A DNA stretch of 64,000 nt, from positions 15,129,379-15,193,378 of the forward strand of contig NC_064771.1 in assembly GCF_011397635.1 (NCBI RefSeq). The letters run 5' to 3'. Positions 1 to 64,000 of the stretch are shown here, piece after piece. Source of the DNA: Epinephelus fuscoguttatus. Its lineage: Eukaryota > Chordata > Actinopteri > Perciformes > Serranidae. Each line of letters begins with the position of its first letter. The stretch's first letter is position 1. The notes under the pieces are model-generated. The model had not been told where the DNA came from. It saw only the letters and a list, made by a program, of their open reading frames with translations, and made no database searches. The position numbers were made by a program, and so were the translations under genes.

Positions 1-50
1 AGCCTTTATACACGGGGCACCTGCTCTACCAGGTGAGTTAGTGGGTGCCC
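1..50 (-). repeat. tRNA-derived SINE, 5' head only
   Basis: Read on the minus strand, this edge begins GGGCACCCACTAACTCACC and continues into a GGTAGAGC motif, which looks like a tRNA acceptor stem followed by an RNA polymerase III A box. Fish SINEs with tRNA heads look like this. Only the head is inside the window; the body would lie to the left. The fragment is too short to assign a family. Confidence 0.45.
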
Positions 51-1930
51 TTATAATTGTGGTTTTGCCTGAACTATCTCAGCAGCTACTGGATGGATTG
101 GAATTTGGTGCATGTTCCCCACAGGACAAACACCTTTCCTTGATTTCCCTCCAGCCCCATCATCAGGTCAAATTTGGTCACTCTGTCCAATACTTTGGTT
201 TATCATCACTACCTGTGAAATGAATGACATTCCCATGACAATACCGGCAATGATAGCAATGTAATTTGTGGGTCAACACAATATTAATGATGTCATATTA
301 TGCCCTTCTGCTTTCATTATAAGTGTGGATTGGTTTTGAGCATGGAAGCACTAAATGTTCTTATTTTAAAGGGAACCTTCATCAGAGTATCAATTACCCT
401 GGAAATGAAATACAAGGGAAACAGTGGAATGGCCCTGCAGGGAACCCTGACAAATACCCATTAGGCTGGTTAATGGCTGGTGAGGAGAGTAGTTGCCACG
501 TTAGAACAAAGACAGAAAAATGGAATGAGCAGAGAATTCTGTATATGTAGATGTGTGTGTGTGTGTGTGTGTGTATAGGTGCATATGTGTATATATACTC
601 ATGTAACAAGGCATGATATCACCCTCTCACCTTTGGTGTTAACACACATTTCCTGTTTGTTTAGGGGGCTTATTACGACCTACACGCTGACTGAGGATAA
701 ACTGTCAAAGCTAAGGTATTGAACCTAAAATAATCAAGTATGTAATTAAACAATCTAATTCAAAGAGGCGAAGTAGACTGAACAACAAACAGGGCAAAGA
801 CAAATTTAGGGGACGACAAATTTAAACAACAAGAACAAAACACCGTGTTTGGAGGGTAGGGAGGATGGATATTTCACAAGTCACAGCCAGTTCACAAGAC
901 ACCTCCAATCTAATTTACACCTTTATTCCGTCCCACACATTGCCATGTGCTGCTTATTTAAGGGAGAATATAAAGAGTCTTTTTAAGTAATGGTCTTCTT
1001 GTGATTGAGACGGTGGCAGCGGAGCACCCAGAGACCCAGAGGAATGAGCTCTGCCAGATGCTCAGACACTGTGTTTATGTGTGCATGAATAAGTTGATTA
1101 CTGTAAATACCCAGATAAACCCAATAGCGTTAACACTGTTAACAGTAATCTAACTCTCCCAGTAACCCAAATTTACAGTATTTGTTTAATAGTAGAATTA
1201 CAGCTATAGTAGCTTTTTATCCAGTTTATTCTGTTACCTATGTGGCACACTGTCAAAACACACACACACACACACAGCCAAAAAAAAAAACACTCTGGTG
1301 TGTGACTATCAAGTTAAATGAAAAAAAAAAACTTGATAAGTACGTTATTCCCACACTGATTATTACCTGGCTTTAAATCAGATAACCAGGTTAAGGTGTT
1401 ATATGGCCGTTGCACTTAATGTTGTTAGGCACAGCGCTTTCTGTCAGCTCTTTCAAATTTGTGGTGTCTTATAGATGCTGGTTCCCACATAACGCTGCTC
1501 ATCGTGAGTGCTGAGACAATAACGATGAATGAAAATCCAAGGAATTGCATACTTAATTTTCTCATCTTAAAGTTAATATTACTAATTATCTGATGTAATG
1601 GTACATGTTAACATTTTAACATTCCACAACAATCCTGTCTTAGTGCGTAAGTTATCTGTATATACACAAATAAGGGGATCCATTGTTCTTTGAATAGGCT
1701 GATTGTCCTTTTCCTACATTGATTGTAAGGAATAGAACATTTCCAGGGAACAAACCGTCTCATGTTTAGAGACTTGTGGGTACCCACAGAACCCATTTTC
1801 ATTCAGATATTTTAAATTGCCATGCCAGTTGTTCCCTTGTCAAAATTTAGCCTAATTATGGAGCGTTATGTAATCCCTTTCCCAACAAGTTACAGTTGGT
1901 AGCAATGGATGCCTTAGGTTATCTATAGAG
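51..1930. other. Non-coding stretch downstream of tmem235
   Basis: No exon is recognisable on either strand. The stretch carries a (GT)n microsatellite at 552-574 and a short (CA)n run near 1257-1276 followed by A-runs. ORFs here are short and have neither family resemblance nor splice context. The missing 3' exon(s) of tmem235, expected on the minus strand, were looked for here and not found. Confidence 0.5.
552..574. repeat. (GT)n microsatellite
   Basis: Uninterrupted TG/GT dinucleotide run of about 23 bases. Confidence 0.95.
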
Positions 1931-1934
1931 ATGG

Positions 1935-2365
1935 GGGAAAAAAATCGATACAGTATAGTATCACAATATTTTTGTGTGGCAATATTGTATCGTTACATGG
2001 ACACCAAGTATCTATTTTTTTTTTTTAATCAAATAAATGATTAATATTACAATTACCAATTAAACTTTTGGTAGCCTACTAGAATAATATAATCAATTGC
2101 TTTTTCAGTCTACTAACTAGACACATTTTGTTGCAATAAAAATGACCTGACGTGAGATAAACACACTGAAAATATCTTAGATAATACAGATGGTGACAAA
2201 GTTGTGCTTTCGGGACATAATTTGCAGTTGAAAAAAGGTAATAAATTGCAATATATTGCAAAATGTTATCGTGATACTCAGCATATCGCAATACATTTAA
2301 AATCACAATAATATCGTGATTTAAGTATCGTGATAATATCGTATCGTGGAGCCTCCCTAGTCGTC
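1935..2365. repeat. Interspersed repeat rich in ATCGTGAT/CAATAT motifs
   Basis: This AT-rich segment is full of TATCGTGATA, ATATCGTGAT and CAATATTGTATCG variants, and its two ends carry inverted GATACAGTAT / ATCGTATCGTGG-like sequences. It looks like the non-autonomous DNA transposons (probably hAT-type) common in teleosts. A related segment lies at 16450-17375. Boundaries are approximate and no coding capacity remains. Confidence 0.55.
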
Positions 2366-5169
<2,804 letters not shown>

Positions 5170-5600
5170 CCTGTACAGGTGACAGCTTGATTCGCGCGTA
5201 ACGGTGATGGCTTTGCGTAACGCGGATTTTCTACTGCTGATCTTGAGTCTGAAACACTGACGCGCTCATTACGGTTGCGAAAATAAACCTCGAGATGGAC
5301 ATCAACTTATCCTTGAATGAATGAGTCAAGTCACAGAGCCGCACGAGGATGATAGCAGCCTCGCTGAACTGCAGCTGCCGTCTGGGAGGGACTTGGATTT
5401 CTGCGGGAGGCGCACACGTTTATGCAACACATGGAGGGAGAGAGAGAGAGAGAGACAGATCTTTTATAGGGTTGGTAAATGAACACCACTGATGTAATTC
5501 ATCCAAGAATGCTATCACCAAATAGTTTCATAGTAAAGATGGCATACAATAAAGCCGGACCTTCTGTTTTCAGTGGATGGGTTACAGCTGTCTTCTTGCA
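5170..5600. promoter_or_regulatory. Upstream region of tmem235
   Basis: The 250 bases upstream of the tmem235 ATG contain several CpGs (CGCGCGTAACGG, ACGCGCTCATTACGG) and no obvious TATA box, which suggests a CpG-type promoter on the minus strand. A (GA)n run lies at 5438-5454. No specific binding site is claimed. Confidence 0.4.
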
Positions 5601-5890
5601 AGTAGTCTTAATTTTTCGGATTCCCCAGTATCATGGGCGGATAATGAGACAATGGGCCCCTGGGCGCAGATACAGAAGACCCCACCACCTCAAACACATA
5701 TGAGCAAGATGCACAGACACGGTAGTTTAGTGAATTTTTGCTGTGATTATGCATCTCTCTGTGGTTCTGTAGTTACTTTGTCTCTCTGTAGATGTTGATT
5801 ATGTCTTTTTGTAGTTATGTCTCTTTGAGGTTGTTTTGCCCCTTTTTGTAGTCTTCAAGAATCTTTTTCAGCACCTTTTCCACTGCACAA
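5600..5890 (-). repeat. Interspersed element carrying a degenerate minisatellite (copy 1)
   Basis: GATAATGAGACAATGGGCCC followed by CTGGGCGCAGA is the reverse complement of sequence near 37925-37970. The adjacent degenerate tandem array (CTCTCTGTGGTTNTGTAGTT and CTTTTTGTAGTTATGTCTCT variants) is the reverse complement of the array at 37620-37860. The two are copies of one element in opposite orientations. No ORF of note. Confidence 0.7.
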
Positions 5891-6464
5891 AAAACATTTA
5901 CACCTGCTAACATCTGATTTCTGCAATAAATGGGAAGGCAATACATCACCTAGGTGGACGTGGTAACTTCAGCCTCTTTGCTAGCGTGATGCAATAACAG
6001 GCTGCCACAAAGTATCCTTTGTCTCCGTCTAAGAAGCGCTCCGTCATTCCAAATTAGTTGATGGTTTGAGAGATTGAATAAGTGAGCGATATCAAAAGGA
6101 AGTTAGAAACCACTGCAATATTTTCACTTGCCTCCATGCTGCTTTTTACTGTTAACTGACCCATCTGTGATGTTGAATTTGACCCCCCAAAGGAAAGGGA
6201 GTCTATGGCCTTTTTGTAGCAAGTTTGCCCGTGTCAAAAAAAAACATGATAATTTTGGTGGAGGAGTATTAGTGTCTCTTTCAATTCATGTCTTTTCCAG
6301 GTCAATACATCTCCTTAAGTGACATCTTACAGTTGAAGGCCACTGGGCCCTATAGGCCTGTTAAGTAATCCATCTATGTCCTAGATGCTATATGTTAGCA
6401 CAGGTCCCATCACAATGCCTCTCCCCTCAAAAAAATAAATAAAAACGTGACCAGAAAGAACAAG

Positions 6465-6470
6465 TTTAAT
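6465..6470 (-). terminator. Candidate birc5 polyadenylation signal (ATTAAA)
   Basis: On the minus strand ATTAAA lies about 175 bases beyond the birc5 stop codon. It is the commonest variant of AATAAA. Actual use cannot be told from sequence alone. Confidence 0.4.
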
Positions 6471-6645
6471 GAATAAAAACAGCAAACATGACGACAGAGA
6501 ACATAAAAAGATGACAGATGCACAGTGTTACAAAGAGTACATGACAGAAACATGGAAATAAGTTCATTGAGAAACCAGTCAGACAGCCGGCTACAATTAT
6601 TCTCTCACACGCCGCCCATCTCATTCATCTGCATCTATTCTCGTG

Positions 6646-9600
6646 TCACTCTTCACCCATGGCTGTCTTGATGATATCTGCTCTTCTCAGTTTGGCTGCC
6701 TCTTCAAACTTGGTGATGGCCTCATTACAGGATTTGTTCTGTGAGTGGGGGAAATGAAATCCGGATCAGACGTCGTGTTCTCGCAGGAAATTAGGAACAT
6801 TTTGTAGACGTTAGCAGTGCTGTGCAATTAGCTCACTTTTATATGTAAGAACAAGAAAATAACAGATTGGAAAAGTATGTTTGCAGTTACACATTATGCA
6901 TTACGTGGGTCAATAATTTAAGGTGTTCTCTGAAAAACATACAATGATGATCTTGTGCCTCTCCTTCTGTAGTTTGAAGAATTCCTCAACAGTCAGCTCC
7001 TCTACGGTCTTCTTCAGGGCGATAAAGTGGCATGATGGGGAATGAGATTTGTGCTCCTTTCTGGAAACAAAACAAGAGAATGATGAGGGGGAGAGAAGTA
7101 CTGAATTTCATGAACCATGTGCAAACTGTGCGCACAAACACACATGGAAGGAATGGACACTGCCACGCAAAATGGACAATGAGAATGACTGCATGTTGTA
7201 CCATTTCTACATTATCTGTAGACATAATTTAAAATAAATATGAATGTGAGACACAAACAGAATTTTTCAGTGATGTTTCATAGTGACTCAAGCAGTGCCA
7301 TTTCAATGACCATGAATATAAAGCAAATGTTTACAGTAACAAAGAGTTCAAACAGCACCCAGAGTGCTGGCGCATCAGTTGCAAACACAGCAACATTATG
7401 TAACACACAAAGGAGCAAAGTCTTGTCAATTTTAACAACATACAAGGACATTTTAACTGGAAATGTACAAGTGGTAAAGTAAATTCTCACACACACATCC
7501 CAAATAACAGATATTAAAATGGATGTGCTTAACATTATGTTGAACTACAGCCTCAAAAATGCGTATCAAAAGCTTGTAGTCTAGGCTTACGCTATGAATA
7601 CTTGGGTTATTTTGGCCATTAGTTGTATCATCTGATCTCCATTTTATTACCAGTCGGCCAGAAAGGGGAAAATATCCCTGGGTCAAGAAAGCTGTCTCAA
7701 AATGTGCTTGTGAATCACAGACCCACCAACCTCAAGGAAATATTTTGAGTACCACAATAGTGTAAAGCTCATGTCACATGCTTTTGCACCCCTTCCCTTC
7801 TCTTTGCGCATAGTAATTTCCCCACTCACCAGTATATCGTCAATTCATTCAACATAAAAATCTGCTATAAATTTTTTTTTATAAATTCTTGAGAAAAATT
7901 GCCTTACTGAAAAGACAGATATTTATATTTTGGAACAGACAGGCATTTGTGGATTAGAGGTGAAGTATGTAAGATTTAGGGGGATTTGGTGGCGTGTAGC
8001 AGTGAATTGAAGATTGCAACCAGCTAAACTTCTTCTTCTTCTACTACTGGCTAGAATTCCTTTCGTATTCATTGTTCAGGAGGATTTTATCGGGAGCCAA
8101 ATTATCCACTGAGGTCTCTTCATCTCCAAAACAAAGGGAGCAGGTGATTTAAACCGCAAGGAACACTGAATAAAGCAGTTTTATGTTACAAATCAGTTCA
8201 ACTGTGCTGCTCCCCCTTGCAGTTGGGCCTCTTAATGTGGTGGCCGATGTGAAAATGCAAAACTCGAATGGCCCTGTGTGGAGCCAGTGTTTAGTTTGTC
8301 TGTTCTGGGCTACTGTGGAAACACTTTGGTTCAGCGTGACGATCTCCTTAAATAAAGGCCCACTCGCAGTGGAGAATAAAATGTCTCAATCTAAGGTAAG
8401 GGAAACAGCAAGTCTTATTTTCAGGTACACACTAAAGAAAACATACTTTTCATATTATACTCTATTTCTGCAAATACACACTGGACCTTTAAGCTATAGA
8501 CAGTGGTGGAAAGTAACTATTGGTAAGTACAGTTATTCAAAGAACTGTACTTAAGTACAATTCTAAGTTGCCTATACTTTGAGTATTTTCATTTAATGCT
8601 GCTTTGTATTGTTTACTTCATTACATTGTCATTTTGTGCTAATTCCACACATATTTGGCCCATAAATCCCAAAGTTTTTAAGGTATTCCACAGATTTTAC
8701 CCATTTGAGATCAGTTTGTCAGATTATAGGAAACAAGTGTTGCATACATTGATCTCTAATGGTGGCAACACCCTTGTCACACAGCTAGTAATGATAAGAT
8801 GATCATGCTACATCATTAGGTTGAGAAAGTTACACAGTCACATACAGACAGTCCCACAGCTGACAGCTGTCATCATGCTACACAATCATTAGCAGCTGTG
8901 TGACAAAGGTGTGGCCTATATAACAGATCAGTCTACCTGTATCTCAGTATGATTACTGATCTTGAAGAAGGCCCAAAGGCTGATACGTCATCATCAAAAA
9001 GTTTAGTTTATTAGTAACATGGAGTACCACTCAGCCTGCAAAAACAGTCGTTTATGTCTTCTGAAGATCTGACATCTAAGAAAATAACTTTGATGTCTCG
9101 GAGACTACAAAATTTCAGCACAAAGTCTGTGTTACAAACTGAACGTGGCTGTTTACCAGGCAGAGAGGGTTTGAAAAAATGTTGCATTGCACTATGGGAA
9201 ATGAAGGGAGCCAGAAGAAAAGGTTGAGGTGCCTTTGTCTATGACCATTCTTTGTTAAGTCTGTCTCTCACAAGCCCCCCTTACTTTGTCACGGGAGTGC
9301 TCCTTTATTTTATAAGCATAAAATATTGACCATATATTTTACTTTACAACCTACTTTGTTACTTTGCTATTAGTTTTTATGATTCTGTTGTGCCATTGGT
9401 TGTTGTGAGTTATGTGTCCTTTTACCCTGCTGAGTCATATTACATTTGTTACAGAACCAACCTACTTTTCTAGACATTTAGACTAATTAGAAAAATAAGA
9501 CAAACACAATTTGATAAAGAAATAAAGCTGCATATATCTCCTGTCCTTTTATTTGCATTTCAGACCCATGAGCCTAGCAATGTGGTTATCTTACTGTGGG

Positions 9601-12399
9601 TCGTCCTCTGGCTCCCAGCCCTCCAGCTCTTTGAGGCAGAAGAAACACATGGCGATGTCTGGGCTGTTCTCTGACGGGGTGTGAATGAAGCCAGCTTTGG
9701 CCATCTGGGGAGACAAATGAACAGAGGGACCACATTTTAAAAACAATGCAGCTATATATAATGCTGAAATGATGACTTGGCAGACTGAAATTTAATAAAC
9801 AACCACTTCATTGGTCAAGAAATCTTTTATTACCGAGCTACAATGTCCACAACTGCAACAATAAGCAGTTTAGATCCACAGAAAATTAATCTACAGCTAT
9901 TTTGATGAATTAATTCATTGTTCAAGCAGAAGCCCAACGGGTCAAACGTGAAGAATTGCTGCTTTTCTTAGTTTTCCATCATTGTACAGAGCTCAACAAT
10001 AAGGATTGCCCGATTGCCTGGGGCAAGTAAAACTCACTTTTAAACTAACAACTCACTTGCCCGATCGGGCAAGTTGCTAAAAATAGTAAAAGTTAATAAC
10101 TAATTGATAAAATAAATGTATTTTAAAACGTGCTCCTTCTGCTCTGATGCAGCAGTCTCTCTGCCTGAAGTCACAGGCACAGCTGTGTAACAATGTCCTG
10201 CCCACAGCCCCCATTGATATTATTTTGCGTGACGGACGCTTCATATAATAACAGAACAATATACTATTTATGGTGTTATGCCATCGTGTCATTTCTGTCT
10301 CTACATGGTCACGCGTTAACAATTCTCCTCTGCTCTCTGTATCGCGCACGGCGGAGTTCCGCCACACACACAGGTGATCATGCTAGAGTGGCTCGGGCCG
10401 CATTTTCCTGACCAAACCTGACCCCGAGCCCGGTGCAGTTTGTCAGCTGACAAAGATATTGAAATGGACAGTGTGTAAATAACCACCAACAGACTGCTGT
10501 TACGCACAGACAAACACGCTGCTCGCACAGCAGCTCAGCACGGCACTCATGCAGAGCTTGTGTTGCGTTCAGGCGTTGTCACGTAAATAACAACTTCCAA
10601 CACTTAAATAGGTCATAGCACAAAACAGCAGCATGTCAAGTGACTTTTTACTTTATTATATTCAATAAAACTGTATGTTCCTAAATCTTGAGACACCTCA
10701 TATGTAAGCTAGACAGACATTTCACCTGCTCATTACTGTGCACAAATGTACTGTATGTACTTAGTCCTAAAGAGCCCTTCTGGTGCCAGTAGATACACAG
10801 AAACATCCCAGCAGGCTGTGCTTTGCAAGCATACAAAAAAGTTTCACGTATGTGAAAATTATTTTTCATGCGTGTGCATCCTATAGGGGAAACACTGCTG
10901 TGTGCGTTTTGTGCAACAGGTGGATGTGGTAGTTTACTGGTAGAGTAGAGAGAGAGCACTGAAGTAAAGTAGAGCAGGGCAGAGAGATGGAAGCAAAATA
11001 TATTAAACCCGGTGTTAATCCAGCAGAACTGGAGAGAGGGGTGAAAAATAAATAGAGGTGGGCATGGCTCAAGTAGGGCGCAAAATTATAGACGGAGAAC
11101 GATTGACAAATTTTTCACTTTAAGCCCTGACACTGTCATTTTTGTGTAGGAATTAAGCTACACTACATGACATATGTTTTAATTAATAAATACAGTGTGA
11201 ATAAAGATTACATAACATAAAAATAACTGCAGTCTTTGTTAATTGATAGCCGCTTAAATTAAACAATTTTTATAGGGCAAGTAAAAACTGACTTCGGGCA
11301 AGTAGATCTCTGACCAACTTGCCCGACCGGGCAAGTGAAAAAAAACCTTAGCGTTGAACCCTGACTGTGAATTGAATATTTTTGAGTTTTGGGTTGTCTG
11401 TCAGACAAAATGACATTTGAGAATGTCACCTTGGAGTCTGGGTAATGGTGATGGGCATTTTCCGCTATTATCTCACACTATTTTCTGACATTTTATGGAT
11501 CAAATGATTAGTGGAGAAAATAGCACATTCATCCATAATGAAAAGAATGATAAGGTGCAGGCTCTAAAATGACAATTGTTGGTCTCAGCTTCTTAAATGT
11601 GACAATTTGCTTCTCTTTTCAGTTCTAAATGATTGTGAATTGAGTATCTTTCAATTTAGGAACTGTTGGACAAAACAAGCTACTTGAAGACGTCAGATTT
11701 GGGCCCTTGGAAATTGTGTTTGGCCATTTTCAAACCATTTTCTGAACTTTTATTAACTAAATGGTTACTTGATTATTTTAAAACAGAACTGGGGATTCAG
11801 TCCAATATGAAAAAAACACGAGTTACAGTTAACTATAATAACTAACTTAATTAAATCCTGTGTCTGAACTTCAAGGTATGCAGGCAACATTATTAGTTCA
11901 AAATCATAATTATTATATCCTTCACAATCATAGCTAATAGAATTAATAATCTCTCCAGCAGTTGCTTTGTTAGGTGACCTCAAATTAGAGCAGCCTTTAT
12001 AATAGGAGTACCTACATTTGACACCTACATATACCTTCAAGGTTTACGCGTAACGTCATCAGTTGCAAATACAAAGAGTTTACTGCAGTACTTTAAGCTA
12101 ATATATAACTGTTGCACTCTAGTGACAACTCTACTCTAAATTAAAATAAAGATTCAGAGTGACTATCTGCTGGTGATAACACTAAAGCTAAATTATTATC
12201 GGTTTTCTTTAGCTAACGTTAGAGCTAACTGTTGTTGTGTTAGCTAGCGTTAGCCGTAGCAAAAGTCAACCGTTTCCAACGTTAAACTCACGTTCTCCGG
12301 AGTGCACGAGCAGTCTTCGTCGAATGGCCACCCCTCGAAAGTTTTGAGTCTGTTCTCATAAAAATACATTTTAATGTCCTCCTCGTTGAGCTGCTCCAT
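6646..12399 (-). CDS. birc5: Survivin (baculoviral IAP repeat-containing protein 5)
   Basis: Four coding exons: 12399-12292, 9704-9595, 7060-6943 and 6738-6646. All have GT/AG borders and continuous phase, giving 142 residues, the length of human survivin. Exons 2 and 3 are 110 and 118 bases, the human sizes as I remember them. The single BIR domain spans about residues 12-85. Zinc ligands are C56, C59, H76 and C83 ([17 protein letters not shown], then [10 protein letters not shown]). A C-terminal helix from about residue 95 ([15 protein letters not shown]) to the end would bind borealin and INCENP. Survivin is a chromosomal passenger complex subunit, acting at centromeres and midzone in mitosis and inhibiting cell death. 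The start chosen is the conserved [18 protein letters not shown]; an in-frame ATG at 12465 would add 22 unrelated residues and lies close to the promoter motifs. Fish often have two birc5 paralogues; which one this is cannot be decided. Introns 1 and 2 hold several transposon remnants. Confidence 0.96.
7960..8495 (+). repeat. Non-autonomous DNA-transposon-like repeat in birc5 intron 2
   Basis: It begins GTAAGATTTAGGGGGATTTG, contains GAGCCAGTGTTTAGTTTGTC and TTCTGGGCTACTGTGGAAAC, and ends ACACTGGACCTTTAAG. I recognise this as a repeat dispersed in many teleost genomes, whose intact ends are inverted repeats of the terminal GGACCTTTAA. The left end here is decayed. No coding capacity. Confidence 0.65.
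8500..8645 (+). repeat. Fish repeat with AGTGGTGGAAAGTAAC start (copy 1)
   Basis: AGTGGTGGAAAGTAACTATT is followed by variants of AAGTACTGTACTTAAGTAC and a tail with CTTCATTACAT. The same family recurs in the opposite orientation at 25440-25605 (GTACTTGAGTAAACGTACTT). It abuts the preceding repeat, so the two are nested or side by side. Confidence 0.65.
8764..9010. repeat. Inverted-repeat element with a GATCTTGAAGAAGG motif
   Basis: TTGTCACACAGCTAGTAATG near 8775 is matched in inverse orientation by GCAGCTGTGTGACAAAGGTG near 8890-8915, forming a hairpin with arms of about 40 bases and a 60-base loop. Just downstream lies CTTGAAGAAGGCCCAAAGG then CTGATACGTC, resembling motifs frequent in vertebrate retroelement ends. 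The family is not identified. Confidence 0.5.
9987..11363. mobile_element. hAT-like element with TTGCCCG/CGGGCAAGT inverted ends in birc5 intron 1
   Basis: The left end CAGAGCTCAACAATAAGG is an inverted match of the right end CCTTAGCGTTGAACCCTG. Both ends also carry CTTGCCCGATCGGGCAAGT-like palindromes. This gives an element of about 1.38 kb. The 8-base flanks (TCATTGTA and ACTGTGAA) agree only in part, so no clean target-site duplication is claimed. Internal ORFs (for example minus strand 10316-10528) are short and resemble no transposase I know; it is probably a deleted derivative. Confidence 0.6.
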
Positions 12400-12479
12400 T
12401 TTGTTTAGAGTTAAAATAACTGTTACTTTAGCTTGAACCAGTGTAGCAGCACCACCTGAAGCCAAAGCTAAAGGGTGTT

Positions 12480-12520
12480 TTCAAATTTTCGCAAATTTTC
12501 ACATCGACCGTTGTGATTGG
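12480..12520 (-). promoter_or_regulatory. birc5 cell-cycle promoter: CCAAT box, CDE-like site and CHR
   Basis: On the minus strand, TTTGAA (a canonical CHR) lies at 12485-12480, about 80 bases upstream of the survivin ATG. It is preceded by GCGAAAA at 12492-12486, which puts a GCG core four bases upstream of the CHR, the CDE-CHR arrangement. A CCAAT box lies at 12520-12516, with 30 bases between it and the CHR. BIRC5 is an established G2/M gene repressed through DREAM at a CHR, with NF-Y bound at nearby CCAAT boxes. Confidence 0.7.
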
Positions 12521-13295
12521 TGGATGGAGACCACGAGCGTCTAATAGCTTCTTCTTCTCCCTCTTTGTGGCCCGACAACATGTAAAGTGCACAGGTGCGC
12601 CACCTAGTGTTCATGCTTTGCAAACTTTTACTTTCTCCAAGGGACATTTCCAGTGGTTATCAAGGCGATTCCACGGGTATTGGTGAATATGGTAAAAGGC
12701 ACGTTACCTTATGAAGGTGTTCCACAGTTGTATGTATAGATGAACTTGTCTTGGAAGAAATGCACAAAAAAAGTATATGGGGCACCTTCATCATGGCACT
12801 CCTCGCTTTACCATTAAAAAGTAAATTATATCAAAAGATTATCCTATATAATTAAAATTAAGACCAGATACCTCACTGTCACTGTTTCACCAAACACCTA
12901 AGAAGATCATTTCTAAATGATAAATGACATTAATGCTTGCAATGTTTTTCTCAGACAAAGATTCAAAGTTGAACAACTGTGTGTTTTGTGTTTGGGAGAT
13001 TATTATTATCTTTTTTTCTGCGTTTTTTGGAGGATTTTTTAAAATTTGCATATCAGAAAAGGACTTTCAAGCCCCCAATTAGGAATATAATATCAAATTT
13101 GGTGTGATTATGATGGGGAAAAAAGGGAAATTATGTACAATAGCTTGATCATTATGGCTAAACATTTTATTAGCAGATGTAGATTTATTTAGTCCAGATC
13201 AGTTTTCCTTGTCTTCATGAATGAGTTCAAGAAGCACTGAAATGTATGAAGAAAAAAAACAAGCCAAGCATATTTACAGTAACATTCATATGTTG

Positions 13296-13680
13296 TTTTC
13301 TGATTAGACATTTGACCCTTTTATTTATTTTCTATTTTACTTTATTTATCTATTTTCCAAGAGAGTTCTATGCTCAGCCTGAAATTTGCTGTTTGTTCTT
13401 TATTCTCAACGTGATGTTGTAGTGGCCAGAATTTGCTACTGATTAAAGATGAATATTTTACTGAAAAAACAAAACAAAACAATCTATCAATAAGATTTAT
13501 AGTATTCCCCGGTTAGACATCCGACCCTTTTATTTTTTTATATTTACCTTATTATTAGTTTGTTTTTTATTTTTTGTTTATTTTCCATTACAGGTCTATA
13601 CTCAGCCTGAAATTTCTTTATTCTCAATTTGATGTTGTAGTGGCCTGATTTTGTTACTGAATAAAGATTTTTTTAACCCT
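13296..13680 (+). repeat. Two-copy diverged tandem repeat, unit about 200 bp
   Basis: Copy 1 (about 13296-13470) and copy 2 (about 13501-13680) share, in order, GATTAGACATTTGACCCTTT / GGTTAGACATCCGACCCTTT, then CTCAGCCTGAAATTT, TTTATTCTCAA, GATGTTGTAGTGGCC and TTACTGAATAAAGA (TACTGATTAAAGA in copy 1). Each unit ends in a polyadenylation-like AATAAA/ATTAAA. The family was not recognised. Confidence 0.7.
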
Positions 13681-13839
13681 TGCAAATTGGCTTGATTTCT
13701 CTCAAATAAATGGAAAGAAAGCAATGAGAATGAACCAAATATGAGCAAGATGTTAGTAAAAAGTTACCAAAGAAGTGAAAATTAGCACACAAAAAGGAAA
13801 GTAAAACAACAAAAACAGGAAATGACCTGTTAAAGGAGC

Positions 13840-13866
13840 AAAAAAAAAAAAAAAAAAAAAAAAAAA
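13840..13866. repeat. Poly(A) run (A27)
   Basis: Uninterrupted run of 27 adenines. It could be a retroelement tail, but no clear element body precedes it. Confidence 0.95.
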
Positions 13867-14237
13867 TTATATGTAGATGTATATGTATAATTATTTTATT
13901 ATTACAAATATAATTTTGGGGGCATTTCCGCCGATTTTTAAAAAAAATAATAATATTCTCTTTCTCACTCTTTTAGCTAATTCTTAGGTATTTTATTTGT
14001 CACCTTTTAGTAATTCTTTGGAATTTGCAGGACATATTATGCCAAATTGCTGATTGAAGAAATCATACCAGTTTGCTCAGGTATCAAAGGTTTAAATAAC
14101 TGTGAAAGGTGTGTGAAAGCAGCACGAGAAAAAATTATTTGCTCCAGGTTTCAAAGGGTTAAAAGAAAAAACAAAACAAACACGAAAACAACTTTTAATT
14201 ACTCTAAAACTTAAAAAAAAAAAAAGAAACGTCATCA

Positions 14238-14290
14238 CACTTCCGTTTTTGTCTTCATGGGTAATGTAGTTCTTGACGCTTATTGGTCCA
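14238..14290 (+). promoter_or_regulatory. faap100 promoter: ETS, ZNF143-like and CCAAT sites
   Basis: Within 230 bases upstream of the faap100 ATG lie an ETS-type ACTTCCG near 14239-14245, a minus-strand AACTACATTACCCATGA (14255-14271) matching the ACTACA-N-CCC form of ZNF143/THAP11 sites, and ATTGG (a reversed CCAAT box) at 14282-14286. There is no TATA box. This combination is typical of TATA-less housekeeping promoters, which suits a DNA-repair gene. Confidence 0.6.
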
Positions 14291-14467
14291 AAACGCAACG
14301 CGCGGAACTTCGTGAGGGCTTCCCGTCCCGTCCACTGTCAACAACCGGTTCAGGATTACCTCTTCAGTTTTTGCCACAGGTTTTTAATTTATTTACCTAA
14401 CTCGGCTAACGGTGTTTCTAACGTTACATATGCAGACTCGTCCTTCTTCTTTGTTGGTGTTGTGGCC

Positions 14468-17400
14468 ATGGACGGACGCTGTGCTGTTGAGACTTGGGCA
14501 GAGTTCGGCGTTTCCGGACCATCATGCTCACCGAGAGTCAAGCGTGGTTTTGGGACAAATGTGCTCCTATGTACCGGCAGCGACGAGGTCTATGTGTTCA
14601 CCCAGGAGAGAAAACTCACGGTAAGTAACCTATATTTATTAGGCGTCATAACTACACCGCAAAGCTAAATAACTGCTAAGCTAACTGTGTAACTACATTT
14701 ACTATGTGTTGTGTTGTTGCAGGCTGTCCTCCAGTTCCCTGGTCCTGTGAGTGACCTGGTTGAGAGTCATGACAAACAGCTCCTCTATGTAGCCTGTAGG
14801 ACTGGAGTTTATTGTGTCAGTTTACAAGTTCTGCTGTCCAGGTATGAACCTTCATGCAGGTGGTCCAATTGTATTGTAGATCAACAGTTAGTTCCTGTTA
14901 GTGCCTCTTACTTATGTGACCTTTTACCTCTGCAGAGCTCAAAGCTCCCCGGCTGATGCATCCTCCAATCCAGCTGAGCTAAAAGTCTCCTCCGAGTCTC
15001 TGGTTGTTGCAGAAGAAGGTGTGTCATCACTGCTTCACGTCAACTCTGTACTCCTGACTCTCACCCATAGAGACACAACCTGGATGTTGACTCTGTACCA
15101 ATCCTCAAATTATGAGATGCTCACCTCATCCACAGTGGTCTCAGGACTTGTTCACAATGACACAGAGAGACAAACGGGAAGGAGAAGGAGGCCTGTGCTG
15201 ATTTGTGTCTACTGTAGTGATGCAACACCAACATCAGAGGCAACTTTAAGTGACGACCACTTCCACCTCGAGCCGGTCCTCTTCAAACTTCTGTTTGGAG
15301 TAGATGCCGCCCTTGCCAAATCCCCTGTTATCCTCTGTGGCCTGCCTGATGGGTGCCTGTATTTCTTCCCCCTGCGTCTCCCAGGGTCACAGCTCAGAGT
15401 CCTGCACAGCCTTGAGCAGCCAATTGTATTTGTCGGAGCATCTGACGTCGTGGAAACGGGTCTACAAAATGCACAGTGTTTGGTGGCATTGGGTGAACTA
15501 GGGAGAGTGGTGCTGATCAGAATGGACAAGGGAGGGGACAGCAGAACTAGTTTTATTGAGGGGTGTGTGCCGGGGCCTGTGATGTGTGGCTGTGTGGATA
15601 AAAGCTGTCTTTACTACAGCACTGGGTCAGACCTGCTGGTACTGGATCTATCAGAGGGATCATCTGGGAGAGAAGGCCAAGAGAGGAATGAGGAGACAAC
15701 TAGTAAGACCGACGCCGCCCTCCAAAGCCCCACCAGTTTAAATGTGTGTAGAGTGGTCGCCTTGGCTGAGCCTACATGCAACACTGCAGGTAAGCAGGCC
15801 TAGCATTAAAGTGTTGACTTTAAAAATGACAACGTGCAACAGTTTCTCCCTGTCAGCCATTGCTTTGAGTTCACACAACGACTATACACGGTGGACATAT
15901 GTGACAGTGGATTCTTAAGTCTCTGTTTTTGTTCTAACTTTGGACATTGCCCTCAAACCAGGTGAGGTTCAGCTGCTGGGGCTGTCTGTCAGAGGGCAGC
16001 TCCATAAGATTACCTTGCCTGTGGGTCGAGAGGATGCAAGATTGTCCAAGGTGCCGTCCACACAGGCCGGCCGCAGCATCAGGGACCTCCTGTCTGCTAT
16101 CGGGGACGTCTGTGAAAGGTACACCCAGTACAGAAGACATTTATTCTAGTTAAGGCTACAATTGGTAACTTTTATAAAAATAACTTTTTGGCATATTTGC
16201 TGAAACTGTCACTATATCCTGACAGTAGTGCATGTTACAAATAATCTTTTCCTCCTCCTGCTTTCAGTGCTCCTAATGGCATTTGAGTCTTTCGCCATTT
16301 TCAAAACATTTTAGCCAAAATGATATACTGCCCACTGGCCAGATTGAGCTTTCTAATTTTACAGCTAAACAGTGCACTAAAATATGTTCCTAAAAACATT
16401 TTAGGCGTGAAATAAATAATGTAGTGACAAAATCTTGATTTATATTTAATCAGTAGGGGTGTGCCATATCATCTAATTCACGCTAATACCTTATTATTTT
16501 TAATATCATATGAAAAATTCATGTTGTGATACTCGGGATATTTCGACTTGCCAACATATTAATGTCATACTGTTACCCACGGCAACAACAAGCATAGCTG
16601 AAAGCGAAAATATTACTGACTCCGTGGTAGTTCCCAGAAGAGGAGCTGCTTTAGTAATGTTGAATAAACTGTGGCATCATTAGGTCCCGGACTTCTCAGA
16701 TTCTTGTAGCGATTTACCACTCAGAGGGAACTCATTCAGCAGTTCCTCTGGCAACAGCACAGCGTCTCTCAATCCTCTCTTGCGATTTACATACAGGAGT
16801 TGGTGACGTCAAGTGATTTTGTCATAAAAATTTGGTAATGTACACCTACGTGACGCTTGTGACTCGACAAAAAACTACATATATGTGAATGTGCGATAGT
16901 TCTGGCAGTATAACAGCCTGTCACAGGTTACAGCGTGATGATTAGTGGAGAAATGGCAGAGCATAAAGGTCCAGGTGGGAAAACACCTTTATTTTTATTT
17001 ACCTTTATTTTTTTATTTAGTTGAACTATTAATATTGTATACAGAATCTGAATCTCACTCTGAGTTACTGGTGTTGTTCACAAACTAAAGAAATGACAAA
17101 TTATTTTAGGTTTGTTTTTTTTTTTGTTTGTTTTTTTTTTTTACAGAATATTTAAAGGTAAACTGTTACGGTGACATGTGAAACTGTGTCACTTATTTTG
17201 CAGCTGTTCTGAATTCTTATAATAGTATAATAATAAATTATAATAATAATAATAATAGTAGAATATATATATATATTTTTTTTTACTAATTTTCGTATTG
17301 GCAATAATATTGTTATTGCAAAAATACCCTGAAATATTGTGATATTATTTTAGGCCCATACCGACCACCCCTGTTGATCAGCGCTGCCCAGTTTGACAGT

Positions 17401-20400
17401 TTGACCAAAGTTGATGAGCAGTGATTGACCTGATTGAGAGCTGCGTTTTGAGACTCCTCGACTCTGATTGGTTGTTGGCATTCATGTGCAGCGGATTATT
17501 TTAAATGTAATTAGAAGTAGTAGGAGGCAGAGGAACATGACTTTTATTCACAGATTATCTGTCTCGTTTAGTGCTGTGTGAATATAGTGACAGTTTCTGC
17601 AAATATAAGAAAATATATATTTTTTTAAGTTACAAATTACAGCTTTAATATCATCTGTTGACACAGATATATTTTCCATCCTTTCCTTTAGAGCATCGTT
17701 GCTGAAAACTGCCATCAAATCCAAAAACCACATCCTGAGGCACCTCAATCAGGTGCTAAACATCAGCTTCTTGCTGATAGCCAGTACAAACAGTGAAGAG
17801 CATCTTCCCATCCAGGAGAAGCCCATCAGATGCCATGGCATAACCAGCTGGAACAGATTGCTCCAAAAAGACTCCCTGAACCTGACATGTGTCCTGGATA
17901 ACTCAAGTCCTTATGTTTTAGAACAAGGCTGGACGCTGAGCGTTGCTGTATTCCCTCTGTCCTATCCTCCCACTGCAGGGGGGGGAAGCTCCTCCACAAA
18001 TTTTTTATTCCCGTTCCACAATCTCCATCCAGGGGAGAAGTTAGAGGTGTCGCTGCCTCTAGCAGCTGCAGGTGACACATCCTTCCCCGTGACAGTGAGC
18101 TGCTCACTCATCTTCTCACTCACAGCTCTCCTGGGAGAGGAGGCTGCAGACCTACCTGGGCTGCAGAGTAGTTGCATCAGTTTGCCCTTGAACACATTGA
18201 CAGTGGATTGGTTGCACGCCTTGCAGGTGAACAGTCCCATAGCCACCCATCAAAAGGCCACGTCTCAATCCAGCAACACAACAGATACCATCCAAGCTTT
18301 TATCAGATCAAACCGGATTAGGTGTGGTGGACGAGGGGAGGGAGGAGAGAGTGCTTCAAAGCCTGAGCGAGAGCAATATTCAGCAAGTTTACGGGTGTTG
18401 TCAGAGTTACTGAGGGATACGCTGGTGTTGAAAAGCTCAGATTTGGATGTGCAGGGGCCAAATGTGGCTCCTCAAAATGTCTGCCTTTCTCTGCTGGAGT
18501 GGCTGTTCTGTGAAGGTTGTGGAGGAGTGAAGATGGGACATCAAAGAGACAATATTACACTCAGCACCTCAGTGGTCCATGCTCGAGCTCCAAATGGACA
18601 CACTGTCAAACTGACTGCAAAAGAGGTAAAGAATGATCTAATGTCAGATTGGTAGTTTATTTTATCTTTGATTATTTGACGAAAACAGATGAGAGTTGTT
18701 TCTTTGTTGTCCAGGTGAATGTAGGGGAGGAGAGCATGAGGAAGGAGGAGTCCCTGGCCACAGTGGAGGTTCAGGTTGAGAGCTTGTCTATTGCAGCAGT
18801 GTGTGGACTGCACCATGCTGTGCTGCGCCGGATACAGGTACAAACACTGACTACCTGCTTCTCCAGCATTTTCAGAGAAACTTGAATGTTGTCCAACATG
18901 TTTGTTATGCTTGACTTCAGAAATGAAATGATATTATACTTCATATCCCAATCATAGTGACCAGAATCATTATATGAAATGTGAATCAATGTTAAAGAGA
19001 GCCTGTCTTTGAAATACTTGCTTTAGTGTCTGTGTCACTATTGATGGGGACAACGGACTAGTAGCATTACTGGGTTTGCATGGCCACTCTGTTAATGGCC
19101 CGTACACATGCCCCGTTTTCTGGGCCCTCAAATCCATTACGTGTGGAAGACGCACTCAAAAGCGAAAGTGACACCGTCTCAACTCCCAGGTGTTCCAAAG
19201 GGCCTTTAAAGTTCAACTTTTGGTTCAACTTTTGCAACACACACTGCATGTCATGTGATGAGGAACAACCAATCACAGCTGGCAGACATCTTTCCTTTCT
19301 TTGAAAACTATCAGTCCAAGGTCAATATGGAGGAGAAGTTGATCATGTTATCGCAGGGATACCCAAAGCTTTACATCTGATCAGCAGATAAGTAAGATTA
19401 GAGTTAGATGGAGTAGAGTAAGATAACTTTTCTCGTAAGTAGACCATGATACAGTGCTGGCTATAGTTGCTTGGCAACTTCAGACACAGCCTGCCTCTGC
19501 TCTTGAAAGTTGGGGCACCCAGCGTCACCCAGTGTTTTCCAGGCAGTTAAAGAGTAACGTAACGTAAGTAATGCAACACAGCCCCAACAAAAGAACAGCA
19601 AAATAAACCCAAGTTTCATGCTGTACCCTACGAGTTTTTCAAAGTGCGGTAACCAAATCCATCTTTAATGATAATTAAAATTTGATACAGTAATGCTAAC
19701 CGTCGGGAATTGTACCGTGGCTTATCTTGAAACCTGTAAGTTTCATCCTTACTTGACACTCTGGGTGTAACGGTACGATCTGGATCAATATAGCGAATTC
19801 AGTGATCATTGATTCAGTATCACCAATACAAAGAGAAAACAGATACATATTGTCATCTTTAAGATATGCCTTTATTTTGAAATTCCCATGGCATGTTTCT
19901 GTCATCAGTTCTTTCCAAACACTTCCCTGTCCTAAACATTCAGGCAGTGCTATCGGCCTAGCACCAGACAGATAATGGTAAGCAGCCAAGAAGAGACAAA
20001 AAGGATATTAGTTGATATCGTCTCATGACGATCGCAGGCCCCTGAATTCGATCGGATCAAAATTGTACTGTGGCAGAACGTTGCGATATCAGCAAATATC
20101 ACATTGTTGTCTAAAGACTTCATTTAATAACGTATCCTGAAGAAACTAGTGATTTACACGCCTAGTTGACACAGATGTTATGGATGTTTTTGATGAAGTA
20201 CAATCCAGATCAAGGTTGATATTTCTTGTCTTCCTTGTCTCTTATTGCAAACTCAGCTGTCATCGCTTATGGAAAACTGCTGCAATCTCAGTCTCAAGTG
20301 CACACTACAGCATTAGTCACACAATCAAACTTTTATTATTTTCAGACTAACAACTACAGCAGACTCTCCCAGACAGACGTGACTCAGATGGTCTCACCAG

Positions 20401-20925
20401 GCTTGATAATTATGTGTGTCCCTACTTTTAAATGCAGACACAACAATTTAATCAAAATTACTTCAGACTGTCTGCTCTGTTCCCTCACTCAGACTCTGTT
20501 GCAGAGGGCTCCTGAGAGGGCTGCTTCCACAAAGACAGTCCAGAGTTTAGGTTTAAGACAAGCACTGCAACGAGCCGAGGTAAGACCTACGTCTACTAAC
20601 AGTTATTCTTATCACCTAATCATCCAACGCCATGTTATGCTATTACAGTGACCGGCACATTCTACCCAAAACATTCACGAGACCACAGAGATGCACCCAA
20701 TAGCTTGTCAGAATTGTCTCTGTTGTGTTTAAATCTAAAGTATGTTGATATATTCTTGAGCTCTTTGCTTTCTTTCCTTCCTTCTCATCTCAGCACCTGC
20801 AACGGCAGATTGACCAAAGTCGAATCTCGGGGGCCTTCGGCGTAGGCGTGTCCACAGGGCAGACGGACCGATCTCTTCTCAGTGTTTACCGGGTGCTCAG
20901 AGAAAACCCTCTCCTCATAATTTAG
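14468..20925 (+). CDS. faap100: Fanconi anemia core complex-associated protein 100
   Basis: Eight exons: 14468-14620, 14723-14841, 14936-15789, 15962-16118, 17692-18625, 18715-18837, 20493-20579 and 20794-20925. All borders are GT/AG and phases join, giving 852 residues against 881 for human FAAP100. Similarity runs the whole length: LLFGVDAALAKSPVILCGLP near residues 180-205 (human LLFGADATLLQSPVVLCGLP), SLNVCRVVAL, SSPYVLEQGWTL, and a C-terminus LLSVYRVLRENPLLII like human LLQVYRQLRHPSLILL. FAAP100 joins FANCB and FANCL in the core-complex module that monoubiquitinates FANCD2/FANCI at DNA crosslinks in the nucleus. The N-terminal half resembles a beta-propeller; the C-terminal third is helical or coiled. 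The start is the first in-frame ATG with a good context after the promoter. Intron 4 carries a 0.9-kb transposon remnant and intron 6 another. It lies tail to tail with fscn2, its human neighbour. Confidence 0.94.
16450..17375. repeat. hAT-like non-autonomous element in faap100 intron 4
   Basis: The left end CAGTAGGGGTGTGCC is inverse to the right end GACCACCCCTG, and the interior is AT-rich with GTGATACTCGGGATATT and AATATTGTGATATTA motifs like the repeat at 1935-2365. No ORF of note and no convincing target-site duplication. Confidence 0.6.
18838..20492. other. faap100 intron 6
   Basis: Non-coding apart from short chance ORFs. It contains one repeat at about 19760-20160 with inverted GGGTGTAACGGTAC / TTTACACGCC ends. 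The stretch 18900-19750 shows nothing recognisable. Confidence 0.6.
19760..20160. repeat. Degenerate DNA-transposon remnant
   Basis: The left end GGGTGTAACGGTACGATC and right end GTGATTTACACGCC are imperfect inverted repeats. The interior holds TTGATATCGTCTCATGACG and CGATCGGATCAAAATTGTAC. It resembles non-autonomous hAT copies common in fish. Boundaries are approximate. Confidence 0.5.
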
Positions 20926-22009
20926 CACTTTTTCCGTCCGAGCCCACGCAGCTGCCCTTGGCCGTGTCCGGTGTTATATAACATGTCTTTGCAGCCGATG
21001 CATGAAAAATAATGTCCATAACTGTCATTGTTATTGTGAATGTGCTTTTACATCACTGTAAATGACTGTTACCATTTTATATTTTACACAAAGAAGAATT
21101 TGTGACTTATTATTTGCCATCATTATATTGTACATATTGTACATGCTGTAAAAAGTAATGATCACCCTATTTTTTGTGAGTGAACTGAAGGTGACAGAGG
21201 AGCACAGATGGAGTAAAAATATCTGCAATCACACTCCAAATGGGAAAACTGTGACCTATAGCCTGCTGAAGGTCGCTGGTTCACGGTCTGCTGAAGTGTC
21301 AGACATGTAGGAGTAACAGTGACACTCGACCTGACGTCTTGTGTAATTTTGTGTAATAGTTGTTCTTGAAGGTGGTGCTGGAGACAAGTGTACGCACATG
21401 TTCTGGGTTTTTTTCCTGAGCAGAGGTTTGTCTAAGGAAAGGATTCAAATGTTCTTCAGCACAGCACCAATTAAGTTTTGAGGGATTAAAGCTAGAGTGA
21501 CATACCTGAGAAAACTGACTGGACATTGAAGACTGGATAGACATCATAATTATTTTAGGGATTGAACCCGCAGCGTTCTAGTGATGGATAACCTCCCTAA
21601 AACCTAAAACCTCTGGACTGCTGTGTGTCTGTGCAATAAGACAAGAGGGTAAAAGGTTAGGGTGGGTGAGAGAGGATTTAGTCTGTGCCAGTGAGGTTAT
21701 CACGTAGAAACCTAACATCACCTCCAGAGGGCCCTACAGTAATTGTAGTCACATTGCATGACCCCTCTCAACCTTGATGTGCCTGAGACATGCAGCAGTT
21801 TCTACTTTAATGGTCCTGTTCTTGTAACATCAGGAACGACTACTTTAATCACAGAAACAGCAACACCTTCTCGCATCAAGGTGTAAACTGCGTAAGCTGC
21901 TGGTCTCCACATGTCCGAAGCAGCAGCAGGTCCTGGCATGTGGAGTGTCAGACCAGAGTGATGTTTGCTTCCTGTACAGATGCTGACCCCTGATGCTTGT
22001 AGGGCTCGT

Positions 22010-22430
22010 ACATGGCAGATAACTGTGGACCCTTGAAACAGTAATGAATCTCGGCAGTCGCAGACAATGAAGAGGAAATTCCTCCTCTGCTCCAAATGAC
22101 AAATACCAGTGGACCCTGGAAACCTCAGCAGCAATGAATCAGCACTATCAGATGAAGGAGATGGGGTGATTTACAAGAAAAAAAACTCCTCCTCTGCTTC
22201 AACAGTAGCTAATCTGTTTTCACAGTCCTCAACAAAGATGAAACATGACTTTAACAATATATCAATAGACCCTGGAATCCTCTGCAGACAATTCTCTGGA
22301 CCAGCAGATGCTGACCTGAGGATACTCCTCAAAGCCCTGTTGGGAAACACCTGCAGTGTTTCCTCCGAGGGATGAAGAAGAAGAAACTCCTCTGCTGCAG
22401 AGGAGCTAAAGATTCTGCCTCTTTACAGAT
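22010..22430 (+). repeat. Imperfect internal repetition around CTCCTCTGCT motifs
   Basis: ACTGTGGACCCTTGAAACAG, then AATTCCTCCTCTGCTCC, recurs as AGTGGACCCTGGAAACCTCA followed by AACTCCTCCTCTGCTTC, and again as ATAGACCCTGGAATCCTCTG followed by AAACTCCTCTGCTGCAG. This gives about three diverged units of 100-200 bases. An 88-codon ORF spans it (22109-22375), but nothing supports it as a gene. The family is unknown. Confidence 0.5.
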
Positions 22431-22899
22431 CTCTAAATGCCACAGACACAGCATCAGCAATAATATATAGTAAGACAGTTTAACAGCAGGCTCCATTGCT
22501 ACCTATATGTACCTTTACATGTAATATATTGTATAGAATCTGCTGATAATTTTTACTGAGACGTGAGAAGTAGACGTTGTGCTTTGGATTCACTGTGACT
22601 GTTGGGCACTGGTTCTCCTTTTTTGGCTTGTGACCCCATAAATGAAGGAATGTCTCTTTATGACCCCTAATCGCAGGATGTATTCCCTTAAGTTCAACCA
22701 AAGAGTGTTTTTTCCCTCTTAGACTGTTACTCAACTCTCAACATGGAGGTGTGTGAGCTGGTGGCGAGAAGCTGACGGAGCTAACAGCATGAATAGTGTT
22801 AACAGTGGTAACAGTATTGACAGTCCTAATGGTGTTAACCAGGGAGGGGACCAGGGCATGGGTGTTACTCTTCGCTACCTTGCTACCTGCCCAAATGGG

Positions 22900-23310
22900 A
22901 CCTCTGTGGCTGAAAAATTAAGCCAACACACAAGTGCCAAAAACTGCAGTTCCACTAATGGCCACTCGAGGCTGACTGCAGACGCAGGTTGCACCCCATC
23001 GACTCTCATGTTAAAATGCACAACTTTACAGCAGAAATAAACATGTTTACAGCCTGGGAGGTTATTGGCCTCTCTGTCAGATCCACCCCTCGCTCCTTCA
23101 CAGTGCTACTTTGGTCACTTCTGGCTCCAAAAATCCAAGATGGCGATAGTCGAAATGCCAAACTCAATGCTTTGAAACAGGAGTCCACAAACCAGTGGGT
23201 GATTTCATGGTAGCTACGTCCATTGTCTCTACAGGCTATGGTCCTGCCACTTATGTCAGTGGTTGCTGCTATGTTAATGCTCTGAATGTTAGAACCGTTA
23301 AGCTTCTAGT
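22900..23310. repeat. Teleost interspersed repeat with GTGCCAAAAACTGCAGTTCC (copy 1)
   Basis: AAGTGCCAAAAACTGCAGTT, GCCACTCGAGGCTGACT, CATGTTAAAATGCACAACTT and TTACAGCAGAAATAAACATG also occur at 60320-60460, and in reverse at 53690-53790. All are parts of one fish repeat. Its right part holds TGCTGCTATGTTAATGCTCT, also seen at 26160-26186. Confidence 0.75.
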
Positions 23311-24582
23311 GGTGTTGTTTACCTGCAGTCAAAGATATAACACAAGCATTTACATTCTTGTGTGTTGTGAATTATTGACATCTGGAGGGCTTGCACATCA
23401 AGGTTGAAAAAAATCATACATTGTTGTCTTTTAGTTCTGGTCCAGTTCATGTTCATACTGGCTTTTTACAAACAAACCAAGAGGAGGAAACATGAAGTTA
23501 TACAGACTGACATCAGTGGAAATGGATCTCCCCACATGGATCCATGTAGCGATGATGGTGCAGGATGACAGTAAACCAGCTAGTCTCTATAACACAAACT
23601 GGACCCAATTCCTGTTTGTGATCCTGGTAGAAATGTGACATAACTTAAACAGAACATACAAGCATACAAATGTATTTTCTTAATCTTTATGTTCATAAAA
23701 GAAAGAGGAAATGTAGTAAAACATAACAGAGGGACAAATGCAAAGTCCATCCACTTCCAGTTACAAGTTGGAATTAGTACAGCTACCATGTACATGAGTC
23801 TCGGTTACAGTCTTCTACTGTTTCTGCAGTTGACGACCAGAAACCCAATCATTCTTGACTGCTAATATACATCCCCAGACACCAGCACCATGCTAAAGAC
23901 TGCTAAAAGGTGACCTCTCTTGTAATAGGGACCTTGTCTGTCTCAAATGGCACCCCGATTTGTTGCACTTGTTAGACTGTCAGTAATGTAATACCTGTAG
24001 GGAGAGGGAGACAGGCTGGAGAGATAAAGACGAGGAGAAACGATGACATGAAAAGATAAAGTTTGCTTGGTTTGACATCTGCAGCGGTTGAAGGATACTG
24101 AGAAATCTACATGTCTTTACTAAGATGGAGGAATGTTTTTTTTAAAATCTGTATTTTAGTTTCAGACAATGATTCAATCTTGCAGCACATGCTCAGTGAA
24201 AAACAACAACAACTTAAGGATCAACACAGAAACTCTAAAGTTCATTCACACAATTTTTTTGCTGTTTCATGATCAAGTTGACTTCAAACATTGTTCACTT
24301 CATCACTTTCTTGGCTGAATGTGGTCAGTTCTTTCTCCTGCTATATGAGTCAATAATCTGTTCCAAGTCTCTGTTGCCACCTCTTTGGAACAGGAAGGAG
24401 AGAAAAGTGGGATGAAATCAGGACAAGCTGTAACTTGTCTCTGACGAGTAACTGTCTTTCACTTCAAAGTGCCACAGAGTTCACCTTAATAAAGTATTGA
24501 TGCTGGCTTTTGATTGGTGAATAGCAGCCGATCAACTCGACGATGAGAGGGGAGTCAGAGTCAGGACTAATATTGGATTGTG

Positions 24583-27500
24583 TTAATACTCCCAAAGGGC
24601 TGAGCTGCTCAGGGTGAGTCCGTCTCCCTTCAGTGTGCCTCCCTGGTCTCCACGCAGGTATTTGCCATTCTTGCCACGGATGGCGAGGCGACCGTGTTCC
24701 AGGAGCTCCAGAGTGAAATCCTCAGGGACCTCACCGTCTGAGCACACCAGCCCAGCACTGTTCACATACCAGAACCGCCCATCGACACCTAAATGTTTGA
24801 GTACACAAAGGGGAGAGCAGCAGCAGGGTGTCAGTAATGCAGAGTGGACTAACAGGACTGTGATCAAGTAAAGTTTTTCATAGAGTTGGGGAGCAAAGAT
24901 GAAGCTGGGATCATATAGATTTGGGTTGAGTGGGCACACCCTGACCTTTAATGTGGTACGCCCCATTGCTAAAATGCAGTGTGAAAATGTCGTAGACCGA
25001 TCTGCTGCCGTCCAGTGTGTTCGAGTTCTTGTGGTGGCAGATGAATCCGTTCTCTCCTCTCAGGATCAGCATGGGTCGGTTGATCAGTTTCAAAGTGAGT
25101 TGTTCGTCCTCGCCTGATAAAAGGGTGACAGAAAAATCATGAGGACACATCAGAAGGAGGAGGTGAATTAGGGAAAAGATGATTAGAGGAGGACGAAACC
25201 TAACATTGTCTCTCACCTATGGAATCACTGACAGCCAGGAGCTGACCATTCTTCTTGGTGCAGATATATTTTCCATTGTTAGCTTTCAGTGCCACCTTGT
25301 GGCTGAGCCACTCCACTGAAAACATGGTGTTTGCTGACCTGTAGTTGGGCATCACAGGAGAGGAAATCAGACTTTCCTTGCTTATAAGTGATCATATGTT
25401 TTGTTTGTAGAATTGTAATCTGTAAAGTAACTTAACTCCAGCTGTGAGATAAATGTAGCGGAGTTAAAAGAACACTTCTGAAATGTAGAGAAGTAAACAT
25501 ATAAAGCAACTAAAATAAAATACTTGCAAAGTAAGTCAGTAAATTGTACCTAAGTACTGTACTTGAGTAAACGTACTTAGTTGATTTCCACCATTGTAAA
25601 TATTGTGATCACATGTTGAATGCACATGCAAAACAAAAAAAGGTAAACTAAAGTACAAAAGAGTAGTTTCCCTAAAATCAGATTTGCCAAGACACGTTTC
25701 CGTGCTTGAGATCATGGACTCAAATTTGTTTATCGCTATTACCTATTATCTGTCATCTCATACATGCATGAGATGCATATAAATTTCATGACTGCATTGT
25801 ATTTTAATAATGTTGCATTAGATATTTGCCATTAAGTCATAAAATTCATTTTATTTCTTTTAAAGTAATCATGACGACTATTTACAATTATATCTTGTGG
25901 GCTCAGAGGTCAAAGTTTATGTGGAGTAGTGGAGGGCTGTATGTGATTAAAGGCAACAATTAAAGGAGCTGTACGCGACATTCAGGGCATATCTGTGATT
26001 CAGAGTCTGAACTGAGATTGCTTGCACATGGCTGGCTGACCCGCTGGCTGACACTGCCACTGTGGGTTGGGACAGCATTACCAGCTGTAATTAGCTACTC
26101 GTGGGATAAACACACATAGAACGTGACTTCACTACGATATATGTTTACACAGCAAATAGTTGCTGCTATGTTAATGCTCTGAATGTCGTATAAAGCACCT
26201 TTCATTTTTTGATAGTGAGATTACAACTGTCATACTGTAATTGTGCAGAACAGCTCCTTTTGTGAACCCATTTCTGTAGCATAAAATGTGGAACTGACAC
26301 CTGATGATGCTTTCACTCTAAAAGAGCATTGACTTACACTTCAGTGGCAGTGCTCTGGATGCCTCCGTGGGCCACTAGATCCCAGTAGTTTCCTTGGCTG
26401 GTGCGGAATGTACACTTCTTGGTCTCCTTGTCAATCTCCATCTGAAATGTCTCCATGTCTGTCTCATCCTCCTGATTGGCTGCAAGGCTTACTCCTGGGA
26501 GGGGCATAGCAAACACGTGCTGTCATTAATACTTAAGCATGAAAACTTGAGGACTGTATAGTGAAATCTATCCATTCACTGTGGCTTACATATTTTATTA
26601 AAGGTCACTTTCCATTTTTAGTCATTTCTTTGTTGTATTACATTGCATATGTGCAATTACTGCCAAACTTTAAGGCAGCATCAACACATGCGTTCTCAAA
26701 AACACATCTGATTGTACTGAACGGGTGTAATTTGTGCATGAAATAAACAAATTCCTCTACCTTTTCTTTCCTTTCTGGTTTCTAAGTGGCAAGTTGAAAA
26801 CCAACAAAGGAATCTGGGGAAACAGCACCATAGCGGCTTGCTAATCAGGTTGTATTGTTATGTTTAGCTTGGCCCAGCATGAAAGACTTGGTAATCACAT
26901 TTGATCCTGGGATGTTAGGTTATTTTTAAGCGATTCCGTCTTGAAATGCGCCCTTGATCTGACGTGCCAAGCATACACTTTCCTGAGGGGTAAATACATT
27001 TTCACTGATTGTGGTTCTGGATGCATTTATGGACAGAATATAAATGTAAATAAAATAAATGCGCTAAATGTGGCCGTGCAGGAAAATCTTCCAGACACAA
27101 GCTATTGCACACTAAATGTGTAGAATGCATGCTTCTTTTAATAATATGTGCTACACAGAGATAACAGAGATAACACTCACACGCTGCACCATTGCATTGA
27201 GACTACTTAACAACCAAACAGAAACCACACCTTTGATTGCCAAACATGTTGTAGAAACCACTCAGAAACCAATTATTTTAGCATTTCATTGCTAACACAC
27301 CAAATAACATTGGTATCAAACGTGTGAGAAACAACACAGTGACGTTCTGTCTTCTCTGGTACTCATCTCTTCTCTATTTTAGATGTCCTTTTTGACACAA
27401 ACAGGCCACTGTTACATTTTCAGCTGCCAGCATTATTATAAATGTTGGCAGAAAAGAAAATAATTCTTTGTCACCACCAAGAGACAGATTGCAGAGAGCT

Positions 27501-30500
27501 AAATACCAAATTAGATGCATCCCAATACATTTAATCCTTTAACAGTACTCATCAGTGCTCATTACCCCGGTTTTATCTCCCCTCTCTGGTCACCCTTCTC
27601 TACCTTCCTCCCTTCCCCCATCTCCCTCCCTCCGTCCTTATCCGTGACCCCCTCAAACCCCCACCTCCCACCATCACCCCACCTCCGGCCCTGCCGATCT
27701 GCCCTCTTCCCAGCAGGGCTCTGATATAATCAGCTTTCAAGTGCTACCCGTCCAATCCCTCAATCCCCTCAATAAAAGAATAAAGGAAAAACAGGAAAAG
27801 ACCAGAGGATTTTATGGTCCACACTTAGCGGGATGTGCAGGTAATTACCAAACCCCTCTCGACCCTCAAGCTAACAGAGCGATGAATGATCAAACATATG
27901 GAAAGCATGTTAAAAAATGGAACTGCATTCACTGGCTATATCTTAAATGAATGAATAAATTAATAAATAAATAAATGAATGGTATGAAAGGTTTGAAGCT
28001 CAAAAATCAGTAACATGGCAATCATACCACACATTTAACTTAATCTGTCTATGCAAAACCCACAAAGAAAGGTACAGGATTTTTTTTTTTTTTTTTTTTA
28101 GCTAATCTATTAGCTTATTGATTCATCACAATTTTGAGTGACTTGACTTGTCCTGCTTGAATCTCACCACAGTAACTTGAGACATGCTTGAGACGTAAAG
28201 GTTAAGACTTGTGACTTGCACATGCATGACTTACTCTCACCTTTGCTAAACAAGTCTAAGTCTGACAGAGACTGACCATGCTGGTGGTTCAGTGAGGCTG
28301 CTTTGATCTAATGCTGACATGAGCATGCTAACACGCTTACGAATGAATTGTTATCTAAATTTTCGGACCAAACTGAATCAAAGTTGCTTCTGAATAAAAA
28401 GTCTTTTAGTCTCTCAACTTTTGGAAGTCATGCCACCTCCTTCCTTTTCTACAGCAATAGCTACAACAGCTGAAGGCCAAGCTCTCCAGGAAAGTGCATC
28501 ACCAGTAAGATCTTCCGGCTTCCCATGTTGGAAATTTTTTGCCAGGAGGTCTACTTGCACGCATAGCAGCCAGGTTGAGGCAGTTAAGGTAACTATAAGG
28601 TACCCTCATTGGTTCTTACTTCTTTGTGGACTATAACTTGGGCTGTATTGTGACCATTGTCTGATTCAGAGCTCATATCGTCTGAGATAGCCTCTTCAAT
28701 CTCAGGCTCCAGCTGTAGTACTTGAGATAAGTCTTGGTCTCAAGACCTATCGCTAGACCACTTTTTGAAGGTATTTAATTTTGATGGGAATGTGGATGTG
28801 TCAGATCAGCTTTAGGAGTGCTTATGGTTTGCATGTTGTACATTTCTGGTCTTGGTCTTGACTTGGTCTCCCCTCAAAGCAGTGCTGTAGTACTTGTGAT
28901 TGGTCTTGGTCTCATGACCAGGGTTTAAAGATCTCAGTCTCGTCTCAGACTTGACCACAATGTTATTCAGTCTTGTCGGTGTCTCAGACAAAAAGGACTT
29001 GGAATTTTATTTCAAGACCACAACTGCGGGGATATCACTAAATTGCCTGTGGAAAAAAGGGAGCATTGAGTAAAGAAGGCTAAGTTGATTTCAGCTCCTT
29101 AATGCCATTTGAAAATGTTTGTGAAATGTGACATTTCTCATGTTAAAATTATACATACACACATATACATTATGCCAATAAAAGAAGTGAATGAAGAGAA
29201 ATCCGCATTTGTTTATTGTGAATGTTTTTATGGAAATGTGGATCTTTAAGGTCAATTTGAGGAGTGCCTATGGTTTGCATGTTCTACATTTTCTCGTAGG
29301 TGTCATGCAGTGTGGGACTCGCACTGGTCTGGTCTTGGTCATGACCTGGTCTTGGTTTAGGTGGTCTTGACTGGGCTACAACACTGGGCTCCAGTTCTGC
29401 TTTTAAATAATCTGATTGATAAAAGGCCTCATCATCAGTAGCCTCAGGTACATCTTCATTCCCTGAGCTACTGTCATCACAACCCTCCAATGTCAAAGAC
29501 ACTGTACCTGACACCCAGACTCTGCACCATCATGCACTTAACACAAAGTACAGATAAGGCTGAGGGCAGTGTTGTTACACATGCAGGTGTTTTGTCATAA
29601 ATCCAAGTATTGGACAGATTTGACCTGTTTATGGCGCTGGACCTTGAATGACAAAGATATTGTCTGTCCTGAGTGAGGTCAGCTCAGGTTTCTTCTACAT
29701 TTCAAGGCGATGAGTTCTCAGGGTATCACAAATTATAAACCTGAGCTCACTATGATACACCGCATCAAGTGGTTTTACTGAGGGATGCATGCATATAAAT
29801 GTCATCTCCATAATCCAGTGTAGATGCACACACATGCACCAGTTTGAGATTCTTTGGGGCGTTTTTGCTTTAATTTGATACCTGGTTATAGATACAGTCT
29901 GGAGGAGACAGGGAATGACACGCAACAAAGATGTCATGGTTACTGAGCAACTGGGATGCTTTAGTCACATCATATTCACACCCAGTAAACTAGATATCAT
30001 GAGGTCTTACAACTGGTGAAATTATCATTGATCTTAAGTGCATTTGAAGCATAAATTTCTGCCCCTCTACTCCACACCTATGCCTGGGGGCCCATCACTC
30101 TCATTCTGTCTCATCCCGACTCAATGTCATGCTTTGTCTACCTATTCCATGTGTCCATTTCACACTAATTCAACCCAGAAATGATCCTCCGACAGGGCTC
30201 AGCTGGGACCTCGCAGCCGCTGTCTGATAGATGAGAGGAGAGGGGACAGAGGAAGGAGAGAAGGATGGAGGAAGAGAAAGAAACAGAGAACAGGGAAAGA
30301 AAGAGATTAGATACGCTGAAATCCAAGCCAGCAATCTGAGGATATCAATAGCTGTGTTGATGACCATCTTTGACACAGCAGTTGGTCAAGCATACGGAAT
30401 AAGGTGCTGTCATCATAGCCATGATCGCTGATAAACTATGCACGGCACATTCCTAATCAGTACGATCCCTGGCGCATCTACACAAACATGCCCACAAAAA

Positions 30501-30762
30501 ACACACATCAACAGTGCCACATTTGGATCAGACCCCAGATCCAGCTCCACTTTCTGCCGTTGTCCTACCTGCAGGCTGCAAGTGGAGCAGGCCTAACTAA
30601 TCCATCAGCGATAGCTGGCTCTGACATCTATTATTAATGGTAAGCTGATGCCACTATCCCCCTGTCCCTTATTTTCCTCTTGCACCCAATCCCTCATCCT
30701 CCACAACTACATTTTCTGTTGTTTTTATATCAGTCCATTCTTTTTTCCCCAGCCTATCTGGT

Positions 30763-30831
<69 letters not shown>

Positions 30832-30990
30832 ATGCATGGACTATGTGTGTATGTATGTATTTGTGTGCATGTGTTCACTTGTGTTAATGGAAAGTTTGTC
30901 TCTTTGGACCATCATCTCTTTTTCACTTTGAGGGCAGAGTGGACCACAGGGAGGTGATGAGAGACATGATGACAGATCTACATGACACGC

Positions 30991-31034
<44 letters not shown>

Positions 31035-34000
31035 TGCAGGCAACAAGGATAAAGAGCATCTCAGGGCAGAGAGAAAATAGTGCATTCCGTTGCTGTCCAC
31101 CTAAAATAGTTTAATATCTAAATTCATGCTCTACCTCATAACAGCTGACCCTCTTTTATCACTAACCCATTTACTACATTTGTACTCACTTTAAAATAGA
31201 AAGCCAACACGACTCCTCTGGACTAAATGGAACACAAAACATAGATGGTAATTTATGTATAAAGACACAGGTGACATGAGGGAGGACAAAGAGCCCACCT
31301 GTCTCCGCACACACTCCTATTGTACTTAAATCCTTAGAGAGTCCTCTGCCAGTTGGATCCTCCCTTCTCTTCCCTTCATCTCCTTTAATCATCATGTTGA
31401 ACCCAGAGATATATTTACACAAGCACTAAAGAATGTTGAGGTACTAGCATGGAAGAATTTATCACTTTTGTCCCACTTCAGCATTTCACCTACAATAGAT
31501 TTCTCTCTTAACCAGTTTGTTTCCTTGATTTGCAGCAGCACATCAGCGCTGACTGATGTGCTGGGGGTAACCGGGTTAGATTAGTGGGTTAGAGTGGGAC
31601 CCTGAGGGGCAGAAGCTTTGGCCCCAGGTGAGAGGCAGCTTGGGTTTCTGAAAGCAGACTCCCCCCCTCGCCTTCCAGGAACAGGGGCCAACTTCATCAA
31701 TAATTCAACACACCTCAACTCACCACTCGCCGCAGCAGGATGGTATGGTTGTGTGTGGGCGAGTGTGTCGGAGGAAGATAAAGCTTTTGTTTGTGCAGAA
31801 CAAGTGTAGGAAGAGAGAGGGGGGAAGAAAGAGAGACAGGCAGTAACAGAAAAAAATGTGAGAAAGAATTTCTGTCTGTGCATACAAGTCGTACATGAAG
31901 CTGCTCTTTATACCGTATGCGTGTTATACTGCACCACATCTTTCCTTCCCTTCAACCAATCCGTTTACAGTGCTCCCAGTCGTTTGGTTTCTGCCTGGAG
32001 CTCTCACTGCTACCCAGGAACAATGAGCAGGGAGAGATTCAGTTACAGCACCCGGGGCTGAAGTAACTCGACCCTGCAGACAAGAATCTGCAGCCTGCAG
32101 ATGGGTGTCATGGCCAAGTATGCTGACAAGCAATGTTGGTGTATGCTAATCCGTCCCAAATCCAGTTTCAAATCAGACCAGCAAACCATTTCGACCATCA
32201 GCAGTTGAACACTTGTCCAAGTCCGTCTGGTGCACATTGGCTAGATGAAACATGATCGTCACAATTACAGTTGTTCTAGTTTTTACACTGATCAAAGAAA
32301 TTCAACCTTGTATTCGAGAGGGGAAAAAAACAACAACAACTTTGAAGCCAATGTGGCACAGGCATAATCCATCAGTATAGTAGTCTGGTGTCGTGCCTGC
32401 ATGCTGATCAAATAACGCACCCCAACCGCCCTGTCACAAGACCGAAGAGTAAATACATAATACAGTATCAACAGAGCATTACTGCACAGCATATAGGTTA
32501 CAGGCAGCTGTTTCTGTAAGCCCAAGGGGCAAAAGCGTAGAGTGTTAACACCATTACCCAACAAAGCCAGGAGGAACATTTGAGAAGGAATGAAAGGGGA
32601 TTTTTGAAAAGATCATTTATAATAGATTATTTGGTAAAACTTTCTATTATATGCGCAGCATTTTATGACGAGGTATCCACCATTACAGGAATACAACACT
32701 TTCTCTGCCAGCATTAAAATCCAGTCATGTAAAACTATGTGCAAATTGTTGAGAAATCTATTTCGGTAGTAATTCCCAACATGGGTGCACAATAAATCTG
32801 TTATCTGAGCAAACCACTCGCCAGTGCAAGACTTAATACCGACAGTAGACTAAGCTAAATCAATTGCAGCCCTAAAACAAATGACGTATCTGTCTCAGGT
32901 CTCTCAGATGAGGCTGATAGTCTCCTGTATCAGCCTCATCTATCTTGTTTTCTTGGAAAGATGCAGCTATCTAATGTGATGCTGGTGCATGGTGATTGCA
33001 GACTACATTACCCATAATTACCATGCATCCCTTATCAGTTGTCAATCATTAGAGTGGCCTGTACCCTTAACCAGCATGCCCACAAGTCAATGTACTTCCT
33101 GTGAATTGTAAGCTCAGTTTTCCGGGGGGTGTATCAGTGCTCAATATGTACTGTATAGTAGTAGTAACTGTAGTAGTTGTAGTATTTGTTGCCCCTCTGC
33201 TTTATTATGTATGTGTGTAGGTCAGTGTGTGTCAGCAAAAGGCTCATGTGACCACACTCAGTGGCACATAAGGTCAGCCTTCAGCCATTTAATTAGGCAC
33301 GTGGGATCCTGGACTTTAAGGAACCCAGGAAGCTGCAAGAGCTGCAGCTTGTGCATGCATGCAAGGTTTCAGGGCAAAATCTCCTGCTGATGTTATCCTT
33401 ACCTTGTCTTATGGAGACATATCGCCCATTGGCGGCCATCAGAACCACCTGTGGGTGGCTCTCTTCTAGGTCAAACAGTTCATCTTTGCCTGGCTTGGAG
33501 CACCGTCCAGACCTCAGGGTGCCTGTAGGCCCCATGGGAGACAAATACTTCCCCTCACAGTCTTTAAAGGCAAGCTTTCCACACTTCAGCTCCAGCGTGT
33601 AGGCTGTGGCCCTCCCACTCTGCGTCAAGAGCTTCCCCTCATTGCTGAGGAAGCGGCTGTCGCAGGTCTTAAGGCAGTACTTCCCATCCAGGTAGACAAG
33701 GGTCAGGAGCGCTGCCACACCCCAGGGAATGTTCATATCCACAGCAATTTCCCCATCCTCCATGGAGAGGTGGGCGTAACGCTTGCGGGCCACAGACAGC
33801 AGGTTGGCCTGCGGATGTAGCGCCAGGTGCACTGCCCACAGCTCAGCATCTGTGATCAGCTGGGCAAAGCAGGACAGGTAGTCCCGAGAGCCCCCGAAGA
33901 AGCGGAGATGTTGCTCGGACTGCAGGGCCCAGCGACCATCTGATTGAGCCACGATGAGGAAGCGGCAGTCTGAATTTTGCCCATCCGCCTCGCAGGTGAC

Positions 34001-35177
34001 TTTGCCGTCCTTGTCAGAGGCCAGGTAGCGTCCCAGGTGGCTGCGCAAGTAGACCACCTGGGTGTCCTGAGAGTCCTGCTCTAGAGTCCATATCTGCTTC
34101 TTCTTCATGCTGGGTGCTGATGCATTCACCTGAGACAAGGAAATGTTCCAACACAGAGCATGAAGGCTTTTCATCCTTAGTCTTTGGTTCTATATACAAC
34201 AAACCTGACAAGTTCATACCATACAGTGTGCAGCCCTGTACAGACACCAAAAAAGTTACCAATATGCAGGCTGTTCTCATGCACTGTTCGAAAAGCAGTG
34301 AGTGCACCACAATTTGAAGATAACCTACGTTATCATGAGGCAGTAATTTGTGTAAAACCCATATAATCGGGATGGTTGCAATCTGACAGTAGGACTGAGT
34401 GTTGGTACTTGATACCTTTAAGGTATCGAACAAAATAACCCAATATTGAAACTACTCCAGTCAAATGATACTTGCATTCAATCCTATTCCAAGATCTAGA
34501 AAAAAATTACTATATGTATGGTTTTGTTCACAACCAATCACCACAAGCATTCTTCTATTTAATGCGAAATGCGATTGGCCCACTACTCTACCAGCTACAA
34601 CCCACACAGTCTGTAGTGCGGTTAAGTTGAAACGAAGTTGGGAGTTCAACCAGAAAATTAAGTATTGTACTGGTATCGGTATCACTTTAAGGGTACAAGA
34701 ATTGGTATTTGAATTTTAATTTTCTAGATGACACCCAGCCGTAGAGAGGAGTAAAGAAGGAAGTAGTATGGAGACCGAAAGTCTGCGTAAGGTGTTCGAG
34801 TGGGGTGGTGGATGGATCAAACAACAGAGGACTTTCCCTCAGGAAACCAGCTTTCGGAACTGAAACCAAGTGAACTTTTTTTTTTTTGTTATTTTAAGGT
34901 TCTTTGTCACTGTGTTTCTTTTCATAAACCTAATGTATGTTACTGTACTTTAGTAAGTAACTTTACGTTAAGTTTCTAACATCATTTGTGGAGCTCTAAT
35001 TTGTTACTTATATGAATGGTTGTATGAGAATACCTTGCAGTTTGTTATAGTTCTGCTTTTAGAATTTGCATGACATGTTTGTACCTTAAAGCCAAAGGCC
35101 TCAGCAGTGAGGTAGCGACCCTCATGGTTGATAAGACCAAACTGCAACTTCAAGGGACGGTTCCCGTTAGCAGGCAT
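24583..35177 (-). CDS. fscn2: Retinal fascin (fascin-2), actin-bundling protein
   Basis: Six coding exons: 35177-35085, 34129-33403, 26494-26338, 25338-25217, 25113-24946 and 24788-24583. All have GT/AG borders and joined phases, giving 490 residues (human FSCN1/FSCN2 about 492-493). Four beta-trefoil repeats run the whole length. Diagnostic stretches are [96 protein letters not shown] and the C-terminus SALWEY. S39, regulated by PKC in fascin-1, corresponds here to the serine of [10 protein letters not shown]. Fascins crosslink parallel actin bundles; FSCN2 is known from photoreceptors and hair-cell stereocilia. FSCN2 rather than FSCN1 is inferred partly from the neighbour faap100; the teleost a/b paralogue is undecided. 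The first intron (34130-35084) splits what is one first exon in mammals. The fifth exon has a weak donor (GTCAGG) but the expected length of 168. Confidence 0.95.
25440..25605 (-). repeat. Fish repeat with AGTGGTGGAAA start (copy 2, inverted)
   Basis: CTAAGTACTGTACTTGAGTA, ACGTACTTAGTTGA and CCACCATTG are the reverse complement of the family at 8500-8645. Located in fscn2 intron 3. Confidence 0.65.
25965..26215 (+). repeat. Fish interspersed repeat in fscn2 intron 3
   Basis: It contains GAGCTGTACGCGACATTCAG, GGCTGACCCGCTGGCTGACA, TAGCTACTCGTGGGATAAAC and TGCTGCTATGTTAATGCTCT. The last motif is shared, for 28 identical bases, with 23264-23291. Non-coding. Confidence 0.6.
28130..29420. repeat. 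Repeat region built of TCTTGGTCTCA motifs
   Basis: TCTTGGTCTCAAGACC, TCTTGGTCTTGACTTGGTCT, TTGGTCTTGGTCTCATGACC and similar words recur, and two segments (28780-28860 and 29230-29300) share GGAGTGC-TATGGTTTGCATG. This is a degenerate simple-motif repeat seen widely in teleosts. The minus-strand ORF 29284-29514 lies inside it and is not credited as a gene. Confidence 0.6.
30764..30830. repeat. (GT)n microsatellite
   Basis: About 67 bases of TG repeat with one TATG interruption. Confidence 0.97.
30992..31028. repeat. (CA)n microsatellite
   Basis: Perfect CA run of 37 bases, about 160 bases from a (GT)n run, so the two could pair as a long-range inverted repeat. Confidence 0.97.
34267..35040 (+). 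mobile_element. DNA-transposon-like element filling fscn2 intron 1, itself interrupted
   Basis: CAGGCTGTTCTCATGCACTG at the left is imperfectly inverse to TGTATGAGAATACCTTGCAG at the right. The interior GAGTAAAGAAGGAAGTA, GGGGTGGTGGATGG, AGAGGACTTTCCC, GTGTTTCTTTTC.TAAACCTAA and ACTTTACGTTAAG matches 40963-41347 in the same orientation. A second repeat (about 34380-34725, with GTATCGGTATCACTTTAAGG) has inserted into this copy. No coding capacity. Confidence 0.65.
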
Positions 35178-36674
35178 CTTTACCTGTGGATTCAGGGATG
35201 TAGGAGAAAGAAGGAGAACAAGGGGTGAGACAAGCTAGGGATGGAGGAAAGAGCAGGAAAGGAGTATGAGAGCAGGCAAATAGACCTGACATGGGATGAA
35301 GGATTGAGGGTTATGCATAAAAAGGGAGGGGATAAAAGGTTTTTAAAAGAGGTGAGGAATAAGGAGGGGGATGAAGTCATGGAGAATGATGAAATGAGAA
35401 AGTCTTAAAGACAGGAAATCAATTCATTAAGGTACAGTATATAAAGCACTCCCAAGACCACAAATTCCTTCCCCCGCCCATGGCTTCATTATACATTTTT
35501 CCAGCTACAGCCTCCTAATTTACTTACTGTGGTTTTGTGGCTTCCCCTCTGCAGTTTCTGCGGCTCTAATTCCAGCTCCCAGATTTAAGAGGCTTCTTTC
35601 GCCAAGCGTCCTCTTGTAATTCTTTCTCTCTTCTCTCCTCCTCTTGCTGGCTCTCACGTTCTGTTGATCGGGTCTCCCAGCTCCCCTCCGCCACCGCTGC
35701 CTCTCCTCACCCTAATCAGGCAGCAAAGACTTGAGTCAGCATTGATCTCTCTTTAGTTCGGAGTCCAGCGTCAACCTCTCTTTCTCTGTAGACTAATTTT
35801 GCTCTCGACTGCTTATCTCCACTTCTGCAGCCGAACCCTCTCTCTTGTTGAGCAGTGCTCTCTTGTCCAGCCTTACTCCCGCTCTTGCTTGACTTGTTAT
35901 TCACCCTGAAGGCTCAATCACCTGGTCCCTTCTGACTAGTCTTCCCTTGGGTTTTGTTTCCGTCCCTCTTTTGCCTACTATCTTCGGATCACAACGAATA
36001 CACCAACTTTCTTCTTCACCTTCCTTTAAGTCCGCGTTCCTGGTTTAGTCAGACCAAAGTTTGATCAGTGAAGAAGAACATCCTCAGCAGTCCTGCAAAT
36101 TTTATGGTGGTGCATTGAGGGACTCCTTCACTCTTCCCCTAAACATAAGCCGTCCATCACAGCTGAACTCAGCAACAAAGGGTGCTCGCCTCTGTAGTCT
36201 TAAGCCTCCCTCTGTCGCTTTTTCCTCCCATCCTCTCCTTCTCTCTCTCTGCCTTTCTCTAACCTGCCATGTGTATAATCCTGCCTTTCTCTGTGCTTTA
36301 TTCTGAGCCCTGCACTTCGCCTCTTTCTGTGACACATAAAGACAGGTAAGTAGAAACAATGCACACACACACACATGCACACAGGGCGCCGGGTAACCAG
36401 AGCACTCCCTGTGCCTTGGGGTAGTTGCCTGAGTGCAGCTCCCCTTACTTGCCTATGCTGGGGGTTTAGTTACACACCTTCTCTGATTGCAAGCTCTCTG
36501 GGTCAGTCCTAATGGGAAATGTGTCTGAGAGGCTGAGGGAGTCGCACTTCACATCCGAATTTGGGAGACAAGCAATGGGAAAGGAGATGGCGGCTGTTGT
36601 AAAGGAAACAATAATCAGCTAATCAACATATGGGGGTTTGAATGACTGTGTGTGTGCAGCAAGTGCGTCTGCAA

Positions 36675-36699
36675 GTGTGTGTGTGTGTGTGTGTGTGTC
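36675..36699. repeat. (GT)n microsatellite
   Basis: TG run of about 25 bases. Confidence 0.95.
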
Positions 36700-36842
36700 A
36701 GTGTGTGAGTAATCAACCTTGCCAATCAGCCTATTATAAGTCTTCTTTGCAGAGTAAACAGACGTGTCTGTTCCTGAGTCCATCTAATCCTCAACCCAAT
36801 CATCCCAACCTGGCTAATCTACCGGCACGACCCCTCCCCACT

Positions 36843-36845
<3 letters not shown>

Positions 36846-36896
<51 letters not shown>
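36846..36896. repeat. (CA)n microsatellite
   Basis: Perfect CA run of about 51 bases. Confidence 0.97.
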
Positions 36897-36898
<2 letters not shown>

Positions 36899-37589
36899 CC
36901 CCCTCTGCTTGTCAGTGGCCATAAACATACACATAGACTCACTGACCCACAGCAACATGCGTGTCATCACCACACACAAACACACACACACAAAGGTCAG
37001 AGGAGGGTCCCAGGGTTCACAGTAAACACCACCCACCCAAAGATTTACTCCTCCTGACCCAGACTTGAACTGCTGTGCTTTACGCAAAATGTGATAAACA
37101 GTGTGTGTCACATTCACACACGCACACAAACACATATACTGAAGGACATTAGCGCTGTAACCGAGTGTGTGAACACTAAACAGACAGACATGCCACCTTT
37201 TTGAGATGCTGACATGAGATCAGCTTCTTAAACATTGCTTCTTTGCTTTATTTCTGCTACTTTCACCCCTGCAGTATGCTCTGGCAAATACTTTGCATAA
37301 ACGATAAGAAGACAGAAACAGACCACTGGCTCTGGAAGAGAAATCTTATTACAAAATAACTGATACAAGAGTCTTAAAATCATGAAAATGTTCATTTTAC
37401 CCTTACAATCTTTAAATAAGAACCTTATAAACACTTCAAAATCTCAGAGAACCATCCCTAGGATCAGACATGGATCCAAAACTGTGGCTGTGGTCTCATT
37501 TTACTAATTGCTGTAATGCAGTAGGCACTAGCATGGGTGGATAAATGAATGAGCCTTCGAGGCACAGGCCCTGGGGCCAAAACCTGCAA

Positions 37590-37975
37590 AACGACCATCA
37601 CGTTAACACATGCCGACCAGGAGGAGACATGAAATGACCACAAAGAGACACAAAACGACTGAAAAGAGATGCAAAAATGCAAAGACACTCATGATGACTA
37701 TGAAAGGGGCGACAGTCAAAAAGAGGCACACAATGACTACAAAGATACGCAAAAAATACTACAAAAAAGGGGCAAAAAAAGAGACAAAAGTACCCAGAAG
37801 GGACACAAAACCACAGAGAGATACATAATATGACTGCGAGAGATGCAAAATGACAACAAATAAGGCTTAACAACTATAAGGTCTGTGTGTCTAGCTGCTA
37901 TTTAGCAAAGGTGCTACCTCTTTGCATGTCTGTGCCCAGGGGCCCATTGTCTCATAATCTGCCCATGGGCACTGG
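37590..37975 (+). repeat. Interspersed element carrying a degenerate minisatellite (copy 2)
   Basis: Units of about 20 bases such as GACCACAAAGAGACACAAAA and GACTACAAAGATACGCAAAA repeat from 37620 to 37865, followed by CCCAGGGGCCCATTGTCTCA. It is the opposite-orientation partner of 5600-5890. Confidence 0.75.
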
Positions 37976-39175
37976 GTAATTTAGTTTCTACTTACTTGTC
38001 TGTTATTAATTATAACAATTCATAAATTATGTTTGTTATGTGAGAGTTTCAAAGGTCTATAAGTCATGATGAAACCTAAGCTGATGCTGTCGCGTGTATG
38101 TGTATCATATAATATATGAATATTACTGATGTGAGATAAATAAAGGACAAACTACCTGCCAGTGATAGATAGTAGCAATAGAAGTGCACGGACTCTTTAC
38201 TACATACTGTAAATTGGACTCACTTAATGCTGATGAACTACACAAAGCTCTATATCTTAAATTTCAGAGGGCGTCACTGCTCTGCAGACAGGAGGTCTGG
38301 CATAGTCCAATGTAAACCCCGCAAACTCATCTTGGTTTTATTTCAGCGTACAATTCAATTGATTTGAAACACGCCCGTCAAACTAAGACATTAAAGTGCA
38401 AATAGTCAAGTTTTTTGCTTTAACTTATGATTATGAAGTAAATGTTGACAGCACAATGCCAATGCTGTCCATGCTGTTTAGACTGGTTTCCTTTAAGCCT
38501 CACTTTCACTTTGCAATTCTTTCTGCCACCGAGAACGATCTCCCTGGAAAATAAAGGCTCGATTTACGGCACAAAGGAAGTGTGTCAACCACTGTGCAAC
38601 CAAAATAGGAAGAGGATAAAGCTTTGGTTTTCCCCAGTAGCTATCAGTATCTATCCCCAGTTACCAAAGAGTATCAGTGTAAGTTCTCTGCAGTTATTAC
38701 CAGTAGCAGAGATGGCAGATGGTGAAACAAAAGCCAGTGTGTCCTGTGTTTTTGGTAGTTGCTAAGCTCTGAGGAAAACAGGAAGCGAGCTTGTTTTCTT
38801 TGTGACAATGGTTGCAACAATAATACCACTTGGAAGTGGGAGGAAAAGTTGTCTGTTTCCACTTTAAAGGGACATTTAATGGCAAAAGCATTACCTAAAT
38901 GTATACTATATATAGCCCATCAAGACTTTGAAAAACTTTCTAGTCCACCTGTGTGTTCATAAACACACCTAATGATGTGGATAAACCACTTCACTACAGT
39001 CGTTCACTCTGCTTCTCTACTTGGTCGAGCCATCTGATCTCCTGTTGGTAAGAGGAGCTGCATCCCGCATGTGTGCGTATGTGTGTGTGCAACACTTTAT
39101 CTTTAAAATAAATGGATTGGAAAATCCTGAAATCCTAATCAGGAAAAATTGGAGTTCTCTCTCTCATATAAACCA

Positions 39176-39177
<2 letters not shown>

Positions 39178-39222
<45 letters not shown>
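39178..39222. repeat. (CA)n microsatellite
   Basis: Perfect CA run of about 45 bases. Confidence 0.97.
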
Positions 39223-39225
<3 letters not shown>

Positions 39226-39659
39226 TGCATACTTGCACACACACAGAAAACACACTGCAGAGAGTGGAAGAAAAAAGGAGGCAGGAGGAGCAGACAGACA
39301 CAAATCAAAAAAGTCATATACTGTTATTGTTATCAGTGCTATTATTTTCATTACTATCACTATTATCACTATTACTGTACTTCCTCCTCATATGTGTCCT
39401 ATCCCACGCATCATTAGCTCGCTCCCTGTGGCCCCCGGGGGGCTGCGTCATCGTCTGCTGTTGTGCCGGCACTCCTGATGCCGTCGGCACGGTGACGCCT
39501 GTCGATAGCCAACCAGATGTTTTTTTTCCCCCCTCAACTCCTTATTCTGGGACGGCGGCTGTGCAAGGTTCACCGTGGCAACCGTGGAATGGTGCTTTAG
39601 AAGCCATTACAGCGGTCCTCTGATGACACTCAAATAGCTATCATTACACCTCCTCCAAG

Positions 39660-39850
39660 GAGACACAGAGGGAGGAGGAGGGGGGGGAGGGAGGTGCAAA
39701 GGGAAGGGAAGGGAGAGATGAGGCAAGGGAAGGATGGATGGGTGAAGGCGAGGAGGAGAGGAAAAGGGGTGGTGGTGGTGGTGGTGGAGGAGAAGATGAA
39801 GAGCAAGGAGAAGGAGGTGAAAGAGAGGAGAGGAAGGGGAAACAGCTGGA
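39660..39850 (+). repeat. Long purine-rich (GA/GGA/GGT) tract
   Basis: About 190 bases almost entirely of A and G on the plus strand, with G9, GGAGG, GGGAAGGGAAGGG and (GGT)n runs. It has potential for triplex or G-quadruplex structure. Non-coding. Confidence 0.85.
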
Positions 39851-40962
39851 AGGTGACCGGTGGGCGATGGGTTAAGGGTGTAGGGAGACGGAGGGAGAAT
39901 CGGCAAATTACACAGGCAGACAGGGATGGGAAACCACGTTAAAGATATAGAAGGTGCATGGAAGAAGGGATGAGAGGGGAAGGGAGTGACTGAGGAAGAG
40001 AATGGGGAATTCAAAATGACCGTTCTGAGTTAACAGCCTCCAGCCTTTTTCTACCCTATTAAGTTCTATTCTGCCATTACTTGGGACTGCGGGGGGCTGC
40101 CTCGTACCCCACAGTGCCCCTCTGCTCCTACAGACGCCCCCTCCCTGCACACACACATCCACAAATACACACTTGCTTCCACACTCTTCCTCAGTTTCCT
40201 CCTCTAGTCATCCTTTTACCCCCTTTTTTTCCACTTTCAGTCCCTCTCCCCCTCCTCACTCTCTCGTTTTCACTTCAATTCCAGAGGTTGTGAACTGAAT
40301 GAAAGAGAGATCACCTGGATCAATGTTTGAGTCCACCGCTTGTCCTTGTTGTTGCTGTTGCAAAAAGCACGCCAAAACAAGCTGTAAGGTTTTTTTTTCT
40401 TTGTTCACTTTTCTTCCTCTCTTCCCTGACACATTATGAACCTGTTTCAGTTAAAATCTACTTGTATCAGGACCTGAGACATGGCAACCTGTTACCCAGT
40501 TACACACGACTATGTGAGGGCCGAGTTAGGCTAGAAAGGAACAGGTTTGTTTGGCAACCATGTTGGAAATCAAAGGGAAAAGGAAAAGAAAGGGAGAAAA
40601 GCCACATTTTGTAGCATGTTCTGAGTACTTTAGGCTGCTTTGTCATATTTGAGGTGTAAATGTACCTGCATTAGGGTACAAAAGAGTGAAAAGATTAAAA
40701 GAAAAGTTGTTTGCATATAAACTCAAATCCAACTGAGAACAACTGAAGAACGGCTTTTACTTGTTTACCCAGAAGCCGTCGCATGTTTTTCCATAAGAAT
40801 ACATTACGTTTGTAAGAAAAATAATAGAAAAGACATGTAGTTTCTTTTCTTGCAGTCATGTTTTGTTTTTTTTGACATGCACAGTGCCGGACCTAGCACG
40901 CTGCGTGCCCTAGGCAAGCTACAGCTGACACACACCCCCCAACTGAAAAAAGGTTTTATTAG

Positions 40963-41347
40963 GCTGTTCTCATGCACTTGTTTGTATGCTTTCCTACAAA
41001 AAGTAATGCACAAAAATTTGTTCGCATCCCACGAAATGATGACCCAGTAGGAAGGCTGTGATCATGTGACGAATGCAATGATGGGAGTAAAGAAGGAAGT
41101 GGTCCCCAGGCAGACTGGGGTGGTGGATGGGTCACAAAACACAGGACTTTCCCCCACGACTTTCCCCCTAGGAGACCGGTGTTAAGAACCGTGTAAACTT
41201 TGAAAGAACTTTGAGTCAGTTTAAATTACACTCTAATCATGTTTCTTTTCCTAAACCTAACCACAGTAACTTTTAACTTTATGTTAAGGACATAACATTA
41301 TTCATGGGGCGCTAATTTGTTGCACAAACATTGCATGAGGAAACGTA
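40963..41347 (+). repeat. DNA-transposon-like element (uninterrupted relative of 34267-35040)
   Basis: GGCTGTTCTCATGCACTTG opens the copy. GAGTAAAGAAGGAAGTGG, GGGTGGTGGATGGGTCA, ACAGGACTTTCCCC, CATGTTTCTTTTCCTAAACC and TTATGTTAAGGACATAAC follow. The right end GCATGAGGAAAC is an imperfect inverse of the left. Its short size supports the reading that the 34-kb copy is interrupted. Confidence 0.65.
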
Positions 41348-41349
41348 GA

Positions 41350-43030
41350 TGCAATATGCGCACGTTTCTTTCTTTTGTTTAATCCTCTGTCATTTTTTTG
41401 TTCCACTCCATCATACCCGTCAATGCTTTACTGATGTCATTCTGATTGTGGGTGATGATCACACACATTAAGGTGAACTGCGCTGCCAGGAATATATGCA
41501 GTACCCTACTACAGACCAATCATTAGCATCAGATTCTTGCATCATTTTCTCTAGTATGGGTGGCATCATGGACGGCTGCCTGTGTCGCCTATAGGAAGAT
41601 CTGCCACTGAACATGCATTTGGGTGAGAACAAGTAAAAATAAGTCTGAGGATGCAGCCAGCTACTAAAGCCTCATCGACTAAGTGTGATTGTTATGAAAA
41701 ATGTGAAGAAGTGAAAAATGGAGGACATCTTTTAATGCAAATGAGCCAAACACACACCTTCCAACCTGTGTCCAACATGAATGATGGAAAAAGATGTTCG
41801 TATCAACTTTTTCTTACCACCTCTTCCTCTTCTCCTCATCAACACACTTCCATTTTGTTGTTCCTCCTTGTCTTTGTCCTACGTCTCTTCTCCTTATACA
41901 CTGGAGAACAAGAGAAAAGAGAAACTTGACCCAAACACAGCAGTTTGCCTCAAAGTCATGAAAAGCAACAACAGATGCCTGCAGAACAAACCAGGAGGTT
42001 AAATGTGTTAAACGTTAAGTGCACTTTTGTAGATTGTGCCATTTGATAAATATTTCTACCTTCAATCTAGACTCAAGTAAACGTTGCTATTGTATTAAGA
42101 GCTGCAGTAAAAAAAACAAACAGACGTTTTAATTGCTGTTACCTACTTCTTAAGGCAAAGAAAATTGCATCCTCACACACCTTGACCTGACATGCTCACA
42201 GCTGTAATTCCCAAAGCCACCACTGAGAGGCGGTGTCAGCCTTCTCCTTCGGTTCCTTTATGAGGACCTTGCCTATATATTTTTTGGAGGTTAAAAAAAG
42301 AGAGAGAAGATTGATGATTGGTTTGTCAGTGTTGGTGCCTGTGTGACTGCATAGCGTAGGAGGGAATGACTTTAGTGCTATTTAAAATGGCTGCTTTTAA
42401 TGTCTCCGGCTTTTGGGGGGGGGGGGGGACTTTGCAGAAACTGAAAGGCGTCAACAACACGTGCAGCGTTATCAACTGTAAAACATCAGTGCAATTAAAA
42501 CAAGAGAGGAGGAGGGGGAGCGTTTCCCCCCCTCCCATGTTTCAATCATTTCCAGTCACTGTACCTGAGTCTGTTTCTCTGCCATGTAAAGCAGGCTGTA
42601 CACGGCATAACAGGAGCAGGTTTGACCCACAATTTTAGAGCCTGGATGTGTGAATGTGGGTTATACCTCACTGCTAAGCATGCATTTCTCATGTGCTTTT
42701 AATCCCATTGGTTTTCTTGCATGCTGATTTGATTATGATCAGGGCAACGCGCACGCTTGAAAAGGCTGCAGCACTGCTCTGGTCGCCCCATGTGCTCCAC
42801 TATAGTTCAGTATATTACCCTCGCTTTTCTTTAAATGTGTCTGAAACGAGGCTTTGAAACAGTCCGGATTAACTGATGTATCGCGTTTCTAAAAACAAAC
42901 CGCCTCTGAATCATTCATTAATTCACATTTGGCTATTACAGTGCGGGTTCGTGTTTTATGGGCAGAGCAGCTCCTTCCTGTGTGGTAGGAAAGAGTTAAT
43001 AACAACGGGCTAAACGTGATGAGTGAGGGG
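41350..43030. other. Non-coding stretch
   Basis: No exon recognised. A G14 run occupies 42415-42428. CpG density rises towards 42700, leading into the promoter-like block. Confidence 0.5.
42415..42428 (+). repeat. G14 homopolymer
   Basis: Fourteen consecutive guanines. Confidence 0.97.
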
Positions 43031-43520
43031 ACTCTGTGAAAAGCAGCGGGCCAATCCGCGTCAAGATTAACACCTTGCGCGGCCGTGATTGGCTCAAAGC
43101 CTGGTCGTTGTTGTTTGGGGCTCAAAACCCACGTGGGGGCACGAACCCTCATTTGCGCTGTCATTGGCTGAGACCCCACACTCAAGACCCGCCCACAGAG
43201 GGGCTCACTGCGTTATTGGCCCAGCTTCCGCCTTTGACTCCTCCCCCTCCCTCACCGACTCCCCTCCGCCCCCCCCCCCCCCGCCTTGTTTTTCCGTCCG
43301 AGAGGAAAGGAAATATCCCTCTCGCGAGCTCCATGGGCTCGCGCGGGCAGCCGCGCCGCCGCCGCCGCCGCAGTCGTTTCACATCTATCAGGAGGCGCGC
43401 GAACTCACATCTGACATTTCGCACCGATCCTCTTACCGGCCCGAAAATACGAAAAAACACGATTACCAGATATGATATTTAACTCAGCGTCAGCGCGCGA
43501 GGAGTTTCCCGTCCTGTCGT
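43030..43520 (+). promoter_or_regulatory. CpG island with several CCAAT boxes; promoter of an unidentified gene
   Basis: CpG-dense sequence (GCGCGGCCGTGATTGG, CTCGCGAGCTCC, GGGCTCGCGCGGGCAGCC, a (GCC)n run at 43350-43372) contrasts sharply with its AT-rich surroundings. Four ATTGG-type reversed CCAAT boxes (near 43088, 43164, 43215 and, as CCAAT, 43051) lie upstream of the densest part, which also has CTCGCGAG, a known promoter palindrome. Direction is probably rightward. I cannot tie it to coding exons in the window, so it may drive a gene with distant coding exons or a non-coding RNA. ORFs across it in two frames are by-products of GC content. Confidence 0.65.
43269..43282 (+). repeat. C14 homopolymer in the CpG island
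   Basis: Fourteen consecutive cytosines; G-rich on the minus strand, with C-runs close by. Confidence 0.95.
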
Positions 43521-43606
43521 TTTATCGCCGGTTTCACCGAGACGTCTCTCTGTTTCTTCATTTTCTCTTCATAAAGCAGCCAGCAGCTTCGCTCTGCCGC
43601 TATACC

Positions 43607-43608
<2 letters not shown>

Positions 43609-43652
<44 letters not shown>
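43609..43652. repeat. (CA)n microsatellite
   Basis: Perfect CA run of about 44 bases just downstream of the CpG island. Confidence 0.97.
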
Positions 43653-43656
<4 letters not shown>

Positions 43657-43786
43657 TTGTCCATGTTCATATGTGCAGTTTTGCAGTGACAGGACCATTA
43701 ACCTTTAATGAATTAATTATATTACTAAAGATTAACAGGCAAGGGAGCTTAATCAAATTTGGTGGGTGAGAGTATAGCCTCTGGCC

Positions 43787-43802
43787 TCTATCTATCTATC
43801 TA

Positions 43803-43854
<52 letters not shown>
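43787..43854. repeat. (TATC)n tetranucleotide microsatellite
   Basis: About 68 bases of CTAT/TATC repeat with one short interruption. Confidence 0.97.
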
Positions 43855-43855
43855 C

Positions 43856-46080
43856 CAACAGTTAGGCTGTATCAGTCTGCACCACTAGAATGTATGGATA
43901 TCCTATTAAATGACTTATTAATTTGTTACTGCAAAACACTAAATGTACAGTTGCAGTTTAGATAAAGTGCTTCATTTAAGCCTCTGATGCTTTTTGTGGA
44001 CAGTATTCTATAAGACTGAGATGAAACACTGAACAACATATTCTCATCTCAACTTGTCAAATATTGCCGCTTTGTTAGTGGACTTTCATGTGTAATTGTG
44101 ACATGCTAGATACCCTCCTGAGTCTGTTATTGACGTTCCGGGACAGCGTGTCAATTTACGCTTTACATGCAGTGTGTCTTTTCAAAATACACTTCTGTTT
44201 TCCCAGGAAATGTATAGTTTCTGCTCCTTAGATGCATATGCAGTCTTTTTAAGAATTAATGTGCAACGTCAGTAAAACACCTCGTATTTATGTTTACTTT
44301 CTTGTGCAACAAAAGCACGAGTTTCCAGCTCCTTATGTTATGCGGACATCCATTGACATAGCACCGGTATTTGACGACTTTGGTTGGTGGCTGCTGTGTC
44401 AATAATTGCTGCTGCCCAGTGTTATACCACTGCGAAAGGTACCTTTGTGCTTTGGTATCCAACACCCAGATCACTGACAAAGTGGCAGCATATGACAAGT
44501 TTTTTTTTTTTTGTTTTTTTTTGTTTACATGTAAATTGATTTCTGAGAAACACTAAATATGCCGTTATGGTTTAGATAAAGTGTTTAATTTAACCCTCTA
44601 ACCTCATTTTTTAGTTAGACAGTGTTCTATATGGGACTGATATAACCCGTTGTAACAATATTGTATCGTGGTCAAAGCTAATCTAAACTCATCTCAATCA
44701 TTAAACTTGAAGAAATGCAGCCACATGGGCTGTAAAAACAAGCTGCATGTACAGTAAGTGGTAAGAAAACTATATTTTCAGTTGCAACACTCCTTGCTTG
44801 ATTCTGTTCATATTTTATCATGATTTTATCCATTAGACCAACTTGATGTTGCTGAACAAACTTACATTTCTAGTAAATTGTTTACCTTCTTCCCTCCACA
44901 GATGAGAGGCTGTCTGGGAGCTGAACATGTTCAGATAAGTACAATGAGGGCATGTTTTTTGTGTGTAAAAAGTAAGGCACCCAGGCTGTGTAAAAGGCTC
45001 AGGAACAACTAAACTTGTTGAATTAGGAGACAGTGATTCTCAGTGCCAGAAACACACAGTGGGTTCCCTCCTCAGAAGCTTAGACTGGAGCTGTGCTGAG
45101 AGTTGTTGAATGCCCACAAAATAATTGTCCTTATAGCTGAGTTCAAATGATAAGTTGTTCAGTACAGTCAGCTTCAAAAATGGACAAGATTCTCTCCAAT
45201 ATTTTATGTTTCAGACAAATTGAGGAAAATTTGCGTGGACTTGTGGAAGTGAAGCCTGTTGGCAGCAAGGCGGGACTTCTTAATCAACTTCCATTCTCTT
45301 TGTCTTTGCCATGGTCTGCATCAAGTCCTGAGAAAAATATTCCACTCTTTAGCTTGCCAAATTATTATTTAAAAATCTTTTTACAGTTTCTTGCTAACTT
45401 TATCTGCTGTTTGGTGCTGGGCAGGGAGGGTAGAGATTTATCTGAGCTTTACTGCTTCACTGCAGCAGACGGTGAAGATGTGGTTGGCAAAACCAAAACA
45501 CAAATGATCTATGAGTGGTTGAAAAACTCTGTAACAGCTGCAGAATTGGGAATCCATCTTTGCAATTTTAGTATTATGAGTGACCCCTTTCACAGTACAT
45601 AGAATCAGTGGTGTACTGGTGTAGCACTACTGGGTAGATGGGAAGGTTACAAAGGAGGTAGTGGGTATACTCCTCTATATATTGCAATGGCTTTTAGGCT
45701 GGTAGGTGGGTATACTGTAGACAACCAGAAGTGGATGCTCCTTATACTTGTGTATACCCTTCACTACAAGGTATCAAGTCATCTCATGCAGTGTTAATGT
45801 ACCACCAAGCTTATTTAAATCATGGTAAACTTACTGCATCCTTACGCATGCTTCCTTTTTATTTAAAATGAAGGGCAACTATTCTCTTGATATTGTGTCT
45901 TCCATATACCTTATTCGTGAGCCTCACAGACCAGCCACAGTGACTCTTTGGGGGATTTCTGCCTCCAGAACATCCCTCACCCTTCCTCCTCCTCTTGAAT
46001 TGTTAAATAATTCTGCTAAACTCGGCTCAGATTGAATCTCCTGTCCATTCAGTTCACCTCAGAATCGAGATCAGTCAGCT
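43856..46080. other. Non-coding stretch
   Basis: Nothing recognised with confidence. Two similar segments (43925-44040 and 44545-44650) share AACACTAAAT, TTTAGATAAAGTG, TTAA.CCTCT and GACAGT.TTCTAT, so this is a diverged duplication about 0.6 kb apart. The 151-codon ORF at 45147-45602 has no recognisable domain. Confidence 0.45.
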
Positions 46081-46400
46081 TTTTCTCGCCTCATCCTATG
46101 CCGGAGCCGTGCTGCGGATTTAGCTTGCCTCTGATCCAGCAGCAGCAGGCACGGCGGCCCTCGCTGTGTGACGGCTGCAGGAGGGGAGCTGGGCCAGCGG
46201 GGAAGGGGGATACCCCCCGTGTGCGCTCGGCAATTGTTGTCGTGGCGATGGTGGCCGTAGTGGTGGTTGCCAGGGAGATGGCGGTTGCTTGTCTGACCCG
46301 TCCCCCTCGTGCTGTCACCGGCATTATTGATGCACGCCGCTGCTTGGCATTGTGGGAGTGCGGGAGGGAGGGCGAAGAGGACAACGGTTAATGAGTTCAG
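46080..46400 (+). promoter_or_regulatory. Second CpG-rich block, possible promoter or 5' exon
   Basis: GC-rich sequence (GCCGGAGCCGTGCTGCGG, CAGGCACGGCGGCCCTCGC, CCCCCCGTGTGCGCTCGG) with CpGs, standing out from neighbouring DNA 2.6 kb downstream of the main CpG island. It could be an alternative promoter or untranslated exon of the same unknown gene. An ORF crosses it (46032-46391), but its product is low-complexity and matches no family I know. Confidence 0.35.
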
Positions 46401-46597
46401 GAGGAACAGGGACTCTCCTGCTCCCTCTTTCCTTTCTCTGTTTCCTCATCACCTCACTCCCTCTCTCCAGCTCCCTCCCCCTCTCTGCTCCCTCTCTCAC
46501 CCCTTCATTTCTCATGGGTGTCTGTCTTGTGCGAGTGTGCATTAAGAATGTGGGTCTCTCATGATCCATCATGGCAAAATGCACTTTCCCTCTCCTT

Positions 46598-46629
<32 letters not shown>

Positions 46630-48370
46630 CACACGTACACACAAATGCTCACACACCTAAACGGCATACAGACGGTGCACTCACAAAAACATGTTCTCCC
46701 ACACCTTTGCTCGAACAGCGTAACTGACTCATTCGCAACCACTCCTTTCCCCCTCACTTATACACACACACAGACACATGCACACACACAGATGCTGCCC
46801 TGCTGTTATGCCTGAAGGTAGGAGAGCTTGCAAGATTAATAATGACCCCTGACTCCCCACAGACAGACCCAAATATACACAGTTTGGAGAGAGAGGGAAA
46901 AAGAGCCAAGGCAAAGAGAATGAGGGGAAGAACAAGGTGAAGCCAAATGGTGACTAAAAATACACACTTTAGACACAAAGACGGAGAGAAAATGTATACA
47001 GTTTAGAAAGTGATAGAAAGAAAGAGTGGATGAAGAGGTGGGAAGCCAAACATGCAAAATTGGGCGAGAGGAGTTGTGGATATACGAGACCAGACGATAT
47101 GTCAACACTAATTGGGCTATATTTAATGTTTTTGTATGTGGACACCTGAAAACCAGGGCCATTTTCAAAGATGGTCTCCAGGGTAGATAAATACAAAATT
47201 ACCTGCCATGAATTTTTAGTGTGGGTAAGGAAAACCGAGCTTTTGGAAAGTAGTGATGTAAGCCTGGTTAGGGAGTGTGTGTCAAGGTCTCACTTCCTTA
47301 AAGTTAGGGGACATGCAAGAGACAGATTGAAGAAAGAATGGTCAAAATGGAAGCAGCAGAGGCCGCAATAGCTGGACTTTTATTGACTGGTAGTTGCCAA
47401 AAATGTTGGATCCTAAAATCCCCATAATGCAACTCAATAGTGTTTTTCAATAGACGTAAATATTTGTAGTCCCCAAGCCAAGATCAGTCATCGGGGCTGT
47501 AGTGGTTCATGTTTTCATAGCCGCCACACAATACACAGGATGTTGACTGATGCAAATTATGTGGAACCAAAGTTCACAAGCACAAGTTCTGCCCAGAAAC
47601 TTTTAGCTGGACGCCATTAGCAACATAATGTTGAGGTTAGATTGACAAGCAGATTGGCATGCAAGTCAGTTACACCAAGGCGAGTGCAAGGCAAGAGCTG
47701 GAAGACCCGCCTGCGGGTTCCTGTTATGCTACAGTGACAACAGAGAAAGAGTTTGTGTATAAAACAAGGACAATATGCCAGTGTTGCTTCACCAGTGTAG
47801 GGGATGCCAATGGAAACACGCCCAACACACAGATGCAGGCATTCAGTGGCATCACCCAGATGTGCCACTCACCAGCATGATACATGTTTGAGCGCTCTGA
47901 AAGTTAAAATACAGTCCTAGTGGAACTATTTAAGATACTTTCATAATGCACAAGTTTTCTTTAATTAATCTGTGGGGTTTTTTTTTTTGTATTTTCAGTT
48001 TCATAGTATAAGAGATGTAGGTTATAAGAGTCTGTTGTGACCTTTTGCCTTTTGGGAAAGTGTTCAGTGTTTGTACAGTGTAATACAGTGTTTGAAATGC
48101 TCCTTATTTGTATAATCAAAAAATCAAAGTTGCCAGTGGGTAAAATGTTACCTGCAAGAGGATTTCATCTGTCTATGACACTTGCACAAAAATGAACAAA
48201 AAAAGGAAGAGTTTCCTTACGCGTATGCTTTTTTTCTAGCTACACAGACCTCTTACTGGACTGTGACTCTTACACTAAGGTATGAACTAAACTACGACTT
48301 TTATGTACTGTTATACCCCTAATACCCATAATATACAATACTATACTTGGAGGTTGAGTAGTACTACCAA
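46400..48370. other. Non-coding stretch
   Basis: A (CA)n microsatellite lies at 46598-46625, with more CA-rich sequence at 46760-46790. No exon recognised. Confidence 0.5.
46598..46625. repeat. (CA)n microsatellite
   Basis: CA run of about 28 bases. Confidence 0.95.
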
Positions 48371-48373
48371 TAG

Positions 48374-49193
48374 GCCCGTTTCCACCGCAGGAACTTCGGG
48401 GTAATTTTACAGGGCCGGGGCCGTTGGTACGTGTCTCCACCGCAGGAACCACCCCCGAAGGACAGAGTTCCGGAACTTTTACAGGGGCTAAACAAGTCCC
48501 TGCCTCGGGGTAGGTACTCAGAATGGCCCCGAAAGACTCCTGGCTGGGGCTTGGGGATTACTTGGTGCTGATTGGATATACTCAAGGAGGGATGTGACGA
48601 CAACAGAAAGCAACAAAATAGCCAGCATTTTTTAAACTCAGCAGATGAGGGTTAACTCGTTCATATAGCTTCCGCCGCCATCTAAAAAAAACCTCACTAT
48701 ATGACCCGTGAAAAAAATATTTTTTCCAGCGGATATCTTAGTTACAACATGATTGAGCTAGCAAAGCAGTTTTGTGTTGATATGTGTGGTATTTATTAGT
48801 TACGGGAAGTCACGATGTCTAGAAAGCATCAGCTACATCAGGACGTCATCTGTTAAAAGCCTCCCGTTGTCGGATATGACATGAAACTACTCCAGTTAGC
48901 TCAATCATGTTGTAACTAAGACATCCGCGGAAAAAAATATTTTCTTCACAGGTCATTTAGTGAGTTATTACAGACACCGCTATTGGCTAACGGCGTCCCT
49001 ACGTCACCCCAGCCAAAATGGTTGCGCAACGATTACGTCACATCCAGAGGCAGCCCGTAACTTTACAGGAACCTTCCTTGTACTCCGCTCTCAGTGCAGA
49101 CACAGCGGTTGAGAGGGCCTAGCGAGAGGACGTTCCTGTAGTAGTTCCTGCCCCCCAAATAGTACCAGGAACTTCTTCAGTGGAAACGGGCCT
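48374..49193. mobile_element. Harbinger-like non-autonomous element with GGCCCGTTTCCAC inverted ends
   Basis: The left end GGCCCGTTTCCACCGCAGGA is inverse to the right end CTTCAGTGGAAACGGGCC, and GGAACTTC follows or precedes at each side. The flanking triplets are ATA and TTA, consistent with a decayed 3-bp duplication of the PIF/Harbinger type. The interior carries a second foldback (48688-48968). No transposase ORF. Confidence 0.65.
48688..48968. mobile_element. Nested foldback element inside 48374-49193
   Basis: The arm at 48693-48762 (CTCACTATATGACC, GTGAAAAAAATATTTTTTCC, GTTACAACATGATTGAGCTA) is the inverse of the arm at 48896-48966 (TAGCTCAATCATGTTGTAAC, GGAAAAAAATATTTTCTTCA, GGTCATTTAGTGAG). 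Arms are about 70 bases and the loop about 130. Confidence 0.75.
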
Positions 49194-49261
49194 TATGATG
49201 AGTAAACTGGAGTGTAAAATTGGTGAAGCAGCCACATGGATTTGTGACTTTCAACAGAGCC

Positions 49262-49360
49262 AGGTTAGCTGCTTCCCCCTGTCTCCTGTCTTTGTGCTAA
49301 GCTAAGCTAAGCTAAGCTAACTGCCCACGAGCTATAGCCTCATATTTGAATGGAGATATT
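49262..49360 (+). repeat. Fragment of a teleost TTAA-type repeat with a (TAAGC)n tract
   Basis: GTTAGCTGCTTCCCCCTGTC, TCCTGTCTTTGTGCTAAGC and five TAAGC units, then ACGAGCTATAGCCTCATATT. I recognise this as an end of a very common fish non-autonomous element. It shares the GCTAAGCTAAGC word with the inverted repeats of the 52-kb element. Confidence 0.55.
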
Positions 49361-49469
49361 GGTGCATTTCTGCAAACATGACACAAATAGAGTTACAGAA
49401 AGATTGTGATCATGGGTGTAAGAAACTGTTGACTGCTGGTAGGAACATAAGCCTTTTTTCTATCAAGCA

Positions 49470-49605
49470 GTCCAGTCCAGTTCAGTTCAGTTCGGCACAC
49501 ATTGGAATGGTTACTTTTGCGTTTCCATGGTAAAAAGTTGTAAATGGTACCAGTAGAAACGTTTCATAAGGTCCCTATTTTTCACTTTGTTGAGGTACCT
49601 AGCAC
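49470..49605. repeat. Repeat fragment with CAGTCCAGTTCAGTTCGGCA
   Basis: CCAGTTCAGTTCAGTTCGGC, CATTGGAATGGTTACTTTTG, TAAATGGTACCAGTAG and TGAGGTACCTAGCACACTGA resemble fish repeats with GGTACC motifs. Related GGTACTAAAGGTACT words occur at 50390-50425. Confidence 0.5.
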
Positions 49606-50474
49606 ACTGATGTGATACTAAAACTTGAAGCTAGAAGCACTGCAGTCTGTCGATTGGTCAATAGAGAATCAACACTCTTGCTAAGTGGTCAGTTGTGGCT
49701 GGTTTTGAAGCTTAAGTAATCACTGTTTATACATTAGTAAACAGTAACTATGCTTTGCTGCCATTTAATTCACTCTGTCAACTACTGGCAGCTGCCGGCA
49801 ACTTTTAAGGTGGAGTGTTTACTTGCATGTACTCAGTGCATGAGCTGACGACATGACACAATGAACACACATTTTAAGTTTTAATAAAACAACTCTGACC
49901 ATTCCATTTGTTTTTATTGTCTCTCTTGGATGACATACAGTAAACTTAAGTCATTGGATCTTCAAGTTTTAAAAAATGTGAATATAAATTTCGAGCAGAT
50001 TAGATGATCTGCAAATATTCTGTTTCCTCACTTTGAGAAAAAAACATGACGTAGTGTCGTTGCAGTGCACTTCAGTGTGTTCCTGAAGCACTACACCCCT
50101 GCTCTTGCTTTCCGAGAACTCAATGCACAAACCTGCTGTTTTTAAATATCCCATTGTGAGAGACTCTCACTCCAGCCTGTTCCTCTCTGTACTGAAAATG
50201 TGCAACTCTGTTCCGTGGACAATAAACGAGGTGCAGACGTTCCTCTGCATCACTGGTAGAGAGGAAATACAGCTAGAGCTGGACGGGGCGGTGAGTAACA
50301 ACAACCCCGCCTATATTTCAAAGAATTGTCTGCTGTAGAAACACTTAACTGATCTAGGATCTATATACATGTCCGTATGGTTACATATGGTACTAAAGGT
50401 ACTAAAGGTACTGGACCCAAAGTTTTTGGTGGCTCTAGGTACTTTTACGCATTCAAATGAGCAGCCCATGCCTT

Positions 50475-51990
50475 AGTCTTCCTTTGTTAGAACAGTCTCA
50501 GTACAGGTGTTGTAATTAATCTGTTTTTGTGTTGAGTTTTTTCCGACAAATAACGCCAAAGTTTAATTGAAGTCTCTGCAAGCTAAAACACTAGTTTAGA
50601 CACTCATTGTTTAACACCTAACCAGTGTTTTCCACACAAGCTTAGTGTGAGCGTAGCTTAAAGAGAGTGACGGCGAGAGTATTTGCTTTGACAGTGTGTT
50701 ACTACCTCTCACTTTCTTACGCTAAAGCGCTCTCCGAGTTTTTTCAGCTGTTCCTCTGTCTCTCTCGGTCACACACACACACAGAGAGAGGCTTGTGTGT
50801 GCATGTGTGTATAGACACAAAAAAACACTCACAGATACCAGCGGCAATATGCAGACAAATACAGGGATACACACACACATACACACATGCACAGAAGCAG
50901 CGGCGTGGATTAATGTGTTTGGCTCAACTATTTCATTTATTACTGTCGGAGGCCTTTTGTGATGAGGGCATTTTTCAGGTTGCTAACCATTATTCCCTCT
51001 AGGCCCCAGGCTCATCAAAGGACTGTGTGTGTGTGTGTGCATGTGTGTGTCAGTGTGAGATTTACTCAGCCTTATGGTTATGGTTATGGTCTAACCAAGT
51101 AGTCAGTTTTTTTCTTTTTTATTCTTCAGGGGATTCACGTTGCCATTTCTGACTGTACTTAACGCTCCCTCCCCATTTGTCAACACAAGCCTAAGCAGCT
51201 CGAAGGCCTGTTTGTTTTGCCATGAAAGGGTTTTTTTTTTTTTGCACCTCTATCATACCTTGAAATATTGCTGAGTGTGCTGTATCCATCAACATACCAA
51301 AAGTGTCTGAGAGAGGGAGGGAGAGACGTGGATAGAGAGAGACCACGTCACTCGTCTCTGTCCTGATGTTCTTTTCCCCCCAGTGTATTAAAATGTGTTT
51401 ACACAGTACTCGGATCAACTGCAGCACAAATTACATGCACATAGAGATATAAACTCAAACCAGATGGCATTGCTTCTGCTCTGAATAATAGTTGGTGTTT
51501 GGTTCTGTTTTCATGGGCTTGACTCTGCCATCGCCTCAAGAATAAATTAATTCATCGGTTTATTCTTGGTTTTCTTTGTTTGTCGAGGAACTGGCCAGTG
51601 GGCTCATGTGTGACAGTAATGCAATATTTAATTGGAATCATTATGTGGGTAGACCTTGTAAAAGACAGGAAGCCATCGCCATCAAGGGCCTGTCTTCCAC
51701 CTCATTGCACTATAACTAAAATATATGATTGGCTTAGAGGTACTAAAACACTTCACGTGTTGCACTGTACTGAATGTAACAGGTTGAACCAGCAACATAA
51801 TGAATTACAGCTTAACTGAGAACAACGTTATGAACTGTGATGTGTTCACTGACTGCTGTACATACTAAAATCCATTTGCTTACCATTGGAAAAATGTAAA
51901 CACACTAATACATTGATTTTGTTTTTTTAACTTTCCTCACCAACAGCAGGGTCAAAATCATAAATCAGGAGAGCTCCAGGACAAACTTGT
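50475..51990. other. Non-coding stretch
   Basis: Short CA/GT and T runs (50770-50784, 51026-51040, 51231-51244) and no recognisable exon or repeat family. Confidence 0.5.
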
Positions 51991-52279
51991 ACAGAAATTG
52001 TGCATTTCCACTGCATGGTACAGCTTCATTTGACTTGACTCGACCATAGGCTGTATAAAGTAATGGACGTAGCTACTGTGACGTCACCCATTGGTTTTAG
52101 ACTGCTGTTTGGAAGCCTTGAGTTTGGCATTTCACTCGTTGCGATTCTGATTTTTAGAGCCAAAACTGACCGTATTTGGTCGAGGAGGTGGAGCTGTAGA
52201 TAAGCAAGAGTTGGATCTGACTTGTAAACTGTAGCAAGGCCTCACTGACAATCTGTCATTTAAGTGGCCCCTCCCTTAA

Positions 52280-52613
52280 AGGAATACTCTGACGATTTGG
52301 GAGTTATGCCCTTTTTCTATCATTTTCATATTGAGACAACATGATCGATATCTTTCTTGTGTCCGTACGTCCAGTGGCTGGGTCTTAGCGGTTAGCATTG
52401 TGGCTTAGCTTAGCGAATACAATTGAAGTCTATACAGGGTCAGTAGCCTACGGTAAAAGTGAACAAATAAACGTTACAGAAACCCTGAAGCTGGCATTTC
52501 TGCACGTGCATTTAAAATAAACATGTTTAAACATTAATTCGAAAAACGAGAGTCCTTTTTGGTCGCTTTAGAAGAAGTTTGATACACGGAACTATAGTGT
52601 GTTTACGCCCTGC
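52280..52613 (+). repeat. Left terminal inverted repeat of element C
   Basis: Imperfect inverse of 53271-53603, aligning from the outermost AGGAATACTC to GTGTGTTTAC-CCTGC. The pairing would make a hairpin with arms of about 333 bases if transcribed through. Confidence 0.9.
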
Positions 52614-52769
52614 GCAAAGGAATACACCAGTGAGCAACAGCTGCAGCTGGCTCTGGGACAGGTATGCTAGGTCACTCGGTAAACGAAGAGACGACACGGA
52701 CCATATTACTCACTCCACTGAAAGATGTCCATCAGCTCCTGCAGGCCTGGGTGTTTTTTCCAGTTTATC

Positions 52770-53171
52770 TTAGGAACATGAAAAAAAAGTTCCAATCATG
52801 CCAGGATTAGTGATTGCTACAAAGTTTTCACTTCTTGTGATGCACTCTCTGTGGTGGTTCCCCTCCTGATGATATATCTGTAGCCTCCCCAACGATGGTA
52901 GCACCGAATCGCATTCTGTGCAGAAAAATGATTCCACCTCCGTATGCATAGGTTGGCAAGCCCCGCAGCTACACCCCCAGTCCTCCCCTGACCTCCGTCT
53001 CCCCTCGGCCCCTTGCTGTTCCGTTGCCTCAGAGGATTCAGCCTCTCTTCTCGCCTGCTCAGCATCCAACACCTGGAGTTCCTCATCTGTATACTCTGGC
53101 TCAAACAGGTATGGCTCTGGATCTGTGTCCGCTACAAGAAACTCTTCAAAATCGCGTTCAAAGTAGTCCAT
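52770..53171 (-). CDS. P2X7 C-terminal (ballast) zinc-domain protein, element-borne
   Basis: A 133-residue ORF starting MDYFERDFEEF. The N-terminal part is acidic (YLFEPEYTDEELQVLDAEQA) like many fish proteins labelled 'P2X purinoceptor 7-like'. Residues 65-90 hold WGCSCGACQPM and FFCTECDSV. Residues 110-118 read CITRSENFV. These correspond to WCQCGSC, the LCCRK pair and CITTSELF of the human P2RX7 cytoplasmic ballast, which binds zinc and guanine nucleotide. Visible metal ligands are C67, C69, C72, C84, C87 and C110; the usual CC pair is now C-x-x-C. There are no channel segments. The C-terminus stops soon after NPGMIG, shorter than the family, so it may be truncated or continue by splicing into 52700. 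It lies between the inverted repeats of element C, with no other ORF. Role unknown; a DNA- or RNA-binding accessory function is possible but not shown. Confidence 0.7.
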   Translation of the reverse strand: MDYFERDFEEFLVADTDPEPYLFEPEYTDEELQVLDAEQARREAESSEATEQQGAEGRRRSGEDWGCSCGACQPMHTEVESFFCTECDSVLPSLGRLQIYHQEGNHHRECITRSENFVAITNPGMIGTFFSCS

Positions 53172-53270
53172 TGCAGCTACTATAGTCCGGAGATATCGTT
53201 AGGCTGAATAAACAACTGAGTTCTGTTTACAGGCTACGTCTGTGCCTGTGCCTGTGCGCGGATCACAGTG

Positions 53271-53603
53271 CAGGATGTAAACACACTATACTTCCATGTA
53301 TCAAACTTCTTCTAAAACGACTAAAAAGGACTCTCGTTTTTCAAATTAATGTTTAAATATGTTTATTTTAAATGCACGTGCAGAAATGCCAGCTTCAGGG
53401 TTTCTGTACGTTTATTTGTTCACTTTTACCAAGTAGGCTACTGACCCCCTATAGACTTCAATTGTATTCGCTAAGCTAAGCCGCAATGCTAACCACTAAG
53501 ACCCAGCCACTGGACGTACAGACACAAAAAAGATATCGATCATGTTGTCTCACTATGAAAATGATAGAGAAAGAGCATAACTCCAAAATTGTCGGAGTAT
53601 TCT
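53271..53603 (-). repeat. Right terminal inverted repeat of element C
   Basis: Partner of 52280-52613. The outer end is GAGTATTCT, then TTTA. Confidence 0.9.
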
Positions 53604-54350
53604 TTTATGTGTAGCTGTAAGGCTTAATAAAATGTAAATGAATGAGTTACATGAAAATTCAGCCCTCGTACAATTGGCATAAATGTTGAAATTAGCTGTT
53701 TTGGAGCAAGCCGCAAGTGGGCATTTAGGGAACTGCAGTTTTTGGCACTTGCACGTTGGCTTCATTTTTCAGCCCTGAAGGCTGCCGCTTGAACTTGACT
53801 GAAGTCATTTGTTGCACCAGGTTCTTTTCTCTAATTCGTTGCCCACTGCAGATAGTACCCCCTCTCTGTAAGCGGGATTCTACGCTGATCGCTAGCTACG
53901 CCACATGAAACTGGCGTAACATCATTTTCAATGCAACTCTCACAAGAGAGGAAATGGCAAAGTGTATATAGTGTACAGAGTGGTGTATGGTGTAGTTTTG
54001 TGGGCTGCCAATTTTAAAAATCTGGGGCGAGTGAATGAAAAAATCGTTGTTGCTATTAATGTAGCCTAGCTATTTAAAAATGGGGCATTTGCGCAGGATG
54101 TCCTGTGTTACGCAAGTAACCATTCTAGTAACGACTCTCTCTGACCAATCAGTTGTCTGCAGAACATATGGATGCTCCTTTCTCTTTTATTATGTAAAAC
54201 ACTGAATTGCTGTGTGGAGGAATTGTGCTATCGAAATACATTTGCTATTGCTATTGCAGTGTTTGAAATCCACCTTCTAATGTCAGCTCAGCTTGCTTGG
54301 AACCTCCACTGAAGTGGTACTAGATAAAAGTACCAAGTACCAGGTACTCA

Positions 54351-56740
54351 ACACAACTTCTGCAAATGGAAGACCAAAAACAGAGCGAGTGAAGTTGAAT
54401 AGAGCCAGGCTGTAACATGCAGTGAAAATGCAGCATTAACATACACAGAGTTAAAATTTTTAATTCTTGAACTAATTTCTCCAAGATCAAGAGTTAACAT
54501 CCAAAGGCAAATTTTGCAGCAATTTGTTCTGGGTAATTCGACACAGCTGCCATGGCCCTTGCTTTTGCCATGAAACCCCATTTAGATATATCTGAGATTC
54601 TAGATTTGAAAAGACATGTAAAAACATGTCAATGTTCAAGACAGCCTTGAACTGGAGTGTCAGAGCATACCTGTAAAAACTGAAAATCACAGTAATACTG
54701 CTGTTTTTTTTTTTTTTTTTTGCTGTGATTAAATCATCGTTATGTGTTTGCTTTCATTAAAGGGCTAATTGCATTCCTATGTATTGAGCAACTAAGCCTG
54801 TGAAACTATTTGTGAAATATGTTGTCATGAAGTTAAAAAAGAAAAAGAACGATTCTCTGAAAAGTTGACATGTTGGTAATAAAAGAGTCCTCATCAGTGT
54901 GTGGCTTTTATGAGCAACATGAGTCCAACACACACGAAATGGGAAAAAAAAGAAAAAAGATCTTTCATGCATTAATTTAATGGATGAAAGGGCCAAGAGG
55001 GAAAGTGGTTTCGAGTCAAAGCTCAGCCACAGAGATAGACAAACATTTACCGTAACGGGAAAGCTGCTAACATTTCTAGAAATAAAGTGTCAAATTTGAC
55101 CACAGATTTTAATCAACCTCTCAAACCTTCGGTGACACAGTGTCGACCAGCGCCGTAGAACGTGAGTGTCACAAAGCGAGTATTCAGGGCTACCTTTCAC
55201 AAACAGCCTTTTACTAAGGCCAATGCACAAAGATACAGTTGGTGTAAGGAGCACAAAACCCAGCGCCCTGAGCAATGGACAGGAATAAGATGATCTAATG
55301 AGCTGCCTTCATGTTTCTCTTACAGGTGTCATGAGAGTCTGCTGGGTCCAATGGTTCCTTTGTATGGCTTTATAACAGTTGAGGAATATGAGGCTACTTT
55401 TGTGCATCATTTCCCCATATTCCAAGATGATGATGTCTGCATGTTAGAGAAATTGAAGAGTGGTTTCATGAGCTCCGAAATGAAGTCAAACGCCTTCTAT
55501 CAGTCCAGTGCAGAAATCCATCTTTGTCATCTCTCAAAGAACTGCAGGCTGTTTTATCTTGCACAATCAAAACACTGTTCAGCTCTTGTACAGAAGCACT
55601 GGAAGCAGGATTAAGAGGAAAGAATTATACAAATCCAGTAAGGAATGGAGTCATGCAAATCTTTAAGACCACAGATTTTGAAGCAAAAATATATTGAACA
55701 ATTAAAAGTAAAGATTTCTTGTCTCTCATTACATCTCTCAATCAAAATGATTTCACTCTACTTTGGTGGCTTAAAGTGTAATTAATTTTTTTGTTTATCT
55801 CTGTCATCTATCTAAATTGAGTTTCAGGTCTTTCCCTCAGTTTAACAGGCCTTAAAGGTTTTTTTTAATCACTACAATTCCCACATAACGTCATATATAT
55901 TAAATCAAAATATAGGAAAATGATGTCAAATTAGTTAATTTCAATGTACAGAATGACCTTTGGGTAAAACACACTGCACATGTCAAAAGACACTGACTTG
56001 TATCGTGTGGGAGTTATAAAGTTCATAGTCTTTCATTAACAGGAAAAAGCAATAGGGTTCGTTCGAAGCTAAGGTCAAAAATAACTAAACCACAGGAAGT
56101 GTTGGGATGTCGGTGTCCACACCATACTTCAACATAGCTTTTTTCTATTGCATAGGTCGTTTTCCCATTAGGGTTATTAAACTTAAAAATGTATAATGTC
56201 AAACTCAACGTAATTAAACTGGCATATTAAGAAAAACAAAAATACATGACACATTGTGCCGACAGTGTTCATGACTGTTTCAGCTCTTACTCACATCTCA
56301 CTGGTCTGGCAGCGGCTGAGATAGTCACGTCCTGGCTCGTGAGAGACCGTTTGCCTGGGCATGTGGGCAATGCGCAGTATGTTGCAGATAAGAAGGCATA
56401 TCAGCCACATGAGTGGAAGTAGTGAAATATTTTTTCACAGCTAAGTAAGTAGTTGCTTCAAGTGTTCAAATTGTAATCCCCAGATGGTTTTGCGCATCAT
56501 TGGAATCTTTTTAAAACCTCACATTTTTTTGTCAGACATTCATAAATAAAAACTTGTCACAACTGCGGTCTGTATCTGGAATGCCCACTTGTCAGCAGGT
56601 GATGAATGTAACAACAGAATAGACCCGGGCACACTTGGTGATTCTGCACCAGAGCTAGTGTAAGAGCCATGAATACATCTACAACGCTGAAACTTAGGCA
56701 AATCTGGCAGCCATATGAGCCACAACAGGGTCATATTCAG
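54351..56740. other. Non-coding stretch
   Basis: A T18 run lies at 54704-54721. ORF 55351-55614 (87 codons) has no family resemblance. Nothing else recognised. Confidence 0.5.
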
Positions 56741-56749
56741 TCTCCCAGT

Positions 56750-57340
56750 GCCAGTGGCGCCCCTAGAAATGTTCTCACAGGGGTGGCCAGATGGGGCCAC
56801 TGTAAATTTTGGAGTGGCAGAGCAAAACTAAAAGCCATAACTGCATTTCTGGAATTCTTTTATACTGCTGCAGTATGTCTACTCGAAAAAATGTCAAAAT
56901 GGGAGTTAAAGCTTGGATAGGCAGTTTAATTTTGGTGCCAGTGGGCAAAAATCCTGTCATAACCTTCAAGCGTATTGTAATTCAGGTGGACTACGAGAAC
57001 ACTAGACTTCTGCACCTCCCTGTGACTCTGCTTTTAGGCCATGTTTACATGAAAACGATCATTTTCGTTTTGATAACTATCGTTGTGATGGTCGCCTTCC
57101 TCGCGCATGCTGAGTGACTAGAACCGTAATGCGCATATGCGAAAAGTCTCCGTTTTCAGAGGAACTGCATATCGCAAGTTTACATGACAACGGAGATGGT
57201 GTCGTTTCCAAAAAATTGCACTCTGGAACCCATTTTCAAAATGTTGCATTTTCAGGCACCCAAAATGCTGCTGTCATGTAAACAATCAGCCAAAACGCGA
57301 CTTAAGTTTACCGTTTTCTGTTGAAATCATTATATCTGGG
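56750..57340 (+). repeat. Two adjoining fish repeats
   Basis: AGTGGCGCCCCTAGAAATG, GGGGTGGCCAGATGGGGCC (56752-56800) begins one family. AGGCCATGTTTACATGAAAA with CGTTTTGATAACTATCGTTG, CGTAATGCGCATATGCGAAA and TGCTGTCATGTAAACAATC (57040-57300) belongs to a second, with inverted GTTTACATGA / TCATGTAAAC words at its two sides. Non-coding. Confidence 0.55.
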
Positions 57341-58313
57341 CAGCGACAGGAATCCAAAAAGGGAAAATGGACTGAAAAGAGTTGCTAATACCGCACTTTG
57401 GCCATCTGTTAACCAAAGCTAAAGACTCACAGCTGTGTCTTCGAGTTCATGTTTATGTACCTAATGTTAGATAAAGCCTCGAATCACAGTGTGTCCTCTG
57501 CCTCACTACCCACTGATACAGACCACCTCACTGGAAGGGGAACAGGCAGCAGCTCTGGAGTCCTAGTTATAAAAGACTAAATGACTTTTAGGTTATACAA
57601 GGCTATTACTATAGGTTAATACATCAGATGTAGTGTGTAGTGTTTTATCATAAATGGTTTTAAATTCATTAATTGTTTTCGTAAATATAATAAGAGAAGG
57701 AATAGACACGTATACAGTAAATAAACAACACTTTAAATGTCTGACTGATCTCCATCTAGTTGGATTTGAGTCATTTGTTTGTCTTTCAGGAGCACTTTGT
57801 AAAGAAACCATATATAGTATGTGCTGCTGCTGACTGCCACTGCTGGTGAATTTGGCTGGGGGTGGGGAGTGTGAATGGGGAGCTTCCACATCTGCATCAT
57901 CAGGTATTAAAACCAAAACCCTGTGGTGTTGTTGCTATGATCACTGACCAGACTGTTCAACGATCTCAGCTGTAAGTGTAATAATTTATGTTGTTTATTA
58001 TTAATTATGCTGTTTGTAACATGGCTTTTGTTCTAATGCTTGATCTTTAAGAGTTTGATAAGTTACTTAAAACAAAAGTCTGAATCTAAATGGATCCCTG
58101 TATTTTTTGTAGCTTTATGTCACAGAGTAAAACAAATAACCAGGAAATTTGTAAATGATGTGTAACAGAAAAGTGGTTATCTAATCTTACAATAAAAGCT
58201 TCTGTTAATTTTAACTTATTACCAACATGATTTCTGTTGTAACACGGAGTGTACATCTTTCCCTTCATATCTCTTTACTTTGTGAATTCTGGTGCAGTGC
58301 AGTTGAAGCACCA

Positions 58314-59513
58314 ATGGGGGTGAGGGCAGCAGGAACTGTTTTGTGGGCCATCTTTCTGGTGCTGTTTCTTGTGTCAGGTACAGGTCTGCATCACACCATT
58401 GCGGTTTGGATATTCAACTCAAAGTCCCAAGAGTGTTAATGACGCCTGTGCATTTTGTGTTTTATTTCAGTTCAACCTTGGTGCGTGACCTACGAACACA
58501 GAGAAACCTGTGGCTTAAAGGGCTCATCTGTAGAGTTTCCCTGCTCCTATCCCAGTAATAGTCAGATATTCTCAATACTGGGGTGGTCAAAAAAATTGCA
58601 ACCTAACATGAGACCTAAGCCCTTGAATCAGACGTCAGCTTATTCGTTTCGTATGAACTACCTTCAGCGTGGAAAAAATGACTGCAGCATGACACTTAGA
58701 GGCTTAAAAAAGACTGACGCATCCATCTATTATTTTGTTTACAATTTTAGAAAAGTTACAGGCGATATTGTGACGTGTAAAGGTCTCCCTGGTGTGAAAC
58801 TTAACATTTTTACATCTCCTGTGAGCATCCGGAAGCGTGTTAGTGGCCAGCATGTGTCTGTTACAAATCTGACATTGATGGAGGGTCAGAGGATAACACT
58901 GACTTGTGTCCCCACCTGCGCTTATCTGAACTCCAACCCAGGCTACATCTGGTACAAGAACAACCTGCAATTAAATGGCAGCGCAAACTCGTGCATGTCT
59001 TTGGACCCAATCAGTGAGGAGGATATGGGCAGTTATGTCTGCGCCATGATTGGCTATGAGGACCTCCCCTCGCGTGCTGTCAATCTCAAAGTCCATAAAG
59101 CACCCAGAAACACTGTGGTGTCTGAAATCCCTGACGGTGGATCGCAGACGGACAGCGTCCTGACTCAGACACGTGGCTATGATGCTCAGAACTCCACGGA
59201 CCAAATCGACAACGTTTACCTGGAACCCAAAGGTAAAACCATGTTTACATTCTCTATAACACTTGCTGCCGGTGTTTGCGTCGGATGGGTAATTGCAGTA
59301 ACAGTGACTATATTAGTTATCAAAGTAAAGAAGAGGAAAAGGAGATGTGCTGATTCAGCTCCCAGGCCTCCAAACCCTAACGGTGACATCTACATGGCTC
59401 TGGATATCAAATCCATGTCTGATGAATATGACACACTGGACACAAACAGACGCAGCTCAGCTGAGGACACTATTTATGAGAACGTATGTCAACCTGGAAA
59501 CTCCCTGAGATGA
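58314..59513 (+). CDS. Siglec/CD22-like immunoglobulin receptor with YxxL tail
   Basis: Exon 1 (58314-58377) encodes a signal peptide; a 93-base intron (GTACAG...TTTCAG) follows; exon 2 (58471-59513) encodes the rest, total 368 residues. A V-set domain (about 25-130) has C46 and C93; C93 sits in the E strand (NDCSMTLRGL), giving the intra-sheet B-E disulfide of siglecs, and the F strand has no cysteine. The end CKGLPGVKLNI and the C2-set motifs YIWYKNN and YVCAMIGYEDLPSRAV match teleost 'CD22-like' proteins. The C2 domain (about 145-228) pairs C167 with C212. A membrane helix spans about 280-305, followed by KVKKRKRR. The tail carries YMAL (Y329), YDTL (Y341) and YENV (Y357). The F-strand arginine that binds sialic acid is replaced by V in IYYFVYNF. 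This is a cell-surface immune-type receptor; ligand unknown. The start is the first ATG giving a signal peptide. Having V, C2, membrane and tail in one exon is unusual. Confidence 0.78.
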
Positions 59514-59667
59514 GAAGGAATTACAGTAGCCCATCACCAGTTTTGTATATTATTATAATGTGTATACATTTCATATTATTTCCAATTTATATATATACAT
59601 TTTGCATGCACAACCAAATTCAGTTCGGTTTACTACAATATGGAAAATAACTTGACTCAAAACTCAT

Positions 59668-59673
59668 ATTAAA
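59668..59673 (+). terminator. Candidate polyadenylation signal (ATTAAA) of the immunoglobulin receptor gene
   Basis: ATTAAA lies 155 bases beyond the stop codon. No AATAAA is nearer. Confidence 0.35.
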
Positions 59674-59749
59674 CATGGCTTAAAACAATTTCAAACACAA
59701 GTACACAAACTGGCTTCACTATAATTCGCAGCATTCATAGACACACACT

Positions 59750-60020
59750 TTTAATTATATAAATTAGCCTAGCTGCTAGCGGCCTTTTCCTCTACTCATT
59801 TGAAGCCAGGGACAACAGCAACATCTAACAAAGGTAACGTTACAAGATTCAGTTCTATTACAACTCCCAAGGTTCACCGACAAAACAACTTTTCCAAACA
59901 AATGTAACATGCTAAGGTTGTTAGCACATGCACGTGGCATTTTACATTGTATAAATTAGCCTAGCGACTACCGAGGGTTCCTCTGTTCTTATGAAGTCAG
60001 GATAAATAACACACAAGACT
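59750..60020 (+). repeat. Diverged tandem duplication
   Basis: TATAAATTAGCCTAGCTGCT, then CTACTCATTTGAAGCCAGG (59758-59812) recurs as TATAAATTAGCCTAGCGACT with GTTCTTATGAAGTCAGG (59950-60001), unit about 190 bases. Confidence 0.6.
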
Positions 60021-60299
60021 TTAAATGCTATTTTTGTGAGACTTTATTGTCTTAACAATTCATTGTTTCTTATCTGTGAAATAAAAGTAAATAAAAGTTT
60101 AGTTTCCACTGAAGGAAATGGTTTTCGGCCTACAAAAATTGCCAGGAAGTCTGCGTTGCAGCAACGTGTAGTTACATTTCTGGGGATGTGCACATCAGGT
60201 TGCGGCGTAGATGCAGAGCCCATGCCATAGGTATGGTGTCATTTTAACGCAGAAGTATAAATCCCGCTTAAAGCCTCACTACTCTCCTAAATATACATT

Positions 60300-60640
60300 T
60301 TAGCTAAGCGGTGACCTCTGGGGCTGAAAAGTGAAGCCAACACAGAAGTGCCAAAAACTGCAACTCTTTGAACGGCCGCTTGAGGCTGGCTCCAAAAGCC
60401 AGTCAGTCTCCATAGACACCCATGTTAAAATGCCCAACTTTACAGCAGAAATAAACATGTTATTATAGCCTCGCACAAAAAAACTGTTTTGGTCTCTATG
60501 GCTAATTTTATCCTTCAAAAGAACTGTACAGGGATTTTTTTATTATTCACCTGTTTATAAAGGCTTAAAGTTACACATAGGCCTAATTAAGCGCTATGGT
60601 AGTTACATCTATTGTTATTACAGTCTATGGTTTTAGCTAA
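60300..60640 (+). repeat. Copy of repeat B with an apparent empty element-C site
   Basis: GGGGCTGAAAAGTGAAGCC, AAGTGCCAAAAACTGCAAC, CCATGTTAAAATGCCCAACT and TTACAGCAGAAATAAACATG match the family at 22900-23310. Further along, TATAAAGGCTTAAAGTTACA and CATAGGCCTAATTAAGCGC align, in reverse, with the B sequence flanking element C, but contain no insert. TTAATTA is at 60584-60590. Confidence 0.7.
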
Positions 60641-61640
60641 GTTTATCATGATAAGTACCTGTTCAGCTGGTCACACAAAGGCTTCAGTTTTTAGATTTCA
60701 TTGCTGTTTCATGAGATTTTGTGAGACTGTGTTGCATAAGAAGAGAAAAATGCACAAACCTGACTGTGTCTCTTTTTTTAATCATTTATTTATCTCTGTA
60801 GATGTTTTTGTTCTGTTTTGTGTAAGTGCAGGCCTGTTAAGAGACAGACGCACACACTTTTGCACAGGATTAGTATCTGCCATCATGGCTAGGGTGTATC
60901 ACGGTACTAAAACACATACTTTTGTTTTACCAACATGTCATCACTGTCTTTTGCTTTCTGTTTCCGCGTGTGTGTGTCTCTGTACCTGCCATCATTTGCC
61001 GTGTGTTTGCGTACTCAGTAGCTCGGGCTAATGACATAAGTAAGCAGACATGTTCAACAACGTATTGGTGCATGTAAACATTGTACGCTGCAGCAGCCAC
61101 TCCCTCCCTCCTTCTGTTCCTCCACGCTTTTATCTCTCCTCTTATCTCCTGCCCTCTAAATCTGCTCATCCATCGCTCCCTGCCTCTTCTGTCTCTACTC
61201 GCCTCTATCTGTTTATCTGTCTCTCTTCCCCGGGCATTCAAATCCTTCCTCGCTGCGCTTTTCTTTCCTTTTTTCCTCTCTTCTCTCTCTTTATTATAAT
61301 TTTCCCTCTCTTTTTCCTTCTTCTCAAACACCTCCACTGGCATTATTTATTTCTCCCCGCAACTCCATCTGTCTGACGGTCTGCCTGCCTCTCCAGCCAT
61401 TCATCCACCATCACTCTGTTGCTGATGTGGTGTGATGGAGGAAGTAAATAAACAGAGCCAAAGCCAGGAATCCTAAAAGATCTTGTCTTTGCATGGATGA
61501 TGGTAATTCATCACCACCTTGTCTCTTCCCTCCCTGTTTCTTCTGCGTATAGGAGGGAGATTTATCTCTAATTGTAATAGTGAGTCAGGTGATCGAGGGA
61601 GGGAGGGAAGGGGCGAGGGTTAGCGGGAGAGAGGGAATTA
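60641..61640. other. Non-coding stretch with a pyrimidine-rich tract
   Basis: From 61095 to 61330 the plus strand is mostly C and T (CTCCCTCCCTCCTTCTG, TTTCTTTCCTTTTTTCCTCT). ORFs here are low-complexity. No exon recognised. Confidence 0.6.
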
Positions 61641-62380
61641 TTAAATGTCACCAGTAGTTTGATGCCACCTGGGGCTGAGATGCCATCTTTGTTTTGGGCT
61701 TACAGTTTGCTGCTGGTCACATGGATGTTGTTTGGTTTATTGGCAGGTATTTTCATTCCAACTTTCCCTCCTGGCAACAGCTTTTTTTTTTCCAAAAAGA
61801 AGGAAGAGGTGTCTGGAAAGCTTCTTCTTTTAGGTGTAAAGCGATAGATGTGATGAATAATTGCAAACAATAGGTGGTGAGAAATAGAGGAAATATTCTC
61901 CGGAGGTGCACCTCATTGTAGAAATCCCCCTCCTGCTCTCTTTACCCAGCCCTCCACCTCTACCTCCGCCTCCCTTCCCCCTCCTTTTCCTCACCCCCCC
62001 TCCCCATTACCAATTAGCTCTAAGGCCATAATGGATGTTGTTTGCCGTGTTTCCCTGTCAGCGGATTGAGTTAGCGCCTCTGTGTGTGCGAATGTGTGTG
62101 TATGTGAGCGTGAGTGATCATCTTATCGGCTCTTAGTACAGTAATGAAACACAGTTATAAATGGCTGCAATCCTGTTAACAAAACAGCACCTGAGTGTAG
62201 GCTGCTAGATAAATCAGAACTGGGTCCGTCGCCACGCCGACCCAGCGGCTGTTGCTAAGGCGTGGAATCACCAGGAGACAATTGAATCATTTGCTCACTG
62301 TCTGATAAAGCATCTGTCTTTAACAACCGGATCAGTGCTATAAAAAATAACACCATTTGTTATCACTGTGTTTTTTTCCC
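61640..62380. promoter_or_regulatory. Candidate conserved non-coding element
   Basis: Unlike surrounding DNA this stretch has no microsatellite or repeat words. It is rich in compact motifs typical of developmental enhancers: ACCAATTAGCTCTAAGGCC and a TAATGGATGTTG core near 62010, TCTTATCGGCTC, and GGCTGTTGCTAAGG, a half X-box, near 62245. It has no coding frame. This is a judgement from texture; conservation was not tested. Confidence 0.3.
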
Positions 62381-62776
62381 TTCAGAGTGTTTAGGAGAAG
62401 TCTGGTTGAATTTCTGGTTTCGTTATCAAACTGATACTATTAAAAAAATGGCAGCATATTTCTTTGTTTTGCAACATTTGGTGCTTTAAACAGTCATTGC
62501 TTTGCTTCTGGTCTTTCTTCATCGCACCATGGTGATAGGGGTTGTCATGCATGCACTGTCTCACACACACACGCACACATTCCTCTGTCTTTGTGCTGGG
62601 GGACTATTAAGACAGTGTCTAATGCTGCGACATACTCCAGTGCTCACACACTTAATTGTGTTAATGTTTGAGTTCACATAATCTTTCAGGGCTGTCATTC
62701 TCTCAGATTATTCAGCCCTGTTTTCAATTACTGAACGCCTTGACACTGTAGGCCCAGAATGCATGATATACCTGTC

Positions 62777-62814
<38 letters not shown>

Positions 62815-63900
62815 AATGCCAGTGTTTGGGTGTGTGAACCAAACCAGCAAAACAAAGATTGGGGATTAAGTAGCGTGACTTATTTTCATGATGCCTTTAC
62901 TTATTTTGCTACAAGGCAGTGTGTGTGTGTTTGTACATCTGTGTATTTGAGCATGCACATACATGATGTGTCTACGCACATTCGTGTATTTATACAAGCA
63001 GCTCGGGCTTTCAACGGCCAGTCAGTTGAAAAATTGAACAGCTCCTCCTCAAACTCATTTTGAAACCTGCCTGCAATAGTTTTGGCTACACTCACCGATC
63101 ACACCACATCATCAGTTATTGTGAATATGAGAGGAGTGAACTCTGTTAGCGTTTCGACACACACACACCCACACACACTAGGCAGCGGAGCATGAGTCAA
63201 CTGTACGGGAGTAAGAAAAATAAAAAGCACATAGCACAGTCATTGCGTGCCAGAGAGAGCCCATTCAAGCAGATCAGTGGAGTGTGAGACAGAATGTGTG
63301 CAAATTGTGTTTGTGTGTGTGTGTTTGCGTGTGTGTGTACTCATGTCAATCATCCCTCAGTCTCGTTACTGCCTATCAACTGCAGGAATGTCCTCACCAC
63401 GGTTTACTTACTGTCACACAAAGTTGTGTGTGTAACTATGTACAGTCAGGATTATGGTTGGATATTCATCTTGTCCTGTGAAAGCTGTTTATACCAACTC
63501 TCACAAAGCTGTAAATATCCAGGTGTATTATGTTCTGTAAATTCTTCATGATGTTTTGAAAAAAATAGTAAAGATAGCATAGCAGTGATAAAGTAGGCTC
63601 AAAACCCAAGTACGTATGTTTCACTTATGATGTGATAGCTGGCAAATTATGTACCAGTTAATGATAAATATATCCCTATAACAGGTAACCATCAATGAAG
63701 TGATGCACAACATGTTCAGGCAGCAAATAGGAGCAAACTCAGCTTGTTACCTAAAGACGACCCAAAAAAGTGACTTGTAAGAACAATATGTTTGCTCTAT
63801 TTCCTCACTTTGGATGATGTAATCAACGGAACAAACACACCATTTGAAGTTACTGTTTTGAGATAAATAGGGCTGTATGCAATATGCTGGATGTGTGCGA
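62381..63900. other. Non-coding stretch with GT/CA microsatellites
   Basis: A (GT)n run at 62779-62811 and shorter GT/CA runs at 62921-62930, 63160-63178 and 63309-63340. No exon recognised. Confidence 0.55.
62779..62811. repeat. (GT)n microsatellite
   Basis: TG run of about 33 bases. Confidence 0.97.
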
Positions 63901-63912
63901 GTTTATAAGGAG

Positions 63913-64000
63913 CCCAGTCTCACTCCAAAGTCATCGAAATTCGATGCTTGGGCAGTGACTTGTGGCATCAAACACTGATGACAAAAGCCATCTTTTAATG
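63913..64000 (+). repeat. Teleost repeat fragment at the window edge
   Basis: CCCAGTCTCACTCCAAAGTC, ATCGAAATTCGATGC (a palindrome) and GGGCAGTGACTTGTGGCATC are words of a common fish repeat. It continues beyond the window. Confidence 0.5.

Follow-up and report, generated by a model that had tools for sequence, protein, structure and literature searches.

The element at 52280-53604 of the window (the whole 64,000-nucleotide stretch of Epinephelus fuscoguttatus DNA analyzed here) can almost certainly be assigned to the Kolobok superfamily, as a non-autonomous DNA transposon with an internal deletion that belongs to the Kol0 type, which encodes the protein KolX. This classification follows from dispersed copies bounded by the same repeats, their TTAA flanks and long relatives bearing a THAP transposase together with KolX. 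The ballast ORF of the element looks like KolX, an accessory protein native to Kol0-type Kolobok elements, rather than captured cargo. The initial annotation had regarded at least some stand-alone ballast copies as cargo of transposons; in this genome, many such ORFs indeed lie in or beside transposons, whereas the domain itself appears to be native KolX.

With its ends set by repeat symmetry, the element measures 1325 bp (Table 1). The inverted repeats can be aligned over 52277-52613 and 53607-53270 with 315 of 339 alignment columns being identical (92.9%), resulting in terminal repeats of 334 and 335 bp. Hence, the inverted repeats initially described around the ORF, at a length given as 333 bp, are borne out, and the left end as well as the left TTAA are retained, while repeat symmetry places the right end at 53604 instead of 53603 and the right flank reads TTAT instead of TTTA. 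Within the window, only this one copy of the element is present. Elsewhere in the window, exons of host genes are found at 17699-18655 (Fanconi anaemia-associated, FANCAA), 33293-34174 (fascin) and 58455-59513 (immunoglobulin-domain protein).

TABLE 1. Features of the short KolX-bearing element and their positions in the window; a slash marks the exon border.
Feature	Position	Strand	Basis
Left target-site copy, TTAA	52276..52279		Sequence; most sister copies have TTAA in the same place
Left terminal inverted repeat, starting with AGGAATACTC (5'-RR)	52280..52613	+	Repeat alignment; 455 ends genome-wide versus 0 reversed controls
GT of the putative splice donor GA/GTGAGT, end of KolX exon 1	52712..52713	-	Read from the sequence
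133-aa ORF, KolX exon 1 with shifted end, first half of a P2X7-type ballast	52770..53171	-	ORF, profile scores, genome search
A-run (T-run on the coding strand) shifting the frame	52781..52788	-	Alignment of eight copies
Right terminal inverted repeat, ending with GAGTATTCTT (YY-3')	53270..53604	-	Repeat alignment; copy alignment
Right target-site copy, TTAT (TTAA with a single change)	53605..53608		Sequence; copy alignment

The genome to which the window belongs (1.047 Gb in 26 contigs) was searched with both the repeat and the ORF, as had been proposed with the initial annotation. The left repeat gave 573 candidates, and all 40 that were scored proved to be matches. Repeats on both sides together with the ORF are found in all eight repeat loci returned, one of them being the window copy, with copy lengths between 1287 and 1455 bp, the value for L004 being uncertain due to the loss of its right outer end. 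Left ends open with AG or AA in all eight cases (5'-RR), and right ends close with CT or TT (YY-3') in seven of eight, the remaining one being the lost end of L004. Searching with the ORF resulted in at least 192 matches (5602 candidates, of which 150 were scored; 150 places were listed). Among the 30 best ORF loci (L010-L039, with L010 being the window copy and some others coinciding with L002-L008), a piece of the window-type repeat is present on both sides in 27 and both outer ends in 20. TTAA target-site duplications flank 14 of these 20 two-ended copies on both sides and six on one side, the window copy with TTAA and TTAT belonging to the latter. Moreover, a 33-base end pattern with up to three mismatches identified 455 ends (236 + 219), compared with none (0 + 0) for the backwards pattern. 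A listed ORF match within 2.5 kb is located inside in 52 of 100 listed ends and outside in none of them, the other 48 being without any listed match. Such recurrence of repeat and ORF together across the genome is not due to chance. The claim of a mobile element is thus corroborated by dispersed repeats with TTAA duplications, and neither ballast ORFs that never lie between these repeats nor repeats representing only a local duplication, the two outcomes initially named as speaking against it, were encountered.

Besides these short copies, one end pair is separated by about 461 bp (C8:2510916), a distance that could not accommodate both repeats in full and even less the ORF. Window-type ends that enclose an ORF match at a spacing of about 8.5 kb (C8:46716178-46724661) possibly represent a second long copy; none of the listed matches to the transposase exon of the long relatives falls there. 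In 41 of the 150 listed ORF places, for example, C3:48779900, the match stops near residue 48 at an identity of 80-95%, which suggests another amplified deletion derivative.

The minus-strand ORF of the window copy lies between the terminal inverted repeats and bears the cysteine motifs initially quoted for it. With the Pfam model P2RX7_C (PF20478, curated cut-off of 23.5 bits), however, it only reaches 10.9 bits (E 0.41) and is outscored by the NOB1 Zn-ribbon (E 9e-4), both values being below cut-off. When compared with human P2X7, 16 of 2000 shuffles score as high as the ORF, with two other P2X7 chains 88 and 10 of 2000, respectively, and a profile of the three chains did not distinguish it from shuffles; this mammalian comparison is accordingly too weak for a decision. 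A PDB search yielded a single chance-like match (E 0.89), and a single-sequence structure prediction with a mean pLDDT of 48.5 was set aside. As the match of the window copy alone is weak, the ballast identification is based on the family. Five sister copies, picked from 30 fetched ORF loci, score 19.6-22.9 bits with P2RX7_C (E 9e-5 to 9e-4, below cut-off) and lack a NOB1 match, while the short element L006 exceeds the cut-off at 25.5 bits with one stop read through. In long relatives, KolX exon 1 is likewise below 23.5 bits (L070, 21.0; L071, 19.7; L072, 16.1), whereas exon 2 surpasses this value in L078 and L070 (27.5 bits each). In the window copy, the initially proposed ballast match is weak and confined to the first half.

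In an alignment of eight copies, the A-run stretch of the window copy exceeds that of six out of seven sister copies by one base, and in L002 it is one base shorter still than in those six. Due to this frameshift, the final residues of the window ORF differ from those of the family. Sister copies continue beyond the frameshift site into PKINWKKRPRPAGADGQLSVE or a nearby frame, in a stretch where small indels vary among copies, and then reach a donor-like GA/GTGAGT. Inspection by eye of the three minus-strand frames of 52600-53190 did not reveal the PSC and IR motifs of the second ballast half; these are present as exon 2, following exon 1, in L078 and L070, whereas exon 2 is missing from the window copy. 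Contrary to the stand-alone ballast initially assumed, the window copy thus has exon 1 only, about half a ballast and broken; it makes no complete ballast, and exon 1 is kept as a passenger only.

After insertion, the ORF drifts almost neutrally with weak constraint at most. The 30 best ORF copies, with a median divergence from their majority of 3.6%, were chosen by protein similarity, a sample in which conservation is favored. Even so, changes are evenly distributed over codon positions 1, 2 and 3 (160, 147, and 137), and N/S amounts to 0.89 of the neutral expectation, or 0.78 without CpG-like sites; even codon positions and N/S near neutral are indicative of almost free drift. These values, as well as the frameshift in the window copy, make it improbable that the short ORF is a still-working gene whose truncated KolX product, supplied by many short copies, acts in trans, for example, as a regulator of autonomous elements, albeit the matched stretch is free of stops in 21 of the best 30 copies and stop changes account for just 10 of the 307 non-synonymous ones, a fraction of 0.033 that is below the expected 0.051.

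From the same genome, at least 99 matches to PF20478 were obtained (150 of 228 candidates scored); on C16 and C24, exon-1 matches are followed at a distance of about 250 bp by exon-2-like ones. At these two places, the elements L070 + L076 and L071 + L077 (7.3 and 7.1 kb) constitute a related family bounded by TTAA followed by AGGGATAYGCCAAC at one end and GTTGGCGTATCCCT followed by TTAA at the other, with repeats of about 355 bp that show no similarity to those of the window at E 1e-5. Similarity between the two copies amounts to 98% over 4.9 kb and to 94.7% across the KolX end, where L070 is longer by about 430 bp. This family encodes a two-exon KolX and, on the opposite strand, a transposase whose THAP domain scores E 2.7e-17 and in which GDGRSDSPG, TTDRHP, and LEVFH were picked by eye as presumed DDE motifs and H..H..C..H as a presumed H2CH motif; no Pfam model scored above cut-off on the scanned pieces of the DDE core. 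Genome-wide, 52 matches to this transposase exon were obtained.

The initial annotation had suggested looking for longer copies that add a transposase, and L078 (C10, about 8.3 kb) is of this kind. Its two ends are formed by window-type repeats (84 and 93%) with TTAA on either side, and it contains a KolX exon 1 that has acquired indels, an exon 2 that is open and, in opposite orientation, THAP/DDE-type transposase pieces interrupted by stops and indels. In L078 as in L070, the two-exon KolX is convergent with the transposase. As the transposase of L078 is broken, no intact autonomous copy with exactly the window repeats is among those read, whereas an open transposase exon is present in L070, whose repeats differ. 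In addition, L079 (C11) shows one window-type repeat beside THAP and transposase pieces, with no KolX match. A third KolX family is represented by a 1.66-kb element (L072:3199-4866) between arms with TTAA followed by AGGGACAGTTCAGATC (TTAA followed by AGGGACAG).

Hallmarks of Kolobok elements, as given in passages of PMC9587614 and PMC6004289, are TTAA target sites, RR..YY ends and a DDE transposase with THAP and H2CH. The latter is found in the related family and in the window family only as decayed pieces (L078 and L079), and the assignment to Kol0 is based on KolX being encoded beside the transposase in L078 and L070. Speaking against a Kolobok affiliation are the right flank TTAT of the window copy, its lack of a transposase and its profile score below the Pfam cut-off. 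The TTAA target sites would also agree with a piggyBac element, and a passage in PMC9587614 mentions a few piggyBac families with a KolX-like protein lacking most of the ballast cysteines. This alternative is highly improbable, however, since the 5'-RR and YY-3' ends are Kolobok-like and unlike piggyBac, long copies encode a THAP-type transposase and, as judged by eye, the ballast cysteines are kept in KolX here. Capture of a host ballast gene between local inverted duplications without any transposon, as might be thought from the one copy inside the window, is refuted by TTAA-flanked copies on many chromosomes. For the non-autonomous Kolobok element, autonomous relatives would make a transposase that binds the shared repeats, excises the element and then inserts it at TTAA. 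KolX is most likely a putative zinc-binding protein that may act as helper or regulator of transposition.

The host P2RX7 gene is located on C6, with its exon 13 scoring 216 bits for PF20478. Its relation to KolX was analyzed in an unrooted tree of 17 rows, comprising P2RX7 (three rows), window-kind KolX (three) and further ORFs from PF20478 loci (eleven), leaving out loci with stops or shorter matches. In this tree, a split of 100/100 sets the window-kind KolX apart from P2RX7 together with the further ORFs. As this tree is unrooted, has a long P2RX7 branch and shows mostly weak branches inside the group of P2RX7 and other ORFs, it does not allow the statement that P2RX7 nests inside KolX. 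Due to the split, the window family is not a likely donor. The initial suggestion that P2RX7 obtained its C-terminus from such an element has therefore to be modified regarding the family involved, and the general idea has already been published (PMC9587614).

On the P2RX7 side of the tree, the KolX-type ORFs of L041, L043, and L062 (C1, C19, and C8) have in common a left border of TTAA followed by AGCAGCTGTGCGGAAC (TTCA in L062), with unrelated flanks, while its right end did not turn up in the sequence analyzed for the L041-type element. It looks as if some KolX ORFs nearer to P2RX7 are also mobile. A transposase piece within the 1.5-kb flank is found in 9 of 29 PF20478 loci other than P2RX7, compared with 0 of 30 short ORF loci.

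Tentatively, the P2RX7 tail could have been acquired by exon trapping, although we consider this scenario rather doubtful: a Kolobok element of the other KolX lineage (L041 type), in which a single terminal exon preceded by a splice acceptor of the element (perhaps phase 0) comprises the entire ballast, might have inserted in sense orientation into the final intron of a P2X4-like gene, where this exon was then spliced on as the last one. The ORFs of the L041 type resemble P2RX7 exon 13 in being single and open. In a crude acceptor scan (pyrimidine-rich AG upstream of the ballast) over 17 L041-type loci, some of them close copies of each other, a phase-0 candidate was obtained in nine, only phase 1 or 2 in five and none in three, with 11, 8, and 5 candidates in phases 0, 1, and 2, respectively. 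P2RX7 itself has four acceptor candidates across all three phases, two of them in phase 0, and its exon 12 donor AAG/GTGAAG would also be phase 0. The phase-0 pattern is a weak lead on exon capture and not proof.

According to passages in Kojima and Bao (2022, PMC9587614), KolX of Kol0 Kolobok elements has the ballast fold, P2RX7 arose by fusion with KolX and Kolobok-1_XT is a named example of the Kol0 lineage with KolX. Since the link between KolX and P2RX7 is already stated there, the window family is a further, well-documented member of a published kind. Kol0 elements as described in these passages are resembled in TTAA sites, RR..YY ends, DDE-type transposase and a KolX with P2X7 ballast fold, whereas the window copy is short, retains KolX exon 1 only and lacks the transposase. 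Likewise, the Xenopus T2-MITE and XKol elements are short and thought to be mobilized by THAP + DDE Kolobok transposases (PMC6004289); KolX does not occur in the main text of that paper, whereas the window element keeps a KolX piece. With the P2RX7 ballast (PF20478), the first-half cysteines and the CIT motif are shared, and in L070 and L078, KolX agrees in the PSC..IR second half as well, but the window element has neither channel nor second half, has its CC and CIT motifs separated by a long insert and is split off in the tree. Fish nanor-like or stand-alone ZCD proteins (PMC7016195) are, by description, stand-alone ballast ORFs of a similar kind, but the main text of this source has 0 occurrences of 'transpos'. 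Among the papers listed in the literature searches, none other than PMC9587614 was found to join Kolobok and P2X7. Outside the fish genome, no relatives were detected in viral contigs (by protein and three DNA patterns), in genome contigs by protein, or in phages and plasmids by DNA. An archaeal MAG (L009) matched one 21-base pattern, but this match lacks wider similarity to the repeat and was taken as chance.

New here are the window family (judged against the literature), the tree in which it stands apart from P2RX7 as well as from other mobile KolX, and the weak exon-capture lead. In one fish genome, a chain extends from long elements with two-exon KolX and transposase, via a long copy in decay, to verified short, repeat-bounded half-ballast copies numbering in the dozens, beside the host P2RX7, making the published transposon origin of the P2RX7 tail testable by tree and splice phase. 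At the same time, caution is advisable with stand-alone 'P2X7-like' ORFs of fish, which may often be transposon pieces.
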